Both the position numbers and the translations under genes were made by a program. From NCBI GenBank assembly GCA_018267215.1, contig JAFDYX010000024.1, positions 263,337 through 327,336 on the forward strand: DNA of 64,000 bases. The letters run 5' to 3'. The notes under the pieces are model-generated. The model ran no database searches. It was given only the letters and a program-made list of their open reading frames with translations, and was not told where the DNA came from. The DNA is from Bacteroidota bacterium. GTDB taxonomy: Bacteria; Bacteroidota; Bacteroidia; Cytophagales; Cyclobacteriaceae. Of this stretch, positions 1-64,000 are shown in pieces (the stretch's first letter is position 1; the number at the start of each line of letters is the position of its first letter).

Positions 1-459
1 GCCAAAGAAATTTCTGTTAAAACATTGAGTAGCATTATTCAGGCTCGTATGGAAGAAATTATTGAGATGGCTCACACAGAAATTATCAACTCCGGATTTG
101 AAAGTAAACTGGCAGGCGGCATTGTGATTACAGGTGGTGGCGCTCAGTTGGCATGTCTGAAACAATTAGTGGAGTACATGACGGGTATGGATGTGCGCAT
201 CGGCTATCCCAATGAACACTTAGGCAAGAGCAAACTCGAAGCCGTGAAGAGCCCTATGTATGCCACAGCCGTAGGCTTGGTGCTGGCAGGCTTCCGTTCA
301 TTAGATGATCGTGAAGACCGTTACCGCGAGAAGATGGCCGAAGTAAAACCCAATGTAAAAACTAAAAGGCCTAACCCTACATCAGATTTTTTCTCCAGCA
401 TTATACAAAAGACAAAAGGCTTGCTGATTGATGACTTGGGAGATAAAAATGAATATTAA
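1..459 (+). CDS. ftsA: Cell division protein FtsA, C-terminal fragment
   Basis: This is the last 152 codons of FtsA, the actin-like protein that tethers FtsZ to the membrane at the division site. The frame is open at base 1, so the gene starts outside the window. The visible part has the late actin-fold segment: a long helix (IIQARMEEIIEM), the glycine-rich nucleotide-binding turn IVITGGGAQL, and the YATAVGLVLAG motif. The tail carries a basic linker (KTKRPNP) and a final segment likely to contain the membrane-targeting helix. ftsZ starts 43 bp downstream on the same strand, the usual ftsA-ftsZ order, and this supports the call. No defect is visible in the part present. Confidence 0.93.
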   Translation, partial: AKEISVKTLSSIIQARMEEIIEMAHTEIINSGFESKLAGGIVITGGGAQLACLKQLVEYMTGMDVRIGYPNEHLGKSKLEAVKSPMYATAVGLVLAGFRSLDDREDRYREKMAEVKPNVKTKRPNPTSDFFSSIIQKTKGLLIDDLGDKNEY

Positions 460-502
460 ACTTTGAACGTAAACCATAAACAACCGCTAAATACATAAAG
501 TC

Positions 503-2113
503 ATGTTTGAAACTGTATCATACAAATTTGATCTGCCTAAGCACCACAAGTCTATCATTAAAGTGATAGGCGTGGGTGGCGGAGGCAGTAATGCGGTGAA
601 CCACATGTACAAGCTCGGCATCAAGGATGTGGAGTTTGTTGTGGCCAACACCGATTTGCAGGCTCTGAACAGTAGCCCCGTGCCACATAAACTTCAACTG
701 GGCGCTACGCTTACGGAAGGCTTGGGCTGTGGCGCCAACCCCGAAGTGGGGCGGGCTGCCGCGCTGGAGAGCAAAGACCAGATTCGCGAAATGCTTACCG
801 GCACGAAAATGATTTTTGTAACGGCAGGCATGGGTGGCGGCACCGGCACAGGGGCAGCTCCGGTTATTGCCAAGATTGCCAAAGACATGGAAATCCTGAC
901 GGTGGGCATTGTAACCGTACCGTTTGGTTTTGAAGGAAAGAAAAAATTATCGCAAGCCGAATTAGGAATCGAATCGCTTCGCGCCAGTTGCGATACGGTA
1001 TTGGTGATTTTGAATGACAAGCTGCGCGAGATTTACGGCAACCTAGCCATCGGCCAGGCATTTGGCGAAGCCGATAATGTGTTGACAACTGCCGCTAAAG
1101 GTATTGCCGAAATTATTACGCTGGCCGGTTATGTTAACGTAGATTTTCAAGATGTGCGTACGGTGATGTTAAATGCCGGGGCAGCCGTGATGGGCTCAGC
1201 CGAAACACGGGGCGACAACAGGGCGGTGAAGGCCGCACAGCAGGCACTCGCATCTCCTTTGCTCGACAGTCGCGACATTATGGGCGCCAAGAAAATTTTG
1301 TTGTCCATCATTTCAGGTGAACAGGCCGAGCTGCAGATGGATGAACTGACCACCATCACTGAATACATTCAGCAACAAGCCGGAGATGAGGCCGAAGTAA
1401 TTTTTGGTCATGGTGTGGACAGCGCACTGGGCGACCGCATCCGTGTAACGGTCATAGCCACCGGCTTTTTCACAGAAGGGAAAATGAGTAAGAAGGTAGC
1501 CGAGAAAAAAGTTCATGAACTAGATCGCTCACAGATTTCGTTGTTTGAACAAACAGACAATTCGGTAAACCAGCGGATCAACGAAATCGAATTGAAAACC
1601 AAAACCGGCAAGCTGCCCGAGTTAAATGACAAGGACACATCTTCGGTAGAAAAACCTGTTTCACCCAAACCGGCCGATAAGCCTGTGTTGAACGTACCGC
1701 AAGAACCTATCGAAACATCCCACATTTTTGAATGGGAGAACGAGGCCATATCCAAGCCTGAAGACGAAGGGGAAGAAAGCCTTTTCACCGAAGACGAAGA
1801 ATTTAAAGTTGGCAACGAAATAGCTGCCGACCAAATCATCAATGAAGATGGTTTGATGGAAGTCCGTAAAACAAAAGAACGGTTAGAGCAACAAGCCAAA
1901 GAGCGCAGAGAAAAGCTGAAAGCCAACCGGAAACAGGAGATGACCAAAGAAGAGTTTAATGAAAAGTGGGCCTTGCCCGCTTACCTGCGCAGAGGTGTAA
2001 AAGTAGATGATGACGTGCCTCATTCATCAGAGCCGTTCATTTCGCGCTATAACCTGAATGATGATAATAATTTGTTAGGCAACAATAAATTTTTGCATGA
2101 CAATGTGGATTGA
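503..2113 (+). CDS. ftsZ: Cell division GTPase FtsZ
   Basis: Tubulin-like GTPase that polymerises into the Z ring. The nucleotide-binding loops are intact: GGGGSN at residues 25-30, NTDLQAL near 50, and the tubulin signature GGGTGTG near 111-118. The GTPase and C-terminal tubulin domains end around residue 325. An acidic, probably disordered linker of about 170 residues follows, then a basic helix (KERLEQQAKERREKLKANRK) and the PAYLRR motif typical of the Bacteroidota FtsZ tail that binds FtsA. At 536 residues it is longer than many FtsZ proteins because of the linker. The ATG at 503 has no clear Shine-Dalgarno, which is normal here. It is probably co-transcribed with ftsA, and a hairpin terminator lies at 2346-2375. 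Confidence 0.98.
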   Translation: MFETVSYKFDLPKHHKSIIKVIGVGGGGSNAVNHMYKLGIKDVEFVVANTDLQALNSSPVPHKLQLGATLTEGLGCGANPEVGRAAALESKDQIREMLTGTKMIFVTAGMGGGTGTGAAPVIAKIAKDMEILTVGIVTVPFGFEGKKKLSQAELGIESLRASCDTVLVILNDKLREIYGNLAIGQAFGEADNVLTTAAKGIAEIITLAGYVNVDFQDVRTVMLNAGAAVMGSAETRGDNRAVKAAQQALASPLLDSRDIMGAKKILLSIISGEQAELQMDELTTITEYIQQQAGDEAEVIFGHGVDSALGDRIRVTVIATGFFTEGKMSKKVAEKKVHELDRSQISLFEQTDNSVNQRINEIELKTKTGKLPELNDKDTSSVEKPVSPKPADKPVLNVPQEPIETSHIFEWENEAISKPEDEGEESLFTEDEEFKVGNEIAADQIINEDGLMEVRKTKERLEQQAKERREKLKANRKQEMTKEEFNEKWALPAYLRRGVKVDDDVPHSSEPFISRYNLNDDNNLLGNNKFLHDNVD

Positions 2114-2345
2114 TGATCCACGGCCGACAGACAACGGTTTGCAGCATTTACTGTTGACTGTGGACAGAAGTCTGTCAGCTGAAAGACATGGCATATCCGG
2201 CACGACTGGTTTTACTCCATTCGTAGTGGTTGTTGGTAGTAATATTTTTTGCCGGTGCCGGTGTGCCTTCTTACTCGGTCAGAGATTTTGAAAATGCAGT
2301 GACTTGATTTTTTTGCTGCGCTGACCGAAAGTTTTTTTAAACTGA
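2114..2345. other. Intergenic stretch with GTC/GAC-rich mosaic
   Basis: Between ftsZ and the terminator there is no credible gene. Bases 2114-2185 contain repeated GAC and GTC words (ACTGTTGAC at 2150-2158, then TGTGGACAG and GTCTGTCAG). These resemble a decayed copy of the palindromic element inside fmt at 33926-33961, with which it shares the nonamer ACTGTTGAC. The rest is AT-rich spacer in which I see nothing. Relationship to the fmt element is inferred from short matches only. Confidence 0.35.
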
Positions 2346-2375
2346 AAAGCCCTGACGCTACAGTCGGGGCTTTTT
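2346..2375. terminator. Bidirectional intrinsic terminator after ftsZ and the cyclase gene
   Basis: Stem AAAGCCCTGAC / GTCGGGGCTTT with one G-T wobble and a short loop. T-rich tracts follow on both strands, so it can end transcripts from ftsZ (plus) and from the convergent cyclase operon (minus). Confidence 0.85.
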
Positions 2376-2413
2376 GATTTTTATAATCTGGGTGACCTGT
2401 ATCAAATTTCTGT

Positions 2414-3070
2414 TTACAGAACTTTTGCATACGCCCTCACAGGAAATGTTCCCACGCCTACAAACTTAGGAGGCACAGCGCTGAACTTAAATTTTTTCAC
2501 TTTGAGCAAGTGAAGATGAGCCATGTGTTCAACAATGAGGATTTCATTTTTTAATAACGTGCTGTGCACAGGCCGTGTGTTGGTGCGTGTGTCGTCTATG
2601 TTGTGCGAATCAATACCTACCAACTTTACTTGTTGTTGTACTAAAAACGCAGCGGCTTCTGGCGTAATAAATGGATGGTTTTCAAAGTAGGTATCGGTGC
2701 GCCAGTGCCGGCTCCATCCGGTAAAAACAATAACGGCTTTATTTGTCAAATTTTTTTTTTCAAAGAACTTAATGCCAACTTCCTGAACTCCCTCTACGTC
2801 AATCAATATGCCATCCAACTCTGTCAGTTTTTCTAATTCTATTTGCGATAAGTCTTTTCCATTTTCATAGCGATGAAACGGGCAGTCGAGGTACGTGCCG
2901 GTGTTGGCCACCATTTCAATTTTTCCTATTTGAAATTCTGTTCCCGGTGCATACCTTTTTCTCGATTCTTCCCGACTCAGATAATCGCAGACGATGGGCG
3001 CGGGCAATCCTTTGTAGGTAATCATCCCGCTTTCGATAGAATGGCTGAGATCAATGAGCATAAACTTCAA
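2414..3070 (-). CDS. Cyclase-family (KynB-like) metal-dependent hydrolase
   Basis: 218-residue protein of the cyclase / arylformamidase-like family (PF04199 type). It opens with the family start IDLSHSIESGMITYKG and has GIEM-like strands followed by the metal-site region NTGTYLDCPFHRY near residues 55-67. In most members this motif reads HxGTHxDxPxH. Here the first and second histidines are Asn and Tyr while the Asp and last His remain. A later GIDSHNIDD segment matches the family GIDxxSxD motif. The substrate is unknown, so kynurenine formamidase should not be assumed. An alternative start is Met4 (3061). It lies downstream of the rhomboid gene, probably in the mutL-rhomboid operon. Confidence 0.75.
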   Translation of the reverse strand: MKFMLIDLSHSIESGMITYKGLPAPIVCDYLSREESRKRYAPGTEFQIGKIEMVANTGTYLDCPFHRYENGKDLSQIELEKLTELDGILIDVEGVQEVGIKFFEKKNLTNKAVIVFTGWSRHWRTDTYFENHPFITPEAAAFLVQQQVKLVGIDSHNIDDTRTNTRPVHSTLLKNEILIVEHMAHLHLLKVKKFKFSAVPPKFVGVGTFPVRAYAKVL

Positions 3071-3087
3071 ATTGAGAATTTCAAATT

Positions 3088-3121
3088 ACAGATTGGGTCA
3101 TCGCATAAATTTGCAATCTGT
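3088..3121. repeat. Hairpin sharing the ACAGATTG core
   Basis: Inverted repeat ACAGATTG (3088-3095) / CAATCTGT (3114-3121) between the rhomboid stop and the cyclase start. The same core occurs in hairpins at 11414-11440 and 41810-41833, so it may be a dispersed small element. No U-tract marks it as a terminator. Confidence 0.5.
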
Positions 3122-3123
3122 CA

Positions 3124-4017
3124 TCACTTCTTACTGGCATTAAACAATTTTTCTTTTTCGTCTTTGGTCAGACTTTCATAACCACGATCAGAAATTTTGT
3201 CGAGGATGGTGTCAATCTCTTCTTGTGTTGCTTTGGAGGCTGCCGTCCCTGCTTTTTGCGTGCCCTGCTTCCGGTACGTGATTTTTACTTTCGGTCTGGC
3301 TGTAAACAAATTTCTAAACCAGCCGAGCACAGTGGTAATCCACCTGCCCCAATTTATTCCGGCCTGTAGTTGTTTGATGTACACATACCCCATTAGAGCT
3401 CCGCCCAAATGAGCCAAGTTGCCACCGGCATTAGCACCAGCTGTGCCAATAAAGGAGATGATGATATAAAAGGCAGCAATATATTTAATCCGCACCGGCC
3501 CCAAGAAAAGTAAAAAAAATGTGTAGTCGGGCAGGAGCGTAGCAGCTCCCACCATAATGGCATAGATGGCGCCCGAAGCACCGACCATACCACCACCGGA
3601 TGACTTCGTAATAAACTCGGGAGGATTGGGAATAAGATTGTAAGCTCCCAGATAAATCAACGCACCGGTTATAGCGCCCAACACATACAAAGCAATCAGT
3701 TTATCGCTGCCCAGGTATTCTACAAACAGTTTTCCAAACCAATACAACACCAGCATGTTAAAAAGAATGTGCCAGATCTGGTTGAGGTCGTGCGTAAAGG
3801 AGTAGGTAATAAGTGTCCATGGCCTTCTGGTGAAATCTGCGAAGGCATCGGGTATAGAAAAATTTTTATAGATGTCACTAAAAATATCGGGATGATTAGA
3901 CCACGATAAAGCCACCCGCACCACTTCTAATAGCAGAAAAACGGCTACGTTGATGATGATCAACTGCACATGGCCATTGTTGACGCGGCTGAAGGCATTT
4001 TTAAAATCTTCAAACAT
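3124..4017 (-). CDS. Rhomboid family intramembrane serine protease with C-terminal tail domain
   Basis: 297-residue membrane protease. Several hydrophobic helices include the catalytic Ser in GASGAIYA (around residue 145) and the catalytic His in NLAHLGGALMGY near 200. WHILFNMLVLYWFG matches the rhomboid helix-2 motif (H...N). After the last helix a basic linker leads to a short acidic-helical cytoplasmic domain (EEIDTILDKISDRGYESL...), a tail often seen on Bacteroidota rhomboids. The ATG at 4017 gives a short cytoplasmic N-terminus before the first helix. A second rhomboid gene lies 78 bp upstream on the same strand, so the two are probably co-transcribed. Substrates are not known. Confidence 0.92.
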   Translation of the reverse strand: MFEDFKNAFSRVNNGHVQLIIINVAVFLLLEVVRVALSWSNHPDIFSDIYKNFSIPDAFADFTRRPWTLITYSFTHDLNQIWHILFNMLVLYWFGKLFVEYLGSDKLIALYVLGAITGALIYLGAYNLIPNPPEFITKSSGGGMVGASGAIYAIMVGAATLLPDYTFFLLFLGPVRIKYIAAFYIIISFIGTAGANAGGNLAHLGGALMGYVYIKQLQAGINWGRWITTVLGWFRNLFTARPKVKITYRKQGTQKAGTAASKATQEEIDTILDKISDRGYESLTKDEKEKLFNASKK

Positions 4018-4095
4018 CCGGATTTTCAGATTTACGGAATGATCTTTTTTGTAGTTTAAAAATAGCAGATGTGTTTCAAATTGGCTAATTCAACT

Positions 4096-4671
4096 TCACT
4101 GGCCGGTGCGCTTCCAATAGCTGATGAGGACAAACGCCACAAACGCTCCACCAAAATGAGCTAAGTGGGCTACAGTGCCGGTGCTGTCTGTCAGATAGGT
4201 GAGGCCACCGATTAAAAAAACCATGTACTTGGCTTTGATGGGAATGGGTGGGAACAGCAACATAATTTCTAAGTTAGGAAACACCATGCCGAAAGCCATC
4301 AACACTCCGTACAGAGCACCCGAGGCACCCAGCATAGGGCCGGCATGCCCGGGAAAGAAAAAATAATTGACAACTCCATAAATAACACCTGCCCCAATGC
4401 CTGTGGCCATATAGAAAAAAAGAAATTTTTTCTCGCCCCAGTGGGTTTCCAGAATGGGCGCAAAAGATGCCAGCGCCAGCATATTAAAGAAAATATGACC
4501 GAAGCCGCCATGGGCAAACATATAGGTAAAAAACTGGTAAGGCTGAAAATAAGATGTGCCCATCGGCCACAACGACAGATAGACTGTAGCAACGGGTGCC
4601 ACATTTTGTAGTACAAAAACTGCTACGTTAATAATAATTAATGTGCGAACGAGGGGTGTAAAGCTGAACAT
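4096..4671 (-). CDS. Rhomboid family intramembrane serine protease (short form)
   Basis: 191-residue rhomboid consisting of the six-helix core only. It has the helix-2 motif GHIFFNMLALASFAP, the catalytic Ser in LGASGALYGV near residue 115, and the His in VAHLAHFGGAFVAF near 165. It lacks the extra C-terminal domain of the neighbouring rhomboid. The two are clearly paralogous at the first helix (LIIINVAVFVL versus LIIINVAVFLL), which suggests tandem duplication followed by divergence. It starts 9 bp after the mutL stop on the same strand, so both probably belong to one transcript starting at mutL. Confidence 0.93.
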   Translation of the reverse strand: MFSFTPLVRTLIIINVAVFVLQNVAPVATVYLSLWPMGTSYFQPYQFFTYMFAHGGFGHIFFNMLALASFAPILETHWGEKKFLFFYMATGIGAGVIYGVVNYFFFPGHAGPMLGASGALYGVLMAFGMVFPNLEIMLLFPPIPIKAKYMVFLIGGLTYLTDSTGTVAHLAHFGGAFVAFVLISYWKRTGQ

Positions 4672-4680
4672 GAATGGTAA

Positions 4681-6483
4681 TTAGTGCGAAAAATAACTTT
4701 CAATCTTAGACGAGTCAAGCACAAAAAAGGTTTGCCGACCGTCTGGTGTATAATTGGGGTTAGGACAAGAAAAAAGACTGGCCGCCAGCGCTTCCATCTC
4801 TTCGCCCGAAAGTGGCTGGCCTGCTTTGATGGAGGCACGCTTGGCCATAGCCTGCGCCAGGTTTTCGCGCAGCGGCAATTGCAAAGCCGCCTGATTCTTA
4901 AATTGTTCGATCAGCCCTTCCAATAATTCTTTTTCGTTGCCGGTGCTCTCTGCCGGCACGCCCGATACCAACAACGTATTTTTTCCGAATACTTCGAAGC
5001 GAAACCCCAAGGCGTGTACTTCTTTTTCCATTTCTAAAACAAGCGCAAAGTCTGGCGCGCTCAGTGCCAACGTCTGCGGAAACAAACTTTGCTGGCTGTG
5101 GCCCGGCATGCCTTTCAGGTGCAGAATATATTTCTCAAACAAAATCCGTTCGTGCGCGGCCTGCTGATCTATGAACATGATGCCCTGCCGCGAAGCACGC
5201 ACTATGTATTTTTGACGAAACTGAAACAAACCTTTTTCCTCTTCGTGCTTCTCTTTTGCAGTAAACTGGTTGATCGAACTTTCCACACGGTAAGTGGGTT
5301 TTGCTTCGATGGATTTTTGGTCTATCAGTTTGGAGGCGCCCGTTTCCTGCTCAAACAGTTTCTCCCAGTTCTGCAAAGTAGATTTATTCAGTGTAGTAAA
5401 TTGCTCGGCATAATATTGCTCGCGAGATAGCGGCTGTGAGGAAAGTTTATTTACCAGGTTCACATCATCGGCAAAATCGATAGTCGGAGCCAGGTTGTGT
5501 GTACCTAATGCTTGCTTCACAGCACTCCACACAACGCCATACACGGTGCGCTCGTCATCAAATTTTATTTCGGTTTTGGTAGGATGAACGTTCACATCCA
5601 CATGCTTAGGGTCAATCTCAATAAACAACGCGTAGAAAGGGAAACTATTTTCCTGCAGGAGTCCTTCGTAGGCGCTGGTTACTGCGTGGCCGAGGTAGTT
5701 ATTGCGGATGAACCGATGGTTGACAAAAATATATTGCTCGCCTCTTTTTTTCCTGGCTAACTCAGGCCGGCCGATGTAACCCGATATTTTCATCAGCGAT
5801 GTTTCTTCCTGCACCGGAGCCAGTTGGCTTTGATAATTTTTTCCGAAAAGATTGACAATACGCTGGCTCAATTTGCCGGGCGGCAAGTCGAACAACACTT
5901 CATCTTGTTGTATCAACATAAACGAGATGTGCGGATGTGCCAACGACAAGCGCATAAATTCTTCCGAGAGATGGCTCATCTCCACACTGTTCGATTTAAG
6001 AAAATTTCTGCGGACAGGAATATTGAAGAATAAATTTTTTACGCTGATGTTCGTTCCTTTTTCTGTGGCTACGGGTTCTTGTTTTTTTACATCCGATCCC
6101 TCCACCACCAGCCACGTACCCAAATCTTCTGTTGCCAGTCGCGTTTTCATTTCCATTTGCGACACAGCCGCAATGGAAGCTAAGGCCTCGCCCCGAAAGC
6201 CCATAGTGTGCAGCCGGAACAAATCTTCAGTCGTCCGTATCTTCGAGGTGGCGTGCCGCTCCAAACTCATGCGGGCATCTGTTTCGCTCATCCCTTGGCC
6301 GTTGTCAATTACCTGAATCAAAGTTTTGCCGGCATCTTTTACAATGAGCTTGATGTGGGTAGCGCCAGCATCCAGCGCGTTTTCTATCAACTCTTTGACG
6401 GCCGATGCGGGTCGCTGCACCACCTCGCCCGCAGCAATCTGGTTGGCAATGGAATCGGGAAGAAGCTGGATCAGGTCTGGCAT
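4681..6483 (-). CDS. mutL: DNA mismatch repair protein MutL
   Basis: 600-residue MutL of the GHKL ATPase family. Start chosen at the ATG at 6483 because the family begins at MPDLIQLLPDSIANQIAAGE; a longer frame would add 15 unrelated residues. Visible motifs are ENALDAGA, DNGQGM, the ATP lid HATSKI and GFRGEALASIAA in the first 110 residues, followed by the transducer domain (DVNVHPTKTEIKF near 310). The C-terminal dimerisation domain contains DQQAAHERILFE, the position of the endonuclease motif DQHA(X)2E(X)4E, with His replaced by Gln. A CPHGRP-type motif is not present as such (CPNPNYTPDGRQ instead). Whether it nicks DNA is uncertain. Confidence 0.97.
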   Translation of the reverse strand: MPDLIQLLPDSIANQIAAGEVVQRPASAVKELIENALDAGATHIKLIVKDAGKTLIQVIDNGQGMSETDARMSLERHATSKIRTTEDLFRLHTMGFRGEALASIAAVSQMEMKTRLATEDLGTWLVVEGSDVKKQEPVATEKGTNISVKNLFFNIPVRRNFLKSNSVEMSHLSEEFMRLSLAHPHISFMLIQQDEVLFDLPPGKLSQRIVNLFGKNYQSQLAPVQEETSLMKISGYIGRPELARKKRGEQYIFVNHRFIRNNYLGHAVTSAYEGLLQENSFPFYALFIEIDPKHVDVNVHPTKTEIKFDDERTVYGVVWSAVKQALGTHNLAPTIDFADDVNLVNKLSSQPLSREQYYAEQFTTLNKSTLQNWEKLFEQETGASKLIDQKSIEAKPTYRVESSINQFTAKEKHEEEKGLFQFRQKYIVRASRQGIMFIDQQAAHERILFEKYILHLKGMPGHSQQSLFPQTLALSAPDFALVLEMEKEVHALGFRFEVFGKNTLLVSGVPAESTGNEKELLEGLIEQFKNQAALQLPLRENLAQAMAKRASIKAGQPLSGEEMEALAASLFSCPNPNYTPDGRQTFFVLDSSKIESYFSH

Positions 6484-6548
6484 AAAAAAAGTGGTGCAAG
6501 GTACAAAAAAGTGTAGGCGGCTTTTCAACGAAATCTGTATTTTTAAAA

Positions 6549-7742
6549 ATGATTATAACACAAAAAATTTCAAGAGTGGCTTCCATTGATGTATTCAGGG
6601 CTATCACTATGTTGTTAATGATTTTTGTGAATGACTTGTGGACACTGCGCGACATCCCTTCCTGGCTCGAGCATGTATCCGCTGCAGAAGATGGATTGGG
6701 TTTAGCCGATGTAGTATTTCCTGCATTCTTATTTATTGTGGGGCTTTCCATTCCGCTGGCCGTTCAGTACAGATTCTCCAAAGGAGATTCTGACGCCACC
6801 ATTATAAAGCACACACTTTGGCGTGGCTTGGCATTGATTATCATGGGTGTCTTTCATGTAAACCTTGAGTCGTACAGCGACTCGGCTATTTTACCGAAAG
6901 AACTTTGGGAGATTATCATCACGGTAAGTTTCTTTTTCATTTGGCTGGACTACCCCAAAGACATGGCTGAAAAGAAAAAATATTTCCTCAAGGGATTAGG
7001 TGTCGTGTTGCTGGTGGTGATGGCTTCCTTATACAAAGGAGGGTCGGCCAATCAACCACAATGGATGACAACGCAATGGTGGGGAATCTTAGGATTGATC
7101 GGCTGGAGTTATTTGATCGGCTCTTTGATCTATATCTTTTTCAGAAATAATATTTTAGTCCAGATCGCCTTCTTTGTATTTTTTATTTCTTTCAGCGCGG
7201 CAGCACACCTTCAGGCCCTTGCGTGGCTGAGTTTTATCCGCCCGTATGTTTGGCTTATTAGCGAAGGCGCACTGCCAGCGATAGTGATGGCGGGGATTAT
7301 TGTAACAGGTTTGTACCTCCGAACTCGGGAAGAATCGAACTACCCGCGTTTTTTTATTTTGATGACAGCAAGTTCTGTGTTGCTCATTTTATTTTGTGTT
7401 GTTACCCGCCCCTGGTGGGGCATTCACAAAATCTCGGCATCGCCTTCGTGGGTAGCACTGTGCATAGCCATCAGCATATTATTTTTTATTATTCTGATCA
7501 GGTGGGTTGACATAAAACAAAAGGATGGATGGTTCTCATTTTTAAAACCTGCCGGCACCAGCACACTCACCTGCTACTTGTTGCCGTACCTGCACTACTC
7601 AATCATTTCATGGATCGGTATCAGTCTCCCTATGTTTTTGCGAACAGGCATGATCGGTATTTTAAAATCCATTTTGTATGCCCTGGCTATCGTTGCCTTG
7701 ACGGGAATACTGGAGAAAAAGAAAATAAAATTGAAGTTGTAG
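6549..7742 (+). CDS. NagX-like membrane protein (heparan-alpha-glucosaminide acetyltransferase-like)
   Basis: 397-residue polytopic membrane protein with about 10-11 hydrophobic segments. The N-terminus SIDVFRAITMLLMIFVND and the motif DVVFPAFLFIVGLSIPLA are typical of the COG4299 / DUF5009 family, related to eukaryotic lysosomal HGSNAT, whose bacterial members are often called NagX. The family is thought to act on amino sugars at the membrane, but biochemical evidence is limited and the substrate here is unknown. It is transcribed divergently from mutL (65 bp apart) and ends exactly against the convergent hom stop, with no spacer. No sugar-catabolism genes are adjacent. Confidence 0.8.
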   Translation: MIITQKISRVASIDVFRAITMLLMIFVNDLWTLRDIPSWLEHVSAAEDGLGLADVVFPAFLFIVGLSIPLAVQYRFSKGDSDATIIKHTLWRGLALIIMGVFHVNLESYSDSAILPKELWEIIITVSFFFIWLDYPKDMAEKKKYFLKGLGVVLLVVMASLYKGGSANQPQWMTTQWWGILGLIGWSYLIGSLIYIFFRNNILVQIAFFVFFISFSAAAHLQALAWLSFIRPYVWLISEGALPAIVMAGIIVTGLYLRTREESNYPRFFILMTASSVLLILFCVVTRPWWGIHKISASPSWVALCIAISILFFIILIRWVDIKQKDGWFSFLKPAGTSTLTCYLLPYLHYSIISWIGISLPMFLRTGMIGILKSILYALAIVALTGILEKKKIKLKL

Positions 7743-8999
7743 CTATGCGAACAACAGCTCTTTTTTAGTTTCTTCTACCGGGTTAAGGTTCAGCTCGGGT
7801 GCCAGAATAATGCTGACGTCATCCCACTCATTCCATATTTTTAGTTTTTCCAGTTTCACGGTGCCGGTCATAAACTGATAATCATTTCCCTGATAGCCTC
7901 CTTTGAAAGTTTCAAAATCTTTAGGTGAGAGGAGAGAGCCTTTCGGGAAACTGACCACCACATCTACTGTTGCTTCGTTGGAAAACGGAAGCCCTTCGCC
8001 CTGTGCATATTTTTTGTATTCGTAGCGATAGTCGTAGGTCAGTGCAGAAATATCTGATAGCACGGCCGAGCCCGTGGGGTAGCTTCCGGCTCCTTTTCCG
8101 ATAAACACTTGTTTTTCGGCAAAGGCTCCTTCTACCAATACAGCATTGTATTCGTTGCGTACCGATGCCAGCATGTGGTCAGTAGGAATGAACTGCGGGG
8201 CTACGAGGGCAAATACTTTTCCGTTCTTTTTGTAAGCACGGGCTACCAGTTTGATAGCATAATTATTTTCGCGGGCGTATTTCAAATCGGTAGCTGCAAT
8301 TTTTTGAATACCTATGTTGATGACCTGCTCAGGTTTTAAGAATACGCCAAAGGTGTGAGCGATGGCGATGGTTAGTTTAAATTTTGGATCAAACCCTTTT
8401 ACGTCCAGCGAAGGGTCGCTCTCGGCAAAGCCAAGGTCTTGCGCGCCTTTCAAAGCCTCTGTGTAGCTTTTTCGTTCTTCAAAAATTTTGGTGAGGATAT
8501 AGTTGGTAGAGCCATTGAAGATACCCTCGATGCTGGTGATCAGGTCGTTGTCGTAATACTCTTCCAAGTTTCGCAGAATGGGGATGCTACCACACACAGA
8601 ACCTTCATATAATACAGAGCGGTTGTGCTTTTGCTGCAAGGCATAGATTTCAGGCAGGTGCTCGGCAATCATACGCTTGTTGGCGGTAACTACGTGTTTT
8701 CCGTTTTGCAAAGCTGTTTTTACAATTTCAAAAGCAGCATTGGCATCATCAATTAATTCAACGATTACATTGATTTCATTATCAGTCAGGATATCGTTTT
8801 TGTCGTAAGTGAAAATGGCCGAATCCAGGATGCGTTTCTTGTCGCGGTTTTTTACACAGATTTTTTTGATCTCTGCTTTGATGCCGTGGGTTTCATTCAG
8901 TACATGGTACAGCCCTTGCCCTACACAGCCAAATCCAAAAACACCAAGTTTTAATTTCTTGTGAGGTGTGTGCTGGTTTTTATTTTCTTCTTGTGCCAT
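7743..8999 (-). CDS. hom: Homoserine dehydrogenase (monofunctional)
   Basis: 418-residue enzyme reducing aspartate semialdehyde to homoserine. The N-terminal Rossmann fold shows GVFGFGCVGQGLYHVL. The catalytic domain has EGSVCGSIPILRNL, GIFNGSTNYILT, and DLGFAESDPSLDVKGFD, the family signature. The C-terminal part after residue 330 is short and does not look like a canonical ACT regulatory domain, so classic threonine feedback is uncertain. It is not fused to aspartokinase. It is last in the metY-metX-hom operon, only 6 bp behind metX, so it should be under the SAM riboswitch and leader control upstream of metY. Confidence 0.95.
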   Translation of the reverse strand: MAQEENKNQHTPHKKLKLGVFGFGCVGQGLYHVLNETHGIKAEIKKICVKNRDKKRILDSAIFTYDKNDILTDNEINVIVELIDDANAAFEIVKTALQNGKHVVTANKRMIAEHLPEIYALQQKHNRSVLYEGSVCGSIPILRNLEEYYDNDLITSIEGIFNGSTNYILTKIFEERKSYTEALKGAQDLGFAESDPSLDVKGFDPKFKLTIAIAHTFGVFLKPEQVINIGIQKIAATDLKYARENNYAIKLVARAYKKNGKVFALVAPQFIPTDHMLASVRNEYNAVLVEGAFAEKQVFIGKGAGSYPTGSAVLSDISALTYDYRYEYKKYAQGEGLPFSNEATVDVVVSFPKGSLLSPKDFETFKGGYQGNDYQFMTGTVKLEKLKIWNEWDDVSIILAPELNLNPVEETKKELLFA

Positions 9000-9005
9000 A
9001 ATTGT

Positions 9006-10046
9006 TTATGGTATTGCTACCGTTTCTTTAGTTAAAAATTCTGATACTATTTTCTTAAAAATTTCAAACTCCACTAAAAATCCATCGTGGCCGAAATCAG
9101 ACGAAATAATTTTTAATGAAGCCTGATTGATATGCTCGGCTAAATACCGTTGCTCGACAACAGGAAACAAGCAATCGGTTTGGATGCCCACCACCAATGT
9201 TTTTGCTTTGATCTGTTTTAAGGCGTCTTCCACAGAAGTTTTTCCGCGGCCTACATGGTGGCTGTCCATCGCTTTAGACAGAAGCCAGTAGGTAAACGCA
9301 TTAAACCGATTGGCTAATTTTTGACCTTGGTACCGTTGATAGGAAGCAGCGCGAAAGCCATCTACTTTGTCGTTTGTTTTTTCTGATTGGGTCTTTTCAA
9401 AACCATCGTGTGCGCGGTACGAAATCATGCCGATGGCACGGGCTGCCTTCATTCCCTCCAGTCCGGCACGGGCATCATTTTCTTTCCAGGTTTGGTCTGC
9501 CTCAATGGCCATGCGCTGTGCTTCGTTAAAGGCAATGCCCCAGGGCGAGTGTTGCGCATTGGTGGCAATCAAAATCAGGTTTTCAAAAACGGAAGGTTGA
9601 GTAATGGCCCACTCCATCGCTTGTTGTCCGCCTAGTGAAGGGCCGATCAGTGTGTTTATTTTCTCCAACCCCAAATGCTGGCGGAGCAGGTCAAACGAAG
9701 CCACTACATCACGGTTGGTAAATTGAGGGAAGTCGTGAAAATAATTTTTACCTGTGTCGGGGTTTACCGACAAAGGGCCGGTAGAGCCATAGCAACCGCC
9801 CAATGTGTTGGCACAGACAATGAAATGGTGACGCGGATCAAACGGACCGCCTGTAGTAAATAAATCTTTCCACCAATCGGTAAAATCCGAACTGCCCGTC
9901 AGCGCATGGATAACCCAAATCACGTTGTCGCGTTCACGGTTCAGTTGGCCGAGTGTGGTGTACTTGAGTTGGAAGCCGGAAAGTTTTCCTCCGGCTTCCA
10001 GTTCAAATGGATGGTTGTAATGAAAAATATGATCTTGTTTTACCAC
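9006..10046 (-). CDS. metX: Homoserine O-acyltransferase, MetX type
   Basis: 346-residue alpha/beta-hydrolase that activates homoserine by O-acylation. The nucleophile elbow GPSLGGQQAMEW puts the catalytic Ser at residue 137. The Asp is in VGIQTDCLFPV near 297 and the His in SDFGHDGFLVE near 327. The family motif HALTGSSD and the substrate loop region NTLGGCYGSTGP are present. Acetyl-CoA is the usual donor in this clade, but some MetX proteins use succinyl-CoA, so donor specificity is inferred. It lies between metY (9 bp upstream) and hom (6 bp downstream), giving a compact route from aspartate semialdehyde to homocysteine. Confidence 0.94.
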   Translation of the reverse strand: MVKQDHIFHYNHPFELEAGGKLSGFQLKYTTLGQLNRERDNVIWVIHALTGSSDFTDWWKDLFTTGGPFDPRHHFIVCANTLGGCYGSTGPLSVNPDTGKNYFHDFPQFTNRDVVASFDLLRQHLGLEKINTLIGPSLGGQQAMEWAITQPSVFENLILIATNAQHSPWGIAFNEAQRMAIEADQTWKENDARAGLEGMKAARAIGMISYRAHDGFEKTQSEKTNDKVDGFRAASYQRYQGQKLANRFNAFTYWLLSKAMDSHHVGRGKTSVEDALKQIKAKTLVVGIQTDCLFPVVEQRYLAEHINQASLKIISSDFGHDGFLVEFEIFKKIVSEFLTKETVAIP

Positions 10047-10055
10047 CTTAGTTTA

Positions 10056-11390
<1,335 letters not shown>

Positions 11391-11413
11391 TTAAATTTTT
11401 GATTTTTGATTTG

Positions 11414-11440
11414 AGATTGGCCTCAGCCAATCTGTAATTA
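11414..11440 (-). repeat. Stem-loop just upstream of metY
   Basis: Perfect 8-bp inverted repeat AGATTGGC / GCCAATCT (11414-11433) with a 4-base loop, 36 bp upstream of the metY start codon. On the minus strand it is followed by A-rich rather than U-rich sequence, so it is not a standard terminator. It shares the ACAGATTGG core with hairpins at 3088 and 41810. It could be the last element of the attenuator or an independent small repeat. Confidence 0.55.
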
Positions 11441-11464
11441 GTAATTTGATATTTGTAATTGTAT

Positions 11465-11551
11465 CTAAGCTTACTCATGCCCGTCACCCGGCAGACCGTG
11501 CGCTTAGTTTGTTGCTGTGTGTTTTGGCTAACAACGAAATCAACAGCAACA
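11465..11551 (-). promoter_or_regulatory. Candidate attenuator pairings downstream of the poly-Cys leader
   Basis: The leader Cys codons TGTTGCTGT (plus-strand 11543-11551) are exactly complementary to ACAGCAACA (11510-11518), with an additional GCGC / GCGC match outside. The region just downstream can instead form CTAAGC / GCTTAG (11502-11507 with 11465-11470). The outer GCGC arm (11500-11503) overlaps the second stem, so the structures partly exclude each other. This is the layout expected when a stalled ribosome decides the RNA fold. The pairing is seen in the sequence; its function is inferred. Confidence 0.5.
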
Positions 11552-11650
11552 GCGCTTGCAGCAACACATGTTGCCAATACAAATGCCGATACTTTGATTA
11601 ATGATTGGTTCGGAGTGAACCTGATGTTGGGATGTGATGAAGTTTTTCAT
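11540..11650 (-). CDS. Poly-cysteine leader peptide of the metY operon
   Basis: 36-codon ORF on the metY transcript, too short for standard gene finders. It starts with ATG-AAA-AAC, 10 nt after the 3' arm of the riboswitch P1 stem, and ends with the codons ATG TGT TGC TGC AAG CGC TGT TGC TGT TGA, giving Met-Cys3-Lys-Arg-Cys3. A further Cys lies at residue 24. Seven cysteines in 36 residues, six of them in the last eight codons, is the hallmark of an amino-acid attenuator leader. Poly-cysteine uORFs with cysteine-responsive attenuation are known in mycobacteria. Here the function is inferred from composition, position and the downstream complementary RNA. The peptide has no signal sequence or domain of its own. 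Confidence 0.72.
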   Translation of the reverse strand: MKNFITSQHQVHSEPIINQSIGICIGNMCCCKRCCC

Positions 11651-11659
11651 GTTGCTTCC

Positions 11660-11756
11660 GGTTTATATTTCAGGAGTTAGCACCTTTTCCGAACACTATC
11701 CGGGGGGTTGCTAGCGCTTCATTGAGCCTGTCTCTCCGCGCTTCTGTATAAATCGG
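11660..11756 (-). ncRNA. SAM-I (S-box) riboswitch
   Basis: Read on the minus strand, the leader matches the S-box core. P1 is TTTATA / TATAAA at the two ends. P2 is AGCGC / GCGCT enclosing GGAGAGACAGGCTC and ATGAA. Then come AGCAACC (the conserved GGCAACC element), a P3 hairpin CCGG...TCGG, and the highly conserved GGTGCTAACTCCTG. It binds S-adenosylmethionine and normally turns the downstream genes off. No separate terminator hairpin follows it; the next element is the poly-cysteine leader ORF, which starts 10 nt later. The target operon metY-metX-hom fits perfectly. Confidence 0.92.
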
Positions 11757-11787
11757 TTGAGCTGTTGCTTCACCGACTACGATGATG

Positions 11788-11819
11788 CAAACGTATAGTA
11801 GTTTAGTAGAGTTTCCAAA
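11788..11819 (-). promoter_or_regulatory. Promoter of the metY-metX-hom operon
   Basis: Bacteroidota-type promoter: TTTG at 11819-11816, a 20-base spacer and TACGTTTG at 11795-11788, an exact TAnnTTTG match. Transcription should start near 11781, about 25-30 nt before the riboswitch P1 stem. Confidence 0.75.
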
Positions 11820-11866
11820 CTTTCAGTAAAAAAAATAAAAAAAATTATGCTTACGCTTGTTCGTGG

Positions 11867-13633
11867 TTATTGAGGCAAGGTCACTGTGAAGGTAGAACCT
11901 TTCCCTATTTCGCTGACCAATTTAATATGGCCGTTCAGCCTTTCCACGGCTCTTTTTAATATGTATAAGCCAAGCCCCGAACCCTTTGCTTGTTTATTGG
12001 CACGGTAAAACATATCGAAGATTTTAGCTTGGTGCTGCTCATCAATACCCTGGCCATTGTCGGAAACGATAATGTTTATTTGGTTTTCATTCCGATAGAT
12101 TGCAATCTCTAAAAACGGATTTTTTTCGGTGGCATACTTAATGCCGTTTTCGATCAGGTTTTGCAAGATCGTGTTAAGGATGGCCCATTCCGAATAGAAA
12201 TTAAACACCTCAATTTTTTTGATGAACCGGATATCTTTAAAATTTTCAAAGTACTGATAGGAGTCAATACACTCATCAATGAGTTTTTCAAAATCAATTT
12301 TGGTTTTCTTTACTTCCAAATGATTTAACTGGGTAAGATGGATGAGGCCAATGACGATATCGTGAATACGGCTTACCTGCGACCGGTACATGTCAAAGTA
12401 TTTTAAGGCAGCTTCTTCCTTTACATCTATTCTGACAAGCGAATCGAGCCCCTGCAACGAGGCGATGGGGCCTTTTAGGTCGTGCGACACGCGGTAAAAA
12501 AATGAATCCAGCTCGGCATTTTTGCTTTCGATGATCTTATTTTTTTCTTTCTGAGCAGAAGTTTCGCGCTCTAGTGTTTCAATACGAGTTACGGCTTCAT
12601 AGCTTTTGATGAGCGTATAGTTTTCTTTGTTGATGACTGATTCTTTGTGCTGCAAATGTTTTTCCAGGTGTTCCAGTGCCAGCCCGGAATGATTTTCTTT
12701 TTTTGCCAGTAAGTATAAATTATGATAGGCTTTAAATATCATGAACTCGATGTGATAGGCTTTAGAAAGTTCGAGTGTTTTGTTAAAATATTTTTTGGCT
12801 TCATCCAACTCGCCTGACTCATAGTAAGCCATCCCTAATTTATTGTAAGCCATACAAAGCCCAAGTCTATCGCTGGCTTGCTCTTGAATGATGACAGCTT
12901 CGAGTAAGTCGGTGATAGCTTGAGTATATTGATTTTGTTTGATGTACAACTTGGCGCGGCCATACATAGCATAGGCAAGCCCCCGGATATCGTGAGTTTC
13001 ATTTTTTAAACGAATGCTCCGCTCGATAGTGTCCATGGCCAGTTCCTGTTTCCCCTGATTAAAGTAAATGGCTGAAAGTGGGTTCAATGCGTTTGATTCA
13101 AGTCCTAACTCATTAATCATTTGGCAGGCTTCAATTGATTTTTCGTACGACTCAATGGCCTTATCCTGATCATTGAAAAATTCGTAGATGGTACCCATGC
13201 TCTTCAGCGTGCGCGCCAAATTATAATAATCATTGCCTTCGCGATATATCTTCAGGCACTCGGCCAGTAACAATAAAGCCTCGTGGTATTTATTGGTGCG
13301 GTAATAGATGCTGCCAATATTATATTTGGAGTCAGCTATACCGGGCAGATGATGGGCAGTTTCAAAATATTCTAATGCACTCTGAGAATATTGTTGAGAA
13401 AGACCAAATTCACCCTGGATAAGAAAAAAAAGCCCTAAATGGTTTTTGGCCAGAGCTTCCAGATGAGGATAACCCGATTCGACACATTGCTGCAAAAGTT
13501 GTTGTGTAAGCTGTATGCTCTTTTTCAGGTCAGAGGTGCGCAGGTTATAGGAATCGGTTAGTTGCGAGGAGAGTTCTGCTTCCGTGGGCTTTGCAGCGAT
13601 CTGATCCATCATGATAAATGAATGGATAAACAT
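11867..13633 (-). CDS. Cytoplasmic TPR-domain sensor histidine kinase
   Basis: 588-residue kinase without membrane segments or signal peptide. Residues 20-340 form about eight tetratricopeptide repeats (for example EYFETAHHLPGIADSKYNIG, YYNLARTLKSMGTIYEF). A coiled-coil linker near 345-375 follows, then the phosphoacceptor region with the H-box FFYRVSHDLKGPIASLQG. The HATPase domain has N-box NLIENGIKYA, G1 DNGQGIDEQH and G2 GSGLGLYI. TPR-kinases of this kind are common in Bacteroidota and often have no adjacent response regulator, as here. An alternative start at Met8 (13612) would trim seven residues. It is likely co-transcribed with fabG, 78 bp upstream. Its signal and partner are unknown. 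Confidence 0.9.
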   Translation of the reverse strand: MFIHSFIMMDQIAAKPTEAELSSQLTDSYNLRTSDLKKSIQLTQQLLQQCVESGYPHLEALAKNHLGLFFLIQGEFGLSQQYSQSALEYFETAHHLPGIADSKYNIGSIYYRTNKYHEALLLLAECLKIYREGNDYYNLARTLKSMGTIYEFFNDQDKAIESYEKSIEACQMINELGLESNALNPLSAIYFNQGKQELAMDTIERSIRLKNETHDIRGLAYAMYGRAKLYIKQNQYTQAITDLLEAVIIQEQASDRLGLCMAYNKLGMAYYESGELDEAKKYFNKTLELSKAYHIEFMIFKAYHNLYLLAKKENHSGLALEHLEKHLQHKESVINKENYTLIKSYEAVTRIETLERETSAQKEKNKIIESKNAELDSFFYRVSHDLKGPIASLQGLDSLVRIDVKEEAALKYFDMYRSQVSRIHDIVIGLIHLTQLNHLEVKKTKIDFEKLIDECIDSYQYFENFKDIRFIKKIEVFNFYSEWAILNTILQNLIENGIKYATEKNPFLEIAIYRNENQINIIVSDNGQGIDEQHQAKIFDMFYRANKQAKGSGLGLYILKRAVERLNGHIKLVSEIGKGSTFTVTLPQ

Positions 13634-13711
13634 AGCTATTTGAGGCAGAAATTCAAACAGATAGACTCCTGCTCGAGTAAAATAAATGCGATAAGAAGCG
13701 GTGAACCCTGA

Positions 13712-14458
13712 TTAGGTCAACATTCCCCCGTCCACCTGAAGTACTTGCCCGGTGATATAAGATGAAAGATCGGAAGCCAAAAATATACACGCATTGGCCA
13801 CATCTTCGGGTTTGCCCCCGCGTTTCAACGGTATGGCATCGCGCCAACTTTGTACTGTTTTTTCATCCAGCTTTCCGGTCATTTCGGTTTCGATGAAACC
13901 CGGTGCTACGGCATTGCAGCGAATACCGCGCGAGCCAAGCTCAAGCGCTACTGACTTAGTAAAACCGATGATGCCCGCTTTGGAGGCTGCATAGTTGGCT
14001 TGCCCGGCATTGCCTTTCAACCCCACTACGGATGTCATGTTGATGATGGAACCGCTCTTCTGTTTCATCATCGGCTTGGTGGCACCCTTCACCGTGTTGA
14101 AGCACGATTTCAGGTTTACGTTCATAATCTTATCCCAGGCTTCCTCACTCATGCGGAGCAGCAGGTTGTCCATGGTGATGCCTGCATTGTTAACCAGAAT
14201 ATCAATAGAGCCAAAATCGGTCACCACATCGTTGATGAGTTTGTCGGCCTGGGTAAAGTCTGAGGCATCCGAGCGGTAGCCTTTGGCTTTCACACCTTTG
14301 GAGGCAAGTTCGGCTTCGAGTGCCTGGCCTTGTTCCACACTCGATAAGTAAGTGAAGGCAACATGAGCGCCTTGTTCGGCAAAACGGATGGCAATGCTGC
14401 GGCCGATGCCTTTGGATGCGCCCGTGATGAGGGCGGTTTTATTTTGGAGTAGTTTCAT
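13712..14458 (-). CDS. fabG: 3-oxoacyl-[acyl-carrier-protein] reductase FabG
   Basis: 248-residue SDR reductase of the fatty-acid elongation cycle, using NADPH to reduce 3-oxoacyl-ACP. Start set at 14458 because the family begins MKLLQNKTALITGASKGIG; the upstream in-frame extension of 10 residues is unrelated. Motifs are the cofactor loop TGASKGIG, NNAGIT near 90, the catalytic Ser in MTSVVGLKGNAGQANYAASKAG with YxxxK, and the C-terminal VDGGM. Length and motifs match FabG rather than other SDRs. It sits 20 bp inside the 3' end of the small membrane protein gene and is followed by the TPR kinase. It is not clustered with other fab genes. Confidence 0.93.
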   Translation of the reverse strand: MKLLQNKTALITGASKGIGRSIAIRFAEQGAHVAFTYLSSVEQGQALEAELASKGVKAKGYRSDASDFTQADKLINDVVTDFGSIDILVNNAGITMDNLLLRMSEEAWDKIMNVNLKSCFNTVKGATKPMMKQKSGSIINMTSVVGLKGNAGQANYAASKAGIIGFTKSVALELGSRGIRCNAVAPGFIETEMTGKLDEKTVQSWRDAIPLKRGGKPEDVANACIFLASDLSSYITGQVLQVDGGMLT

Positions 14459-14627
14459 TTTTTCTATTGAATATTTTTGGTAAAACATAAAAGGCCAATA
14501 TTAAAAAGAATCCGGTGCCCAAACCCTGAAAGAAATAGCCTCCGTTAGTATGAGTTAGATTAAGGAAAGTACCGATGATTCCGGCAACAGAGCCTGCAAA
14601 AAGCAAAATAGAATCTTTTAAATCCAT
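14439..14627 (-). CDS. Small two-helix membrane protein, unknown function
   Basis: 62-residue protein with two hydrophobic segments (SILLFAGSVAGIIGTFLNL and QGLGTGFFLILAFYVLPKIF) separated by a short polar loop HTNGGY, and a charged tail KIFNRKNETTPK. I do not recognise a named family. It overlaps the fabG start by 20 bp on the same strand, which suggests translational coupling. A start five residues earlier (14642) is possible; Met at 14627 was chosen because it directly precedes the charged cap of the first helix. The function cannot be inferred from the neighbours. Confidence 0.6.
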   Translation of the reverse strand: MDLKDSILLFAGSVAGIIGTFLNLTHTNGGYFFQGLGTGFFLILAFYVLPKIFNRKNETTPK

Positions 14628-14740
14628 TAGAAAAACTAACAATATTGTGCGAAGCTAATCTTTTTTTTGCATCCAATATTTTGAATTAATTTGCGAGGCT
14701 AAAAAATAGAAGGCTTGAAACTTTAAATCTGAAATAAATC

Positions 14741-16132
14741 ATGGCAAACTATGATCTGATCGTTATCGGCTCGGGCCCCGGTGGGTACGTAGCGGCAATA
14801 CGCGCTTCTCAATTAGGCTTGAAGGTGGGTGTGGTAGAGAAAGCAGAACTGGGCGGCATTTGTTTGAACTGGGGTTGTATCCCCACCAAAGCATTATTGA
14901 AGAGTGCCAATGTTTTTGAATACATCCAGCATGCCAAAGATTATGGTATTGAAGTAAAAGATGCATCGGTGGATTTTGCCGGTGTCATTAAGCGCAGTCG
15001 CGAAGTGGCTGCCGGTATGAGTAAAGGCATTCAGTTTCTGTTAAAGAAAAATAAAATAGATCATATAGCCGGCTTTGGAGTACTGAAGAAAGGAAACAAA
15101 GTAGAGGTAACAGATGCGGCCGGAAAAAAAACAACGTACGATGCCAAGCATATTATCCTTGCTACCGGCACCCGCTCGCGCGAATTGCCCGCACTGAAAA
15201 TTGACGGCAAAAAAATCATCGGCTACCGCGAAGCATTGACTTTAGCCGAGCGCCCTAAAAAACTATTGGTAGTAGGCTCGGGAGCTATCGGAGTGGAGTT
15301 TGCCTATTTCTATAATACACTGGGAGCAGAAGTTACCATCGTTGAATTTTTACCCCGGATTGTGCCGGTAGAAGATGAGGAAGTTTCTAAGCAACTGGAG
15401 AAGTCATTCAAGAAAGCCGGAATGAGCATCTACACCAACTCTGAGGTAACAGCCGTTGACACCAAAGGCAAGGGCTGCATATCTACCGTAAAAACCCCGA
15501 CAGGCGAAATTAAAATTGAATCAGACATCGTGCTTTCGGCAGTAGGGGTGACTACCAATCTGGAAGGTATCGGCTTAGAAGAAGTGGGCGTAAAAACCGA
15601 CAAAGGAAAAGTAGTGGTGGACGATTTTTATAAAACCAATGTGCCGGGTGTCTATGCCATTGGCGATATCGTGAAAGGCCCCGCGTTGGCACACGTGGCC
15701 TCGGCAGAAGGAATTATTTGTGTAGAAAAAATAGCCGGGCAAAATCCCGAGCCGCTCAATTATAATAACATACCAGGTTGCACGTACTGCTCACCCGAAA
15801 TTGCCTCGGTGGGCTACACCGAAGAGGCCGCCAAGAAAGCCGGCTACCAGATTAAAGTGGGCAAGTTTCCGTTTACTGCTTCCGGCAAAGCCAAGGCCGC
15901 AGGCGCTGCCGATGGTTTTGTAAAAGTAATCTTCGATGCCAAGTATGGCGAATGGTTAGGTGCGCACTTTATCGGGGCAAACGTTACCGAAATGATAGCC
16001 GAGGCTGTTGTGGCGCGCAAACTGGAAACAACCGGTCATGAGATCATCAAATCTGTACATCCGCACCCTACTATGAGCGAAGCCATTATGGAAGCTACCG
16101 CAGCGGCCTATGGAGAGGTAATTCATTTGTAA
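14741..16132 (+). CDS. lpdA: Dihydrolipoyl dehydrogenase
   Basis: 463-residue flavoenzyme, the E3 component of pyruvate/2-oxoglutarate dehydrogenase complexes and of the glycine cleavage system. FAD-binding GSGPGGYVAAI is at residues 10-20. The redox-active disulfide is in GGICLNWGCIPTK (Cys41 and Cys46). The NAD-binding site is GSGAIGVEFAYFY near 185, the second FAD motif is YAIGDI near 308, and the dimer-interface active site is HPHPTMSEAIMEA near 440. All key residues are present. It stands alone, with no E1 or E2 gene adjacent, and ends in a strong intrinsic terminator at 16154-16181, so it is probably monocistronic and shared between complexes. Confidence 0.97.
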   Translation: MANYDLIVIGSGPGGYVAAIRASQLGLKVGVVEKAELGGICLNWGCIPTKALLKSANVFEYIQHAKDYGIEVKDASVDFAGVIKRSREVAAGMSKGIQFLLKKNKIDHIAGFGVLKKGNKVEVTDAAGKKTTYDAKHIILATGTRSRELPALKIDGKKIIGYREALTLAERPKKLLVVGSGAIGVEFAYFYNTLGAEVTIVEFLPRIVPVEDEEVSKQLEKSFKKAGMSIYTNSEVTAVDTKGKGCISTVKTPTGEIKIESDIVLSAVGVTTNLEGIGLEEVGVKTDKGKVVVDDFYKTNVPGVYAIGDIVKGPALAHVASAEGIICVEKIAGQNPEPLNYNNIPGCTYCSPEIASVGYTEEAAKKAGYQIKVGKFPFTASGKAKAAGAADGFVKVIFDAKYGEWLGAHFIGANVTEMIAEAVVARKLETTGHEIIKSVHPHPTMSEAIMEATAAAYGEVIHL

Positions 16133-16153
16133 TTTTTACTAAAGGGTTCTTTC

Positions 16154-16181
16154 AAAAGGCCTGTTGCAACAGGCCTTTTTT
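16154..16181 (+). terminator. Intrinsic terminator after lpdA
   Basis: Perfect palindrome AAAAGGCCTGTTGC / GCAACAGGCCTTTT followed by T residues, 21 bp after the lpdA stop. Confidence 0.93.
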
Positions 16182-16241
16182 ATGCCCAAAATGGAACTAC
16201 ACACTATTGATATTGTGCCTTTTAAAGTGGGCTGATGATAT

Positions 16242-16290
16242 ATCACCCTGTTTACTTTTTAGCCTGAGGGTGATTAAAACAGGTAGGCTT
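16242..16290. repeat. Interlocked inverted repeats upstream of the micro-protein pair
   Basis: ATCACCCT (16242-16249) pairs with AGGGTGAT (16267-16274), and CCTGTTT (16247-16253) pairs with AAACAGG (16277-16283). The two repeats are interleaved, so they are alternatives or a pseudoknot. A third short pair, AGCCT / AGGCT, spans 16261-16288. This could be a structured RNA or an operator, and no family was recognised. Confidence 0.4.
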
Positions 16291-16350
16291 CACCTTACCG
16301 ATTGTTATGCACATTGGCAGAAAACTCTTTTTAATTAAATCATTTTCTTG

Positions 16351-16358
16351 TATATTTG
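16351..16358 (+). promoter_or_regulatory. Promoter -7 element for the micro-membrane proteins
   Basis: TATATTTG matches TAnnTTTG exactly, 28 bp before the first start codon. The -33 element is weak (T-rich, no clean TTG). Confidence 0.5.
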
Positions 16359-16385
16359 ATATAATAATTTAAAAATCAGAATATT

Positions 16386-16505
16386 ATGAAAACAGCTCCG
16401 ATCAGATTTTATTTCCATAGGGCTCGTGTCTTCGGTTGGTTGTTGGTTCTTTCCATAGTAGGGTACGTGCTTTTCGGCTTAGTATCAGAGTATTTGCAGA
16501 AATGA
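16386..16505 (+). CDS. Micro-membrane protein A (39 residues)
   Basis: ATG-initiated ORF of 39 codons. It begins MKTAPIRFYFHRARVFGW, followed by one hydrophobic helix (WLLVLSIVGYVLFGLV) and a short tail SEYLQK. It is clearly paralogous to the following ORF: FYFHRARVFGWLL here aligns with SYYRRAKVFGYLI there. Its TGA stop overlaps the ATG of the second ORF in an ATGA arrangement, a sign of translational coupling. A consensus -7 box lies 28 bp upstream. The basic N-terminus predicts an N-inside single-pass protein. No family is recognised, and the support is the paralogy plus gene structure. Confidence 0.65.
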   Translation: MKTAPIRFYFHRARVFGWLLVLSIVGYVLFGLVSEYLQK

Positions 16506-16627
16506 GCCGGCAAAAAAATATTCCTGTTAAAAGTTATTATCGAAGGGCAAAGGTCTTTGGTTATTTGATTATAGTGATCGTTGTGGTGTTGGTTGCGCTC
16601 TATATCTACGAGCGGTTTATAGAATAG
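16502..16627 (+). CDS. Micro-membrane protein B (41 residues)
   Basis: 41-codon ORF beginning MSRQKNIPVKSYYRRAKVFG, then a strongly hydrophobic helix rich in Ile and Val (YLIIVIVVVLVALYIY) and the end ERFIE. It overlaps the preceding ORF by 4 bp (ATGA). The shared R-R/H-A-K/R-V-F-G motif before the helix indicates that the two arose by duplication. A longer in-frame start at 16436 exists but would lie inside gene A in another frame, and is less likely. Predicted single-pass, N-inside, basic juxtamembrane face. Function unknown. The next gene, the TPR protein, has its own promoter-like box. Confidence 0.68.
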   Translation: MSRQKNIPVKSYYRRAKVFGYLIIVIVVVLVALYIYERFIE

Positions 16628-16702
16628 TTTCCATTCCCGGGGTTTCCTCAATCATGTCAGGAAAGTACTGTTTTGCGATGTTTTCATCCTTCGCCTAATC
16701 CG

Positions 16703-16710
16703 TACATTTG
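16703..16710 (+). promoter_or_regulatory. Promoter -7 element for the giant TPR gene
   Basis: TACATTTG, an exact TAnnTTTG match, lies 23 bp before the ATG at 16734. No TTG stands at the ideal distance, so the promoter is tentative. Confidence 0.45.
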
Positions 16711-16733
16711 TTTAATCAGTAAACGAAAAAATT

Positions 16734-19700
16734 ATGCGCATTTTCCTCATTGCTGGCTTGGCGTTCATTACATTTTGTGTACAGGCACAGAAGCAAGACT
16801 CGCTGCAACAAGTTGTTTTTCAATCGGCATTACAAAAGTTGAAACAAGGAAATTATGCTGAGGCGTCAGCTCAGTTGTCGCAGTTAATCGCCACCAACTT
16901 TGCCAATAAAGAAGTGTATGTAAAGCGTGGTGTGGCGGAGTTTATGTTGGGTAATGTGGAGAAAGCAAAAAATGATTTCGATGAAGCTGTAAAAGCACGC
17001 ATCAACACCAGCGAGTTGTTTGAATACCGCGGGCTGGCCAAATACAAACTGGAGGATGCGGCAGGCGCCTCCATGGATTTGGAAAAAGCAATTTCTATGG
17101 GACTGAAAAGCCCCGAACTTTTTGCCACGTTGGGCAATGCCAAATTTAAACTGAACAATTATAAAGAAGCCATTGCCAATTATGATATGGCTATCCTTTC
17201 CGGAAAAAAGGAAGCCATTCTTTTCAACAATCGCGGAAAAGCCAAGATGACTTTAAATGATTTAGAAGGTGCCGAAAAAGATTTTACCGAAGCGCTTAAC
17301 ATCAAGCCCGATTACGACAAGGCACTCGACAACCGGGCCAACACACGCTATCAATTAAAAAAATGGAAAGAAGCCACAACCGATTTTGATAAGATTATTT
17401 CTTCGGGCAGAAGCGATACAGAGTTGCTTCAAAAATTGGGCACTGCTAAATTCAACATACAAGATTTTAAAGGCTGTGCCGAGGCGCTCAATAAGGTGGT
17501 GAGCAAAGGCGTAAAAGACAAAGATGTTTTTAAGATGCTCGGCCTCAGTCTGGCCAGCCAAAATAATTGTACGGAAGCAGCCCAGGCCCTGAGTGCAGCC
17601 GTCTCTTTGGGCGTAAGCGACAAAGATACATTTGAGCAACTGGGTACATGCCAATACAAGAACAAGGAATATGCACAGGCCATCGAGTCGCTGGGGCGGG
17701 CGGTGGCCATGGGCTCGTCATCCAAAGAAATTTTTCTGATGAAGGGCAATGCCGAATATCAACAGAAAGATATTGACAATGCACTGAAAGATTTGGAAAA
17801 AGCCGTAGCGATGGGCGTTTCGGATTATGATGCTTTTAAAAATCTGGGCGACAGTAAATTTTTAAAAACAGATTACGCCAGTGCCCTGAAGTATTATGAC
17901 AAAGCAATTGCGATAACATCAACCGATGCTGTGCTGTTTAATAATCGCGGCAAAGCCAAATATACTTTGGGAGATATTGCAGGTTCGCTGCCAGATTTCG
18001 ACAAAGCCATTTCTTTAAAGCCTGATTACAGCAAGGCGCTCTCGAACCGCGGCACAGCGCGATTTGCGTTAAATGATTTTAAAGGCGCTGCCGAAGACTT
18101 GGATAAAACACGTGCTACCGAAGGAGAATCGGCCGAGCTGATGCGCATGCTCGGCATTTCAAAATACAATTTGCAAGACAAAGAAGCAGCCAAAACATTT
18201 TTGGAAAAAGCAGCGAAGACCGGATCGAAAGACTCAAAAGTAAACTTGTACTTGGGTTATCTCCGGTACGATGCCAGCGATTACAAGGGAACGATAGACG
18301 CACTTAACTTAGCTGAAGCATCTGGCGAAAAAGAAATTCTGTTGTACGAAAAACGCGGCAAGTCGCTTTTTGCCACCAAAGATTATGTAACCAGCGTAAC
18401 TGATCTTGAAAAAATTGTTCAAAACGGTAAGCCCGATGTAGCTACTTATGAAGATTTGGGCATAGCCTATCAGCAACAACAAAAAAATAAAGAAGCATTG
18501 GCCAATCTCGAGCAAGCAGTCATGGCCGGAAGCAAGAATAAGGATGTTTACTTTCAGGTGGGCAACGGCCGCTTTAAAGAAAATAATTTTACAGGAGCCA
18601 TCGAGGCGTATGATAAAGCCATTTCGCTGGGCGCGAATGACGAAGTGATTTATAACAACCGCGGAAAGGCCAAACTCAACGCCAATCAGATAAAAGAATC
18701 GTTGCCAGATTTTGATAAAGCCCTGCAGTTAAAACCAACATACATGCTGGCCATGAAAAACAGGGCGTCAGCCGATGCACAGCTAAAAGATTGGCCTAAG
18801 GTGGTAACAGACTTGGCTCCGGTTATATCCGCCAATCAGGCCGGAGCAGATGAGTTTTTGCTTTCCGGCTTAGCAAAATACAACCTGAAAAATTATCAAG
18901 GCGCTATTGATGATCTGAGCAAAGCCATCAGCTCGGGAACAAAAGACAAACAGGCTTATACAGCCCGTGGCAGTTCTTATTTTGAAATCCCTGATCTCAC
19001 CAAAGCGTCAGACGATTTTTCGAAGGCTATTGACATGGGCGAAAGCTCACCGGAGATTTACTTTAAGCGAGGCTCTTGCCGGTTTAGCGCGCAAGAATAT
19101 AAAAACGCTTTCCCGGATTTAGACAAAGCAATTAATTCAGGATACACTGAGGCATCGGCTTACGATATGCGCGGCTATTGCCAGTTAGACAACAAAAACG
19201 TAGAGGCTGCCCTCAACGATTTTAACATAGCCATTGAAAAAAATCCTAAGCTGCCTTCCGCATTTTTCCATCGGGGCGATGCGCGCTTTCGTTCTAATAA
19301 TTTTTTAGGAGCGGTGCAGGATTATTCCACAGCTATCGAACAAGGTTTAACGGATGCGGTTATATTGAATAACCGGGGCAAAGCCTATTTAAACCAAGAT
19401 CAGTTCGATCAGGCTATTCAAGATTTTTCCACAGCCATCTCCAAGAAGAATGATTATGCACGTGCTTACGAGAATCGCGCCAGCGCCTATTTGAAAACAA
19501 AGAAATTTGATTTGGCCGTAAAAGATTTACGGCAACTGGAAAAACTTACCGAAAAACCGGATGCTGATTTTTATCAGAGATTGGGCGAAGCGTATTTTGA
19601 ATTGAAGAATTATCCTGTGGCGTTCGATTACCTCGACAAGGCAATTACCGGAGGCAACAAACAAAAAGATTTGTTCTTGAAACGAGCTAAATGCTACATG

Positions 19701-20210
19701 GAGCAACAAGACTACCAGCCGGCCATACGCGATTTGGATGACGCCCTGAAAGCCGGGGAGAATACCGTGGCTTTGTTTCTCGAAAAAGCACGCGCTTATC
19801 TCGGACTCGGAAATAAAAAATCAGCATTGGAGAGTTTGTCGAAAGCCATCGCTCTCGATCCAGGCAATGCTGATGTGTATTTTAACAGCGCTGTCATTAA
19901 AGAAGAAAGCCAAGATTACGAACAAGCCCTGTTGGATTATAATAAAGCATTGCAATACAAGCCCAAAGATGCACCCGCATTGGCCGGCCGGGCTAACTGC
20001 AAAGCACAAATGGAAGACTACGGAGCGGCCGTAAATGATATGGATGATGCCATTGCACTCGACCCCAAAAATGCTTCGTACTATAAGCAGCGAGGCAATT
20101 TTAATTACCAACTCAAAAACAAAGAAGAAGCCTGCAAAGACTGGGCAAAAGCAGTAGAACTGGGCGATGCCAAAGCAAAATTTTCGATAGATCAATTCTG
20201 CAAAAAATAA
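16734..20210 (+). CDS. Exported giant TPR repeat protein
   Basis: 1158-residue protein with an N-terminal signal peptide (MRIFLIAGLAFITFCVQAQ). The rest is about 33 tetratricopeptide repeats of 34 residues with no other domain. It has a striking higher-order period: the block starting with NNRGKA recurs at residues 165, 403, 641 and 879, exactly 238 residues apart each time, which equals seven TPRs. This indicates growth by duplication of a seven-repeat block, with divergence between copies. TPR solenoids bind other proteins, so a periplasmic or surface scaffold role is plausible, but no partner can be named. It is flanked by the micro-membrane protein pair upstream and a nuclease downstream. 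The only visible Cys are scattered, and the end FSIDQFCKK is free of anchors. Confidence 0.9.
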   Translation: MRIFLIAGLAFITFCVQAQKQDSLQQVVFQSALQKLKQGNYAEASAQLSQLIATNFANKEVYVKRGVAEFMLGNVEKAKNDFDEAVKARINTSELFEYRGLAKYKLEDAAGASMDLEKAISMGLKSPELFATLGNAKFKLNNYKEAIANYDMAILSGKKEAILFNNRGKAKMTLNDLEGAEKDFTEALNIKPDYDKALDNRANTRYQLKKWKEATTDFDKIISSGRSDTELLQKLGTAKFNIQDFKGCAEALNKVVSKGVKDKDVFKMLGLSLASQNNCTEAAQALSAAVSLGVSDKDTFEQLGTCQYKNKEYAQAIESLGRAVAMGSSSKEIFLMKGNAEYQQKDIDNALKDLEKAVAMGVSDYDAFKNLGDSKFLKTDYASALKYYDKAIAITSTDAVLFNNRGKAKYTLGDIAGSLPDFDKAISLKPDYSKALSNRGTARFALNDFKGAAEDLDKTRATEGESAELMRMLGISKYNLQDKEAAKTFLEKAAKTGSKDSKVNLYLGYLRYDASDYKGTIDALNLAEASGEKEILLYEKRGKSLFATKDYVTSVTDLEKIVQNGKPDVATYEDLGIAYQQQQKNKEALANLEQAVMAGSKNKDVYFQVGNGRFKENNFTGAIEAYDKAISLGANDEVIYNNRGKAKLNANQIKESLPDFDKALQLKPTYMLAMKNRASADAQLKDWPKVVTDLAPVISANQAGADEFLLSGLAKYNLKNYQGAIDDLSKAISSGTKDKQAYTARGSSYFEIPDLTKASDDFSKAIDMGESSPEIYFKRGSCRFSAQEYKNAFPDLDKAINSGYTEASAYDMRGYCQLDNKNVEAALNDFNIAIEKNPKLPSAFFHRGDARFRSNNFLGAVQDYSTAIEQGLTDAVILNNRGKAYLNQDQFDQAIQDFSTAISKKNDYARAYENRASAYLKTKKFDLAVKDLRQLEKLTEKPDADFYQRLGEAYFELKNYPVAFDYLDKAITGGNKQKDLFLKRAKCYMEQQDYQPAIRDLDDALKAGENTVALFLEKARAYLGLGNKKSALESLSKAIALDPGNADVYFNSAVIKEESQDYEQALLDYNKALQYKPKDAPALAGRANCKAQMEDYGAAVNDMDDAIALDPKNASYYKQRGNFNYQLKNKEEACKDWAKAVELGDAKAKFSIDQFCKK

Positions 20211-20450
20211 TTTTTTTCTCTTGATGATGTCAGAACTGCCCTGAACCATACAAGAGGCAAATCCTTTAAAGGATAGGTCAGTCCTTTAATTAAAAAAATT
20301 TAAACCTTTTAGCCTTGATTTCAGGAGGATAAAAAGCCACCTGCATTTTTTAACGATGAAATCTTACATCCGTCAGCAGGCGGTAGTATAAGTCGGTGAA
20401 CTGCCGATTACCCTTATGATCTTTGTTACATCAATCAATAAATAATAGTT

Positions 20451-20945
20451 ATGAAAAACATAGCAATTTTAGTTGTCTTGGTGATGGTAACCGTTGGCGG
20501 TTTCTGCAAAAGCAATGTGGTGAACGGAAAAGTGGTTACCGTGATAGATGGTAACACCGTTTCAGTTACCGGCCCTGATAATGAAACATATCGGGTTGTG
20601 TTGTACGGTATTGACTGTCCTGAAATAGGGCAGGAGTTTGGCGAGCAGGCAAAATCTTTTTTGTCTAAGATGATTCTCGATAAAAATGTGAGCGTGCAGA
20701 TGCAAGGCAAAGACCGGTGGGGAAATTATGTGGGCATTATTTTGATTGACGAAACCCTCGACCCGCGATTCAGCTTGCTTGAAGCCGGCCTGGCTTGGAC
20801 AACGGAACGAAACCCTGTAGAAGAGTTGGTTGCGATAAAAGAAAAAGCACGCGCCAAAGGCACTGGCTTGTGGAAATTGCCTGACCCCACGCCTCCCTGG
20901 ATTTTCCGCAGGCAACAAACATTGACACAATATAAGTCGAGTTGA
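20451..20945 (+). CDS. Secreted thermonuclease-family nuclease
   Basis: 164-residue protein with a signal peptide (MKNIAILVVLVMVTVGGF) and a single staphylococcal-nuclease OB-fold domain. The active-site pattern is complete: VIDGNTV (Asp), RVVLYGIDCPEIGQEFG (Arg, Asp and Glu equivalent to R35, D40 and E43 of the S. aureus enzyme), and KDRWGNYVG (Arg equivalent to R87). The late motif EEKARAKGTGLWKLPDPTPPW fits the family. It likely degrades extracellular or periplasmic DNA/RNA in a calcium-dependent manner. It is followed after 35 bp by a small secreted basic protein on the same strand, and the two may be co-transcribed. Confidence 0.9.
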   Translation: MKNIAILVVLVMVTVGGFCKSNVVNGKVVTVIDGNTVSVTGPDNETYRVVLYGIDCPEIGQEFGEQAKSFLSKMILDKNVSVQMQGKDRWGNYVGIILIDETLDPRFSLLEAGLAWTTERNPVEELVAIKEKARAKGTGLWKLPDPTPPWIFRRQQTLTQYKSS

Positions 20946-20980
20946 AATAAAACTACATCGGCAGCGTTATAACCCCAGCT

Positions 20981-21349
20981 ATGAAAAAAATAAAGCCGGG
21001 GTTTTTTATTTCTTCGTTGCTGGTCATGCTTTCACTGGCATGCCATGCACAAAATAATTCATTGGGAGACCGATCGGCCGCTACGACCGTTGACCAATCT
21101 CAAAAAAGTCATCGTCAACGGATTTCTAAAAGGCAACGTCTGCTTTTTAGAAAACCAAACGTGCGCCACACTGCCCAATATGAATTTTATGAGCGATTAG
21201 AGCAGGTCGCTAAAGAAAAGAAACGCATGCTGCGCAAAATGGCACGGCCGCAATATTCCGATTTCCTTTACTTTGGGCATAAGTCAAAACCTAAAAAGCA
21301 TTTGCCCTTCGCCATGCGCTATTGTAAAGAGTGTGGCATCCGCCATTAG
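20981..21349 (+). CDS. Small basic exported protein with C-terminal CxxCGIxH motif, unknown
   Basis: 122 residues with a signal peptide (MKKIKPGFFISSLLVMLSLACHAQ). It could be cut by signal peptidase I after HAQ, or lipidated at the Cys, though SLAC is an imperfect lipobox. The mature part is very basic (RQRISKRQRLLFRKP, KEKKRMLRKMARP) and ends with YCKECGIRH, a Cys-x-x-Cys-G-I-x-His pattern that could bind metal or form a disulfide. I recognise no named domain. It follows the nuclease gene by 35 bp, so a nucleic-acid related role is conceivable but unproven. Confidence 0.6.
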   Translation: MKKIKPGFFISSLLVMLSLACHAQNNSLGDRSAATTVDQSQKSHRQRISKRQRLLFRKPNVRHTAQYEFYERLEQVAKEKKRMLRKMARPQYSDFLYFGHKSKPKKHLPFAMRYCKECGIRH

Positions 21350-21409
21350 CTTTCCTGACGAGGTCGAGAATTATTTTCACGGCAAATTCATTTGGCGTAA
21401 TTTCGGCAG

Positions 21410-22072
21410 ATGAATGTAGCCGCCTGTATTGAGCATACAAACCTCAGCCCCACGTTAACCATTCAAGATATTGATCGGTTGGTAGCTGAAGCCAAGCAGC
21501 ACCATCTGCTGGGAGTTTGTGTGCCTCCGTTTTGGGTACAGCGCGCAAAGCGCGAAATAGGAGACACAAAAATTTTGTTGGTAACCGTAGCCGGCTTTCC
21601 GTTAGGCTATTCCATGACAGAAACTAAACTGGACGAAATAAAGCGGGCGATAGATAACGGAGCAGACGAAGTAGATATGGTTTGGAATTTGTCATCCTTT
21701 AAAACCGGCATGCCGTGGACAAAAATAGAGATAGCCAAGTGCTGCAAACTGGCGCACGACCATCAAAAGCTGATAAAAATAATTATTGAAACAGCTTCTC
21801 TGTCAGAAGAAGAAATAGTGACTGCCAGCAAACTGTGTGCCGATGCAGGCGCTGATTTTGTAAAAACTTCTACGGGCTTTGCATCCGGAGGGGCAACGGT
21901 AGAACACATTCGCCTCATTAAACAAACAATACCTTCGTCAGTAAAGATCAAAGCTTCCGGTGGTATAAAAACCTATGAGCAGGCGAAAGCCCTGCTGGCA
22001 GCGGGCGCTTCGCGTATCGGCACTTCTTCTGCCTTAAAAATTTTAGAAACCCCAACCCAAAACTTAACCTAA
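21410..22072 (+). CDS. deoC: Deoxyribose-phosphate aldolase
   Basis: 220-residue class I aldolase that cleaves 2-deoxyribose-5-phosphate to glyceraldehyde-3-phosphate and acetaldehyde in deoxynucleoside catabolism. The Schiff-base lysine is Lys152 in DFVKTSTGFASGGAT, and the second active-site lysine is Lys181 in VKIKASGGIKT. Asp in DEVDMVWNL corresponds to the third catalytic residue. The start at 21410 gives the normal N-terminus (IEHTNLSPTLTIQDI). It is followed 4 bp later by the GAPN-like dehydrogenase and then acylphosphatase, a three-gene unit around triose-phosphate and aldehyde chemistry: the product glyceraldehyde-3-phosphate is a candidate substrate for the next enzyme. Confidence 0.95.
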   Translation: MNVAACIEHTNLSPTLTIQDIDRLVAEAKQHHLLGVCVPPFWVQRAKREIGDTKILLVTVAGFPLGYSMTETKLDEIKRAIDNGADEVDMVWNLSSFKTGMPWTKIEIAKCCKLAHDHQKLIKIIIETASLSEEEIVTASKLCADAGADFVKTSTGFASGGATVEHIRLIKQTIPSSVKIKASGGIKTYEQAKALLAAGASRIGTSSALKILETPTQNLT

Positions 22073-22076
22073 ACCC

Positions 22077-23690
22077 ATGGATTTACTTTCCTGCTACCCC
22101 GAAGAAAAGAACATACCGGCATCGGTAAGACTAAATTCGGATTACGAACAACGCGAGTACCTGATCAACGGAGAGATGCATCTATGGCAAGGGCCGATGA
22201 GTCCTGTGCAGAGCCCCGTGTTTATCCGCCAGGGAAATGAGTATAAACAAAAAACAATCGGCAGCACACCATTGCTGACATCAAAAGAAGCATTGATGGC
22301 ATTAGATGCTGCGGTGTCGGCCTACAACCTGGGCGTGGGCAAGTGGCCGATGATGACCGTTGCCGAGCGCATCGGCCATGTAGAAGCATTTGTAAGCAAG
22401 ATGAGAGAAAAAAGGCAGGAGATAGTAAACCTGCTGATGTGGGAGATCGGCAAAACACAAAAAGATTCTGAAAAAGAATTTGACCGCACCTGTGATTATA
22501 TTGTGGACACGATCAATGCGCTGAAAGATTTAGACCGAAGGTCATCTTCTTTTGTGCAAGAGCAAGGTATCATGGGGCAGATCAGGCGGGTGCCCTTGGG
22601 TGTGGCACTGTGCATGGGGCCGTACAACTATCCGCTGAACGAAACATTCAGCACGCTTTTTCCCGCGCTTATCATGGGCAACACCGTAGTTTTTAAACCC
22701 GCTAAATATGGTGTGTTGCTGATACGCCCTTTGCTTGATGCATTTAAAACCAGCTTCCCGCCCGGTGTCATTAACATTATTTATGGCCGCGGCCGCGACA
22801 CAGTTGGCGCCATGATGGAAACCGGAAAGATAGATGTGTTTGCATTTATCGGCACGAATAAAGGCGCCAATGAGTTAAAGAAAGCACACCCGAAGTCTCA
22901 CCGTCTGCGGGCTATTTTGGGATTGGATGCAAAAAACCTGGCTGTTATTTTACCCGATGCCGACCTCGACAATGCCGTGAATGAATGTTTGCTCGGCTCG
23001 CTGTCGTTTAACGGGCAGCGGTGCACGGCCATTAAAATTATTTTTGCCCACCAGGACATACGCGAAAAATTCATCAAAAAATTTTGCGAAGCAGTTTCAA
23101 AATTAAAACCCGGTATGCCTTGGGATGCCGGTGTAGGCATCACTCCTTTGCCCGAACCCGGAAAAACAGATTACCTGAAAAGCCTGGTTGACGATGCCGT
23201 GCAGCATGGCGCTAAAATTATGAATGAGCAGGGAGGAACTACCGTCAATACATTTTTTTACCCGGCAGTGCTTTTTCCTGTCAACGATAAAATGAAAATT
23301 TATTATGAAGAACAATTTGGCCCGGTCGTCCCGATCCGTGCTTTTGCAGAAGAAAAGGAAGTGATAGAATATATCCTGCACTCCAGCTTTGGCCAGCAAC
23401 TCAGCATTTTCGGAAAGGATTCAAAAATGATTGGCCATCTGATTGACTCGTTCTCCAACCAAGTGGGACGGATTAATATCAACGCACAATGCCAGCGCGG
23501 TCCTGATAATTTTCCTTTTAACGGGCGCAAAGATTCGGCAGAAGGAACGCTGTCGGTGGCAGACGCCTTACGCTCTTTCTCTATCCGCTCGTTGGTAGCT
23601 ACTAAGGTCAATGAGGAGAACAAAAAAATTATTGGCCAAATTATCCGCAACCGCGAGTCAGTATTTTTGAGTACGGATTATATTTTTTAA
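22077..23690 (+). CDS. NADP-dependent glyceraldehyde-3-phosphate dehydrogenase-like ALDH (GAPN family)
   Basis: 537-residue aldehyde dehydrogenase most like the non-phosphorylating GAPDH group. The nucleophile is in LSFNGQRCTAIKII (Cys near 321). The Asn site is MGPYNYPLNETF near 182 and the substrate-binding region is INAQCQRGPDNFPFNGRKDS near 465-480, characteristic of GAPN. The usual ELGG segment that carries the catalytic Glu reads ILGLDAKNLA, so the Glu appears to be Gly. Another acidic residue may substitute, or activity may differ. Position 4 bp after deoC supports glyceraldehyde-3-phosphate or another short aldehyde as substrate. Acylphosphatase follows 1 bp later. Confidence 0.82.
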   Translation: MDLLSCYPEEKNIPASVRLNSDYEQREYLINGEMHLWQGPMSPVQSPVFIRQGNEYKQKTIGSTPLLTSKEALMALDAAVSAYNLGVGKWPMMTVAERIGHVEAFVSKMREKRQEIVNLLMWEIGKTQKDSEKEFDRTCDYIVDTINALKDLDRRSSSFVQEQGIMGQIRRVPLGVALCMGPYNYPLNETFSTLFPALIMGNTVVFKPAKYGVLLIRPLLDAFKTSFPPGVINIIYGRGRDTVGAMMETGKIDVFAFIGTNKGANELKKAHPKSHRLRAILGLDAKNLAVILPDADLDNAVNECLLGSLSFNGQRCTAIKIIFAHQDIREKFIKKFCEAVSKLKPGMPWDAGVGITPLPEPGKTDYLKSLVDDAVQHGAKIMNEQGGTTVNTFFYPAVLFPVNDKMKIYYEEQFGPVVPIRAFAEEKEVIEYILHSSFGQQLSIFGKDSKMIGHLIDSFSNQVGRININAQCQRGPDNFPFNGRKDSAEGTLSVADALRSFSIRSLVATKVNEENKKIIGQIIRNRESVFLSTDYIF

Positions 23691-23691
23691 G

Positions 23692-23964
23692 ATGCTTAGG
23701 CACTTATCCATTACTGTTTCAGGCAGGGTGCAAGGGGTTTATTATCGCGCCAGCACGAAAGAACAGGCGGATCGTTTGAATATAAAAGGGTTCGTGCGCA
23801 ATGAAAAAAATGGAGATGTTTACATTGAGGCAGTGGGAATGGAAGAAAATTTAAAAGATTTTATCGCTTGGTGTAAGCGAGGCTCAGCCCGAGCAAAGGT
23901 TGATCATGTTGAGTGGAAAGAATTATCTCTGAAAAATTTTTCAGATTTTACAATCCAGCGCTGA
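23692..23964 (+). CDS. acyP: Acylphosphatase
   Basis: 90-residue ferredoxin-like alpha/beta enzyme hydrolysing acyl phosphates. The signature GRVQGVYYRAST carries the substrate-binding Arg19, and GFVRNEKNGDV carries the catalytic Asn37, as in other acylphosphatases. Its ATG starts 1 bp after the dehydrogenase stop, so it is translated in the same operon with deoC. Physiologically it may remove 1,3-bisphosphoglycerate or other acyl-phosphates. Its stop abuts the stop of the convergent OmpA-like gene with no spacer. Confidence 0.95.
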   Translation: MLRHLSITVSGRVQGVYYRASTKEQADRLNIKGFVRNEKNGDVYIEAVGMEENLKDFIAWCKRGSARAKVDHVEWKELSLKNFSDFTIQR

Positions 23965-25239
23965 TTAATCTTCCAGCACCTCTACATCCACGCGTATATT
24001 CTTCCGGGCATGTGTGCTGTTTTTGTCGTGTATCATGCGGCTGCCGCCCCATCCTTTTACAGCCACACGGTTTTCGCTTATCCCCTGCGCAATCAGCCAC
24101 TCGCGGATCGTATTAGCCCGTGCCTCAGACAATTCTTTGGCCGAGCCCGATCCATTTTTTACATCATTAGTAAGAGTAAAAAAATCTTTACTGGGACCCA
24201 TGTAAATAATTTTACCATGCCCGTTGCCATTGGTGTGCCCATGCAATTTTATTTTAAGCTTAGGGTTTTCTTGCATCAGGTTTAGTAAACTGTTCAGTTG
24301 ATATTTAGATTCGGGCAACATGATGGCGGCATCATTATAAAAATATACATTATACAAAGTAGAGATGTCGCCTTTATGAATCCGGGCGAGGCCGAAATTG
24401 ACCATATAATAATTTCCTACCAGTGCCACATAAGGTTTTAAGGTATCGGCTTCGGTATTTTTATAATTGAGTTCTAACTGATCTTTACGAAATCCGAACA
24501 CATTAGAGATAAGCGTGAGTTGTCCGCTCTTAGTACCCGGGTTGGGCAGGCTGATGTAGGTGTTGCCTTTTACTTTGGTGATGAGGCGGCTCCGTTCGGT
24601 ATCTACTACTTCAATGTCGCCATCCAGCACTTCTTTGTTGGTCATATTGTAAAGGCTTAGAAATACCTGTGTATTTTTTAATGTCTGTGGTACATAAACA
24701 GGCTTGGCAGGTGGGTTGGGCACTACTTCGGTTACGGCAGGGGCAGGCTTCACCTCCTCAGGTTTTACTTCCTCGGGTTTAACTTCTTCTTTTTTTATAA
24801 GTTCTGTTTTTACCGGCTCGTTTTTTACCGCGCCATTTGTAGAGGCAGGTATCGTTTTAACAGCCGGTTCTTCTTTCTTTTCTACGGTAGCCGTGGTTGC
24901 TGTTGGCTCGGCTCCGTCTTTAATTACCCGCACCCACACATTATCGAACTGTCCTTCTTTTCTCAGCTTCAGCATTTGCTGAACCGACTCGTTGAAGTCG
25001 CTGTACTGATCTACATACACGTAGTAAAATTTTCTGGCTGCATCAAAACCAATGGTGCTGTGCCGCCCGCTTTCATTCAGCTTAGCGGCATAGCGTTGTG
25101 CAAAATCTTCTTGGTTAGAAAAATAAGCGGCCACCACCAAGTAATTGCCTTTGGGCAAAATATGTTCTTGGGCGTTGGCATGCTGACGATACCCGGACAG
25201 TACCACCAAACCGATTAAGCAACTGTAGAACTTTATCAT
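23965..25239 (-). CDS. SPOR-OmpA fusion protein (peptidoglycan-binding envelope protein)
   Basis: 424-residue exported protein. Start moved to the ATG at 25239, which gives a proper signal peptide (MIKFYSCLIGLVVLSG...ANAQ) and lies just behind a consensus promoter; the frame extends 26 unrelated residues upstream. Domains in order are a SPOR-like domain (about 30-115: NYLVVAAYFSNQEDFAQRYA), a low-complexity linker with EEVKPEEVKPEEVKP repeats, a beta-rich region, and a C-terminal OmpA domain (KIKLHGHTNGNGHGK, then LSEARANTIREWLIAQGI and GGSRMIHD). SPOR domains bind denuded glycan strands and OmpA domains bind peptide stems, so this protein could bridge both. Confidence 0.9.
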   Translation of the reverse strand: MIKFYSCLIGLVVLSGYRQHANAQEHILPKGNYLVVAAYFSNQEDFAQRYAAKLNESGRHSTIGFDAARKFYYVYVDQYSDFNESVQQMLKLRKEGQFDNVWVRVIKDGAEPTATTATVEKKEEPAVKTIPASTNGAVKNEPVKTELIKKEEVKPEEVKPEEVKPAPAVTEVVPNPPAKPVYVPQTLKNTQVFLSLYNMTNKEVLDGDIEVVDTERSRLITKVKGNTYISLPNPGTKSGQLTLISNVFGFRKDQLELNYKNTEADTLKPYVALVGNYYMVNFGLARIHKGDISTLYNVYFYNDAAIMLPESKYQLNSLLNLMQENPKLKIKLHGHTNGNGHGKIIYMGPSKDFFTLTNDVKNGSGSAKELSEARANTIREWLIAQGISENRVAVKGWGGSRMIHDKNSTHARKNIRVDVEVLED

Positions 25240-25262
25240 GTAATAAAATGCGTTGGTTGTAC

Positions 25263-25294
25263 CAAATTTATCGAAGAATAGTCTAAAATTCCAA
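25263..25294 (-). promoter_or_regulatory. Promoter of the SPOR-OmpA gene
   Basis: TTG (25294-25292), 21-base spacer, TAAATTTG (25270-25263), an exact match to the Bacteroidota consensus. It places the transcription start near 25256, supporting the ATG at 25239. Confidence 0.75.
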
Positions 25295-25355
25295 TTTCTA
25301 TGCAAACAGACCCTCATTGTTCCTATAAAACACGGTGTAAGGAATAGAAGTAAAT

Positions 25356-27317
25356 GTGTCGAAAGCTAATCTTTTTGAAAAGGCTGTGCGAAATTCGGCA
25401 CTTTCGGATTATCCCGGCATACTTTCTATTTTTACGAAAAAAAACCAAGTGCAGGCAGTTATTTTAGCAGGCGGGCAGGGTACCCGAATACGTTCAGTAG
25501 ATGCCGGCACACCCAAGTCTATGCTGCCCATTGGGGGCAAACCCTTGCTTCAGCACCAGATTGAGTGGCTGAAATCGTATGGCATAAAGGAAGTGATCCT
25601 GCTGGTCAATCATCTGAAAGAACCCATCATTTCGTTTTTTCAAAATGGCGAAAAATGGGGTATCGGCATCAGCTATTACGAAGAAGCGACACCGCTGGGA
25701 ACGGTGGGTGGTGTAAAGGAAATTGAAAATAAAATAAAGGGAGATTTTTTGCTGCTCTACGGAGATGTGATGGCCGACATGGACATCCACCGGCTGCAAC
25801 AATTTCATTCCTCGAAGAAAAGCGATTGCACGTTGGTGGTGCACCCCAACGACCATCCTCACGACAGCGATCTGGTGGATATGGATGCAGAAGAAAGGAT
25901 CAACGCATTTCATCCTAAACCTCACGATGCTACCCGCTACTATCGCAACTTAGTCAATGCCGGGGTTTGTATTTTTTCTCCCGCCATCTTCCCGTTTTTA
26001 CAAAAAGGAGTGAAGGCCGATTTCGGAAAAGATATTTTCCCTACACTCGTCAACCGGATCAACATGTTTGGGTATAACACAACCGAATACCTGAAGGACA
26101 TGGGTACGCCCGAACGATTAGAAAAAGTAAACCAAGATTTTCTTTCCGGAAAGGTGCAGGCCAAAAATCTGGCAAAAGAACAAAAAGCAATTTTCCTCGA
26201 CCGCGATGGCGTACTGAATGAAGACAGCCACCTGGTGGCAAGCGTTAACGAACTGGACGTTTATCCTTACTCCGGAAGTGCCGTAAAAAAAATAAACGAT
26301 TCTAATTATTTAGCCATCGTGGCAACCAACCAATCAGTCATTGCGCGCGGCAAAATTTCGGAAGATGATCTTCGGGCAATTCATAATAAACTCGATACGG
26401 TGTTGGGGCGCGATCACGCCAAGTTGGATGCCATTTATTATTGTCCCCATCATCCCGACAAAGGTTTTGCCGGAGAAAGCACCAACTACAAAATTGACTG
26501 CCACTGCCGCAAACCCAAGCCGGGCATGCTGCTCGATGCAGCCAAAAATTTTAATATTAATCTGAGTGAATCTTATTTTATCGGTGATGCCGAGCGCGAT
26601 ATTGAAGCGGGGCAGCGGGCAGGTGTTACCACCGTGGGCGTGATGACGGGCAAAGGCATGATGGGCAGCCGGCTGCGGCCGGATTATTTTTTTAGAAACT
26701 TGTCGGATGCCGTTGACTTCATCATAGACGAGCCTTATAAACAATTGTTTGATCAGGTAAAAGAGATGACTACAAGGTCTGGCAAAAAACCTTTCGTAAT
26801 TTTACTGGGCGGCAATACACGGTCAGGAAAATCATCATTGGCCACGTACCTAACGAAACGCTTCACCAAAGAAAAACAATCTGTTTTGCAGATCAACTTA
26901 GACGACTGGATTTTACACAGCAAAGAACGAAAAACATTTTCCGTGTTCGACAGTTTTCAAATGCCCAGACTCGTGGCAGACATAGAAAATATTTTGAAGA
27001 AAAAAATGGTAGAGCTGCCGGGCTATGCGCACCACCCGAGTTGGGAGGCGCTACCTGCCCACTATCAATACCAAAATGAACAGATTGTTTTAGTCGAAGG
27101 CGTAGTTGCGCTGGCCGATGAGAAATTGAGAAGGCTTTCTGATCTTCGTCTTTTTAAACAGATTAAATCGTCTGAGTTAAAAAAGCGGTTTGCTGACTTT
27201 TACCGTTGGAAGGGATTGGATTCCGAATCCATCGAAAAATTATATCAAAACCGGAAAGCAGGAGAGTATGACATCATCGAGCGGCACGAACAATTTGCCG
27301 ATATAGTTATAGAGTGA
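25356..27317 (+). CDS. Trifunctional heptose enzyme: HddC-like nucleotidyltransferase + GmhB phosphatase + P-loop kinase domain
   Basis: 653 residues in three parts. Residues about 32-265 form a sugar-phosphate nucleotidyltransferase (VILAGGQGTRIRS, GTPKSMLPIGGKPLL, LLLYGDVMAD) of the HddC type. Residues about 275-430 form a HAD phosphatase like GmhB, with FLDRDGVLNED and the zinc ligands YCPHHPD...DCHCRKPKPGM. Residues about 470-653 form a uridine-kinase-like P-loop domain (GGNTRSGKSS, LDDWILH). It starts at a GTG; another in-frame GTG at 25449 just before VQAVILAGG is possible. With the next two genes it covers all four steps to GDP-D-glycero-alpha-D-manno-heptose. The kinase domain is extra, and its substrate is unknown. 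Confidence 0.85.
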   Translation: MSKANLFEKAVRNSALSDYPGILSIFTKKNQVQAVILAGGQGTRIRSVDAGTPKSMLPIGGKPLLQHQIEWLKSYGIKEVILLVNHLKEPIISFFQNGEKWGIGISYYEEATPLGTVGGVKEIENKIKGDFLLLYGDVMADMDIHRLQQFHSSKKSDCTLVVHPNDHPHDSDLVDMDAEERINAFHPKPHDATRYYRNLVNAGVCIFSPAIFPFLQKGVKADFGKDIFPTLVNRINMFGYNTTEYLKDMGTPERLEKVNQDFLSGKVQAKNLAKEQKAIFLDRDGVLNEDSHLVASVNELDVYPYSGSAVKKINDSNYLAIVATNQSVIARGKISEDDLRAIHNKLDTVLGRDHAKLDAIYYCPHHPDKGFAGESTNYKIDCHCRKPKPGMLLDAAKNFNINLSESYFIGDAERDIEAGQRAGVTTVGVMTGKGMMGSRLRPDYFFRNLSDAVDFIIDEPYKQLFDQVKEMTTRSGKKPFVILLGGNTRSGKSSLATYLTKRFTKEKQSVLQINLDDWILHSKERKTFSVFDSFQMPRLVADIENILKKKMVELPGYAHHPSWEALPAHYQYQNEQIVLVEGVVALADEKLRRLSDLRLFKQIKSSELKKRFADFYRWKGLDSESIEKLYQNRKAGEYDIIERHEQFADIVIE

Positions 27318-27373
27318 AAAATTAAAATAAATCCTTCCGAATACACCGCAAGGAGAGAAGCGGAAGAAAAGTT

Positions 27374-28357
27374 ATGATCATTACACGCACACCCTTTCGT
27401 ATCAGTTTTGTTGGCGGAGGCTCAGACCTTCGCAGTTTTTATGAGCAACACCCCGGTGCGGTGCTCAGCACGTCCATCAATAAATACATGTACATCTCTT
27501 CGCATAAATTTTTTGAAGAAGATAAAATCAGGGTGAAGTATTCTAAAACAGAAACCGTAACGGGCACACACGAGTTGCAGCATCCTATCCTTCGCGCTGT
27601 GCTGGACGAATTTAAAGTAAAAGGAGGCCTTGAGTTTAGCTCTATTGCCGATGTGCCGGCCGGTACGGGCTTGGGTTCTTCATCATCATTCACGGTTGGA
27701 TTGCTGCACAACCTTCACGTTCTCTTTCATCATCATTTTTCTAAAGAGCAACTGGCGCACGAAGCTTGCCGCGTAGAGATAGAATTGTTACAAGAACCCA
27801 TTGGCAAGCAAGACCAGTATGCTGCCGCTATGGGCGGCTTGAATGTAATCGAATTTCATTCGGACGGAAAAGTTACGGTTGACCCTCTTCAAATGAATGA
27901 AAACGCTTACCGCCAACTGCAAAAAAATTTGCTGATGTTTTATACGGGCGATCAGCGCAGTGCATCTGCTATTTTGCAGGAACAAAATAAAAACAACACA
28001 CACGAAGAAAAATTTAAGTCGCTGAAGCAGATGGTAGGCTTAGTGCACGACATGAAAAACGCCCTCGCCCACGAACGGCTGGACGACTTTGGAAAAATCC
28101 TTCATGAAAATTGGATTTTAAAAAAAACGCTGGCCTCGGGCATCACCAACCCGGGCATCGAAAATGCTTATGACGTGGCCATGAAAAATGGCGCGATGGG
28201 CGGCAAGCTGCTGGGCGCAGGCGGTGGAGGTTTTTTGTTGTTCTACTGCCCGCAACAGCAACAAGAAAAACTGATTGCCGCATTGAAACCGTTTCGTAAG
28301 TTTGATTTTACGTTTGATGAGGAAGGAACCAAATTAATACACATTTCAGATGAGTGA
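27374..28357 (+). CDS. hddA: D-glycero-alpha-D-manno-heptose 7-phosphate kinase
   Basis: 327-residue GHMP-superfamily kinase making heptose 1,7-bisphosphate. The N-terminal RTPFRISFVGGGSDLRSFY is the typical start of HddA-type kinases. The ATP-binding motif PAGTGLGSSSSFTVGLL lies near residue 95 and the C-terminal GHMP motif GGKLLGAGGGGFLLF near 280. Substrate is inferred from context: it lies between the HddC-GmhB fusion and gmhA, whose start it overlaps by 8 bp. The product feeds the phosphatase domain of the upstream fusion. GDP-heptoses of this series usually end up in S-layer glycans or O-antigen/capsule rather than LPS core. Confidence 0.88.
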   Translation: MIITRTPFRISFVGGGSDLRSFYEQHPGAVLSTSINKYMYISSHKFFEEDKIRVKYSKTETVTGTHELQHPILRAVLDEFKVKGGLEFSSIADVPAGTGLGSSSSFTVGLLHNLHVLFHHHFSKEQLAHEACRVEIELLQEPIGKQDQYAAAMGGLNVIEFHSDGKVTVDPLQMNENAYRQLQKNLLMFYTGDQRSASAILQEQNKNNTHEEKFKSLKQMVGLVHDMKNALAHERLDDFGKILHENWILKKTLASGITNPGIENAYDVAMKNGAMGGKLLGAGGGGFLLFYCPQQQQEKLIAALKPFRKFDFTFDEEGTKLIHISDE

Positions 28358-28964
28358 AACACGCCACACCATAGAACAATATCTTTCATTGGTGAAAGAT
28401 ACCGTTGACAGCCTCGACCGCACCCAAATTGAAAAAGTAATTGAGGCGTTTATGAAGGCCTACCACGCGGGCAGCACCATTTATATTTTTGGCAACGGAG
28501 GCAGCGCGGCTTCGGCCACCCATGCCACCGGTGATTTGGTGAAGGGCGCATCGTTTGGATTGGAGAAACGCTTTCGCGTGATGAGTTTGGTGGACAACCT
28601 TCCGGCACTGATGGCCATTGCCAACGACATTTCGTACGATGATATTTTTGTGGAACAACTGAAAAATTTTATCAAGCCGGGCGATGTGGTGGTGGGTATC
28701 TCAGGCTCGGGCAACTCGGCCAATGTGGTGAAGGCCATGCAGTATGCCAAAGACCAGGGCGTGCAGACCATTGCCTTTTGCGGCTACACAGGCGGAAAAA
28801 TAAAAGCGTTGGCAGATATTTCAATTCACTCCGTGGCCATGGATATGGAAGTAGCCGAAGACATCCACATGATCGTATTCAACGTCATCAAAAAAGAAGT
28901 GATGCGCAGGCTGCGTGGCCATCATACTTCCATGGGCGCTACGTATGATGACCGCATTAAGTAG
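28350..28964 (+). CDS. gmhA: Phosphoheptose isomerase (SIS domain)
   Basis: 204-residue SIS-domain isomerase converting sedoheptulose-7-phosphate to D-glycero-D-manno-heptose-7-phosphate. The SIS motif FGNGGSAASATHATGDLVKG is at about residues 47-66, GDVVVGISGSGNSANVV near 110-126, and the late acidic/His segment MDMEVAEDIHMIVFNVI matches the catalytic and metal site of GmhA. It overlaps the end of hddA by 8 bp, so translation is probably coupled. It is the last gene of the heptose operon and is followed by an AT-rich accessory segment. Confidence 0.93.
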   Translation: MSETRHTIEQYLSLVKDTVDSLDRTQIEKVIEAFMKAYHAGSTIYIFGNGGSAASATHATGDLVKGASFGLEKRFRVMSLVDNLPALMAIANDISYDDIFVEQLKNFIKPGDVVVGISGSGNSANVVKAMQYAKDQGVQTIAFCGYTGGKIKALADISIHSVAMDMEVAEDIHMIVFNVIKKEVMRRLRGHHTSMGATYDDRIK

Positions 28965-28989
28965 TTTTGGTGATTTGTAATTCTACTGG

Positions 28990-29110
28990 ATCTGTAAATT
29001 AAACTACACAGTTCAATTTTGCATTAAAGTTCAATCGAAGAATTACTGTTGAATTTAGCACTGACCCTGCCATTTTGCCAAACTGCCTGTTAGCGGGTCG
29101 GCCTTCTGTT
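28990..29110. other. Gene-free spacer with conserved-looking cassette-edge sequence
   Basis: AT-rich spacer between gmhA and the Mrr-like gene. It contains GTTCAATTTTGC and GTTCAATCG as direct repeats and a CTGTTAGCGGGTCGG end. I have an impression, from general familiarity, that similar spacers recur next to accessory genes in Bacteroidota, but this is not verified here. No complete integron attC site can be drawn. Confidence 0.25.
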
Positions 29111-29122
29111 TATTCGTATGTT

Positions 29123-30043
29123 TTAATCTTCTCCAAAATAATCGTTGTCAATTTTTTTAAGTTCATAAATCTGTTGGGTAGTACAACCAAGATTGTAGTC
29201 AATCATTAGTTGAGCTAATTGTTCACCGCTAATGAGTACAATTTTTGTTTCATTTTTTGGTGTATAGTCCAATGCTTCTTTAGTAAAGTTTGATGTTGTT
29301 ATAAAAATCCCTTTTTTGGCTCCTTGCCCAGCAAGTGCACCAACGAATTTTTGAAGTTCCGGTCGTCCAACAACGTTTCCTAGTTTCCAACGCTTGGCTT
29401 GAATGTAAATAATGTCAAGCCCAAGTTTGTCTTCTTTTATTGTTCCATCAATTCCTTCGTCACCACTTTTACCCATTGCTTTTCCTGCGTCTTTGATTGA
29501 ACCACCATACCCCATTTTTACTAAAAGTTCAACTACAAGTCGCTCGAAAAAAGCAGGAGAGAGGTCAACAACTTTGTTAAGCAGTTCAGATGCCAAAGAT
29601 TTTCTTATTCGCTGATATACTTTATCTAAACTCTCTTCAGGTGTCTGCTCGTTATTATCAATAATGGCAGTTTCATCATCTTCAGTTTCACTATTGTTTC
29701 TTGAAGCGTTCTGAAATTCTAAAAACGCAGGAAACTGTCTTAAATATTTTGCATCAATTCGGTCAGGATTTTTATCTAAAGTCTGTCTACCAAGATCTGT
29801 AATTACAAAAGTTGCACGTTTTGGAGAGTCAAGAAGCCCTGCTTTTTTAAGGTAAGTTTTTGCCCAGCCAACTCGATTGTCAAAAATTGCTTGGTTGCCA
29901 CTTGCCAAAAGTTCCTTTCTCTCTTTCTCCGTAACTTGAAATTCGATTGCCAAACTCTCAATCAAGTTCCTGTATTTATGTTCTTGTCCGTCAGCAACAA
30001 GTTTGAGTAAAGGAAGCATTAAGGTTTGATAGTCTGGAATCAT
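29123..30043 (-). CDS. mrr: Mrr-like restriction endonuclease (type IV candidate)
   Basis: 306 residues: an N-terminal winged-helix Mrr_N-type domain (MIPDYQTLMLPLLKLVADG, ...TDLGRQTLDKNP) and a C-terminal Mrr_cat PD-(D/E)xK domain. The nuclease core is visible: GYGGSIKDAG, GDEGIDGTI with the catalytic Asp, and YIQAKRW, the Q-x-K variant typical of Mrr. The late PELQKFVGALAGQGAKKGIFITTSNFT is the hallmark Mrr ending. Such enzymes cut modified foreign DNA without a partner methylase, and none is present here. Lower GC than the neighbours and gene-free flanks suggest horizontal gain. It neighbours a putative toxin-antitoxin pair on the same strand. Confidence 0.92.
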   Translation of the reverse strand: MIPDYQTLMLPLLKLVADGQEHKYRNLIESLAIEFQVTEKERKELLASGNQAIFDNRVGWAKTYLKKAGLLDSPKRATFVITDLGRQTLDKNPDRIDAKYLRQFPAFLEFQNASRNNSETEDDETAIIDNNEQTPEESLDKVYQRIRKSLASELLNKVVDLSPAFFERLVVELLVKMGYGGSIKDAGKAMGKSGDEGIDGTIKEDKLGLDIIYIQAKRWKLGNVVGRPELQKFVGALAGQGAKKGIFITTSNFTKEALDYTPKNETKIVLISGEQLAQLMIDYNLGCTTQQIYELKKIDNDYFGED

Positions 30044-30151
30044 ATTTTCTTTTATTCGTCAGTTCGTTTTTGTTTCGTGTCGTCTGTTAGGCTGTTTACT
30101 AATGCCCCGTGTTTATGACGGCTGCGATTTTCGAAGCTGCGTGCTGTCCCC

Positions 30152-30193
30152 GTGGATGAAATGATTTATAAAGTGGATGAAATGATTTATAAA
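30152..30193 (+). repeat. Perfect 21-bp tandem duplication
   Basis: GTGGATGAAATGATTTATAAA occurs twice head-to-tail (30152-30172 and 30173-30193) in the gene-free segment between the Mrr-like gene and the small gene at 30259. It is probably a replication-slippage product; no function is implied. Confidence 0.8.
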
Positions 30194-30258
30194 AAAGAAC
30201 TTCAAATTAACACGTCACTCGCAGCTGGTATAAACACACTGTTGCGTGTAGTGCCGCA

Positions 30259-30459
30259 TCAGCTCACTTTTGCTTTTGTCCGTGTATTACTTTTACTTGT
30301 GGTTCTCCTCATAGTCACCTGTTTCTTAGACAAAAATCTTTTAAGTCTTTTTTCCTTGTCTGCTTTAATGAATTTACTTAAAGCCTCTTGTTCTTTCTTT
30401 GTCAAAGGTCTGCTGTTAACCACAAAGTCAACTCCTTCAGGTTCTCTAATTAGTCCCAT
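30259..30459 (-). CDS. Small basic protein, putative antitoxin partner
   Basis: 66 residues starting MGLIREPEGVDFVVNSRPLT, with a central helix (KKEQEALSKFIKADKEKRLKRFL) and a basic, Ser/Thr-rich tail. A start nine residues upstream (30486) would overlap the preceding gene by 23 bp; the start at 30459 leaves a 4-bp gap and gives the N-terminus I associate with small partner proteins of this kind in Bacteroidota. It follows the 175-residue GNAT-fold-like gene on the same strand. The pairing, size and position beside an Mrr gene suggest a toxin-antitoxin module, with this as the antitoxin, but this is inference only. Confidence 0.5.
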   Translation of the reverse strand: MGLIREPEGVDFVVNSRPLTKKEQEALSKFIKADKEKRLKRFLSKKQVTMRRTTSKSNTRTKAKVS

Positions 30460-30463
30460 AGCG

Positions 30464-30991
30464 TTATTCTTTAAAATATTTATCAACTAATGTTTGTGCT
30501 GATTCAGTCATTATTACCATTAGATGTCCACCGAAATGGTAAGCACCTAGGCTTTTTATGTAGTGATCAATTAATTTTGTCTTGGAGAAGAAGGAAACGT
30601 AACCTTGAAGGTTATTTCGAAATGAGGTCTTGCAAGCGAACGCTACTAAATTCCCCGGAACTCCTTCGTAGATTTTATTTTGTCCAATATTGAAAGGTGC
30701 ACTTTCAACTAGGTGTATGAATACATTGTCAGCTCGTACAGTAAAACTGATTAGCCCCTGAATTATTGTCGGATTATTAATGATTGTCAGCTTATATACT
30801 TCGCGGTCGTTTTCTTTTAGTTCCTGCGTCCAGTTAAAAGACCATCCCTTCTTCTTTGTCACAACTTTTAAGTCGGTCTTCGTAAATCTTGTTATGTCGG
30901 TCTCGAAACTGTCGCCCGTGAAAGTGTTAACAATGGAATTTGTCAACGAATCTATCTCAAAGTCAAGGTGTGTTTTTTGCCGTTTTTTCAC
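30464..30991 (-). CDS. GNAT-fold-like protein, putative toxin
   Basis: 175 residues starting at a GTG. The C-terminal half (VPGNLVAFACKTSFRNNLQG, then YVSFFSKTKLIDHYIKSLGA) resembles the acetyl-CoA-binding part of N-acetyltransferase folds, with strand-turn-helix spacing, but a clear Q/RxxGxG/A loop is missing. The N-terminal half is polar and not recognised. No signal peptide or membrane helix. It is followed 4 bp later by a 66-residue basic protein, and the two look like a bicistronic module. GNAT toxins acetylate charged tRNAs in other bacteria; whether this one does is unknown. Low GC relative to neighbours. Confidence 0.5.
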   Translation of the reverse strand: MKKRQKTHLDFEIDSLTNSIVNTFTGDSFETDITRFTKTDLKVVTKKKGWSFNWTQELKENDREVYKLTIINNPTIIQGLISFTVRADNVFIHLVESAPFNIGQNKIYEGVPGNLVAFACKTSFRNNLQGYVSFFSKTKLIDHYIKSLGAYHFGGHLMVIMTESAQTLVDKYFKE

Positions 30992-31102
30992 TTCACAATT
31001 TAAGGATTTTTCGTCACTTTTTTAGTTGAGATCTCTGTCCCGAGGCATGACGCACAACACTTAAATATACACCTATTTCACGCGCATCTTTTCAGCACAT
31101 CA

Positions 31103-32113
31103 TCACTTACTCGCTCCCAAGCCCAATCCATTTTTATTTCCTTTTACAAATACTTCGAAGCCATTGGTCAGAAAGCCGGAGCCATAGCCGCACAGTTGGC
31201 ACGTGGAAGCAACCAAACTTAACAACCCCACTTCTATACTTTTTTCTTTGAGCGATGACAAAATAAAAATGGCTGCGTAATACACTCCGGTCAGTGGCAG
31301 GAAGGTTGTAAAAATAAGTTTGCTGAATAATGATCCGATCACTCCGGCAATCAGAAAAATTAAAAATGCGCTCGGAAAAAAATGGGTGAGTTTCAACTCC
31401 TTCCGGTGATGGTAGTAAATATTGATGCGGGCTGCGCCAAAGCGGAACACTTGCCTGAAAAAACTTTTGAAGGTTGACCTCCGCTTGTGGTAAACAAATG
31501 CCTCAGGTATCAACTGCACGGAATATCCTGCTTCCAATATGCGGATGCTCAGCTCAATGTCTTCTCCGCACGTGAGCGGAGAAAAGCCATTCATCTTTTT
31601 AAAAATTTCTTTTTTTATACCCATGTTGAAGCCGCGAGGGTTGTAGGCGTGCAGTTGTTTTTTGCCTCCGCGAATGCCTCCCGTTGTTAAGTATGATGTC
31701 ATAGCAAAATTGATGGCCTTTTGAACGGAAGAGAAAGAACCATGGGCGGCATCGGGGCCACCAAAAGCATCTGCCGGATTTTTCTGCAACGAAGCATGAA
31801 GATGAATCAAGTAATCTGCCGGCAAGATTACATCGGAGTCGAGAAAGATGACATAATCGCCTTTGGCTACCTCAGCTCCTAAGTTCCGCGAGGGGCTGAT
31901 CGCCAATTTTGGCCGATGGATATGCTCAATGCGAAGTTGGTTTTTAAATTCCGCAATAACGCTTACCAGTATTTCATCGGGGCTGCCGTCTGCAATGATT
32001 ACTTCCAAGCCATCGAAAGAAGAGGCGGGAAGATTCAGTTGAACCAAACTGGCCAACAGTTCGCGAATCTCATCAGGGCGGTTGAAGGCGGGAACTACAA
32101 ACGAGTAAAACAA
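31103..32113 (-). CDS. Family 2 glycosyltransferase with C-terminal membrane anchor
   Basis: 336 residues. The start is set at a TTG (32113) giving an N-terminus ahead of SFVVPAFNRPDEIRELLASL, because a perfect promoter box (TACCTTTG at 32144-32137) lies inside the longer frame that begins at 32164. The GT-A catalytic domain has VIIADGSPDE, the DxD-like motif FLDSDVILPADY near residue 105, and GEDIELSIRILEAGYSV near 200. The C-terminus has two hydrophobic segments (SAFLIFLIAGVIGSLF and LPLTGVYYAAIFILSSL). It probably transfers a sugar to a lipid-linked or surface glycan at the inner membrane. Acceptor unknown. It is divergent from the MATE gene. Confidence 0.85.
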   Translation of the reverse strand: MFYSFVVPAFNRPDEIRELLASLVQLNLPASSFDGLEVIIADGSPDEILVSVIAEFKNQLRIEHIHRPKLAISPSRNLGAEVAKGDYVIFLDSDVILPADYLIHLHASLQKNPADAFGGPDAAHGSFSSVQKAINFAMTSYLTTGGIRGGKKQLHAYNPRGFNMGIKKEIFKKMNGFSPLTCGEDIELSIRILEAGYSVQLIPEAFVYHKRRSTFKSFFRQVFRFGAARINIYYHHRKELKLTHFFPSAFLIFLIAGVIGSLFSKLIFTTFLPLTGVYYAAIFILSSLKEKSIEVGLLSLVASTCQLCGYGSGFLTNGFEVFVKGNKNGLGLGASK

Positions 32114-32136
32114 GCGAGTGGGTTTAACAATGCAGA

Positions 32137-32164
32137 CAAAGGTAGTGCTTGGGCAATGAAGCAA
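32137..32164 (-). promoter_or_regulatory. Promoter of the family 2 glycosyltransferase gene
   Basis: TTG (32164-32162), 17-base spacer, TACCTTTG (32144-32137). Transcription would begin near 32130, so codons upstream of this point cannot be translated. This fixes the start at or after 32113. Confidence 0.65.
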
Positions 32165-32249
32165 AAAACATTACTTTTGGTTTCGTTTTCTTAACGCCTA
32201 TGAAACTGATGTTTTAATTTCCGGTTGATCTCAGAGACAATCGGCATTG

Positions 32250-32270
32250 CCTTTAGCCCAAAACTAAAGG
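32250..32270. promoter_or_regulatory. Inverted repeat upstream of the MATE gene
   Basis: CCTTTAG (32250-32256) / CTAAAGG (32264-32270) with a 7-base spacer, 40 bp before the MATE start. It could be a regulator-binding site or a leader hairpin. No regulator gene is adjacent. Confidence 0.35.
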
Positions 32271-32309
32271 ACACTGTTTCACATTTTTTACTTCAACTCA
32301 GTTTCAATC

Positions 32310-33716
32310 ATGTCTATTTTTTCTCGTATCAAATCCTTCATTCAATTATTCGTGAAGGCGGTAAAAGGTGAAGAACAAAACTTCACCGAAGGAAGTATCA
32401 ATCGCGCTATTTTTCTTTTGTCCGTGCCCATGATTTTAGAGATGGCCATGGAGTCGGTGTTTGCTGTGGTAGATATATTTTTTGTCAGTCGCTTAAACAA
32501 CAGCGATGCGGTGGCGGTTATCGGCCTGACGGAGTCGTTGTTGGCCATTGTATATTCCATTGCGTGGGGCATCAGCATGGGTGCCACTGCTTTGGTGGCC
32601 CGAAGAGTGGGCGAGAAAGACCATGCGGCTGCGGCTGTGGCGGGGGTGCAAGCTATTTTGGTGGGTGTTGTTTTTTCATTTCTCATTTCACTGACAGGAA
32701 TATTCTTTCACGACACGCTGCTGCGGCTGATGGGCGCATCGGAGCAAGTTGTTGCCGCAGGCTCCGGGTTTACTTTTTGGATGCTGACAGGCAACATCAC
32801 CATCATGATGCTGTTTCTAATCAACGGCATTTTTCGCGGGGCGGGCAATGCGGCCATTGCCATGCGCGTGTTGTGGATTGCCAACTTGTTTAACATGGTG
32901 CTGGATCCGATTTTGATTTTCGGCTTGGGTCCCATCCCTGCGTTTGGGGTGGAAGGAGCTGCTATTTCTACAAACATCGGCCGGGGGATAGGCGTACTCA
33001 TTCAGTTGTATTACTTATTTTCAGATAAGAGCATTGTGAAGATGTCAGCACAAAATTTTAAAATAGATTGGAAAATCATCAAGCAGGTGATAGAAGTATC
33101 GGCCGGAGGTACCGGTCAATTTTTGATTTCATCTGCAAGCTGGGTTTTTTTAGCACGCATCATCGCCTACTTTGGCAGCGCAGCCATAGCGGGCTATACC
33201 ATCGCCTTGCGGGTGATCGTGTTTACGATACTCCCTTCGTGGGGCATGGCCAATGCAGCGGCTACATTGGTAGGGCAAAACCTGGGTGCCAACCAACCCG
33301 ACCGCGCTGAAAAATCGGTTTGGAAAACAGGGCTCTACAATATGGTTTTTCTCGGGCTGGTGATGATTGTGTTTTTATTTTTCTCGTCACCCATCTTGCG
33401 TTTTTTTACTTCAGACGAATCGGTGATTGAATATGGAACGCAATGTTTGCAGATAGTGGCCTTCGGTTATTTATTTTATGGCTATGGCATGGTGATCACA
33501 CAATCCTTTAATGGTGCGGGCGACACTAAAACACCTACACTGCTAAACCTGTTTGGGTTTTGGTGCTTTCAGATTCCGTTAGCTTATTGGCTTGCCATCG
33601 TATTAAAGCTTGGCCCCAGCGGTGTTTATGCGGCTATCGCCATTGCCGAATCGGCCATTGCCGTGGCTGGGATTTTACTGTTCAGAGGAGGCAAGTGGAA
33701 GACAGTGAAGGTTTAG
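32310..33716 (+). CDS. MATE family efflux transporter
   Basis: 468-residue membrane protein with 12 predicted helices in two homologous halves. Typical sequence features are INRAIFLLSVPMILEMAMES at the start, GISMGATALVARRVGEKDHA near 90-110, the LNMVLDP-like LFNMVLDPILIFGLG near 195, and GMANAAATLVGQNLGANQPD in the second half. MATE proteins export cationic drugs or metabolites using a proton or sodium gradient; the substrate cannot be read from sequence. The ATG at 32310 gives a cytoplasmic amphipathic stretch before helix 1. It is divergent from a glycosyltransferase gene and no multidrug regulator is adjacent. Confidence 0.93.
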   Translation: MSIFSRIKSFIQLFVKAVKGEEQNFTEGSINRAIFLLSVPMILEMAMESVFAVVDIFFVSRLNNSDAVAVIGLTESLLAIVYSIAWGISMGATALVARRVGEKDHAAAAVAGVQAILVGVVFSFLISLTGIFFHDTLLRLMGASEQVVAAGSGFTFWMLTGNITIMMLFLINGIFRGAGNAAIAMRVLWIANLFNMVLDPILIFGLGPIPAFGVEGAAISTNIGRGIGVLIQLYYLFSDKSIVKMSAQNFKIDWKIIKQVIEVSAGGTGQFLISSASWVFLARIIAYFGSAAIAGYTIALRVIVFTILPSWGMANAAATLVGQNLGANQPDRAEKSVWKTGLYNMVFLGLVMIVFLFFSSPILRFFTSDESVIEYGTQCLQIVAFGYLFYGYGMVITQSFNGAGDTKTPTLLNLFGFWCFQIPLAYWLAIVLKLGPSGVYAAIAIAESAIAVAGILLFRGGKWKTVKV

Positions 33717-33788
33717 CGAATTGCAGATAGATACTCGACAAGCGATGACAACTTCAGGCGTTTGTTGATCCATTTGTTTATTGATTAA

Positions 33789-34709
33789 TCAAATTTTGTT
33801 GCCTCTGAAAAACTCTTCAACCGTCATTCGCTTTTTTCCTTCGGGCTGAAACTCGAGAATGGAGATATAGCCATCCTGTGTCTTAACATGCAGGAAGGTC
33901 TTGTTATCGGTTACAACTTGCCCATAGTCCACTGTTGACAGCGGTCGGTCGACAGTGGACTTAATATTAAATAGTTTAAAAACTTTTCCATTCAGCTTTG
34001 CCCATGCAGCCGGATAGGGACTTAACCCGCGCACGAAATTTCGGATGGCTTCAGAAGATTGATTCCAGTTTACTTCGCATGTCTCCTTAAAAATTTTAGG
34101 TGCATGTTTGATGTGGGTACTTTCCGGTTGAGGAATGGGCTGATAATTTTCGCTTTCAATGGCTTTCACGGTTTTGACTACAAGTTCCGAGCCTTTGTCC
34201 ATAAGCCGTTGGTATAAACTTCCTGCATCGTCATCCGAAAGGATGTTTTCTTTTTCCTGAAAGATGATGCTGCCGGTATCAATTTCATGTTTTAAAAAAA
34301 ACGTAGTTACACCAGTTTCTTTTTCTCCGTTGATGATTGCCCAGTTGATAGGCGCAGCGCCCCGATAGTTGGGCAACAGGGAAGCATGAAGATTGAACGT
34401 GCCCAAAGCCGGCATTGACCAGACCACTTCGGGCAACATGCGGAAGGCTACCACTATCTGTAAGTTAGCGTTGTAGGTTTTTAGTTCTTCAATAAACTCT
34501 GGCGCTTTCAGGTTAGTAGGTTGAAGAACCGGGATGTGATATTTCAAGGCACACGCTTTCACAGGCGAGGCCGTTAGTTTTTGGCCGCGACCTTGTGGTT
34601 TATCAGGCGCGGTAACCACCGCCACCACATTAAATTTATTTTCAACCAAAGCCTCTAAGCTGGGCGCGGCAAATTCAGGTGTGCCCATAAAAATGATTTT
34701 TAATTTCAT
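33789..34709 (-). CDS. fmt: Methionyl-tRNA formyltransferase
   Basis: 306-residue enzyme that formylates initiator Met-tRNA. The formyltransferase domain shows IIFMGTPEFAAPSLEAL, the HxSLLPxYRG motif as LHASLLPNYRGAAPINWAI and the catalytic Asp region HEIDTGSIIFQ. The C-terminal tRNA-binding domain starts near 205 and ends KRMTVEEFFRGNKI. Within it a 36-bp palindrome (33926-33961) is read in frame as STVDRPLSTVDYG in the variable part of the domain. Its ATG overlaps the stop of the upstream ATPase gene (ATGA), so the two are translationally coupled despite unrelated functions. Confidence 0.95.
   Translation of the reverse strand: MKLKIIFMGTPEFAAPSLEALVENKFNVVAVVTAPDKPQGRGQKLTASPVKACALKYHIPVLQPTNLKAPEFIEELKTYNANLQIVVAFRMLPEVVWSMPALGTFNLHASLLPNYRGAAPINWAIINGEKETGVTTFFLKHEIDTGSIIFQEKENILSDDDAGSLYQRLMDKGSELVVKTVKAIESENYQPIPQPESTHIKHAPKIFKETCEVNWNQSSEAIRNFVRGLSPYPAAWAKLNGKVFKLFNIKSTVDRPLSTVDYGQVVTDNKTFLHVKTQDGYISILEFQPEGKKRMTVEEFFRGNKI
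33926..33961. repeat. Palindromic element inside the fmt coding region
   Basis: GTCCACTGTTGAC (33927-33939) and GTCGACAGTGGAC (33948-33960) form a 13-bp inverted repeat with one wobble and an 8-base loop, extended by one A-T pair. It is translated in frame within fmt. Related words occur after ftsZ at 2114-2185, suggesting a mobile palindromic family. Confidence 0.65.
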
Positions 34710-35866
34710 TTGTAGCCTTTCAGTTTTTCCAATAGTTTTTCTAAGCCGATAGCATCAATATTTTTTTTCAATGGAAAGCGACCTTCAATCGGACAAACAA
34801 CATAAGCCTCTTTAATTTTCAAATTGTTAATTAAGGTAAAGAAACCTCGGCTCATCACAGGCGACTTCGACAATTTACACTCAATGGCAATAGTGTGCTT
34901 TCCTTTTTTTAAAATAAAATCAATCTCTGCTTGGTCGGCTGTCCCCAGATAATAAAATTCCCAACCTGAAAGAGTATTGGTTAATTGACTGAGTACAAAT
35001 CCTTCCCAAGAAAAACCGGCCACCGGATGTGAGAGCAGTTCGCTTAGGTTATTGATGTTCAATAACGCATGCAGCAAGCCCGTGTCGGAAATGTAAATTT
35101 TGGGAGTTTTTTTAAGCCTCTTTTCTATATTGGCTTGATAGGGTTCCAATACTTTGAGCATGAAGGTGCCCGAGAGCACCCCAATGTAATTTTTCACCGA
35201 GGTATGGCTTACACTGAGTGAGTTACCTAAATTAGATAGGTTGAGCGATTGTCCATGCAGATGGGCGCACATCATCCAAAATTTGCGCATGTTTTCGGGT
35301 GATACTCCTATTCCAAAATTGGAGAGATCACGCTCTAAAAATGTGCGCACGAAATTCTTTCGCCATATCATGCTGACCTCTTCTTTAGGGGCTAAGTAGC
35401 TACGAGGGAAGCCGCCACGCATCCAGAGCCGATTAATGGTTAGCCGATCTGATTTTTTTAGCTCGCCCAAGGCAAATGGAGTTAATTCTAAATAGACAAT
35501 TCGACCGGCTAATGTTTCAGAAGATTGCCGGAGCAGATCAGGTGAAGCCGAACCCAACAATAAAAATTGTCCATTTTTTTTATTTTGGTCTACTACGCCC
35601 CGCATCACTTGAAATAGTTCTGGCATAAACTGAATTTCGTCAAGACAAATGAGGCTCTCTTTATGCTCGGAAAAAAACAGAACAGGATCACTGAGGCGTG
35701 CACGATCACTCGGACTTTCCAAATCTAAATAAATAGTATTCTTTACCTTATTTGCAATATGGTGGGCAACAGTCGATTTGCCGCATTGCCTTGGTCCCAC
35801 GATGCCCACGACAGGAAAATACCGAATGTATTCATTTATTTCTTTTTCTTTATTTCTTGTAATCAC
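34706..35866 (-). CDS. AAA ATPase with DUF4143 nuclease-like C-terminal domain
   Basis: 386 residues starting at GTG. The AAA_14 domain has Walker A VGPRQCGKSTVAHHI near residues 20-34 and Walker B LICLDEIQFMPEL near 75. The C-terminal DUF4143 region ends with AEIDFILKKGKHTIAIECKLSK, an endonuclease-fold-like E-x-K pattern. Members are abundant and of unknown function, possibly DNA-related or mobile. A consensus -7 box (35878-35871) lies 5 bp before the GTG, so the mRNA may be leaderless, and a perfect 13-bp inverted repeat covers the -33 region. Its stop overlaps the fmt start. The family is typically solitary; coupling to fmt is probably a chance insertion. Confidence 0.85.
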   Translation of the reverse strand: MITRNKEKEINEYIRYFPVVGIVGPRQCGKSTVAHHIANKVKNTIYLDLESPSDRARLSDPVLFFSEHKESLICLDEIQFMPELFQVMRGVVDQNKKNGQFLLLGSASPDLLRQSSETLAGRIVYLELTPFALGELKKSDRLTINRLWMRGGFPRSYLAPKEEVSMIWRKNFVRTFLERDLSNFGIGVSPENMRKFWMMCAHLHGQSLNLSNLGNSLSVSHTSVKNYIGVLSGTFMLKVLEPYQANIEKRLKKTPKIYISDTGLLHALLNINNLSELLSHPVAGFSWEGFVLSQLTNTLSGWEFYYLGTADQAEIDFILKKGKHTIAIECKLSKSPVMSRGFFTLINNLKIKEAYVVCPIEGRFPLKKNIDAIGLEKLLEKLKGYK

Positions 35867-35870
35867 ATAA

Positions 35871-35921
35871 CAAAGATAATAACTAACCCCGTAAATTGAA
35901 AGTTAAAGTTTCAATTTACGG
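35871..35921 (-). promoter_or_regulatory. Promoter and palindromic operator of the DUF4143 ATPase gene
   Basis: TATCTTTG at 35878-35871 is an exact -7 box. Upstream, CCGTAAATTGAAA (35889-35901) and TTTCAATTTACGG (35909-35921) form a perfect 13-bp inverted repeat with a 7-base centre that overlaps the expected -33 position. A dimeric regulator bound there would block the promoter. Confidence 0.55.
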
Positions 35922-35959
35922 CATTGCATAAATACATTGGTATGGCTGATGTTGCCCCA

Positions 35960-36595
35960 TCAGTCTCTCAATTCTTTTCTCATATATTTTTTGCAGATGG
36001 GGCACTCTGTCCACCGATGCCCACGGGCGGGGCAGAAACTTCTTCCGAAGTAAATGATTTGAAGGTGTACTTTATTCCATTTTTCTTCCGGGATTAACCG
36101 CTTCAAATCTTTTTCAGTTTGCTCTACATTTTTGCCGTTCGATAGGCTCCACCGGTAAGCAAGCCGGTGAATGTGGGTGTCCACCGGAAAAGCAGGCACA
36201 CCAAACCATTGTGTCATCACCACCGATGCTGTTTTGTGGCCTACGGCAGGAAGCGCTTCCAATTCTTCGAAGGTGTGAGGCACTTGGCCATGATGTTTTT
36301 CTACTAAGATTTTAGAGAGCCCAGCGATCCCCTTAGATTTCATGGGCGACAGCCCGCAGGGTTTGATGATCTCGCGTATTTCTTCTACGGACAATTTCAT
36401 CATATCGTAAGGATTGTCGGCCATCTTGAAAAGATGAGGTGTAACCTTATTGACACGTTCATCAGTGCATTGGGCAGAGAGCAAAACAGAAATCAAAAGT
36501 GAGTACGCATCGTGGTGGTGAAGCGGCACTTCAGGGTCAGGAAAATGCCGATCGAGGATGCTTAATATATCCGAAACTTTTTCTGATTTAGTCAT
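35960..36595 (-). CDS. nth: Endonuclease III (DNA glycosylase/AP lyase)
   Basis: 211-residue HhH-GPD DNA glycosylase removing oxidised pyrimidines. Start at 36595 (MTKSEKVSDIL), where the ATG overlaps the upstream gene's stop by 4 bp; a longer frame adds 19 unrelated residues. The helix-hairpin-helix with the catalytic Lys is LPAVGHKTASVVM, the catalytic Asp is in FPVDTHIHRLAYR, and LLSAQCTDERVNKVTP is the conserved N-terminal helix. The C-terminal cluster loop has only three cysteines (CPARGHRWTECPICKK), not the C-x6-C-x2-C-x5-C of E. coli Nth, so the [4Fe-4S] cluster is probably absent or altered. Co-transcribed with the NamZ-like gene. Confidence 0.93.
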   Translation of the reverse strand: MTKSEKVSDILSILDRHFPDPEVPLHHHDAYSLLISVLLSAQCTDERVNKVTPHLFKMADNPYDMMKLSVEEIREIIKPCGLSPMKSKGIAGLSKILVEKHHGQVPHTFEELEALPAVGHKTASVVMTQWFGVPAFPVDTHIHRLAYRWSLSNGKNVEQTEKDLKRLIPEEKWNKVHLQIIYFGRSFCPARGHRWTECPICKKYMRKELRD

Positions 36596-37752
36596 GGATA
36601 TAACAAATACTTCTTCCTGATTTTTTTGTAAGCATCTAACCCCTTCTTCCAACTTGCCCGGATGGTGTCCTCATCTATGCCCTGCTTGATTTGCTCCTTC
36701 AACAGTTTGTTTCCGGCCAGTGTGTTAAAGTAGTTGTTAAAAAACTTTTCTTTGTCAGGATAGACTTTGTACATATTCAATAAATATTTCAGTTCGATCA
36801 GGTTGCCGGGCTGCTCGTTGCGCAAGTCAACACCATAACATATTTTGTCCTGATACATCGGGCTCTTGGCCATTCCTTCAATATTCTCAGGTTTAAACTG
36901 AAAAGGTTGGTTTTTTAGTTCGGGGCTTCCCAGTGCTTCAAATGGAATTTTTGTACCCCGGCCTACACTCAATACAGTTCCTTCAAAAAGACAAAGAGAA
37001 GGATACAACGCAATGGCGTGATCGTTGGGTAAATTAGGCGAGGGCTTGATGGGCAGAGAATATTTTTTTTGGTGATTATAATTTTTCATCGGTACAATAG
37101 TCAGGTCGCATTTTTTTCCTTCCGGAAGCCAGCCCTCACCATTGATCATCCGGCCCAACTCACCGATCGTTAGTCCATGCACGATAGGGATCGGGTGCAT
37201 ACCCACAAATGATTTTAAGGAGAGGTCGAGCACAGGGCCGTCAACATAATGGCCATTGGGGTTGGGTCTGTCGAGGATGATCATCTTTTTTCCGTTCTCG
37301 GCACATCCTTCCATTAAATAATGCATGGAGCTGATGTAAGTAAAAAAACGTGTGCCTACATCCTGAATATCAAAAATCACGATGTCCACATCTTTTAAAT
37401 CTTCAGCAGTTGGCTTTTTATTTTTTCCATACAAGGAAACGACCGGAATGCCCGTGGCCTGATCAATGGAATTATTGACGGTTTCTCCGGCATCTGCCGT
37501 TCCGCGAAAGCCATGTTCGGCAGAAAATATTTTTTTGATACGAACATTTGCATGAAGGAGCGAATCAACCAAATGCACCCGCCCGATTACAGAAGTCTGG
37601 TTCACCATCAGCGCTATGTTTTTGCCGGATATAAGAGGAAGCAATACATCCATTTGCTCATCGCCCATAATAATTTTTTGTGCGTAAGTGCTAGGCCACA
37701 TCAGGCAAACTAGCAGGAGGGTAAACAGCCACGAATATTTTTTGAATTTCAT
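36592..37752 (-). CDS. Exported DUF1343 protein (NamZ-like exo-beta-N-acetylmuramidase)
   Basis: 386 residues with a signal peptide (MKFKKYSWLFTLLLVCLMWPSTYAQ). Start taken at 37752, where the peptide begins cleanly; Met codons at 37767 and 37761 are alternatives. DUF1343 motifs are NIALMVNQTSV, KIFSAEHGFRGTADAGE near 80-96, VSLYGKNKKP, DIVIFDIQDVGTRFFTYISS near 125-145, DRPNPNGHYVDGPVLD, and LSVGRGTKIPFEALGSP. The family includes NamZ of Bacillus, which releases N-acetylmuramic acid from peptidoglycan fragments, and many Bacteroidota homologues. Role here: cell-wall recycling in the periplasm or outside. It is divergent from the FtsX-like permease and its stop overlaps the nth start. Confidence 0.87.
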   Translation of the reverse strand: MKFKKYSWLFTLLLVCLMWPSTYAQKIIMGDEQMDVLLPLISGKNIALMVNQTSVIGRVHLVDSLLHANVRIKKIFSAEHGFRGTADAGETVNNSIDQATGIPVVSLYGKNKKPTAEDLKDVDIVIFDIQDVGTRFFTYISSMHYLMEGCAENGKKMIILDRPNPNGHYVDGPVLDLSLKSFVGMHPIPIVHGLTIGELGRMINGEGWLPEGKKCDLTIVPMKNYNHQKKYSLPIKPSPNLPNDHAIALYPSLCLFEGTVLSVGRGTKIPFEALGSPELKNQPFQFKPENIEGMAKSPMYQDKICYGVDLRNEQPGNLIELKYLLNMYKVYPDKEKFFNNYFNTLAGNKLLKEQIKQGIDEDTIRASWKKGLDAYKKIRKKYLLYP

Positions 37753-37792
37753 TTGGTGCATTTTCATTATTTTGCAAGGTAACGCATCACGT

Positions 37793-39160
37793 TTGAACAT
37801 TTCCTATTTCCTTTCCAAAAGAATACGCACAGCCCTGCCCGGCAGCTTTTCGGCCACGATCCATAAAGTGGCCGTTGCTACCATAGCCATTGGCTTGGCG
37901 GCAGCCATCGTTTCTTTTTTGATTATGCAAGGATTTCAGACGGGCGTAAAAGAAAAAATGTACAGCTTTAGCCATCACCTGCTGATCACCAAGTTTACGA
38001 TGAATAACGCAGTGGCCGAACAGCCTTTTGACTATCAGATTGATTTGTATAAACACCCTGAACATTTTCCATTCATCAGGCACGTGCAGGAGTATAGTCA
38101 TAAAGCAGGGCTGATAAAAACCAATGCTGAAGTGCTGGGTATTGTTTTTAAAGGAGTAGGAAAAAGTTTTGACAAAAAATCATTCGATGAGAATTTAGTT
38201 GAGGGCAGATTTATTGCCTTTCCGGATTCAGGGTATTCGCATGAAATTGTTATCAGCCGGATTATTGCCAACAAAATCAATGCCCGGGTAGGTGATGCCA
38301 TTATCCTTCATTTTTTTCAAAACCCACCCCGTTACCGGAAACTGAAAATTGTGGGTATCTATGAAACCAACTTGTCGGATTACTTTGATAGCAAAGTGGT
38401 GATGGGCGACATTCGCCTGGTGCAGCAATTGAATAACTGGAAACCTGACGAAGCCGGTGGGCTGGAAGTGCAGATTGACTTAAACCATTATTCAGACTTT
38501 CAGTTATGGAAAACAGAATTGGCCAATTATTCCATCGCCATACACGAACACATCCTTGATAATGCAGATGAGAAAAATAAATTCACCAAAACAATTTCGG
38601 CTATCTGGAATTACAAATTTGATCACGACCGGGCTGCCCTCGATGAAGCACAACGCCAGATTGGCGAGGCCATGGATTATGATCTTAACATTGACACTGT
38701 ACGCGACAAGTACATTCAGGTATTTGAGTGGCTCGATTTAGTGAAACGGCAAGTACACATCTTACTGGGCATCATTCTGATTGTCATCAGTGTGAACATG
38801 GTTTCTGTTATACTTATCTTAGTGATGGAGCGCATTCCTATGGTCGGGCAACTCAAAGCCATGGGCGCACAGAATAAGCTGGTTCGCTCGGTGTTTATTT
38901 ATAGCGGCATGAATTTAATAGCCAGAGGCTTGCTGTACGGCAATGCGATAGGCCTGGGCTTTTGTTTTTTACAATATCATTTTCATTGGATCAAGCTCAA
39001 CCCTCACGATTATTATATGAGCTACGTGCCGATCGAGTGGAGTTGGTTTACCATCGTTACACTGAACTTGATTGTTTTTGTAGTGGTTTCTTTGGTGTTG
39101 TTTCTCCCCGTCCGATTTATTTCGAGGATACAGCCCGTGCAGGCAATAAAGTTCGATTGA
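37793..39160 (+). CDS. FtsX-like ABC transporter permease (LolC/E-type)
   Basis: 455-residue permease with an N-terminal transmembrane helix (VAVATIAIGLAAAIVSFLIM), a long periplasmic domain (about 60-325), and three C-terminal helices including ILLGIILIVISVNMVSVILI. It ends FISRIQPVQAIKFD, a common finish of Bacteroidota FtsX-family permeases. Start set at a TTG (37793, LNISYFLSKRIRTALPG) because the frame upstream reads into the promoter region of the divergent gene and is not protein-like. No ATPase gene is adjacent, so its partner is encoded elsewhere. Likely functions are lipoprotein release or mechanotransmission; not decided. Confidence 0.82.
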   Translation: MNISYFLSKRIRTALPGSFSATIHKVAVATIAIGLAAAIVSFLIMQGFQTGVKEKMYSFSHHLLITKFTMNNAVAEQPFDYQIDLYKHPEHFPFIRHVQEYSHKAGLIKTNAEVLGIVFKGVGKSFDKKSFDENLVEGRFIAFPDSGYSHEIVISRIIANKINARVGDAIILHFFQNPPRYRKLKIVGIYETNLSDYFDSKVVMGDIRLVQQLNNWKPDEAGGLEVQIDLNHYSDFQLWKTELANYSIAIHEHILDNADEKNKFTKTISAIWNYKFDHDRAALDEAQRQIGEAMDYDLNIDTVRDKYIQVFEWLDLVKRQVHILLGIILIVISVNMVSVILILVMERIPMVGQLKAMGAQNKLVRSVFIYSGMNLIARGLLYGNAIGLGFCFLQYHFHWIKLNPHDYYMSYVPIEWSWFTIVTLNLIVFVVVSLVLFLPVRFISRIQPVQAIKFD

Positions 39161-39161
39161 T

Positions 39162-39920
39162 TTATCTGAACTTCTTAAACCAACTGCGTACTTCCATCTG
39201 AATGACACCCAGAAAACCTTCTTTAAAAATTCCCACCGACATTTTTGATTGCCCCAGTGTGCGGTCGGTGAAGATGATGGGCACCTCGGTAATTTTAAAC
39301 CCATATTTCCAGGCAAGGAATTTCATTTCAATTTGAAAAGCATAGCCCACAAATTTAATTTTATCCAACGGAATTTTCTCTAAAACAGATTTGCGGTAGC
39401 AGACAAAACCGGCTGTAGTATCGTGAATAGGGATGCCGGTAATGATCCGCACGTAGCGGCTGGCAAAGTAGGAGAGGAGCACACGCTTCATAGGCCAGTT
39501 TACCACGTTTACACCAGACGAGTAACGCGAGCCTACGGCCAGATCAAAATTATTTTCTGCGCACGCAAGATAAAGCCTGTTCAGGTCGCGTGGGTCGTGA
39601 GAAAAATCTGCGTCCATCTCCAGCACAAACTCATATCCATGGCTCAGGGCAAACCGAAAACCTTCAATGTAAGCCGTGCCAAGCCCGAGTTTACCAGCTC
39701 GTTCAATCAGGTGGAGTTTACTTTCTTTCGGAGTATTGAAAATTTTTTGTTGCTCTTTAATTAATGCCCCGGTTCCGTCAGGCGAATGGTCATCTATGAT
39801 CAGCAAATGAAAATCTTTGGGTTGCTCCATTACCGCCCGGATGATGGCTACAATGTTTTCTTTTTCATTGTAGGTGGGAATAATGACCAATGCATTGCTC
39901 ACGAAGTAGATTTTAAACAT
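39162..39920 (-). CDS. Polyprenol-phosphate mannosyl/glucosyltransferase (DPM1-like GT2)
   Basis: 252-residue GT2 enzyme transferring a hexose from a nucleotide sugar to polyprenyl phosphate. Motifs are ALVIIPTYNEKENI, LLIIDDHSPDGTGAL, GLGTAYIEGFRFAL, the DxD in VLEMDADFSHDPRDL near 110, and GSRYSSGVNVVNWP near 140. The C-terminus has no multi-helix flippase domain, as in soluble Dpm1. The start at 39920 is an ATG; a GTG at 39902 directly ahead of SNALVIIPTY is equally plausible. Its gene product would supply lipid-linked sugar to membrane transferases such as the GT87 protein encoded divergently 27 bp away. Convergent with the permease. Confidence 0.92.
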   Translation of the reverse strand: MFKIYFVSNALVIIPTYNEKENIVAIIRAVMEQPKDFHLLIIDDHSPDGTGALIKEQQKIFNTPKESKLHLIERAGKLGLGTAYIEGFRFALSHGYEFVLEMDADFSHDPRDLNRLYLACAENNFDLAVGSRYSSGVNVVNWPMKRVLLSYFASRYVRIITGIPIHDTTAGFVCYRKSVLEKIPLDKIKFVGYAFQIEMKFLAWKYGFKITEVPIIFTDRTLGQSKMSVGIFKEGFLGVIQMEVRSWFKKFR

Positions 39921-39947
39921 TAAAAATATCATTTTTGCACCATAACG

Positions 39948-41147
39948 ATGTATAAAACGATCAAAGAATTTTTTTTAGGCCGAAAGTACCTAGTGCTGGC
40001 TGTTTTTCTTTTAGCAGCTATTGTGGCTACGCTGCAAGAGTATTACGGAGGCAAGAAAACTTTTGGCAACTCTCCGGCTATTTATACACACTACAATAAT
40101 TACCTGATTTTCAAACAATCATTTTTTCATCTGAAGGATGGCGCTGACTTATACACTGAATACCCTGCCGAATATTATGACCTCTACAAATACAGCCCTA
40201 CTTACGCATTTATTTTTGGGACTTTTTCATTTTTGCCTGATGGTCTAGGACTTTTAATCTGGAATGTGCTGAACGCGATGGCTGTTTTTTGGGGATTGCA
40301 CATGCTGATGTTAAACACGCGACAAAAAATATTCATCCTCTTGTTTGTATTAGTGGAGTTGCTCACGAGCTTACAAAATGCCCAGAGCAATGGGCTAATT
40401 GCCGGGCTGATGGTGTTGGCTTTTGCTTTCATGGAGAAAGGAAAATTTGGATGGGCTTGCCTTTGTATAGCGCTGACGGCTTATGTGAAAGTATTCGGAA
40501 TTTTTGCTTTTGCCCTATGCCTGCTGTATCCGCAGCGTTGGAAAATGGTAGTTTATTCTATTGTTAGCGTCATGGTGCTAGGTGCGTTGCCATTGTTGTT
40601 AATTGACTTTCAGCAATTGATAAGCTGCTATCAAAGTTGGTGGGGCGCGTTGCAGCGAGATTTTGTTCCCAATTCTCTTTCGCTGGTGGGCGCTTTGCAA
40701 GTGTGGCTCGGAGGTATCACCATTTCAAAAAATGCAGCACTGCTGGTCGGGCTGATTTGTTTCGTCATTCCTCTCTTGCGCATAAAAGTATTCAATTTGC
40801 TGCGCTATCGGCTGATGGTCTTGTCTTCCATACTAGTATGGGTAATTGTATTTAACCACAAGGCGGAGTCGCCCACATTTATTATTGCTATGACGGGAAT
40901 TGGTTTGTGGTATGTTTCTTCATCGCTTGACGAAAAATGGAAAATGATACTGGCAATTTTTGCGTTGGTATTCACATCACTCTCCACCACAGATATTTTC
41001 CCTGATTATATCCAGGATAATTATTTTGATGTGTTTTCGGTAAAAGCAATGGCACCGGTATTAATATACCTGATGATGGTTTACGAATTTATTTTTGGAT
41101 TTAAGGAGGGGAAGCTCTCTGCACCAGTTAAGCTAACTCCGCAATAG
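39948..41147 (+). CDS. GT87-family membrane glycosyltransferase (DUF2029)
   Basis: 399-residue integral membrane protein with around 10 helices. The first loop after helix 1 holds YTEYPAEYYDLYKYSPTYAF with acidic residues (YLIFKQSFFHLKDGADLYTE) that match the GT-C catalytic loop of the GT87 family, whose characterised members add mannose from polyprenyl-phosphate-mannose. The neighbouring divergent gene encodes a polyprenol-phosphate hexose synthase, so donor supply and transferase are paired. The acceptor is unknown. Its 3' end overlaps the convergent psd gene by 20 bp. Confidence 0.85.
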   Translation: MYKTIKEFFLGRKYLVLAVFLLAAIVATLQEYYGGKKTFGNSPAIYTHYNNYLIFKQSFFHLKDGADLYTEYPAEYYDLYKYSPTYAFIFGTFSFLPDGLGLLIWNVLNAMAVFWGLHMLMLNTRQKIFILLFVLVELLTSLQNAQSNGLIAGLMVLAFAFMEKGKFGWACLCIALTAYVKVFGIFAFALCLLYPQRWKMVVYSIVSVMVLGALPLLLIDFQQLISCYQSWWGALQRDFVPNSLSLVGALQVWLGGITISKNAALLVGLICFVIPLLRIKVFNLLRYRLMVLSSILVWVIVFNHKAESPTFIIAMTGIGLWYVSSSLDEKWKMILAIFALVFTSLSTTDIFPDYIQDNYFDVFSVKAMAPVLIYLMMVYEFIFGFKEGKLSAPVKLTPQ

Positions 41148-41784
41148 GTGTACGCCCACCTTTGGTAGTATCGCCAACAGTAACCAACACCTTGGTATCT
41201 AATGGCAAGAAAATATCTACCCGCGATCCGAATTTAATAAACCCAAACTCCTCGCCTTGTTGCAAAGGCTGGCCTTCTTTTACATACCATTTGATTCTGC
41301 GGGCCAGAGCACCTGCAATTTGGCGGAACAACACTTCCGTTCCGTTTTTCATTTTAACAACAATAGTGGTGCGCTCATTTTCTGTGCTCGACTTAGGATG
41401 CCACGCTACCAAATATTTTCCGGGATGATATTTACTGTATGAAATCACACCGGCTACAGGCATGCGGTTTACATGCACGTTTACGGGCGACATGAAGATG
41501 GAAATTTGCTTCCTTTTTGATTTTAAATATTCCGTTTCCTCTGTTTCCTCGATCACCACCACTTTGCCATCAGCCGGGGCAAGCACGTATTTTTCGTTAA
41601 CCGGAATTTTAAATATAGGATTCCGGAAAAATTGAAGAATGATTAAATAAAAAACAATAGCCACAACAATAACGATATTGCGGATTATTGATCCCGAAAA
41701 AAAATAATCGGCACACCACACCACACCAACCAGTATAATCAGTAAGATGAAAAGGAGCGTGCGGCCTTCTTTATGAATAGTCAT
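41128..41784 (-). CDS. psd: Phosphatidylserine decarboxylase (short type)
   Basis: 218-residue membrane-associated decarboxylase that makes phosphatidylethanolamine. Two N-terminal helices (LLFILLIILVGVVWCADYFF and IVIVVAIVFYLIILQFF) lead to the catalytic domain with LAPADGKVVVIEE, IFMSPVNVHVNR and GVISYSKYHPGKY. The self-cleavage site is FIKFGSRVDIF, where the Gly-Ser bond is cut and the Ser becomes the pyruvoyl group. This short form (type II, about 215-225 residues) is usual in Bacteroidota. It follows gdhA on the same strand (58 bp apart, with a hairpin between) and overlaps the convergent GT87 gene. Confidence 0.94.
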   Translation of the reverse strand: MTIHKEGRTLLFILLIILVGVVWCADYFFSGSIIRNIVIVVAIVFYLIILQFFRNPIFKIPVNEKYVLAPADGKVVVIEETEETEYLKSKRKQISIFMSPVNVHVNRMPVAGVISYSKYHPGKYLVAWHPKSSTENERTTIVVKMKNGTEVLFRQIAGALARRIKWYVKEGQPLQQGEEFGFIKFGSRVDIFLPLDTKVLVTVGDTTKGGRTPIAELA

Positions 41785-41809
41785 GTCGGATAAGGATTAC
41801 CGATGCAAG

Positions 41810-41833
41810 TTACAGATTCAAACCAATCTGTAA
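41810..41833. repeat. Hairpin between gdhA and psd with the ACAGATT core
   Basis: Perfect 9-bp inverted repeat TTACAGATT (41810-41818) / AATCTGTAA (41825-41833) with a 6-base loop. No U-tract on the minus strand, so it may weaken rather than end gdhA transcription. Same core as at 3088 and 11414. Confidence 0.55.
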
Positions 41834-41842
41834 TCTTAAATT

Positions 41843-43117
41843 TTAATACCCGCCCCTGTATTTATAGGTCTTGGCTACTTTGTCAATGGCCACCATGTAA
41901 GCGGCAATGCGCAAAGAAACTTTGTATTGGGTAGCTGTTTTGTACACATTGTCGAATGCGTCTTTCATGATCCGGTCGCTTCTGCGGTTTACCCGCTCGG
42001 CCGTCCATTTATAGCCCAACCGGTTTTGCACCCACTCAAAATACGATACCGTTACCCCACCGGCATTAGCCAGAATATCGGGCACTACGCTGATGCCTTT
42101 TTCGTAAATGATTGAGTCAGCTTTGGATGACGTAGGGCCATTGGCACCTTCTACAATGAGTTTAGCCTGGATTTTTCCGGCATTAGCTGCCGTAATAACA
42201 TCTTCCGTGGCTGCCGGCACCAGCACATCTACGGGCATAGTCAGAATATCGATGCTGGAAACTTTTTCGGCTTGTGCAAAGCCTTCCAGCGATCCTTTGT
42301 TATTGTCTCGGTATTTTACGGCCGCTTCGATGTCAATGCCGTTTTCATTGTAGAATGCGCCCGCCAAATCGCTGATGGCTTGTACTTTCAATCCACGTTC
42401 GTGCAGCAAACGCGCTGCCCATGAGCCCACGTTGCCAAATCCCTGCACAGCACAGGTAGCTTTGTAGGGGTTGATTTTCAGTTTTTCCATGGCAGCCAAA
42501 GCCGACACCATTACACCACGGCCGGTAGCCTCCGTTCGCCCCAGCGAGCCGCCCATTACGATGGGCTTGCCGGTAACTACCGCAGCTACGGTCATCCCTT
42601 TGTTACGCGAATATTGATCCATCAACCAGGCCATTTCTCGCGGGCCAGTGCCCATGTCTGGAGCTGGTATATCCTGATCGGGGCCAAATACGTCTTGCAT
42701 GGCTTGTGTGTAAGCACGCATGAGCCGCTCAATTTCTCCGGCCGACATTTCGCGGGGGTTGCAGGTAACACCACCTTTTGCGCCTCCATAAGGAATATCT
42801 ACTACGGCACACTTCCAGGTCATCCAAGCGGCCAGTGCCTTTACTTCGTCTAAGTTAACATGGGTATCAAAACGGATTCCGCCTTTTGAAGGACCTAAGA
42901 TAGTTGAATGGATAACCCGGTAGCCTTCAAAAACTTTAATGCTGCCATCGTCCATGGTTACCGGCAATGAAACAATCACTTGCTTGGCCGGTGTCTTTAA
43001 TACGTTGTACACTTCTTCCTCCAAACCCAAAAGTTGAGAGGCTGTTTGGAAGCGTGTCATCATTGCTTCAAATGGATTTTCTTTGGTACTCAGGGGAGCA
43101 GGTTCAATGTATGCCAT
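41843..43117 (-). CDS. gdhA: Glutamate dehydrogenase (Glu/Leu/Phe/Val family)
   Basis: 424-residue enzyme converting 2-oxoglutarate and ammonia to glutamate or the reverse. The active-site lysine is in VDIPYGGAKGGVTCNP near 112, a second substrate site is PAPDMGTGPREMAWLMDQYS near 157-176, and the Rossmann motif is CAVQGFGNVGSWAARLL near 220-236. VEGANGPTSSKAD near 325 completes the family pattern. Length and the GTGPREMAW motif match the type I short hexameric GDH. The nucleotide preference (NAD or NADP) cannot be read confidently. It is followed by psd. Confidence 0.94.
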   Translation of the reverse strand: MAYIEPAPLSTKENPFEAMMTRFQTASQLLGLEEEVYNVLKTPAKQVIVSLPVTMDDGSIKVFEGYRVIHSTILGPSKGGIRFDTHVNLDEVKALAAWMTWKCAVVDIPYGGAKGGVTCNPREMSAGEIERLMRAYTQAMQDVFGPDQDIPAPDMGTGPREMAWLMDQYSRNKGMTVAAVVTGKPIVMGGSLGRTEATGRGVMVSALAAMEKLKINPYKATCAVQGFGNVGSWAARLLHERGLKVQAISDLAGAFYNENGIDIEAAVKYRDNNKGSLEGFAQAEKVSSIDILTMPVDVLVPAATEDVITAANAGKIQAKLIVEGANGPTSSKADSIIYEKGISVVPDILANAGGVTVSYFEWVQNRLGYKWTAERVNRRSDRIMKDAFDNVYKTATQYKVSLRIAAYMVAIDKVAKTYKYRGGY

Positions 43118-43299
43118 TGTATTTTGCTGGTTAATTTGATGAGTGATTTTTTGCGGTTGGCCGATAACTCGACTCCATGTTTTTCAGATTATAAATCCTG
43201 ACCGAAAACGGTTGCAAGATAGGAATATTTTATCGAGAATGAGGGATGACAGTAATTTTGTGATGAGAGGAAAAGAATCAAAACAGAATTAATCAGGCA

Positions 43300-43325
43300 T
43301 AAAAAAACCGCTGGGAAGCGGTCTT
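43300..43325 (-). terminator. Intrinsic terminator after the small Lys/Glu-rich gene
   Basis: Stem ACCGCT (43307-43312) / AGCGGT (43317-43322), loop GGGA; on the minus strand it is followed by seven T residues, 10-30 bp beyond the stop codon at 43336. Confidence 0.85.
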
Positions 43326-43335
43326 TTTATTTTGC

Positions 43336-43515
43336 TCAGTCTTTCTTTTTGGGCTTCTCTTTCTCCTTGCTTTCTTTCTTGTGTTCGTGCTTTTCTTTGT
43401 TCTCCTTTTTCTCTTCTTTTTTTGGTTTTTCTTTTTGAGGAGTCTGGGCGATAGCCACTGAGCCGGCCAGCGCACAAATCAGCGCCACCGACAAAATTCT
43501 TGCAAATGTTTTCAT
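43336..43515 (-). CDS. Small exported Lys/Glu-rich protein
   Basis: 59 residues: a signal peptide (MKTFARILSVALICALAGSVAIA) and a mature part of about 35 residues made almost only of Lys, Glu, Pro, His and Ser in KEKPKKEE-like repeats. Start set at 43515, where the signal peptide begins; the frame extends 11 residues further up. No domain. Such low-complexity exported peptides occur in many Bacteroidota and have no assigned function. A clear intrinsic terminator follows, which supports real expression as a single gene. Confidence 0.65.
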   Translation of the reverse strand: MKTFARILSVALICALAGSVAIAQTPQKEKPKKEEKKENKEKHEHKKESKEKEKPKKKD

Positions 43516-43623
43516 ATTGTTTTTTTTTAGTAAAACGAATGTACGCAAATAACATTCGCGATGTTGTCAGTTCTGTGAAATATTGAAATCTTCAGTCAAT
43601 GATTTAATCTTATTTTTATCTGA

Positions 43624-43668
43624 ACATAAAAAATGGTGTAATCTGTTGAGACCACACCATTTCTTTTT
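43624..43668 (-). terminator. Intrinsic terminator of the ribosomal operon (after tsf)
   Basis: Perfect 9-bp stem AAATGGTGT (43631-43639) / ACACCATTT (43654-43662) with T-rich tails on both sides, 20-60 bp downstream of the tsf stop. Confidence 0.85.
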
Positions 43669-43687
43669 TAAGCCTTATTGATAAATA

Positions 43688-44515
43688 CTATCCGATGCTG
43701 ATGCGCTTAAACTCAGCTACCGAAAGTCCTTTTGAGATACTGTCTAAGTATTGGGCTACGGTTTTAGAATTATCTTTTACAAAGGTCTGATGTACCAACG
43801 TATTGTCTTTGAAGAATTTTTGCAGCTTGCCTTGCGCAATTTTTTCTACCATGTTGGCGGGTTTCCCTTCGGCCAAAATCTGCGCTTTGGCAATTTCCAG
43901 TTCTTTTTCGATCACGGTTTTATCTACTGTAGTTTCATCTACTGCCACGGGGTTCATGGCGGCTATCTGCATGCCCACATCTTTGCCGGCATCGGTAACA
44001 TCTTTTCCGTTTACGCCTTTTAACGATACGAGTACGCCCAATTTGCTGCCGGCATGTATGTAGGGTACAACTGCTTCGCCTGTCATGTGGACGAATGATG
44101 AAATCTCCAGCTTCTCACCAATTTTGCCCACCAACTCAGTTATTTTTTCATTGATTGTCAGGTTGCCCGCTTTCTCATTCAGCAGAGCATCTTTATCAGC
44201 GGGCTTCTTGGCAAATGCAGTTTCTGCGATAAGTTTGCCGAGGTTTTGAAACTCTTCGTTTTTTGCCACGAAATCCGTTTCGCAGTTGAGGGCGATCAGA
44301 ACGGCTTCTTTCTTGTTGTCAGAAACCTTAATAAATACCGACCCTTCTTTGGCATCTTTGTCTGAACGGCTGGCAGAAACTTTTTGTCCTTTTTTTCTCA
44401 ATATCTCAATGGCTTTTTCGAAATCGCCATTGGCTTCGGTCAATGCTTTTTTGCAATCCATCATACCGGCACCGGTCATGGTGCGGAGCTTATTTACATC
44501 TTGTGCTGTAATCAT
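43688..44515 (-). CDS. tsf: Translation elongation factor Ts
   Basis: 275-residue guanine nucleotide exchange factor for EF-Tu. The N-terminal UBA-like part VNKLRTMTGAGMMDCKKAL and the signature ALNCETDFVAKNEEF near 75-90 are present, then SFVHMTGEAVVPYIHAGSKLGVLVSL and the late IVEKIAQGKLQKFFKDNTLVHQTFVKD. Length is typical. It is last in rplM-rpsI-rpsB-tsf, behind a strong hairpin in the 108-bp gap after rpsB, and is followed by an intrinsic terminator. All domain features look intact. Confidence 0.97.
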   Translation of the reverse strand: MITAQDVNKLRTMTGAGMMDCKKALTEANGDFEKAIEILRKKGQKVSASRSDKDAKEGSVFIKVSDNKKEAVLIALNCETDFVAKNEEFQNLGKLIAETAFAKKPADKDALLNEKAGNLTINEKITELVGKIGEKLEISSFVHMTGEAVVPYIHAGSKLGVLVSLKGVNGKDVTDAGKDVGMQIAAMNPVAVDETTVDKTVIEKELEIAKAQILAEGKPANMVEKIAQGKLQKFFKDNTLVHQTFVKDNSKTVAQYLDSISKGLSVAEFKRISIG

Positions 44516-44544
44516 AGTTATTATTTTTTAGTAGTTACATTTCA

Positions 44545-44580
44545 TAAAAAAACATCGGCTGGATGAGCCGATGTTCTCTG
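44545..44580 (-). terminator. Attenuator-like hairpin between rpsB and tsf
   Basis: Perfect 9-bp stem ACATCGGCT (44552-44560) / AGCCGATGT (44566-44574), 5-base loop, followed on the minus strand by seven T residues. It has the form of an intrinsic terminator but lies inside the operon, so partial read-through probably sets the tsf level. Confidence 0.75.
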
Positions 44581-44623
44581 GCCGAGGCCGAACACCGGCT
44601 GGTCGGCTAATGCCAATCAACGA

Positions 44624-45394
44624 TTATCTTGTTTCCTCTACGGTTTCGTCAAGTTTTCTTTTTTCTTCTTCCTCTTTCTTTTGGCCTGCTTCTTCCTTGT
44701 CCTTTTTGCGCTCCATCAATGCTTCTTCGATGGACTTGCCAATATGGTTGGTAATGATGGAGATTGATTTGAAGGCATCATCGTTACCGGGAATGGGGAA
44801 GTCAATATCTGAAGGATCAGAATTGGTATCCACCAAGGCAAAAACCGGAATATTCAATTTTTGAGCTTCAGCTACGGCAATGTGTTCGCGCTTCACGTCA
44901 ATAACAAACAGGGCAGCGGGCAAACGGTTTAAGTCTGAAATACCGCCTAATTGCTTTTGAAGCTTTGCTTTTTCGCGCGACAGCATCAATTTTTCTTTCT
45001 TGGTTATGTTCTCGAACGAATCGTCTTTCATCATTTTTTCAATCTGAGAAAGCTTTTTCAGCGATTTGCGGATCGTGGCAAAATTGGTAAGCATGCCACC
45101 CAGCCAACGCTCTGTAACGTAAGGCATATTGAGGCGGGTAGCTTCCTGCACCACGATGTCTTTAGCTTGTTTTTTGGTGGCAACAAACATGATTTTGCGC
45201 CCCGAGCGAACAATATTTTTTATTGCGTAAACCGCTTCATCAAGACATTTTACTGTCTTGTTCAAGTCTATCAGGTGGATGCCGTTGTTTTCCATGTAGA
45301 TGTACTCTGCCATCCGGGGGTTCCACTTGCGGGTGAGGTGGCCAAAGTGCACACCTGCATCTATTAATTGTTGTACAGTCAATTGCTCTGCCAT
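44624..45394 (-). CDS. rpsB: 30S ribosomal protein uS2
   Basis: 256-residue small-subunit protein. The N-terminus TVQQLIDAGVHFGHLTRKWNP is the uS2 signature; RSGRKIMFVATKKQAKDIV, RWLGGMLTNFATIRKSL near 110-126 and PVFALVDTNSDPSDIDFPIPGNDDAFKSI near 200 follow. The C-terminal 40 residues are a charged extension (RKKDKEEAGQKKEEEEKRK) common in Bacteroidota. It lies 10 bp after rpsI in the operon and ahead of the attenuator-like hairpin. Confidence 0.98.
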   Translation of the reverse strand: MAEQLTVQQLIDAGVHFGHLTRKWNPRMAEYIYMENNGIHLIDLNKTVKCLDEAVYAIKNIVRSGRKIMFVATKKQAKDIVVQEATRLNMPYVTERWLGGMLTNFATIRKSLKKLSQIEKMMKDDSFENITKKEKLMLSREKAKLQKQLGGISDLNRLPAALFVIDVKREHIAVAEAQKLNIPVFALVDTNSDPSDIDFPIPGNDDAFKSISIITNHIGKSIEEALMERKKDKEEAGQKKEEEEKRKLDETVEETR

Positions 45395-45404
45395 GTTTGT
45401 TCTA

Positions 45405-45791
45405 TTAACGCTTGCTAAACTGGAATCTTCTTCTTGCTTTCTTTCTGCCCGGCTTTTTCCGCTCTACCATGCGGGAATCGCGCGTGAGAATGCCTTCTTT
45501 CTTTAACGCAGGACGGTTTTCAGTGTTGATTTTTACCAAGGCGCGTGCTATGCCCAAACGGATAGCTTCGGCCTGCCCTTTAGAACCGCCACCTTCTACG
45601 TTTACATTTACATCGTAGCTGCCTTCAGTTTTTGAGAGGGCGAAGGCTTGCTTCACGGTGGTTTGCAGAATCTCTGAAGGGAAATATTCTTTCAGTTCGC
45701 GTTCGTTTACAACGATCTGACCTTTGCCGGGTTTAACATACACCCGTGCTACTGAGGTCTTCCTTCTGCCAATAGTATTAATTATCTCCAT
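45405..45791 (-). CDS. rpsI: 30S ribosomal protein uS9
   Basis: 128-residue protein with the uS9 pattern: [20 protein letters not shown] at the start, [20 protein letters not shown] near 68-87, and the C-terminal [14 protein letters not shown] whose last residues reach the P-site tRNA. It starts 3 bp after rplM and precedes rpsB by 10 bp. Confidence 0.98.
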
Positions 45792-45794
45792 GTA

Positions 45795-46238
45795 TTAAAG
45801 CTTGATTTCTTTTGGTTGTTGTGCCTGATGCTCGTGCTCAGCCCCGGCATACACATGCAGGCTGCGGAATAACTGGCGGCCCATCGTATTTTTGGGCAAC
45901 ATTCTGCGAATGGAAAGTTCAATCAGGCGTGCCGGATTTTTTTCGCTGATCTGCTTGGGCGTCAATTGTTTTTGGCCGCCCGGGTAGCCCGAGTAGAAAA
46001 ACAACCTGCGGTTGTTCCACTTCTTGCCTGTCATTTTAATTTTTTCGGCATTAATCACTACTACGTGATCGCCCATGTCAGTATTGGGAGTATAGGTTGG
46101 CTTGTTTTTGCCACGTAGAACTTTGGCAACCTGGCTCGCCAAGCGACCCAATACCTGATCTTTTGCATCAACCAATACCCAACCCTTTTCGGCTGTGGCC
46201 TTGTTGGCAAATGTTGTTTTATAACTTAAATGATCCAC
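45795..46238 (-). CDS. rplM: 50S ribosomal protein uL13
   Basis: 147-residue large-subunit protein. Motifs are KGWVLVDAKDQVLGRLASQVAKVLRG, the signature GDHVVVINAEKIKMTGKKW near 57-75, and RMLPKNTMGRQLFRSLHVYAG near 112-132. It is first in the operon rplM-rpsI-rpsB-tsf, directly behind a consensus promoter, in the standard order for Bacteroidota. Confidence 0.98.
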   Translation of the reverse strand: MDHLSYKTTFANKATAEKGWVLVDAKDQVLGRLASQVAKVLRGKNKPTYTPNTDMGDHVVVINAEKIKMTGKKWNNRRLFFYSGYPGGQKQLTPKQISEKNPARLIELSIRRMLPKNTMGRQLFRSLHVYAGAEHEHQAQQPKEIKL

Positions 46239-46280
46239 TTTTTTAACTGTTTAAAATCAATACCCTCTTAAAAAGGGACA

Positions 46281-46311
46281 CAAAAGTAGGCGCAAAAAGC
46301 AGATTATGCAA
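46281..46311 (-). promoter_or_regulatory. Promoter of the rplM-rpsI-rpsB-tsf operon
   Basis: TTG (46311-46309), 20-base spacer, TACTTTTG (46288-46281), an exact consensus match. The transcription start is expected near 46275, about 37 bp before the rplM ATG. Confidence 0.8.
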
Positions 46312-46325
46312 GCATAGGTTATTTT

Positions 46326-47045
46326 TTACCTTGCTCGAACCCGAAGTTGGTTAACCAGCGCCTTAAAATCTTTAGGATATGGCGCTTCAATATTTACCGT
46401 TTTCCCATTAATTAAAGCAAATTCAAGGGAAAATGCGTGTAAGGCCATTCGTTTGATGAGGGGTTGCTCATCGGTCATTTTCTTTAAATGAAAGTGGCGC
46501 TTTACCGAAGAAACAAAAAAAGGTTTGCCGCCATAGGTTTCATCGCCTGTTATCGGGGCTTTGAGGTAAGCCAAATGGATACGGATTTGGTGCATGCGCC
46601 CAGTAACGGGGTTGCACCTGATTAAAGTGTGGTTTTGAAACGTCTCTTCGGTGTTAAAATATGTTTGGGCGGGTTTCCCCTCGCGGGTAATTTTTACGGT
46701 ACCGTCATTGAGTTTTAAAATGGCTCTGTCAACCAATATGTTTTCTAAATCATGCAAACCGTCTGCCACGGCATGATAGGTTTTGGTTACTTCCCGGTTT
46801 TCAAACTGCATGCTCAGGTGCCGGTAGGCTTCGGGGTTTCGGGCAATGGCCAATACGCCAGAGGTGTCTTTATCCAGCCGATGGCAAACTTGCGGATCGG
46901 GCTCCACTTCCCGTGCCAGCGCTAAAATATTGGTTGGCTCATTTCGGTCTTCCAGTGTGGAGATAAACGGGGGTTTATTAATGACTAAGTAGTCAGTATC
47001 TTCAAAGAGCACTAGGTCAGAAAAAATAAGTTTTGAAGTCTTCAT
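46326..47045 (-). CDS. RluA-family pseudouridine synthase
   Basis: 239-residue single-domain pseudouridine synthase. The catalytic Asp lies in PQVCHRLDKDTSGVLAIAR (HRLD motif, near residue 58). Further family motifs are KTYHAVADG, LIRCNPVTGRMHQIRIHLAYL near 140-160 with GRxHQIR, and RMALHAFSLEF near 205. There is no N-terminal S4 domain, so it is closer to RluA than RluD. The target (23S rRNA or tRNA) is not resolved from sequence. It starts 6 bp after the histidine kinase stop on the same strand and is likely part of that transcript. Confidence 0.9.
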   Translation of the reverse strand: MKTSKLIFSDLVLFEDTDYLVINKPPFISTLEDRNEPTNILALAREVEPDPQVCHRLDKDTSGVLAIARNPEAYRHLSMQFENREVTKTYHAVADGLHDLENILVDRAILKLNDGTVKITREGKPAQTYFNTEETFQNHTLIRCNPVTGRMHQIRIHLAYLKAPITGDETYGGKPFFVSSVKRHFHLKKMTDEQPLIKRMALHAFSLEFALINGKTVNIEAPYPKDFKALVNQLRVRAR

Positions 47046-47051
47046 GCTGAG

Positions 47052-48101
47052 TTAATCTTCATTTTCTGGTACACGCGGCAACTTAAAACTAAATTCTGAA
47101 CCTTTGCCCACTTCGCTCTGCACTTCGGCTTTACTGCCATGGCTTTCTAAGATATGTTTTACAATGGCCAGCCCCAATCCGGTGCCTCCTTTTTCGCGAC
47201 TGCGGCTTTTGTCAACTCGATAAAACCGTTGGAAAATCCGGTGAAGATGTTCTTGCGGAATACCTTCGCCTGTGTCTTTTACGATGGTGACGATGTTTTT
47301 TTTGCCTACATCAAATGAAATGGTAACCTCACCATCTTCCGGTGTGTAGTTGATGGCATTGGAAATCAGGTTGGTCATTACCTGGCCTATCCGTTGCGGG
47401 TCTGCACGCACCACTACATTCGATTGTTTGTGAGACATTATTTTTAATTGGACTTTTTTAGCTTCAGCTTTCTCTTCAAACTGTTCCACAACTTCTTCAC
47501 AGAGTTTTACCAAATCCACCTGATCAAATTTCATTTTGATGTCGCCTGTTTCAATTTGCGACAAGGTGAGCAAGTCTTGCACCAGCGAGTCTATACCATC
47601 CAGGCTTTTGGCTGCTTTCTTTAAAAACTTTTCGCGCACGTTTTTGTCGTTCATCGCGCCATCCAGCAAAGTGTGTACAAATCCTTGGGCTGCAAAAATG
47701 GGAGTCTTCAGTTCGTGCGATACATTGGCGATAAATTCTTTCCGGAATACTTCCAGTTTTTTTAATTCATCAATTTCATTTTGTTGAAGTTGTGCGAAGG
47801 CTGCAATTTCCCGGTTCAATTTTTCAAACGGATCAATAATAGAATTTGATTTTTCTTTGGCTACGGATTTTAGTTCCCGTTTCATCAGTTTGTTCATCAT
47901 CTTGTTGATCTTATTGATACCGCGAAAGATGACAAACTCCAACACCATAAAAACGGTGAGATATGAAACAGAAAAACTGATGAGCGATGTTACGATCAGC
48001 GCATTAGTATCTACACTGTCTGCCAAGGAAAGGAACAGCGTGGTTACCACAGCTATCGAGATAGCGAGAAGCAAGGCGAGAAATCGGGCGCTGTAAACCA
48101 T
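47052..48101 (-). CDS. PhoR-like membrane sensor histidine kinase
   Basis: 349-residue kinase with two N-terminal helices (SARFLALLLAISIAVVTTLF and VTSLISFSVSYLTVFMVLEF) and a very short periplasmic loop, so it probably senses within the membrane or through partners. The HisKA H-box is FIANVSHELKTPIFAAQGFV near residue 130. The HATPase part has NLISNAINYTP, DTGEGIPQEHLHRIFQRFYR and GGTGLGLAIVKHI. Start at the ATG 48101; a TTG at 48116 is an alternative. It is 63 bp downstream of an OmpR/PhoB-type regulator, a cognate pair resembling PhoBR, which in other bacteria controls phosphate uptake. The signal here is not shown by sequence. Confidence 0.92.
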   Translation of the reverse strand: MVYSARFLALLLAISIAVVTTLFLSLADSVDTNALIVTSLISFSVSYLTVFMVLEFVIFRGINKINKMMNKLMKRELKSVAKEKSNSIIDPFEKLNREIAAFAQLQQNEIDELKKLEVFRKEFIANVSHELKTPIFAAQGFVHTLLDGAMNDKNVREKFLKKAAKSLDGIDSLVQDLLTLSQIETGDIKMKFDQVDLVKLCEEVVEQFEEKAEAKKVQLKIMSHKQSNVVVRADPQRIGQVMTNLISNAINYTPEDGEVTISFDVGKKNIVTIVKDTGEGIPQEHLHRIFQRFYRVDKSRSREKGGTGLGLAIVKHILESHGSKAEVQSEVGKGSEFSFKLPRVPENED

Positions 48102-48164
48102 GAGGTGAAAACGCAAAAATAATCCATTTCCTTGTGAGGAATCTAAATCAGCTTTGCTAGTGTG

Positions 48165-48851
48165 TTACAGATTGAATTTATAACCTACACCTTTTACGGT
48201 AGCTATCGTTTCTTCGCCTACTTTTTCGCGCACCTTGCGAATGTGCACATCTACCGTTCTGGAAAGTACATACACATCAGTGCCCCATATTTTCTGCAAA
48301 AGGTCATCGCGGCTGAAAACTTTATTGGGGTTTTGCGCCAGGAAGAAAAGCAACTCAAATTCTTTTTTAGGCAGATAGATGTCGCGGTCTTTATGGCGCA
48401 CGGTATAGCTGGCGCGGTCTATCAGCAAATCGCCTGCTTTAATTTGTGTGGTCGTACTTTTCTTGGCCGAGTCTCTGCGGAAGAGTGCACCGATGCGGCT
48501 CATCAGCGCGCGCGGCTTGATGGGCTTTAAAATATAATCGTCAGCGCCCACATCGAAGGCGGCCACTTCCGAGTATTCTTCACCACGTGCGGTTAGAAAA
48601 ACAATGTAGGTGCCGGCCAATTCGGGCAATGCGCGCAACTGGCGGCAGGCCTCCACACCATCCATTTTGGGCATCATAATATCGAGGAGAACTAAATCGG
48701 GATGGAATTTTTTGGCTGTGTCAACACCGGCTTGGCCATTCTGGGCCGTACGCACATCATATCCTTCTTTCTCCAGATTGTATTTCAACAACTCGAGGAT
48801 GGACTCCTCATCGTCAACCACCAACACTTTGGGCGCGGGTTTGTTGGTCAT
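48165..48851 (-). CDS. OmpR/PhoB-family response regulator
   Basis: 228-residue regulator. The receiver domain has VLVVDDEESILELLKYNLEK and the phosphorylation site in DLVLLDIMMPKMDGVEACRQ (Asp near 57), with conserved Thr and Lys switch residues (VFLTARGEE, DYILKPIKPR). The winged-helix DNA-binding domain (about 135-228) ends RTVDVHIRKVREKVGEE...KGVGYKFNL. It is first in the regulator-kinase-pseudouridine synthase unit. The close kinase partner suggests a PhoB-like role, but no pho-box or phosphate genes are in the window. Confidence 0.93.
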   Translation of the reverse strand: MTNKPAPKVLVVDDEESILELLKYNLEKEGYDVRTAQNGQAGVDTAKKFHPDLVLLDIMMPKMDGVEACRQLRALPELAGTYIVFLTARGEEYSEVAAFDVGADDYILKPIKPRALMSRIGALFRRDSAKKSTTTQIKAGDLLIDRASYTVRHKDRDIYLPKKEFELLFFLAQNPNKVFSRDDLLQKIWGTDVYVLSRTVDVHIRKVREKVGEETIATVKGVGYKFNL

Positions 48852-48950
48852 AATTTTTATTACAAAAGTAGGTACAAAAGGTGTGATGGAGAAAAGGCAA
48901 TTCCCGACTTAACAATTTGGTAAATGTGCCTTAACCTAAACGTAAAGAGT

Positions 48951-49970
48951 TTATAAAAACGGATATTTTTTGCTGAGATAAAGAACGTAAGCTTTTAAGT
49001 TTCCATGAAACTGATCGTTTAGCTCCTGCGCAAAAGTTTGTTGTTTTGATTGATATAAGTGAAAGGACATAAAATAGGTGTTGTTGGGCAGCCAAGTGGT
49101 ATCCGATTTTCTTCTTTCCGCCAGCGAAAGCGTGTCAATGCTTTTGATGATTTTTTGGATCATTTTTTTCTTTTTTTCTTTTCGGACAGCAAATGGTTCT
49201 GCAGGGTCCATGGATCGGTACAGGCTATCTAATTTTTTTGTGCCGCGTAAAATATGGCGACTGTATTTGCGGTAATCCTGATCCTCATTTTTGTATTGCA
49301 CATATTCCCGTGAATTTTTTCCAAACTTGAATATCAAAAAATCATACGAGGCGGTATCTCCAATAAACGAAGCAAGGTTTTCATTGAAGTCGGCATTGTC
49401 TTTTACAAAGATGGTGGCGTGCACCATTTCGTGCAGGATGAGACTGGCCAGGTCGCCATCGCTGCGCCTGAGCATGCCGCTTAAAATCGGGTCGGTAAAC
49501 CAGCCCAAGGTGCTCCACCCGCCCGGGTTGCGAATGCTCACATCATAATTTTCGTCCACCAGTTTTTTTCGCTCTGCCACGGCTTTATCTTTTTCAAAAA
49601 AACCTTTGTAGGGCAAGTCGCCCACAATGGGGAAATGCCATAGCTTGGGCTTGAGTTCAAACGGGCCGCAGGCCTGCACCACCCACATCAGTTCATCACC
49701 GCGCTGGTCGTACAATGTTTTGTAGTTTTTAGTGTCTTTCAGCCCCAGCGAATCAATGGCAAATTTTCGTACCTCTTCAATCAACCTGAGTTTCGTTTTG
49801 AGCGAGTCGGGGAAGGAGGGGTCTTCCATAAATTTTTCAACCGGCTTGGCTTCCCATATTATTTTCAGTTGCCCCCACCCCATGCGCAGGCCATAGCTGA
49901 CGAGAGGCCATTGCCAGAGGGTGAGCAAGAGCACTGCCACCAACAGAAACAGAAGAATTTTTTTTATCAT
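48951..49970 (-). CDS. Predicted zinc aminopeptidase (PF10023-like)
   Basis: 339 residues with an N-terminal hydrophobic helix (MIKKILLFLLVAVLLLTLWQ) acting as signal anchor. The metalloprotease site is SLILHEMVHATIFVKDNADF followed by NENLASFIGD, giving HExxH plus a downstream Glu ligand. The family region FGWFSTLGW-like GGWSTLGWFTDPILSGML near 160 is typical of COG4324. Start at the ATG at 49970; the frame runs 11 residues further without a good start. Substrates of this family are not well defined. It is divergent from the penicillin-acylase gene. Confidence 0.85.
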   Translation of the reverse strand: MIKKILLFLLVAVLLLTLWQWPLVSYGLRMGWGQLKIIWEAKPVEKFMEDPSFPDSLKTKLRLIEEVRKFAIDSLGLKDTKNYKTLYDQRGDELMWVVQACGPFELKPKLWHFPIVGDLPYKGFFEKDKAVAERKKLVDENYDVSIRNPGGWSTLGWFTDPILSGMLRRSDGDLASLILHEMVHATIFVKDNADFNENLASFIGDTASYDFLIFKFGKNSREYVQYKNEDQDYRKYSRHILRGTKKLDSLYRSMDPAEPFAVRKEKKKKMIQKIIKSIDTLSLAERRKSDTTWLPNNTYFMSFHLYQSKQQTFAQELNDQFHGNLKAYVLYLSKKYPFL

Positions 49971-50056
49971 ACCATCCGGTTGCCGTGCGATTGAGCCGCA
50001 CAAGATGGTAAAGTAAACAGAATGTTTCTATATTCGGATTGATAAATGATAGAACA

Positions 50057-52255
50057 ATGAAAAAGATTATAATTTTTATACTCATCACCACAACAGCTTC
50101 GGCTCAAAAATTTTCTGCTGCCGAGATTTCAGTCTGGAAAAACCAAGCCGCCCAGGTTACCATCATCCGCGATCATTATGGCGTGCCTCATGTATATGGA
50201 AAAACCAATGCTGATGCTGTGTTTGGGATGTTGTATGCGCAATGCGAAGATGATTTTCCGCGTGTAGAAAAAAATTATCTGACGGTCACGGCCCGCCAGG
50301 CCGAAGCCTATGGCGAAGAATTTATTTATCACGACTTGCGCCAGCGTTTGTTTATGGACACAACACAGGCGATAGCGCTCTACGCTGCCGTACCCGACTG
50401 GCTGAAGAAACTCTGCGAAGCATTTGCCGGTGGTGTCAACTATTATCTCTACACCCATCCGCAAACAAAACCCCAACTGCTTACCCGCTTTCAGCCGTGG
50501 ATGCCGTTGTTGTTTAGCGAAGGAAGCATTGGCGGAGACATTGAGTCGGTTTCGCTCAACGAGATCAAACAGTTTTATGGAAAAGAATTTGGCCTGATTA
50601 AAGAAGAAGTGAACGATGATGGCGAAGCGGAACCGCGCGGCAGCAACGGCATTGCCATCGGCACACCGCTCAGCGCATCGGGCAATGCGATGTTGCTGAT
50701 TAACCCGCACACCTCATTTTATTTTCGGTCGGAACAGCACGTGGTAAGCGAGGAAGGAATGAATGTATATGGAGCTGCCACCTGGGGCCAGTTTTTTATT
50801 TATCAGGGCTTCAATGAACATTGCGGTTGGATGCACACATCCAGCGCAGCCGATGTGATTGACGAGTATGCCGAAACCATCTCGCGCAAAGGCAGTTCTT
50901 ATTTTTATACTTACGCCAAAGAAAAGAGGCCACTGCAATGGAAAAAAATTTCTATCGCATACAAAAAAGGAAGTAAAGCAGAACGAAAAGATTTTCAGGC
51001 CATGCGAACTCACCATGGGCCGGTGGTGGCACAACGAAACGGAAAATGGATTACCGTGCGGCTGATGGTAGAACCGGTGAAAGCGCTGACACAATCATTT
51101 CAGCGTACGCAATCTAATTCATTCGAAGATTTCAGCAAGACGATGGAGCTGCGTACCAACTCGTCTAACAACACCGTGTATGCCGATGCGCAAGGAAATA
51201 TCGCCTACTGGCACGGCAACTTTATGCCGAGACGAGATACAACATTCAACTGGAATGAGCCTGTGGATGGCGACAACCCGGCCACAGAGTGGAAAGGCCT
51301 TCATGAAACAAAAGAGATGATACACATCCTCAATCCCCAAAACGGATGGATACAAAATTGTAATGCCACCCCGTTTACTGCAGCCGGTGCGTTGAGCCCA
51401 AGAAAAAAAGACTACCCCACTTACATGGCACCCGATGTGGAAAATACCAGAGGGATCCATGCCGTGAAGGTGCTGCAAAACCAGCACAGTGTTACGTTAG
51501 ATAAACTGATTGAGATTTCGCGTGATCCGTATTTGCCCGGATTCGAAAAATTGTTGCCTTCTCTGTTTCGTGCCTTCGATGAGGTGGCGCTCGCCAACGA
51601 CTCGCTCCGCATGGCTTTGATGGAGCCGATATTAATTATGCGCGGCTGGGATTTGAAGTGGTCGGCAGGCTCAGTACAAACTACGCTGGCTATTGCTTGG
51701 GCACAGAGACTTAGGCAAAATGCAGCATCCCGGATAGCACCCAACGCAGATCAACTACAAATCATAAATTTTTTAACTGCCCAAACTACATCACTCGAAA
51801 AGATGAAGGCATTGAAAGAAACAGTGGCCGAGTTGCAGAAAGATTTTGGCACCTGGAAAATGCCGTGGGGCGAAGTAAACCGGTATCAGCGCATCACCAG
51901 CGATATTAACCCGACCTTTGATGACAACCAGCCGAGCATAGCAGTGCCGTTTACCTCTGCTTTTTGGGGATCGTTGGCAGCGTATGGCGCCAGAAGATAC
52001 CCCAACACTAAAAAAATATATGGCAGCGTGGGCAATAGTTTTATTGCCGTGGTAGAGTTTGTTAAAAATAACTCTGACGTAAAAAAAAAACTAAAAGCAA
52101 AATCAATCACCACGGGTGGTGCTTCCGGCCATGTTGACTCTAAACATTTTACAGATCAGGCGCAGATGTATTGCGATGGAAATTTTAAAGATGTTCTTTT
52201 TTACAAAGAAGATGTGATGCAAAATATAGATCGCAAATACCATCCCGGTATGTAA
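50057..52255 (+). CDS. Penicillin acylase-family N-terminal nucleophile hydrolase
   Basis: 732-residue exported amidase with signal peptide (MKKIIIFILITTTASAQ). As in the penicillin/acyl-homoserine-lactone acylase family, a precursor is cut before a Ser that becomes the catalytic N-terminus: AEPRGSNGIAIG puts it at residue 196, leaving an alpha part of about 195 residues and a beta part of about 537. HTSFYFRSEQHVV and GFNEHCGWMHTSSAADVIDEY follow as in family members. Substrates may be N-acyl amino acids, acyl-homoserine lactones or lipids; not decidable. Start at ATG 50057 with its signal peptide; an in-frame TTG at 50039 is weaker. Confidence 0.9.
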   Translation: MKKIIIFILITTTASAQKFSAAEISVWKNQAAQVTIIRDHYGVPHVYGKTNADAVFGMLYAQCEDDFPRVEKNYLTVTARQAEAYGEEFIYHDLRQRLFMDTTQAIALYAAVPDWLKKLCEAFAGGVNYYLYTHPQTKPQLLTRFQPWMPLLFSEGSIGGDIESVSLNEIKQFYGKEFGLIKEEVNDDGEAEPRGSNGIAIGTPLSASGNAMLLINPHTSFYFRSEQHVVSEEGMNVYGAATWGQFFIYQGFNEHCGWMHTSSAADVIDEYAETISRKGSSYFYTYAKEKRPLQWKKISIAYKKGSKAERKDFQAMRTHHGPVVAQRNGKWITVRLMVEPVKALTQSFQRTQSNSFEDFSKTMELRTNSSNNTVYADAQGNIAYWHGNFMPRRDTTFNWNEPVDGDNPATEWKGLHETKEMIHILNPQNGWIQNCNATPFTAAGALSPRKKDYPTYMAPDVENTRGIHAVKVLQNQHSVTLDKLIEISRDPYLPGFEKLLPSLFRAFDEVALANDSLRMALMEPILIMRGWDLKWSAGSVQTTLAIAWAQRLRQNAASRIAPNADQLQIINFLTAQTTSLEKMKALKETVAELQKDFGTWKMPWGEVNRYQRITSDINPTFDDNQPSIAVPFTSAFWGSLAAYGARRYPNTKKIYGSVGNSFIAVVEFVKNNSDVKKKLKAKSITTGGASGHVDSKHFTDQAQMYCDGNFKDVLFYKEDVMQNIDRKYHPGM

Positions 52256-52334
52256 TTTTTTTAAAATTTTTTAATCTTCTATATTCCAAATGAAATCGCA
52301 TTAAGTGCACAGTAAAAGTTGATTTGATTTCATT

Positions 52335-52346
52335 GCAAACGTTTGT
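52335..52346. promoter_or_regulatory. LacI-type operator-like palindrome upstream of susC
   Basis: GCAAACGTTTGT contains the perfect decamer CAAACGTTTG with a central CG, the typical half-site arrangement of LacI/GalR-family operators. It lies 54-65 bp before the susC-like start. No LacI-type gene is in the window. Confidence 0.45.
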
Positions 52347-52399
52347 GAAGTAAAAAAAGTAGCTTTTTCTTTCGGTTATCTAAAACTAAACCGAATCTT

Positions 52400-55300
52400 A
52401 TGATAAGGAAGCTACTATTTGTACTCATCGCTTTTCATTTCACGTTTGCTCAGGCTCAAGAGCGAATAGTGAAAGGAAAAGTTACCGGAGAAGATGGTAC
52501 TGAATTGCCGGGTGTAAGCGTGGTGATTAAAGGTACTAGTACAGGCACAATCACCAACGCGAGTGGTGAATATTCTATCAGTGCATCACCTGATGCAATC
52601 CTCACATTTTCATTTATAGGTTATAAAACTATCGAGCAGACAGTTGCTGAGCGCTCGATATTAGATGTGAAAATGGAGAACGACATTACCCAGTTGGGTG
52701 AGGTGATCGTAACAGCCGTGGGTATCGAACGCGATACTAAAACACTGGGCTACTCGGTGGCCAACATCAAATCTGATTACATGAACCAGTCGCGGGTAAC
52801 CAATCTGGCTGCGGCTTTGAGCGCAAAAGTTTCCGGGTTGCAGATAAACCAAACCAGCAACTCTGTGAATGGCCCCGTGCGTGTGGTGCTGCGCGGTAAC
52901 AGATCATTTCTTGGAAACAACCAGGCGCTGGTGGTGTTAGATGGTGTGCAGGTGTCTTCCGACTACCTCAATTCGATTAACCCCAATGACGTAGATAACG
53001 TAACGGTGCTGAAAGGCGCAACTGCCGCTGCACTGTATGGTTCTACGGCTGCCAATGGTGTATTGGTAATCAATACCAAAAGCGGCAAAAGAAATTCGGC
53101 TCCGGAAATAAATATCAGCTCGACTACGCAGATTGAGAAAGTATCTTATTTACCCAAACTACAACAACGGTTTGGCAGTTTTGGTGGAGAGACGCTGGGC
53201 TCATCAGATGTGTATTCAATAGATCCTAATTTTCCTGCGGGCTATGTGGGTTTCGAGAATCAGAGCTTTGGCCCACAATTCAATGGGCAGCTTGTGCCCG
53301 TAGGCAGGCCACTGGCAGATGGCAGCATTTATTATACCCCGTATTCATCCAAGTACAATGACAAGCTGAAATTTTGGAACACCGGGGTTACACAGCAAAA
53401 TGATGCTTCACTTTCTGCGGGTGATGACAAGTCCACTTATTTTGTCTCCTATCAAGATGTGCACCGCTCGGGAGTAGTGCCAAAAGATACCTACAGCCGT
53501 AATACATTCCGCTTTAATGGAAGCAGGCAATATGGTATTTTTAAAATAGGCTATCGCCTCACCTATGGCTTAACGCACCAAGACAGAACAAGTGCACCGG
53601 GTACAGTTTATAATGACTGGATGAACGTGCCTATGCAGGTGCCCCTCACCCAGTTGGCCGACTGGCAGCACAATAAATTTGCAAACCCTACCGGCTATTT
53701 CAATGACTTTTATAACAACCCTTATTTTGATTTAGATCAAAACAGGTTTGTCAGCAACCAGCAAGACTTCTTGGGCAACATTGAGCTTTCGCTACAACCC
53801 ACCAAATGGTTGAATCTGCTGGGCCGTGCCGGGCTAACGAGCCAATCTTATCAAGAGCAGGATAACACCATGCCTTTGGTGTTTGACCCAACAATGGCGA
53901 ACATAAATAAGTACATGTACTTTCAGGGTAATGGAAACCTCCCCCCGCAGGTAAGCAATACAACAAATAACACCAAACGGATTAATACTGATTTTTTGGC
54001 CACCATTAACCATGACTTTAGCGAAGACACGCACCTTAAACTTATCTTAGGAAATAATATTTTCGATGATTACTTCACTACATCCAATATCGGGTCGACC
54101 AATCTGCTGTACCTCAACCCGGTTATTTATAATGTAGCTTACCGCAACGGAAATATTTCGGGCAGTACGTATCAGCAACGTTATCGTAAAATAGGGCTTT
54201 ATGGAGATTTAACATTCACCCATAAATTCATCACCCTCCACGGATCGTATAGAAATGACTGGACATCGTTGCTCAACTCAAACAACTGGTCGTTTAGCTA
54301 TCCTGAGGTAGATGCTGCGTTTGTTATTACAGATGCGTTCCCTTCGTTGAAGGAGGGAGGGATATTATCATTTGCAAAAATAACCGGCTCGTTGGCAGCG
54401 GTAGGTAATGTCAGTCTTAACCCCTACCAACTTCAAAACCCATTTAATGCGGCCACCCCTTACTATACCAATGGTCCTGCACCGGTTTTGTTTTTAGGCC
54501 AAACAGCCGTTCAACAAAATATAAAACCTGAATTTACAGCAGCAAAAGAAACAACCTTGGAGTTAGGATTTTTAGAAGGCAAATTGAATTTTAAGACGGC
54601 CTATTATCAAACCAACACAACCAACCAAACGGTTTCTTTTCAAGTTTCCAATGCTGCCGGCTATCCCAATGCGTTGATCAACACAGGCGAAATGTTAAAC
54701 AGAGGGTTAGAGTTTGATTTAAACTACACACCCATTTCTACCAGCTCAGGGTTTAAGTGGACAGTAGGAGCAAATTTTACCGAATTGATTACCAACACAC
54801 CCTTATCAATTTACAAGTCACCTAACGGCACCGTAGTTAATTCAATCAACGTTTCGGATAATAACGGTAACTCCACCAATTCGTGGGCTATTATCGGTCA
54901 GCAATATCCGGTTGTAAAAGGAATAGATTACCTGCGCGATAAAGCATCGGGTAAGGTAATAGTTGACCCAATCACAGGCATGCCATCTCAAGATCCTAAC
55001 CAAAAAGTGATGGGGCAAGCCAACCCGAAGCATCGTTTAGGACTTAACACGATGGTTAGTTACAAAGGATTTTCGCTTAGTGTTTTGTTTGATTACAGAG
55101 CCGGCAACGTAATCTATAACCAGATGGGGCAGAACCTGCTGTTTGGCGGAATAGATTATAATTCGGCTCAGGCCGGCCGGCAGCGTTTTGTTTTTCCTAA
55201 TTCTGTTTATTCTACCGATGGTGGGCATACCTATGTGCCTAACACGAACATCACAATCAATGATGGTAATTATAATTTCTGGCAAAACGTGTACTATAAT

Positions 55301-55576
55301 GTGACTTCAAATTTTATTACATCGGGTGCCTTTTGGAAGCTGCGCGAAGTAAACTTTAGTTACCAACTGCCTAAGTCATTTTTAGGGAAAACAAAATTTA
55401 TCAAAGCAGTCAAAGCGAGTATCATAGGCAGGAACCTGCTGATGTGGAGACCAGCCTCCAACGTATGGACAGACCCCGAGTTTAGCAGCGATACCAGTAA
55501 TGCGTTGGGTACGACAAATGTTAACCAAACGCCACCCACCCGCACGTATGGTTTTGTTTTAGCTTTTACGTTCTAA
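52400..55576 (+). CDS. susC: SusC/RagA-family TonB-linked outer membrane transporter
   Basis: 1058-residue outer-membrane receptor. A signal peptide (MIRKLLFVLIAFHFTFAQAQ) is followed by a carboxypeptidase-regulatory-like domain (VKGKVTGEDGTELPGVSVVI), a TonB-dependent plug (VITAVGIERDTKTLGYSV, then GPVRVVLRGNRSFLGNNQAL and the STAANGVLVINTKSGK signature near 215) and a large beta-barrel to the C-terminal aromatic residue (YGFVLAFTF). It forms the transport pore that works with the downstream SusD-like lipoprotein. The substrate (glycan or peptide) is unknown because no glycoside hydrolase is adjacent. Confidence 0.95.
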   Translation: MIRKLLFVLIAFHFTFAQAQERIVKGKVTGEDGTELPGVSVVIKGTSTGTITNASGEYSISASPDAILTFSFIGYKTIEQTVAERSILDVKMENDITQLGEVIVTAVGIERDTKTLGYSVANIKSDYMNQSRVTNLAAALSAKVSGLQINQTSNSVNGPVRVVLRGNRSFLGNNQALVVLDGVQVSSDYLNSINPNDVDNVTVLKGATAAALYGSTAANGVLVINTKSGKRNSAPEINISSTTQIEKVSYLPKLQQRFGSFGGETLGSSDVYSIDPNFPAGYVGFENQSFGPQFNGQLVPVGRPLADGSIYYTPYSSKYNDKLKFWNTGVTQQNDASLSAGDDKSTYFVSYQDVHRSGVVPKDTYSRNTFRFNGSRQYGIFKIGYRLTYGLTHQDRTSAPGTVYNDWMNVPMQVPLTQLADWQHNKFANPTGYFNDFYNNPYFDLDQNRFVSNQQDFLGNIELSLQPTKWLNLLGRAGLTSQSYQEQDNTMPLVFDPTMANINKYMYFQGNGNLPPQVSNTTNNTKRINTDFLATINHDFSEDTHLKLILGNNIFDDYFTTSNIGSTNLLYLNPVIYNVAYRNGNISGSTYQQRYRKIGLYGDLTFTHKFITLHGSYRNDWTSLLNSNNWSFSYPEVDAAFVITDAFPSLKEGGILSFAKITGSLAAVGNVSLNPYQLQNPFNAATPYYTNGPAPVLFLGQTAVQQNIKPEFTAAKETTLELGFLEGKLNFKTAYYQTNTTNQTVSFQVSNAAGYPNALINTGEMLNRGLEFDLNYTPISTSSGFKWTVGANFTELITNTPLSIYKSPNGTVVNSINVSDNNGNSTNSWAIIGQQYPVVKGIDYLRDKASGKVIVDPITGMPSQDPNQKVMGQANPKHRLGLNTMVSYKGFSLSVLFDYRAGNVIYNQMGQNLLFGGIDYNSAQAGRQRFVFPNSVYSTDGGHTYVPNTNITINDGNYNFWQNVYYNVTSNFITSGAFWKLREVNFSYQLPKSFLGKTKFIKAVKASIIGRNLLMWRPASNVWTDPEFSSDTSNALGTTNVNQTPPTRTYGFVLAFTF

Positions 55577-55596
55577 TTACTTTTATGACAACAGCT

Positions 55597-57201
55597 ATGA
55601 AAAAGATTAAACTAAATATTTTGTTGGTATGTGTGTGTTTGTTGGTACTGAGCAGTTGCAGTTCTTTTTTGGATATCAACCATAACCCCAACCAACCCAC
55701 TTCATTAGGAACCCCCGATTATATTCTTACCGGGGCTATTGTAGCATCGGGCCAAATTCAGGCAGTAGATTTGGCATCTTTCAGTGGTTACTGGGCTGGT
55801 TATTGGGCTGCCTCCGGTTCTTATTCGCAAGCCGGAGATTTAACCAGGAACTACAACCTGACCTTCAACTGGCTGCCGTACGGTGTGAATGCAACCTTTG
55901 CCGGCACAGAACCCAGCCAACAATTGCAGGCGTGGGCATTGCTTTTCAATAATGCCAGTAATTATAACTATGCCGAGCATAACGCCAAAAATTTAAAAAA
56001 CTATGATTACTACCAGGCTATTGCCAAAATAATGAAAGTGTGGTGCTTCCATTCGCTGGTAGATGTTTACGGAAACGTGCCTTATACCTCAGCCTTTGGT
56101 GGACTGGGCAACTTAGTGCCTTCGTATGACGATGCACAAACGGTATATAAAAATTTGTCGCTTCAGTTAGATAGTGCCGTGACGATTATACAAAACGCAC
56201 CGGCAACAGTTGTCAATGTCAATCCGCATACTGATGCAATTTTTGGAGGGAATATGAGTTCATGGGTTGCCATGGCCAATACCTTGAATTTGCGGTTGCT
56301 CTTGCGCCAGTCGGAGGTAACAACTGCTGCCACTCAAACTTTTATTCAACAAGAGTTGACCAAGATCAATGCCAATGGCGGAGGGTTTTTAGGTGCCGGG
56401 CAAGATGCGTTGATTCAACCAGGCTATACTAAGATTCAGGATTTACAAAATCCTTTTTGGGAAAATAATGGGTTGAGTGCTGCCAATGCTATTGGCGGCA
56501 GAGATTACAACCGCATCAGTAACTTCAGTCTTAATTTCTTTTTAAATAATAATGATCCACGTGCAGACTATTTATTCAGGCTGCCGGGAGATGCACCCGG
56601 AGTGAACTCGAAATTGACAGGCAACTCTGCTGCTTATGCAGGGATTGATTTTGGAGAACTTCCGCTTACTGCAGATGCAACTCCTTATACAAGTAGCTTT
56701 GGCATAGGTGTGTTAGGGGGGCCATCTCAACCCTTACCATTTATTACGGCAGCGGAGAGTCTTTTCCTACAAGCAGAAGCCGCCCAACGTACTTGGATTA
56801 GCGGATCGCCCCAAACTTTCTTTGAAAGCGGAATTACAGAGTCTTTCCGTTATCTGGGAGTGCCCAACTATGCTGCCGCAGCATCCACATATTATGGACA
56901 GCCATTAGCAGATGTCAACTGGGGTGCCTCCAGCACCAATCTGATGCATGCCATCATTACCCAAAAATGGGCAGCTATGACCTCCATCAACTGCATGGAG
57001 GCTTGGTGTGATATAAGAAGGCTTATCAACACTCCTTCGGGCGTAAGCGTGCCTTTATCCATTGACCCCACTGTAACCAGCACAGTGGCACCGGTCAGGC
57101 TTTTGTATCCGCTTTCCGAGTATTCAAACAATGCTGCAGCGGTAAATGCACAGGGAACAATCAGTCAGTTTACTTCGAAGATATTTTGGGACGTTCATTA
57201 A
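55597..57201 (+). CDS. susD: SusD/RagB-family outer membrane lipoprotein
   Basis: 534-residue lipoprotein. Start at 55597 (MKKIKLNILLVCVCLLVLSSC), which gives a lipobox ending LSSC; an ATG 12 bp upstream is weaker. The family shows SFLDINHNPNQPT right after the lipid anchor and TPR-like helical segments. A late region (AESLFLQAEAAQR near 390, then AIITQKWAAMTSINCMEAW) is typical of SusD-like_2. It caps the SusC-like barrel and captures ligand. It lies 20 bp after susC and 21 bp before the DUF1735-type protein. Confidence 0.93.
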   Translation: MKKIKLNILLVCVCLLVLSSCSSFLDINHNPNQPTSLGTPDYILTGAIVASGQIQAVDLASFSGYWAGYWAASGSYSQAGDLTRNYNLTFNWLPYGVNATFAGTEPSQQLQAWALLFNNASNYNYAEHNAKNLKNYDYYQAIAKIMKVWCFHSLVDVYGNVPYTSAFGGLGNLVPSYDDAQTVYKNLSLQLDSAVTIIQNAPATVVNVNPHTDAIFGGNMSSWVAMANTLNLRLLLRQSEVTTAATQTFIQQELTKINANGGGFLGAGQDALIQPGYTKIQDLQNPFWENNGLSAANAIGGRDYNRISNFSLNFFLNNNDPRADYLFRLPGDAPGVNSKLTGNSAAYAGIDFGELPLTADATPYTSSFGIGVLGGPSQPLPFITAAESLFLQAEAAQRTWISGSPQTFFESGITESFRYLGVPNYAAAASTYYGQPLADVNWGASSTNLMHAIITQKWAAMTSINCMEAWCDIRRLINTPSGVSVPLSIDPTVTSTVAPVRLLYPLSEYSNNAAAVNAQGTISQFTSKIFWDVH

Positions 57202-57222
57202 TTTATTAAAGTGAAACACGAT

Positions 57223-58104
57223 ATGAAAAAAATAAAAATTATCAGCATCTTTTTAATGCTGGCATTTGTAACAGTTCGCTGCCTGAAAGACAATTATATC
57301 AACTTCAGTACCGTGAAACCTATTGTAGAATTTTTAGACACACAAGCCCAGGAAGGAGGGTTTCTGTGGACTATGCCGGCTGTTAATCAAAGTGCTCCGG
57401 ATTCAATTTTTGTCAGGATCAATGTTACCGGGCAATATCCGCCCACCAGTGATATTGCCGTAACGGTATCCGTTGATCAGACAACATTAAATTCTTACAA
57501 CACAGTAAATAATTCGTCTTATACCATGCTGCCGGCTAATGCTTACAACATGCCCTCTGCAACGGTAACAGTGAAGGCCAACAACCGCGTAGCTTTTTTG
57601 CCGGTGCTAATGAATTCATCTGTAATTGGAACTTACGCAAACTATGCTTTACCACTAAAAATTACGGATGCCTCCGGTCAGATAATCAGTGGAAACTTTA
57701 ATACGATTATTGTTAACCCCTATGTACCCACACCTAATGCGTATGATGGTAATTATGCACGTACCGGTACACTTACCATCGGCAACCAATCTCCGATATC
57801 CATCAGCGAAACACAACCGCTGTATAGTGTTAACAGCAGCACATCGCAAACTTTTGCCAGTCATTTCAATAACCAATCGTTGGCGTTTCAGGTTATTTTT
57901 AACAGCGACAGTTCAATGAGTTTTATACCAACCATAGGTGCTAAGAGGGCAATCAATAATACTCCGGCCACATCACCCAATTCATATCTTACGTCATCTA
58001 TAGTTACCATCCATGGAGGAAAGGCTAAACTCACTATGAATTACTTTTTTGTTGATTCCAAAAATCAGTGGAATACTTATAAAGAAGTTTGGCAGCAGCA
58101 GTAG
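57223..58104 (+). CDS. DUF1735-type surface lipoprotein of the Sus locus
   Basis: 293-residue exported protein following susC and susD. The signal segment MKKIKIISIFLMLAFVTVRC suggests a lipoprotein, though the residue before Cys (Arg) is unusual for a lipobox. Then comes a beta-rich BT_3987/DUF1735-like domain (ISVRINVTG-type strands, VTVSVDQTTLNSYNTVN, YTMLPANAYNMPSATVTV) and a second domain near 190-290 (YARTGTLTIGNQSPISIS). Such proteins are surface glycan-binding accessories in Sus loci. Start at the ATG 57223; a GTG at 57211 is possible. It closes the locus; no terminator is clear on the plus strand. Confidence 0.8.
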   Translation: MKKIKIISIFLMLAFVTVRCLKDNYINFSTVKPIVEFLDTQAQEGGFLWTMPAVNQSAPDSIFVRINVTGQYPPTSDIAVTVSVDQTTLNSYNTVNNSSYTMLPANAYNMPSATVTVKANNRVAFLPVLMNSSVIGTYANYALPLKITDASGQIISGNFNTIIVNPYVPTPNAYDGNYARTGTLTIGNQSPISISETQPLYSVNSSTSQTFASHFNNQSLAFQVIFNSDSSMSFIPTIGAKRAINNTPATSPNSYLTSSIVTIHGGKAKLTMNYFFVDSKNQWNTYKEVWQQQ

Positions 58105-58117
58105 ATATCTAATTTTC

Positions 58118-58157
58118 TTAAAAAAAGTACGGGCTGCCCTTGGGGGCAGCCCGTACT
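58118..58157 (-). terminator. Strong intrinsic terminator after smc
   Basis: Perfect 14-bp stem AGTACGGGCTGCCC (58126-58139) / GGGCAGCCCGTACT (58144-58157), 4-base loop, followed on the minus strand by seven T residues. It ends smc transcripts and may also stop the convergent Sus operon. Confidence 0.94.
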
Positions 58158-58182
58158 GCTGTTTAACGGATAGGTCTTTCAG

Positions 58183-61100
58183 TTAAGCCAACTCCCGCAA
58201 ATCTACCGGTACTACTCTTGAAATTCCTTTCTCCACCATCGTGATACCGTAGATTACATCGGTGGTAGTCATGGTGCGCTTGTTGTGGGTAACAATTACA
58301 AACTGGCTGTCTTTGCTGAAGCTGCGGATGATGTTGTTGAACTTATCAATGTTGGCATCATCGAGCGGAGCATCTACTTCATCAAAAATACAGAAAGGCG
58401 CAGGCTTCAGTAAATACATAGAGAAGAGCAACGCAGTGGCTGTCAGGGTTTTTTCTCCACCTGAAAGTTGATTGATGGTGAGCGGCCGCTTGCCTTTTGG
58501 TTTGGCAATGATATCTATTTCCGATTCCAGCGGCTTGCTGGGGTCAACCAATTTCAAATCGCAGTCATCGCCTTCGTTGAACAGCGAGCGGAACACGCGC
58601 ACAAAATGTTCTTTGATCTGGTTGAAGGCAGCCATGAACGTTTCGCTGGCTACGCCTTCTATCTCGCTGATGGTGCTGAAGAGCGATTCTTTCGCTTTCA
58701 GCAAATCATCTTTTTGTGCTTTGATAAACTCATCGCGTTGTTTGATTTCCGTGTAAGCTTCCATCGCCATGGGGTTGATGGGTCCCATGTTGTCGAGCTT
58801 CTCCCGGATTTTGCTTACATCGTTGCGCATTTTTTCTTCATCGGCTTTCAAGAAAGATTCTGCTTCTTCAGGTGTTGCTTCGCTCACCACCGAATCCAAA
58901 TCCACATTAAACTCCACCGATAATCTTTCTTTTACCGAGTTGAGTTGCAGCTTGCTTTCGTTCAGTTGGTTTTGCAACTCCATCAGCACGGTGTCTATGT
59001 TTTGGCGCTGGTGCTGAATTTCCCTCAGGTCTTTATCGAATTGGTCAATCTCGCCACGGCCGCTATAATATTCTTTCTCGGCTTCGCTCAGGCCTTTTTC
59101 CATTTCTTCTTTTTCGCCATACATGCCGATGAGCTCATCATCGCTCAGCGTGGCGGTAGAGGTAATGGTTTGAGACTCTTGCTCGTTCTTCGACAGTTCT
59201 TCTGCATTGACTGTAATGCGGCCGGCACTTTGCTCTAAACTTTCTTGCTTAAAGCGCATTTCCTGCTCGATGCTCTTCACTCTGTTCTCTTGCTGATGGA
59301 AGAAGATATTTTGTTCGTTGTAGGCGGCAGACCGCTGGCTGAGCATCTCGTTTTGTGCCGTCAGCTCCACCACCATCAGTTTTAGTTTTTCATCGTGGCG
59401 CAGCAACTCCTGGTGGGCGTGCTGGGCTTTGGGTTGCAGTTCTCCCACCTCCTGGGTAAGTGTTTCTATCTTTTCGAGGATATCTTCCCTGCGCAGATCA
59501 GCGCTGCTCAGCATGGTGTGAAACTGCTCTTGCTTGGTTTTGACAGAGATAAATTCATCGTTCACCAATTTCACCGCATTCTGTGCTTCTTCTATTTGCT
59601 GCTTCAGGGTGTTGTTGCGCAGCTTCTCCAGTTCGCGCTGCTTGTCCACTAAGCTATGGCGAACGTCTTCCAGTTTTTTGGAGAACTCTTTTATCTCGCG
59701 CTCTAATTTTTCCAGGTTCTTGGCGCGCCCGATTTTCTTGCCTTCAAACAAACCGACCGATCCGCCACTTAAACTGAATCTGCGTTTGGTTACTTTGCCA
59801 CTCTTTGAAATGAACGTGTTGCCATCGGCCGGCATAGATTTAACATCGCCTTCGGTAAGATAAACCCGGTCGAGGATGAACGACATGAGTTTGGTGTACT
59901 TCGGGTCGAACTCTATAATTTGTGTGGCCGGAAAAGCGTGAGGGTACAATTGAACGGGCGTTCCCGTAAAACTGGCAAATGCATCGAGAACAAAGAAATT
60001 AGCTCTGCCCTTGCTGGCATCGCTTAAAATGTTGATGGCCTCGTAGGCTTCATCTTCGTGGTCAACCACATAATAGTTGAGGTACGGCTCCAGATAATTT
60101 TCAATCGCCACTCTATACTCTTCGGTGGTGGAGATGATGTCGGAGAGGAGCGGGGCATTTTTGGTGCGGCCCACATTCTTTTTCAAAAATTTGATTGCCT
60201 CCGGGAAGCCTTCCAGATTTTCTACCAATGATTTAGTTAACTGATAGTCGTACTGGTGGGCATCGAGCTTGCGCCCGGTTTCGTTCATCTCTTCGCGGAT
60301 CATGTCAATGGTTTTCTCCAGCGAAGCGATACGCGCAATTACATCGGCTTCTTCATTTTTAAGCTTGTCGAGGTAATTGTTCTTTTGTCCTATTTCGTCT
60401 TGCAGCACGACCAGTTTCTTTTCAAACTCGGCCAAGCTGGCGCTTTGCTGCGAACTGTCGCTGGTAGTCCGATCTAATTCTTGTTTGAATGAATTGATCT
60501 GGATATTGCGTATGTCGAGTGCCTTGTTGTGCTGAAAAGATTCGTCCTGCAGCGAGCGGTGTACTTGCCGGAGCGCATCAGATTCGCCCTGCAAGGTGTA
60601 GGTGCTCGCCTTTTGGGTTTCATATTCCGACTTCAGCGCCTCGAGCTTCGTGTTAATTTCATTTAAAGTCGAGGCGGCTGTGCTGCGTTCAGTTTCAAGG
60701 CTTTGGATGCTGAACTTGGCGCGCTCGTTACTTTTTTTGTCTTGCTCAATCTGGTCTTTCAGGTTGGCAATGCGGTCGTTTAAAAAGCGAAGGCGCTCAT
60801 TGCGCAGTTGCTTGTCGCTTTCATACTGACGGATTTTGGAAACAAACTCGTTGATAGCCTTTTGGCGTGACGAAAGTGTTTTTTCTTTTAGCAGCAATTC
60901 GGCTTTTGATTTTTCGATCTGCGCTTCTCTTTCAGCTATTTCGGAAGTGAGTTTGGTTTTGCGGTCGTTTTCGCTTTCCGATTGTTTCTGGATGACGGAG
61001 AATTTTTCTTTTTGCTTGTTCACCACCACTTTGGCCAAGTGGATGCTCTTTTCTTTATAGTCTTCTTTGATTTTATAATACTGCTCGGTTTGCTTGGCCT

Positions 61101-61722
61101 GCTTCTCCAGGCTCTTCATGTTTTTTTCAATTTCGAAAAGCAAATCTTCTACCCGCTCTAAGTCGGCATCGGTGTCTTCCAGTTTTTTTAATGTTTCCTT
61201 TTTGCGCTTTTTGAATTTGGAGATGCCAGCAGCTTCTTCAAACAACGACCTGCGCGAGTTGTCGCGGTCGTTGAGCAGATCATCTACCATGCCCAGTTCA
61301 ATAATAGCATAACTGTTAGAGGCTACGCCTGTATCTAAAAAAAGATTAGTGATGTCTTTCAGGCGGCAGGCTACCCCGTTCAGCAAATATTCTGATTCGC
61401 CCGAGCGGTACAGCCTCCGGGTGATGGTAATTTGCGAATATTCGGTGGGCAATATGTTTTTCGTATTGTTAATGGTGAGCGAAACCTCGGCCATTTGCTG
61501 TGCGGGGCGTTGGCTGGTGCCGTTGAAGATTACGTTCTCCATCTTTTCGGAGCGCAAAGCACTGGTTTTTTGTTCGCCCAGCACCCAGCGGATGGAGTCC
61601 ACCACGTTGGATTTGCCGCAGCCGTTAGGCCCGACAATACCCGTGATCCCTTCGTCAAAATTGATCACGATCTTATCGGCAAAACTTTTAAACCCTTTGA
61701 TCTCTAACTTCGATAATTGCAT
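58183..61722 (-). CDS. smc: Chromosome segregation ATPase SMC
   Basis: 1179-residue condensin subunit. Start at 61722 (MQLSKLEIKGFKSFADKIVI), the standard SMC N-terminus; 39 unrelated codons upstream were dropped. Walker A GPNGCGKSNVVDSIRW is at residues 31-46. Long coiled coils (about 165-500 and 680-1020) flank a hinge near 520-640. The C-terminal head has LSGGEKTLTATALLFSMYLL and Walker B APFCIFDEVDAPLDDANI. It binds and loops DNA with ScpA/ScpB, which are not in the window. A 14-bp-stem terminator follows. Confidence 0.97.
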   Translation of the reverse strand: MQLSKLEIKGFKSFADKIVINFDEGITGIVGPNGCGKSNVVDSIRWVLGEQKTSALRSEKMENVIFNGTSQRPAQQMAEVSLTINNTKNILPTEYSQITITRRLYRSGESEYLLNGVACRLKDITNLFLDTGVASNSYAIIELGMVDDLLNDRDNSRRSLFEEAAGISKFKKRKKETLKKLEDTDADLERVEDLLFEIEKNMKSLEKQAKQTEQYYKIKEDYKEKSIHLAKVVVNKQKEKFSVIQKQSESENDRKTKLTSEIAEREAQIEKSKAELLLKEKTLSSRQKAINEFVSKIRQYESDKQLRNERLRFLNDRIANLKDQIEQDKKSNERAKFSIQSLETERSTAASTLNEINTKLEALKSEYETQKASTYTLQGESDALRQVHRSLQDESFQHNKALDIRNIQINSFKQELDRTTSDSSQQSASLAEFEKKLVVLQDEIGQKNNYLDKLKNEEADVIARIASLEKTIDMIREEMNETGRKLDAHQYDYQLTKSLVENLEGFPEAIKFLKKNVGRTKNAPLLSDIISTTEEYRVAIENYLEPYLNYYVVDHEDEAYEAINILSDASKGRANFFVLDAFASFTGTPVQLYPHAFPATQIIEFDPKYTKLMSFILDRVYLTEGDVKSMPADGNTFISKSGKVTKRRFSLSGGSVGLFEGKKIGRAKNLEKLEREIKEFSKKLEDVRHSLVDKQRELEKLRNNTLKQQIEEAQNAVKLVNDEFISVKTKQEQFHTMLSSADLRREDILEKIETLTQEVGELQPKAQHAHQELLRHDEKLKLMVVELTAQNEMLSQRSAAYNEQNIFFHQQENRVKSIEQEMRFKQESLEQSAGRITVNAEELSKNEQESQTITSTATLSDDELIGMYGEKEEMEKGLSEAEKEYYSGRGEIDQFDKDLREIQHQRQNIDTVLMELQNQLNESKLQLNSVKERLSVEFNVDLDSVVSEATPEEAESFLKADEEKMRNDVSKIREKLDNMGPINPMAMEAYTEIKQRDEFIKAQKDDLLKAKESLFSTISEIEGVASETFMAAFNQIKEHFVRVFRSLFNEGDDCDLKLVDPSKPLESEIDIIAKPKGKRPLTINQLSGGEKTLTATALLFSMYLLKPAPFCIFDEVDAPLDDANIDKFNNIIRSFSKDSQFVIVTHNKRTMTTTDVIYGITMVEKGISRVVPVDLRELA

Positions 61723-61870
61723 GTGCTTAAAAATAAGTGGTTGTTTCCCTTGGGTATTTACACGTTTTCCCCAAAGAAAGTCGGCAAAGATAGGAGGAGC
61801 CCCGACATTTGAAAAAGGAGCTATTCTCATTTCATGCACATTTTATCCATGCTTTTATTACCTTTGAAGG

Positions 61871-62377
61871 ATGGAGGAATTGAATTTTAAGGTTATTTTT
61901 TGGATTATCGTGGGCATCATATATGTGATCTCCAAGATGCGCAGCAAGCCTGCTCCGCCTCCTGCAGTTCCGCCCGAGCCGGGATCCGAACCCGAAAAGG
62001 CACTGACTTTTGAAGATCTTTTGCGTGAAATCCAGAGAAATAAACTGCCAGCCCCACCTATCCGGCCTGTTGTAGCAAATGAGGAAGTGGAAGACCTTGA
62101 AGAAGAAAGCAAGTCCATAGAGCAGGTTGACTACTCCTATCGCGACCACGACAAAATTTATGAAACCTATGAAAAAGCCAAGCAGGAAGCCTTTTTGAGG
62201 CCTTCTATGGAAGAAACGATGAAACTTGAAAATACGATTGTACGCTATGGACAGTTTAAAAGCTATGCTGTAGAAGAGCAGCCGAGTTTGGTGGCACAGT
62301 ATGCCCAAGACCTGCGCAACCCCGGCAGTTTCAAGAAAGCATTTATTTTGAGCGAAATTTTGAACAGGAGGTTTTAG
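61871..62377 (+). CDS. Hypothetical membrane-anchored protein
   Basis: 168 residues with one N-terminal helix (FKVIFWIIVGIIYVISKM), a Pro-rich stretch (PAPPPAVPPEPGSEP), then an acidic charged region and a helical C-terminus ending NPGSFKKAFILSEILNRRF, which looks conserved. Predicted N-out or signal-anchored with a large cytoplasmic part. It is divergent from smc, with 148 bp between the two starts. No family name is known to me, and no function can be assigned. Confidence 0.65.
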   Translation: MEELNFKVIFWIIVGIIYVISKMRSKPAPPPAVPPEPGSEPEKALTFEDLLREIQRNKLPAPPIRPVVANEEVEDLEEESKSIEQVDYSYRDHDKIYETYEKAKQEAFLRPSMEETMKLENTIVRYGQFKSYAVEEQPSLVAQYAQDLRNPGSFKKAFILSEILNRRF

Positions 62378-62523
62378 AAAACATCGCTTTTTGAATTAAA
62401 TATTACTTGCATAGGATGTTAATCTAAATCTGCAAGCTATTTTTTGTTGATTTTGTTCAATTTTACAGGTAGCGTAGGTTACAATAATATTTTGGGAACA
62501 ATCTATATTGCGTTAATTTTTTA

Positions 62524-62898
62524 ATGATAAAGTATCAAATGCCCTTGCCTAAGACATTCGTTTTGTTGGTTTTGTTTAGTTCTTCATTTTTTTGTTTTGG
62601 ACAAAAAAAATGTACTAACTCAGTTGAGGTGGTGCATACCAAAATGGTTGGTCAATCGAAGGCTAAAGTAGAACTGAAAATTACCGGAACGGGTTCATTT
62701 ACAGGAAAAGTATTTAATAACAGTGCTACCGGCTCGGTGGAGGTAGCTTCATTTGCTGGAAATAATTCACAAAAGATAGTAATCCCTGATTTAGAGAAAA
62801 GTAATAGGTATAACGTGGTGGTTGAATTTCATGCTGAATCTTATTTTTTATGTAAAACAAAAGTATTGCCCGATATTCTATTAACAGACAAGCCGTAA
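62524..62898 (+). CDS. Small exported protein, unknown function
   Basis: 124 residues with signal peptide ([17 protein letters not shown], cleavage after FGQ) and a beta-rich mature part with a [11 protein letters not shown] strand and a [18 protein letters not shown] segment. Two Met codons (62524 and 62539) are possible starts; the second directly precedes the hydrophobic core. It lies 2 bp before the adhesin gene, so it probably is co-transcribed with it and could be a chaperone or accessory surface factor. No domain is recognised. Confidence 0.6.
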
Positions 62899-62900
62899 CT

Positions 62901-64000
62901 ATGCGTACCTCTATTAAATTTTTAGCGCTGGTATTTTTTGGCGTTGGCTTTTTTCTAAATCAAAATGCAAAAGGGCAGTGCTTAAGTATTACAACTAGCC
63001 AAACAAACGTATCTTGTTTTGGCGGGAACGATGGCACCATTACACTCACCATTACCCCCGGAACTATACCCGATGCACAACCACCTTATGCCATACAACT
63101 ATATTATTTTTCGAGTGGGCTGACACAACTTTCTTCCATTACAAATTTCTCATCAAGCACAATTACTTTCAAAGCAGGAAATGGAACTTTGAACCAACCA
63201 GGCGCGGATGCTTTTGGTATCCCGGCTAATGCATCCGGAGAGTATTATAGAGTAGATGTGCAGTCAAGCGGAGGAGGATCTTTAATTTGTAGGAATAAAA
63301 CAATCTTCCCCATTGTTATAAGCGAACCGACCAAACTCATTGCTTCCGTAAATACAATTACCCCTGAATGCACACCCGGAACTGGGGCAATTTCTCTGAA
63401 TGTATCCGGAGGTACCCCGGGTTATACCTATAACTGGACTGGCCCTACAGCTATTGCCAATACAATACAAAACCCATCTGGACTATCAGCGGGAACGTAT
63501 AACGTAACCATTGTTGACGCAAATAATTGTACTGCTCCGGTAGGCCCCATAGTTGTGCCGGGCGTACCGGTGGCCACCATTAGCTATGCAAGCCCTTTAT
63601 GTGCCACCGGAGTGGCTAACGTTATTCAAACCGGCCAGGGTGGAGGTACATACAGCAGTTCTCCGGCAGGACTGTCCATCAATGCCAGTACTGGTCAAAT
63701 TAATTTAGCCACGAGTACGTTAGGCACCTATACAGTAACCTACAATTTTACAAATGGATCATGTTCCAATACCACTACTACGTCAGTAACGATCAACCCA
63801 TCGCCTACGGTGGTGATCACGAACCCGGCAGCGGTTTGCAGCCCCGCCACAGTTGACTTGACAGCCGCAGCAGTGACGGCCGGCTCTACATCGGGATTGA
63901 CATTTAGTTATTGGACAGACGCAGCCGCTACCATAGCCCTGGCCACACCCAATGCGGTGGCTACTTCCGGCACATACTACATCAAAGGCACGACAGGTGC
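62901..64000 (+). CDS. SprB-repeat-type cell-surface adhesin, N-terminal part
   Basis: The frame from ATG 62901 stays open to the window end (366 residues seen). It starts with a signal peptide ([18 protein letters not shown]...AKGQ). After a first module ([20 protein letters not shown]), a SprB-like repeat reads [20 protein letters not shown] and then [14 protein letters not shown]. Later modules ([19 protein letters not shown] and [20 protein letters not shown]) look like Ig-like repeats common in large Bacteroidota adhesins. Full proteins of this type are usually thousands of residues, carry a C-terminal T9SS signal and take part in gliding or adhesion. That end lies outside the window. 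Confidence 0.85.

Follow-up and report, generated by a model that had tools for sequence, protein, structure and literature searches.

A SAM-I riboswitch subclass followed by a cysteine-ending leader ORF in Bacteroidota, a possible two-input RNA device

The metY-metX-hom locus

The window, a stretch of 64,000 nucleotides from a member of the Cyclobacteriaceae, carries on its minus strand a SAM-I aptamer, a short Cys-ending ORF that starts 9 nt later, and the genes metY, metX and hom. The features of this locus are as follows.

11788..11819, minus strand: promoter-like pair, TTTG at 11819-11816 and TACGTTTG at 11795-11788, read from the sequence
11660..11754, minus strand: SAM-I (S-box) aptamer, RF00162, 67.6 bits; P1 GAUUUAUA/UAUAAACC; no helix P4
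11540..11650, minus strand: leader ORF of 36 codons, ATG at 11650-11648, TGA at 11542-11540; recurs in relatives
11543..11566, minus strand: Cys-codon cluster CCCKRCCC, presumed ribosome-parking site, read from the sequence
11510..11517, minus strand: anti-Cys strand CAGCAACA, complementary over 8 bp to the Cys codons UGUUGCUG
11465..11507, minus strand: hairpin B with a conserved GUGAC apex; covariation in relatives, covariance model R1
10056..11378, minus strand: metY, O-acetylhomoserine sulfhydrylase, operon gene 1; TIGR01326, 679 bits (cut-off 495)
9006..10046, minus strand: metX-like homoserine acyltransferase; best TIGR01392, 346 bits, below the curated cut-off of 500; PF00561
7743..8999, minus strand: hom, homoserine dehydrogenase; NF004976, 337 bits (cut-off 205); PF00742

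The aptamer was the only RNA in the window to exceed its Rfam gathering score (RF00162 SAM, 11754-11660, 67.6 against 44.4 bits, E 1.3e-13). The original prediction had placed an S-box aptamer at 11660-11756 without naming a strand; the aptamer itself is supported by this score, but the boundary at 11756 had been set 2 nt too far and is measured at 11754. Behind it, a 36-codon ATG ORF ending Met-Cys3-Lys-Arg-Cys3-stop had been claimed, followed by metY-metX-hom, and both were recovered: the ORF occupies 11650-11540, 9 nt after the aptamer, and translates as MKNFITSQHQVHSEPIINQSIGICIGNMCCCKRCCC, with the C-terminal end MCCCKRCCC and a stop at 11540, while metY and hom score above their profile cut-offs and the metX-like gene below that of TIGR01392. 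The MetX-like product is an alpha/beta hydrolase by Pfam. Helix P4 is absent from the aptamer, as its columns are gapped in the RF00162 alignment, and the Rfam score does not require it; P4 is also missing in two relatives from the genus (L055 and L059), and the P4 region is longer in other members.

The TTTG at 11819-11816 would be the -33 promoter element. From the promoter-like elements, and without mapping, transcription is inferred to start near 11783, ~133 nt upstream of the leader ATG. The genus has 34 Cys-leader matches, and in 26 of them TAnnTTTG, a promoter element that sits at -12 to -5 according to PMC9723704, occurs in the 60 nt preceding the aptamer, against 0.7 expected by shuffling.

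Two further observations concern this genome. Between hairpin B and metY lies a perfect 8-bp hairpin, AGATTGGC-TGAG-GCCAATCT (11433-11414), with A-rich sequence after it and, by eye, no terminator. The genome also holds a second SAM-I riboswitch (L001, G000:C18:94602-94706) ahead of metH, ~41 nt from the gene and without a leader ORF.

Distribution of the Cys leader

A Cys leader was scored when an ATG lay between -3 and +20 nt relative to the aptamer end and opened an ORF of 15-89 codons with at least two Cys in the last 12 residues. In the genus (30 genomes and 69 SAM-I matches, the two of the window's genome included and all of them read), a Cys-ending ORF preceded 26 of 27 metY genes and 8 of 8 unassigned genes, that is, genes without a match to six reference proteins, but none of 27 metH and none of 7 metB genes. 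The sole metY miss (L058) has a 9-codon ORF without Cys at the leader place. A lack of conserved start, frame and Cys cluster in related genomes would have refuted the original prediction; the 26 of 27 genus metY matches and the recurrence in other orders speak against this outcome.

SAM-I matches were present in 335 of 390 genomes of the order, and among the best-scoring 30 new loci, read at one per genome, the Cys leader was found at 3/6 metY, 1/1 metX, 0/14 metH, 0/6 metB and 0/3 other genes. A sample of the phylum (70 genomes, 90 matches, of which 88 were read and the other two were the window genome's own, counted with the genus) gave 3/42 metY genes with a Cys leader and 0/46 for all other genes. 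These three all fall within the window's class, and 38 of the 39 metY misses came from other classes. In this unbiased sample 4 of 17 class genomes have a Cys leader, the window's genome counted, which makes the leader widespread and scattered, neither universal nor class-wide. A general feature of metY or of SAM-I could be ruled out, given 0/55 metH and 0/31 metB genes with a Cys leader and its absence from 39/42 phylum metY matches.

Four Cys codons behind a SAM-I core were sought in 84,980 named species genomes; the scan returned at least 120 stretches, of which 80 were fetched. In 73 of these an ATG ORF runs into the Cys codons, with a stop at or soon after them; in four loci (L113, L139, L143 and L152) the first in-frame ATG lies inside the aptamer and a second ATG at the usual place. 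Of the remaining seven, five are non-Bacteroidota by title and chance-like (Paenibacillus, Sedimentibacter, Chitinilyticum, Halomicronema and a Leptolyngbyaceae bacterium), and a clear ATG is missing from L163 (Solirubrum) and L172 (Hymenobacter). All of 18 diverse loci scored out of the 80 passed the RF00162 gathering score. At least five Bacteroidota orders are represented by title, namely Cytophagales, Chitinophagales, Sphingobacteriales, Saprospiraceae and Flavobacteriales; groups were assigned from titles, and the lineages of four genera were looked up. In the genome database these orders form one class, Bacteroidia, which is the sense of class used here; NCBI splits them. Since the scan pattern demands Cys codons, the 80 loci attest to breadth and not to frequency.

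Among the 80 fetched of at least 120 stretches, the downstream gene was by similarity mostly metY, then metX, then a metY-like gene of ~37% identity. Pfam assigned ten other targets: PAPS reductase (two), RimK-like ATP-grasp (two), sulfite reductase, OsmC, a TonB receptor, a zinc carboxypeptidase, a pyridine-nucleotide oxidoreductase and an amino-acid permease, the last at L163, the Solirubrum locus without a clear leader ATG. The sulfate reduction targets agree with Cys sensing; the TonB receptor and the zinc carboxypeptidase are not obviously sulfur genes and are uninformative. SAM-I with a Cys leader stands ahead of a RimK-like ATP-grasp gene at L152 and L155 by Pfam, at L062, L078 and L083 by eye, and at L070 as judged on its first codons only; these targets suggest an undescribed sulfur-linked pathway. 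At four loci (L049, L066, L067 and L068) a leader of this type precedes the gene for a small secreted protein that is putatively YceI-like.

An aptamer subclass defined by P1 and the leader start

The window's genome and its relatives in the genus, order and phylum samples together gave 187 SAM-I matches (69 + 30 + 88). A P1 with TTTATA (UUUAUA in RNA) marks a subclass of 45 among them, and a Cys-ending ORF follows in 41/45 aptamers with this P1 and in 0/142 without it. An ATG lies 7-12 nt after the aptamer in 44/45 subclass members against 6/142 others, and an ATG ORF of 12-89 codons begins -3 to +20 from the aptamer in 44/45 against 26/142. Within the 41 Cys leaders the first in-frame ATG is offset by 7-12 nt in 34 and by only -1 to +1 nt in three. 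The Cys cluster is missing in four of the 45 (L013, L021, L058 and L272). On these counts the AUG position belongs to the subclass as such, with or without a Cys run.

The class was also searched without regard to Cys, using the exact letters of P1 and of the sequence just after it in 296 genomes, a strict pattern that under-counts. This gave 29 loci in 26 genomes, and a few of the loci also stand in other samples; all 29 were read, and 18 had a Cys-ending ORF and 11 had none. Six of these 11 keep an ATG ORF at ~+7 to +10 (L309, L311, L312, L320, L321 and L334). The leader start is thus more widely kept than the Cys run, which counts against Cys sensing as a fixed property and favours the start codon as the working end of the riboswitch. 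With the cluster absent from 11/29 and 4/45 subclass loci, Cys sensing appears dispensable in some lineages. Judged on comparative grounds, the architecture is a recurrent aptamer subclass and not a peculiarity of this locus, and its riboswitch probably acts via the start codon of the leader and not beside it.

Coding evidence for the leader ORF

In total 131 Cys leaders were collected, 97 of them non-redundant, with a median length of 38; 55 of the 97 start Met-Lys. In the non-redundant set the last nine codons contain on average 5.4 Cys in frame, against 0.87 and 0.13 in the other frames, and Cys is enriched across codons -1 to -7 from the stop, with TGT used 330 and TGC 196 times. Because the leaders were gathered by a Cys criterion, the weight rests on the frame comparison and not on the level of Cys.

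Changes were counted in 24 independent close pairs. Cys codons showed 22 synonymous and 12 non-synonymous changes, against 74 and 250 in other codons (Fisher p 1.2e-6); the original prediction, which substitutions breaking the frame at normal rates would likewise have refuted, is not refuted here. The paired leaders were mostly collected by the Cys criterion, so that Cys loss is under-counted, and no dN/dS was computed. A free peptide body with a kept codon run is the pattern expected of leader peptides, and in its coding traits the ORF matches a leader-peptide attenuator: it is short, and towards its end codons for an amino acid of the pathway are clustered and kept against a free body.

Among 70 ATG ORFs at the post-aptamer place, at least three of one residue in the last nine were seen for Cys in 37, Ser in four, Leu in three and five other residues once each. 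Indels with a length that is a multiple of three made up 14/38 inside the ORF and 14/89 after the stop in the DNA alignment. A chance ORF is excluded by the subclass association (41/45 against 0/142), the synonymous Cys changes, the residue counts and the control for ATG position.

Three Cys codons followed by TRR occur at 67 places in the window's genome; 35 of these end in a stop codon, one of them being this leader. The other 34 stop-ended places were read and yielded no second poly-Cys leader; leaders that end otherwise than in three Cys escape this pattern. These 34 contain 12 distinct short ATG ORFs, which lie on or opposite longer ORFs, in one case (L379) the ORF at 16734-20210 of the window.

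RNA downstream of the leader stop

Past the stop, an anti-Cys strand can pair over 7-10 bp with the Cys codons in 23 of 24 sequences of the window's clade (G-U allowed, no shuffles); the remaining one, L060, has a 13-pair arm behind the stop instead. The core CAAC of this strand is invariant or nearly so in 22 aligned clade sequences. In the window the complementarity is unexceptional against shuffles (z -0.63, rank 16 of 60). Over all 97 leaders the complementarity of the Cys codons to the 80 nt after the stop was weakly above shuffles, with a mean z of -0.60 against -0.12 for a far control, and these 80 nt carry more structure than their shuffled versions do (mean z -1.53; window -1.38).

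Hairpin B was assessed on 22 sequences. Here 95.9% of cells pair, against 88.8 in shuffles, and 25 cells are changed on both sides, against 9.0, a value reached by 0/500 shuffles; the covariation score was 0.449, against 0.287 for shuffles and at most 0.144 when the hairpin was slid. Less striking were double-sided changes at 6/11 pairs against 4.2 in shuffles, which 54/500 shuffles reached.

Covariance model R1 matched the window, whose sequence is among the 22 model members, at 11517-11450 with 61.7 bits and nowhere else in it. In 148 genomes of the family, searched with the stricter filters of a large search, it gave 11 matches, one per genome, in five genera. All 11 sit just after the subclass P1 and a Cys leader; ten leaders were called by script and one (L347, 55 residues, end CCCCACCCC) was read from the sequence. 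Six of the 11 are new, the leaders of the other five being identical to those of model members. Each time metY lies downstream, and in two of the 11 a gene of ~500 nt intervenes. No Rfam family for hairpin B was found, a permissive scan giving three eukaryote-type chance matches (E 0.18 to 3.9), all on the opposite strand. The hairpin occurs in only a few genera, and the downstream RNA differs outside the window's clade; post-stop hairpins with thin covariation are suggested in Mucilaginibacter (15 sequences) and in Lewinella/Haliscomenobacter (8 sequences).

The expression platform

A terminator-like site, defined as a hairpin followed by a T-run, was sought at SAM-I matches with an assigned gene. 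It was present at 4/32 Cys-leader matches, 26/31 metB genes, 27/44 metY genes without a CC-holding leader, 2/9 metX and 3/55 metH genes, and in 8 of the 97 non-redundant leaders. By the same test no intrinsic terminator of the classical attenuator type was found in the window. As metH matches mostly lack terminators too, a missing terminator is no special trait of the subclass.

Shine-Dalgarno sequences are not recognised by Bacteroidia ribosomes, as far as the available text of PMC9976891 goes, and it is therefore plausible, by inference, that SAM would act by hiding the AU-rich P1 strand before the AUG. Across the 97 leaders C exceeds G in the leader body (-60 to -30) and in the first 30 nt after the stop (C 0.23-0.27, G 0.13-0.19), a composition that may resemble Rho-loading sites and for which there was no control set. 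Perhaps Rho takes part; the suggestion rests only on the few terminators and on this uncontrolled bias. On average over the same leaders, A/U-rich and G-poor sequence begins ~70 nt past the stop; in the window the hairpin at 11433-11414 lies there.

Proposed mechanism and alternative explanations

The reading that I consider probable is a two-input mRNA leader, in which SAM would gate translation of the leader and Cys-tRNA would decide whether the ribosome parks. It is drawn from sequence comparison, with no expression, ligand or ribosome-profiling data. The SAM-I aptamer is demonstrated by its covariance score, and so are the leader ORF, its AUG ~10 nt after P1 and the Cys run just before its stop; SAM binding itself is inferred. 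Bound SAM would let P1 form and hide the AU-rich stretch just before the AUG, leaving the leader untranslated. At low SAM the leader would be translated, and the ribosome would park on the Cys codons if Cys-tRNA were short or else leave at the stop. In the window's clade the next step is partly demonstrated: the Cys codons can pair with the conserved anti-Cys strand beside hairpin B, and a parked ribosome would block this pairing. The metY operon would then be ON only with the ribosome parked, i.e. with SAM and Cys-tRNA both low. Both inputs would repress, since expression requires a ribosome that can start (low SAM) and that then stays (low Cys-tRNA). Otherwise the bare leader, mostly without an intrinsic terminator, would be silenced, with Rho or mRNA decay as possible agents. 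The regulatory sign is inferred from physiology, and sensing and the route of shut-off (Rho, decay or translation) are inferences as well.

Another arrangement would be two parallel and independent sensors, the leader responding to Cys-tRNA and SAM acting directly on the downstream RNA, bypassing the leader start codon. The three of 41 Cys-leader matches whose first in-frame ATG lies -1 to +1 nt from the aptamer end could fit this, but a terminator-like platform is absent in 28/32 Cys-leader matches, the ATG stands at +7 to +12 in 44/45 subclass members against 6/142 others, and 6/11 Cys-less loci keep their ATG ORF at +7 to +10, all of which leaves the arrangement improbable. Less easily set aside, though still unlikely, is translational attenuation, where parking would free the metY start region or aid re-initiation without Rho or control of transcription. 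There is precedent for it at mycobacterial cysteine genes in the accessible part of PMC13236596, but the A/U-rich, G-poor sequence from ~70 nt after the stop in the 97 leaders gives no sign that the start is generally sequestered.

The extreme Cys content of the C-terminus, and targets such as OsmC and the TonB receptor that could suit a metal or redox role, might instead point to a functional Cys-rich microprotein that binds metal or thiols under SAM control, with no attenuator. Its body, however, changes freely (74 synonymous and 250 non-synonymous changes, no dN/dS), length and Cys pattern vary, and no second ORF ending in three Cys turned up among the 34 further places in the window's genome; I give this explanation very little credence. 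Least credible of all is an RNA-only element whose UGY repeats are kept for base pairing, with the ORF as a by-product: the anti-Cys strand does complement the repeats in the window's clade, but the run is in frame with the ATG (5.4 Cys against 0.87 and 0.13 in the other frames), Cys codons change synonymously, and the complementarity is weak over all clades.

The two-input leader may extend to a wider claim, which I put forward tentatively and at slightly less than an even chance. Bacteroidota would possess a widespread RNA logic device in which a SAM-I subclass has lost its terminator and uses the start codon of a poly-Cys leader as its expression platform. A parked ribosome, possible only at low SAM together with low Cys-tRNA, would be the sole ON condition of a sulfur regulon that includes metY, metX, PAPS reductase and sulfite reductase, and in one clade a new hairpin would read the parking. 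If recurrent, such a device would provide a regulatory code, open to testing, by which many environmental Bacteroidota control sulfur assimilation and the synthesis of methionine, and would exemplify one RNA sensor gating another via translation. Its marker (the P1 sequence, an AUG ~10 nt later and a Cys-ending ORF) would allow the regulon to be read from genomes, and lineages that lack the Cys codons and keep the start codon would be a natural experiment on the way such devices are put together.

Comparison with known systems

Mycobacterial poly-Cys attenuators were reportedly the subject of work by Canestrari in 2020, with a leaderless start going by its title. The mycobacterial poly-Cys uORF is reportedly leaderless; the window ORF instead lies behind an aptamer, with transcription inferred to start ~133 nt upstream of its ATG. 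These attenuators are cited in PMC13236596 and PMC9094748, both available in part. Poly-Cys leader peptides of Actinobacteria, likewise known from a partial text (PMC1262725), share with the present leader a Cys run near the stop, sulfur genes downstream and the lack of a conserved terminator hairpin; they belong to another phylum and have other targets, and no riboswitch is reported in front of them in that part of the source.

The uORFC-8-2 motif ahead of cysS in Rhodobacterales (PMC8632094) is similar in having a uORF with tandem Cys codons and presumed ribosome-mediated attenuation. It differs in its two Cys codons, usually at positions 14-15, and in its U-run terminator, whereas the window leader precedes metY without a terminator-like site; a riboswitch goes unmentioned in the accessible sections of that source. 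The B12 riboswitch and uORF ahead of ppe2 in M. tuberculosis (PMC11260477) are alike in that the riboswitch governs translation of the uORF and the uORF governs the gene. There, the ligand is another one, a stop-start overlap with re-initiation is used, and the available excerpt makes no mention of an amino-acid-specific codon run.

SAM-I aptamers ahead of metB in relatives are of the same family and have another P1 sequence, a terminator-like hairpin in 26/31 cases and no Cys leader. The mgtCBR leader of Salmonella is not known to have a SAM-I aptamer or a Cys run. It is alike in being one leader in which two short ORFs serve as tandem attenuators (PMC3641672, in the part available). Leader peptides in general are known within the phylum from Flavobacterium psychrophilum (PMC9723704) and B. 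thetaiotaomicron (PMC7366714), again on partial texts. No description of a SAM riboswitch combined with a poly-Cys leader was found in open-access full texts, subscription papers and supplements being outside the scope. As far as the open-access literature goes, poly-Cys leaders and riboswitch-governed uORFs were already known, each in other systems, and what may be new is the poly-Cys leader behind a SAM riboswitch.
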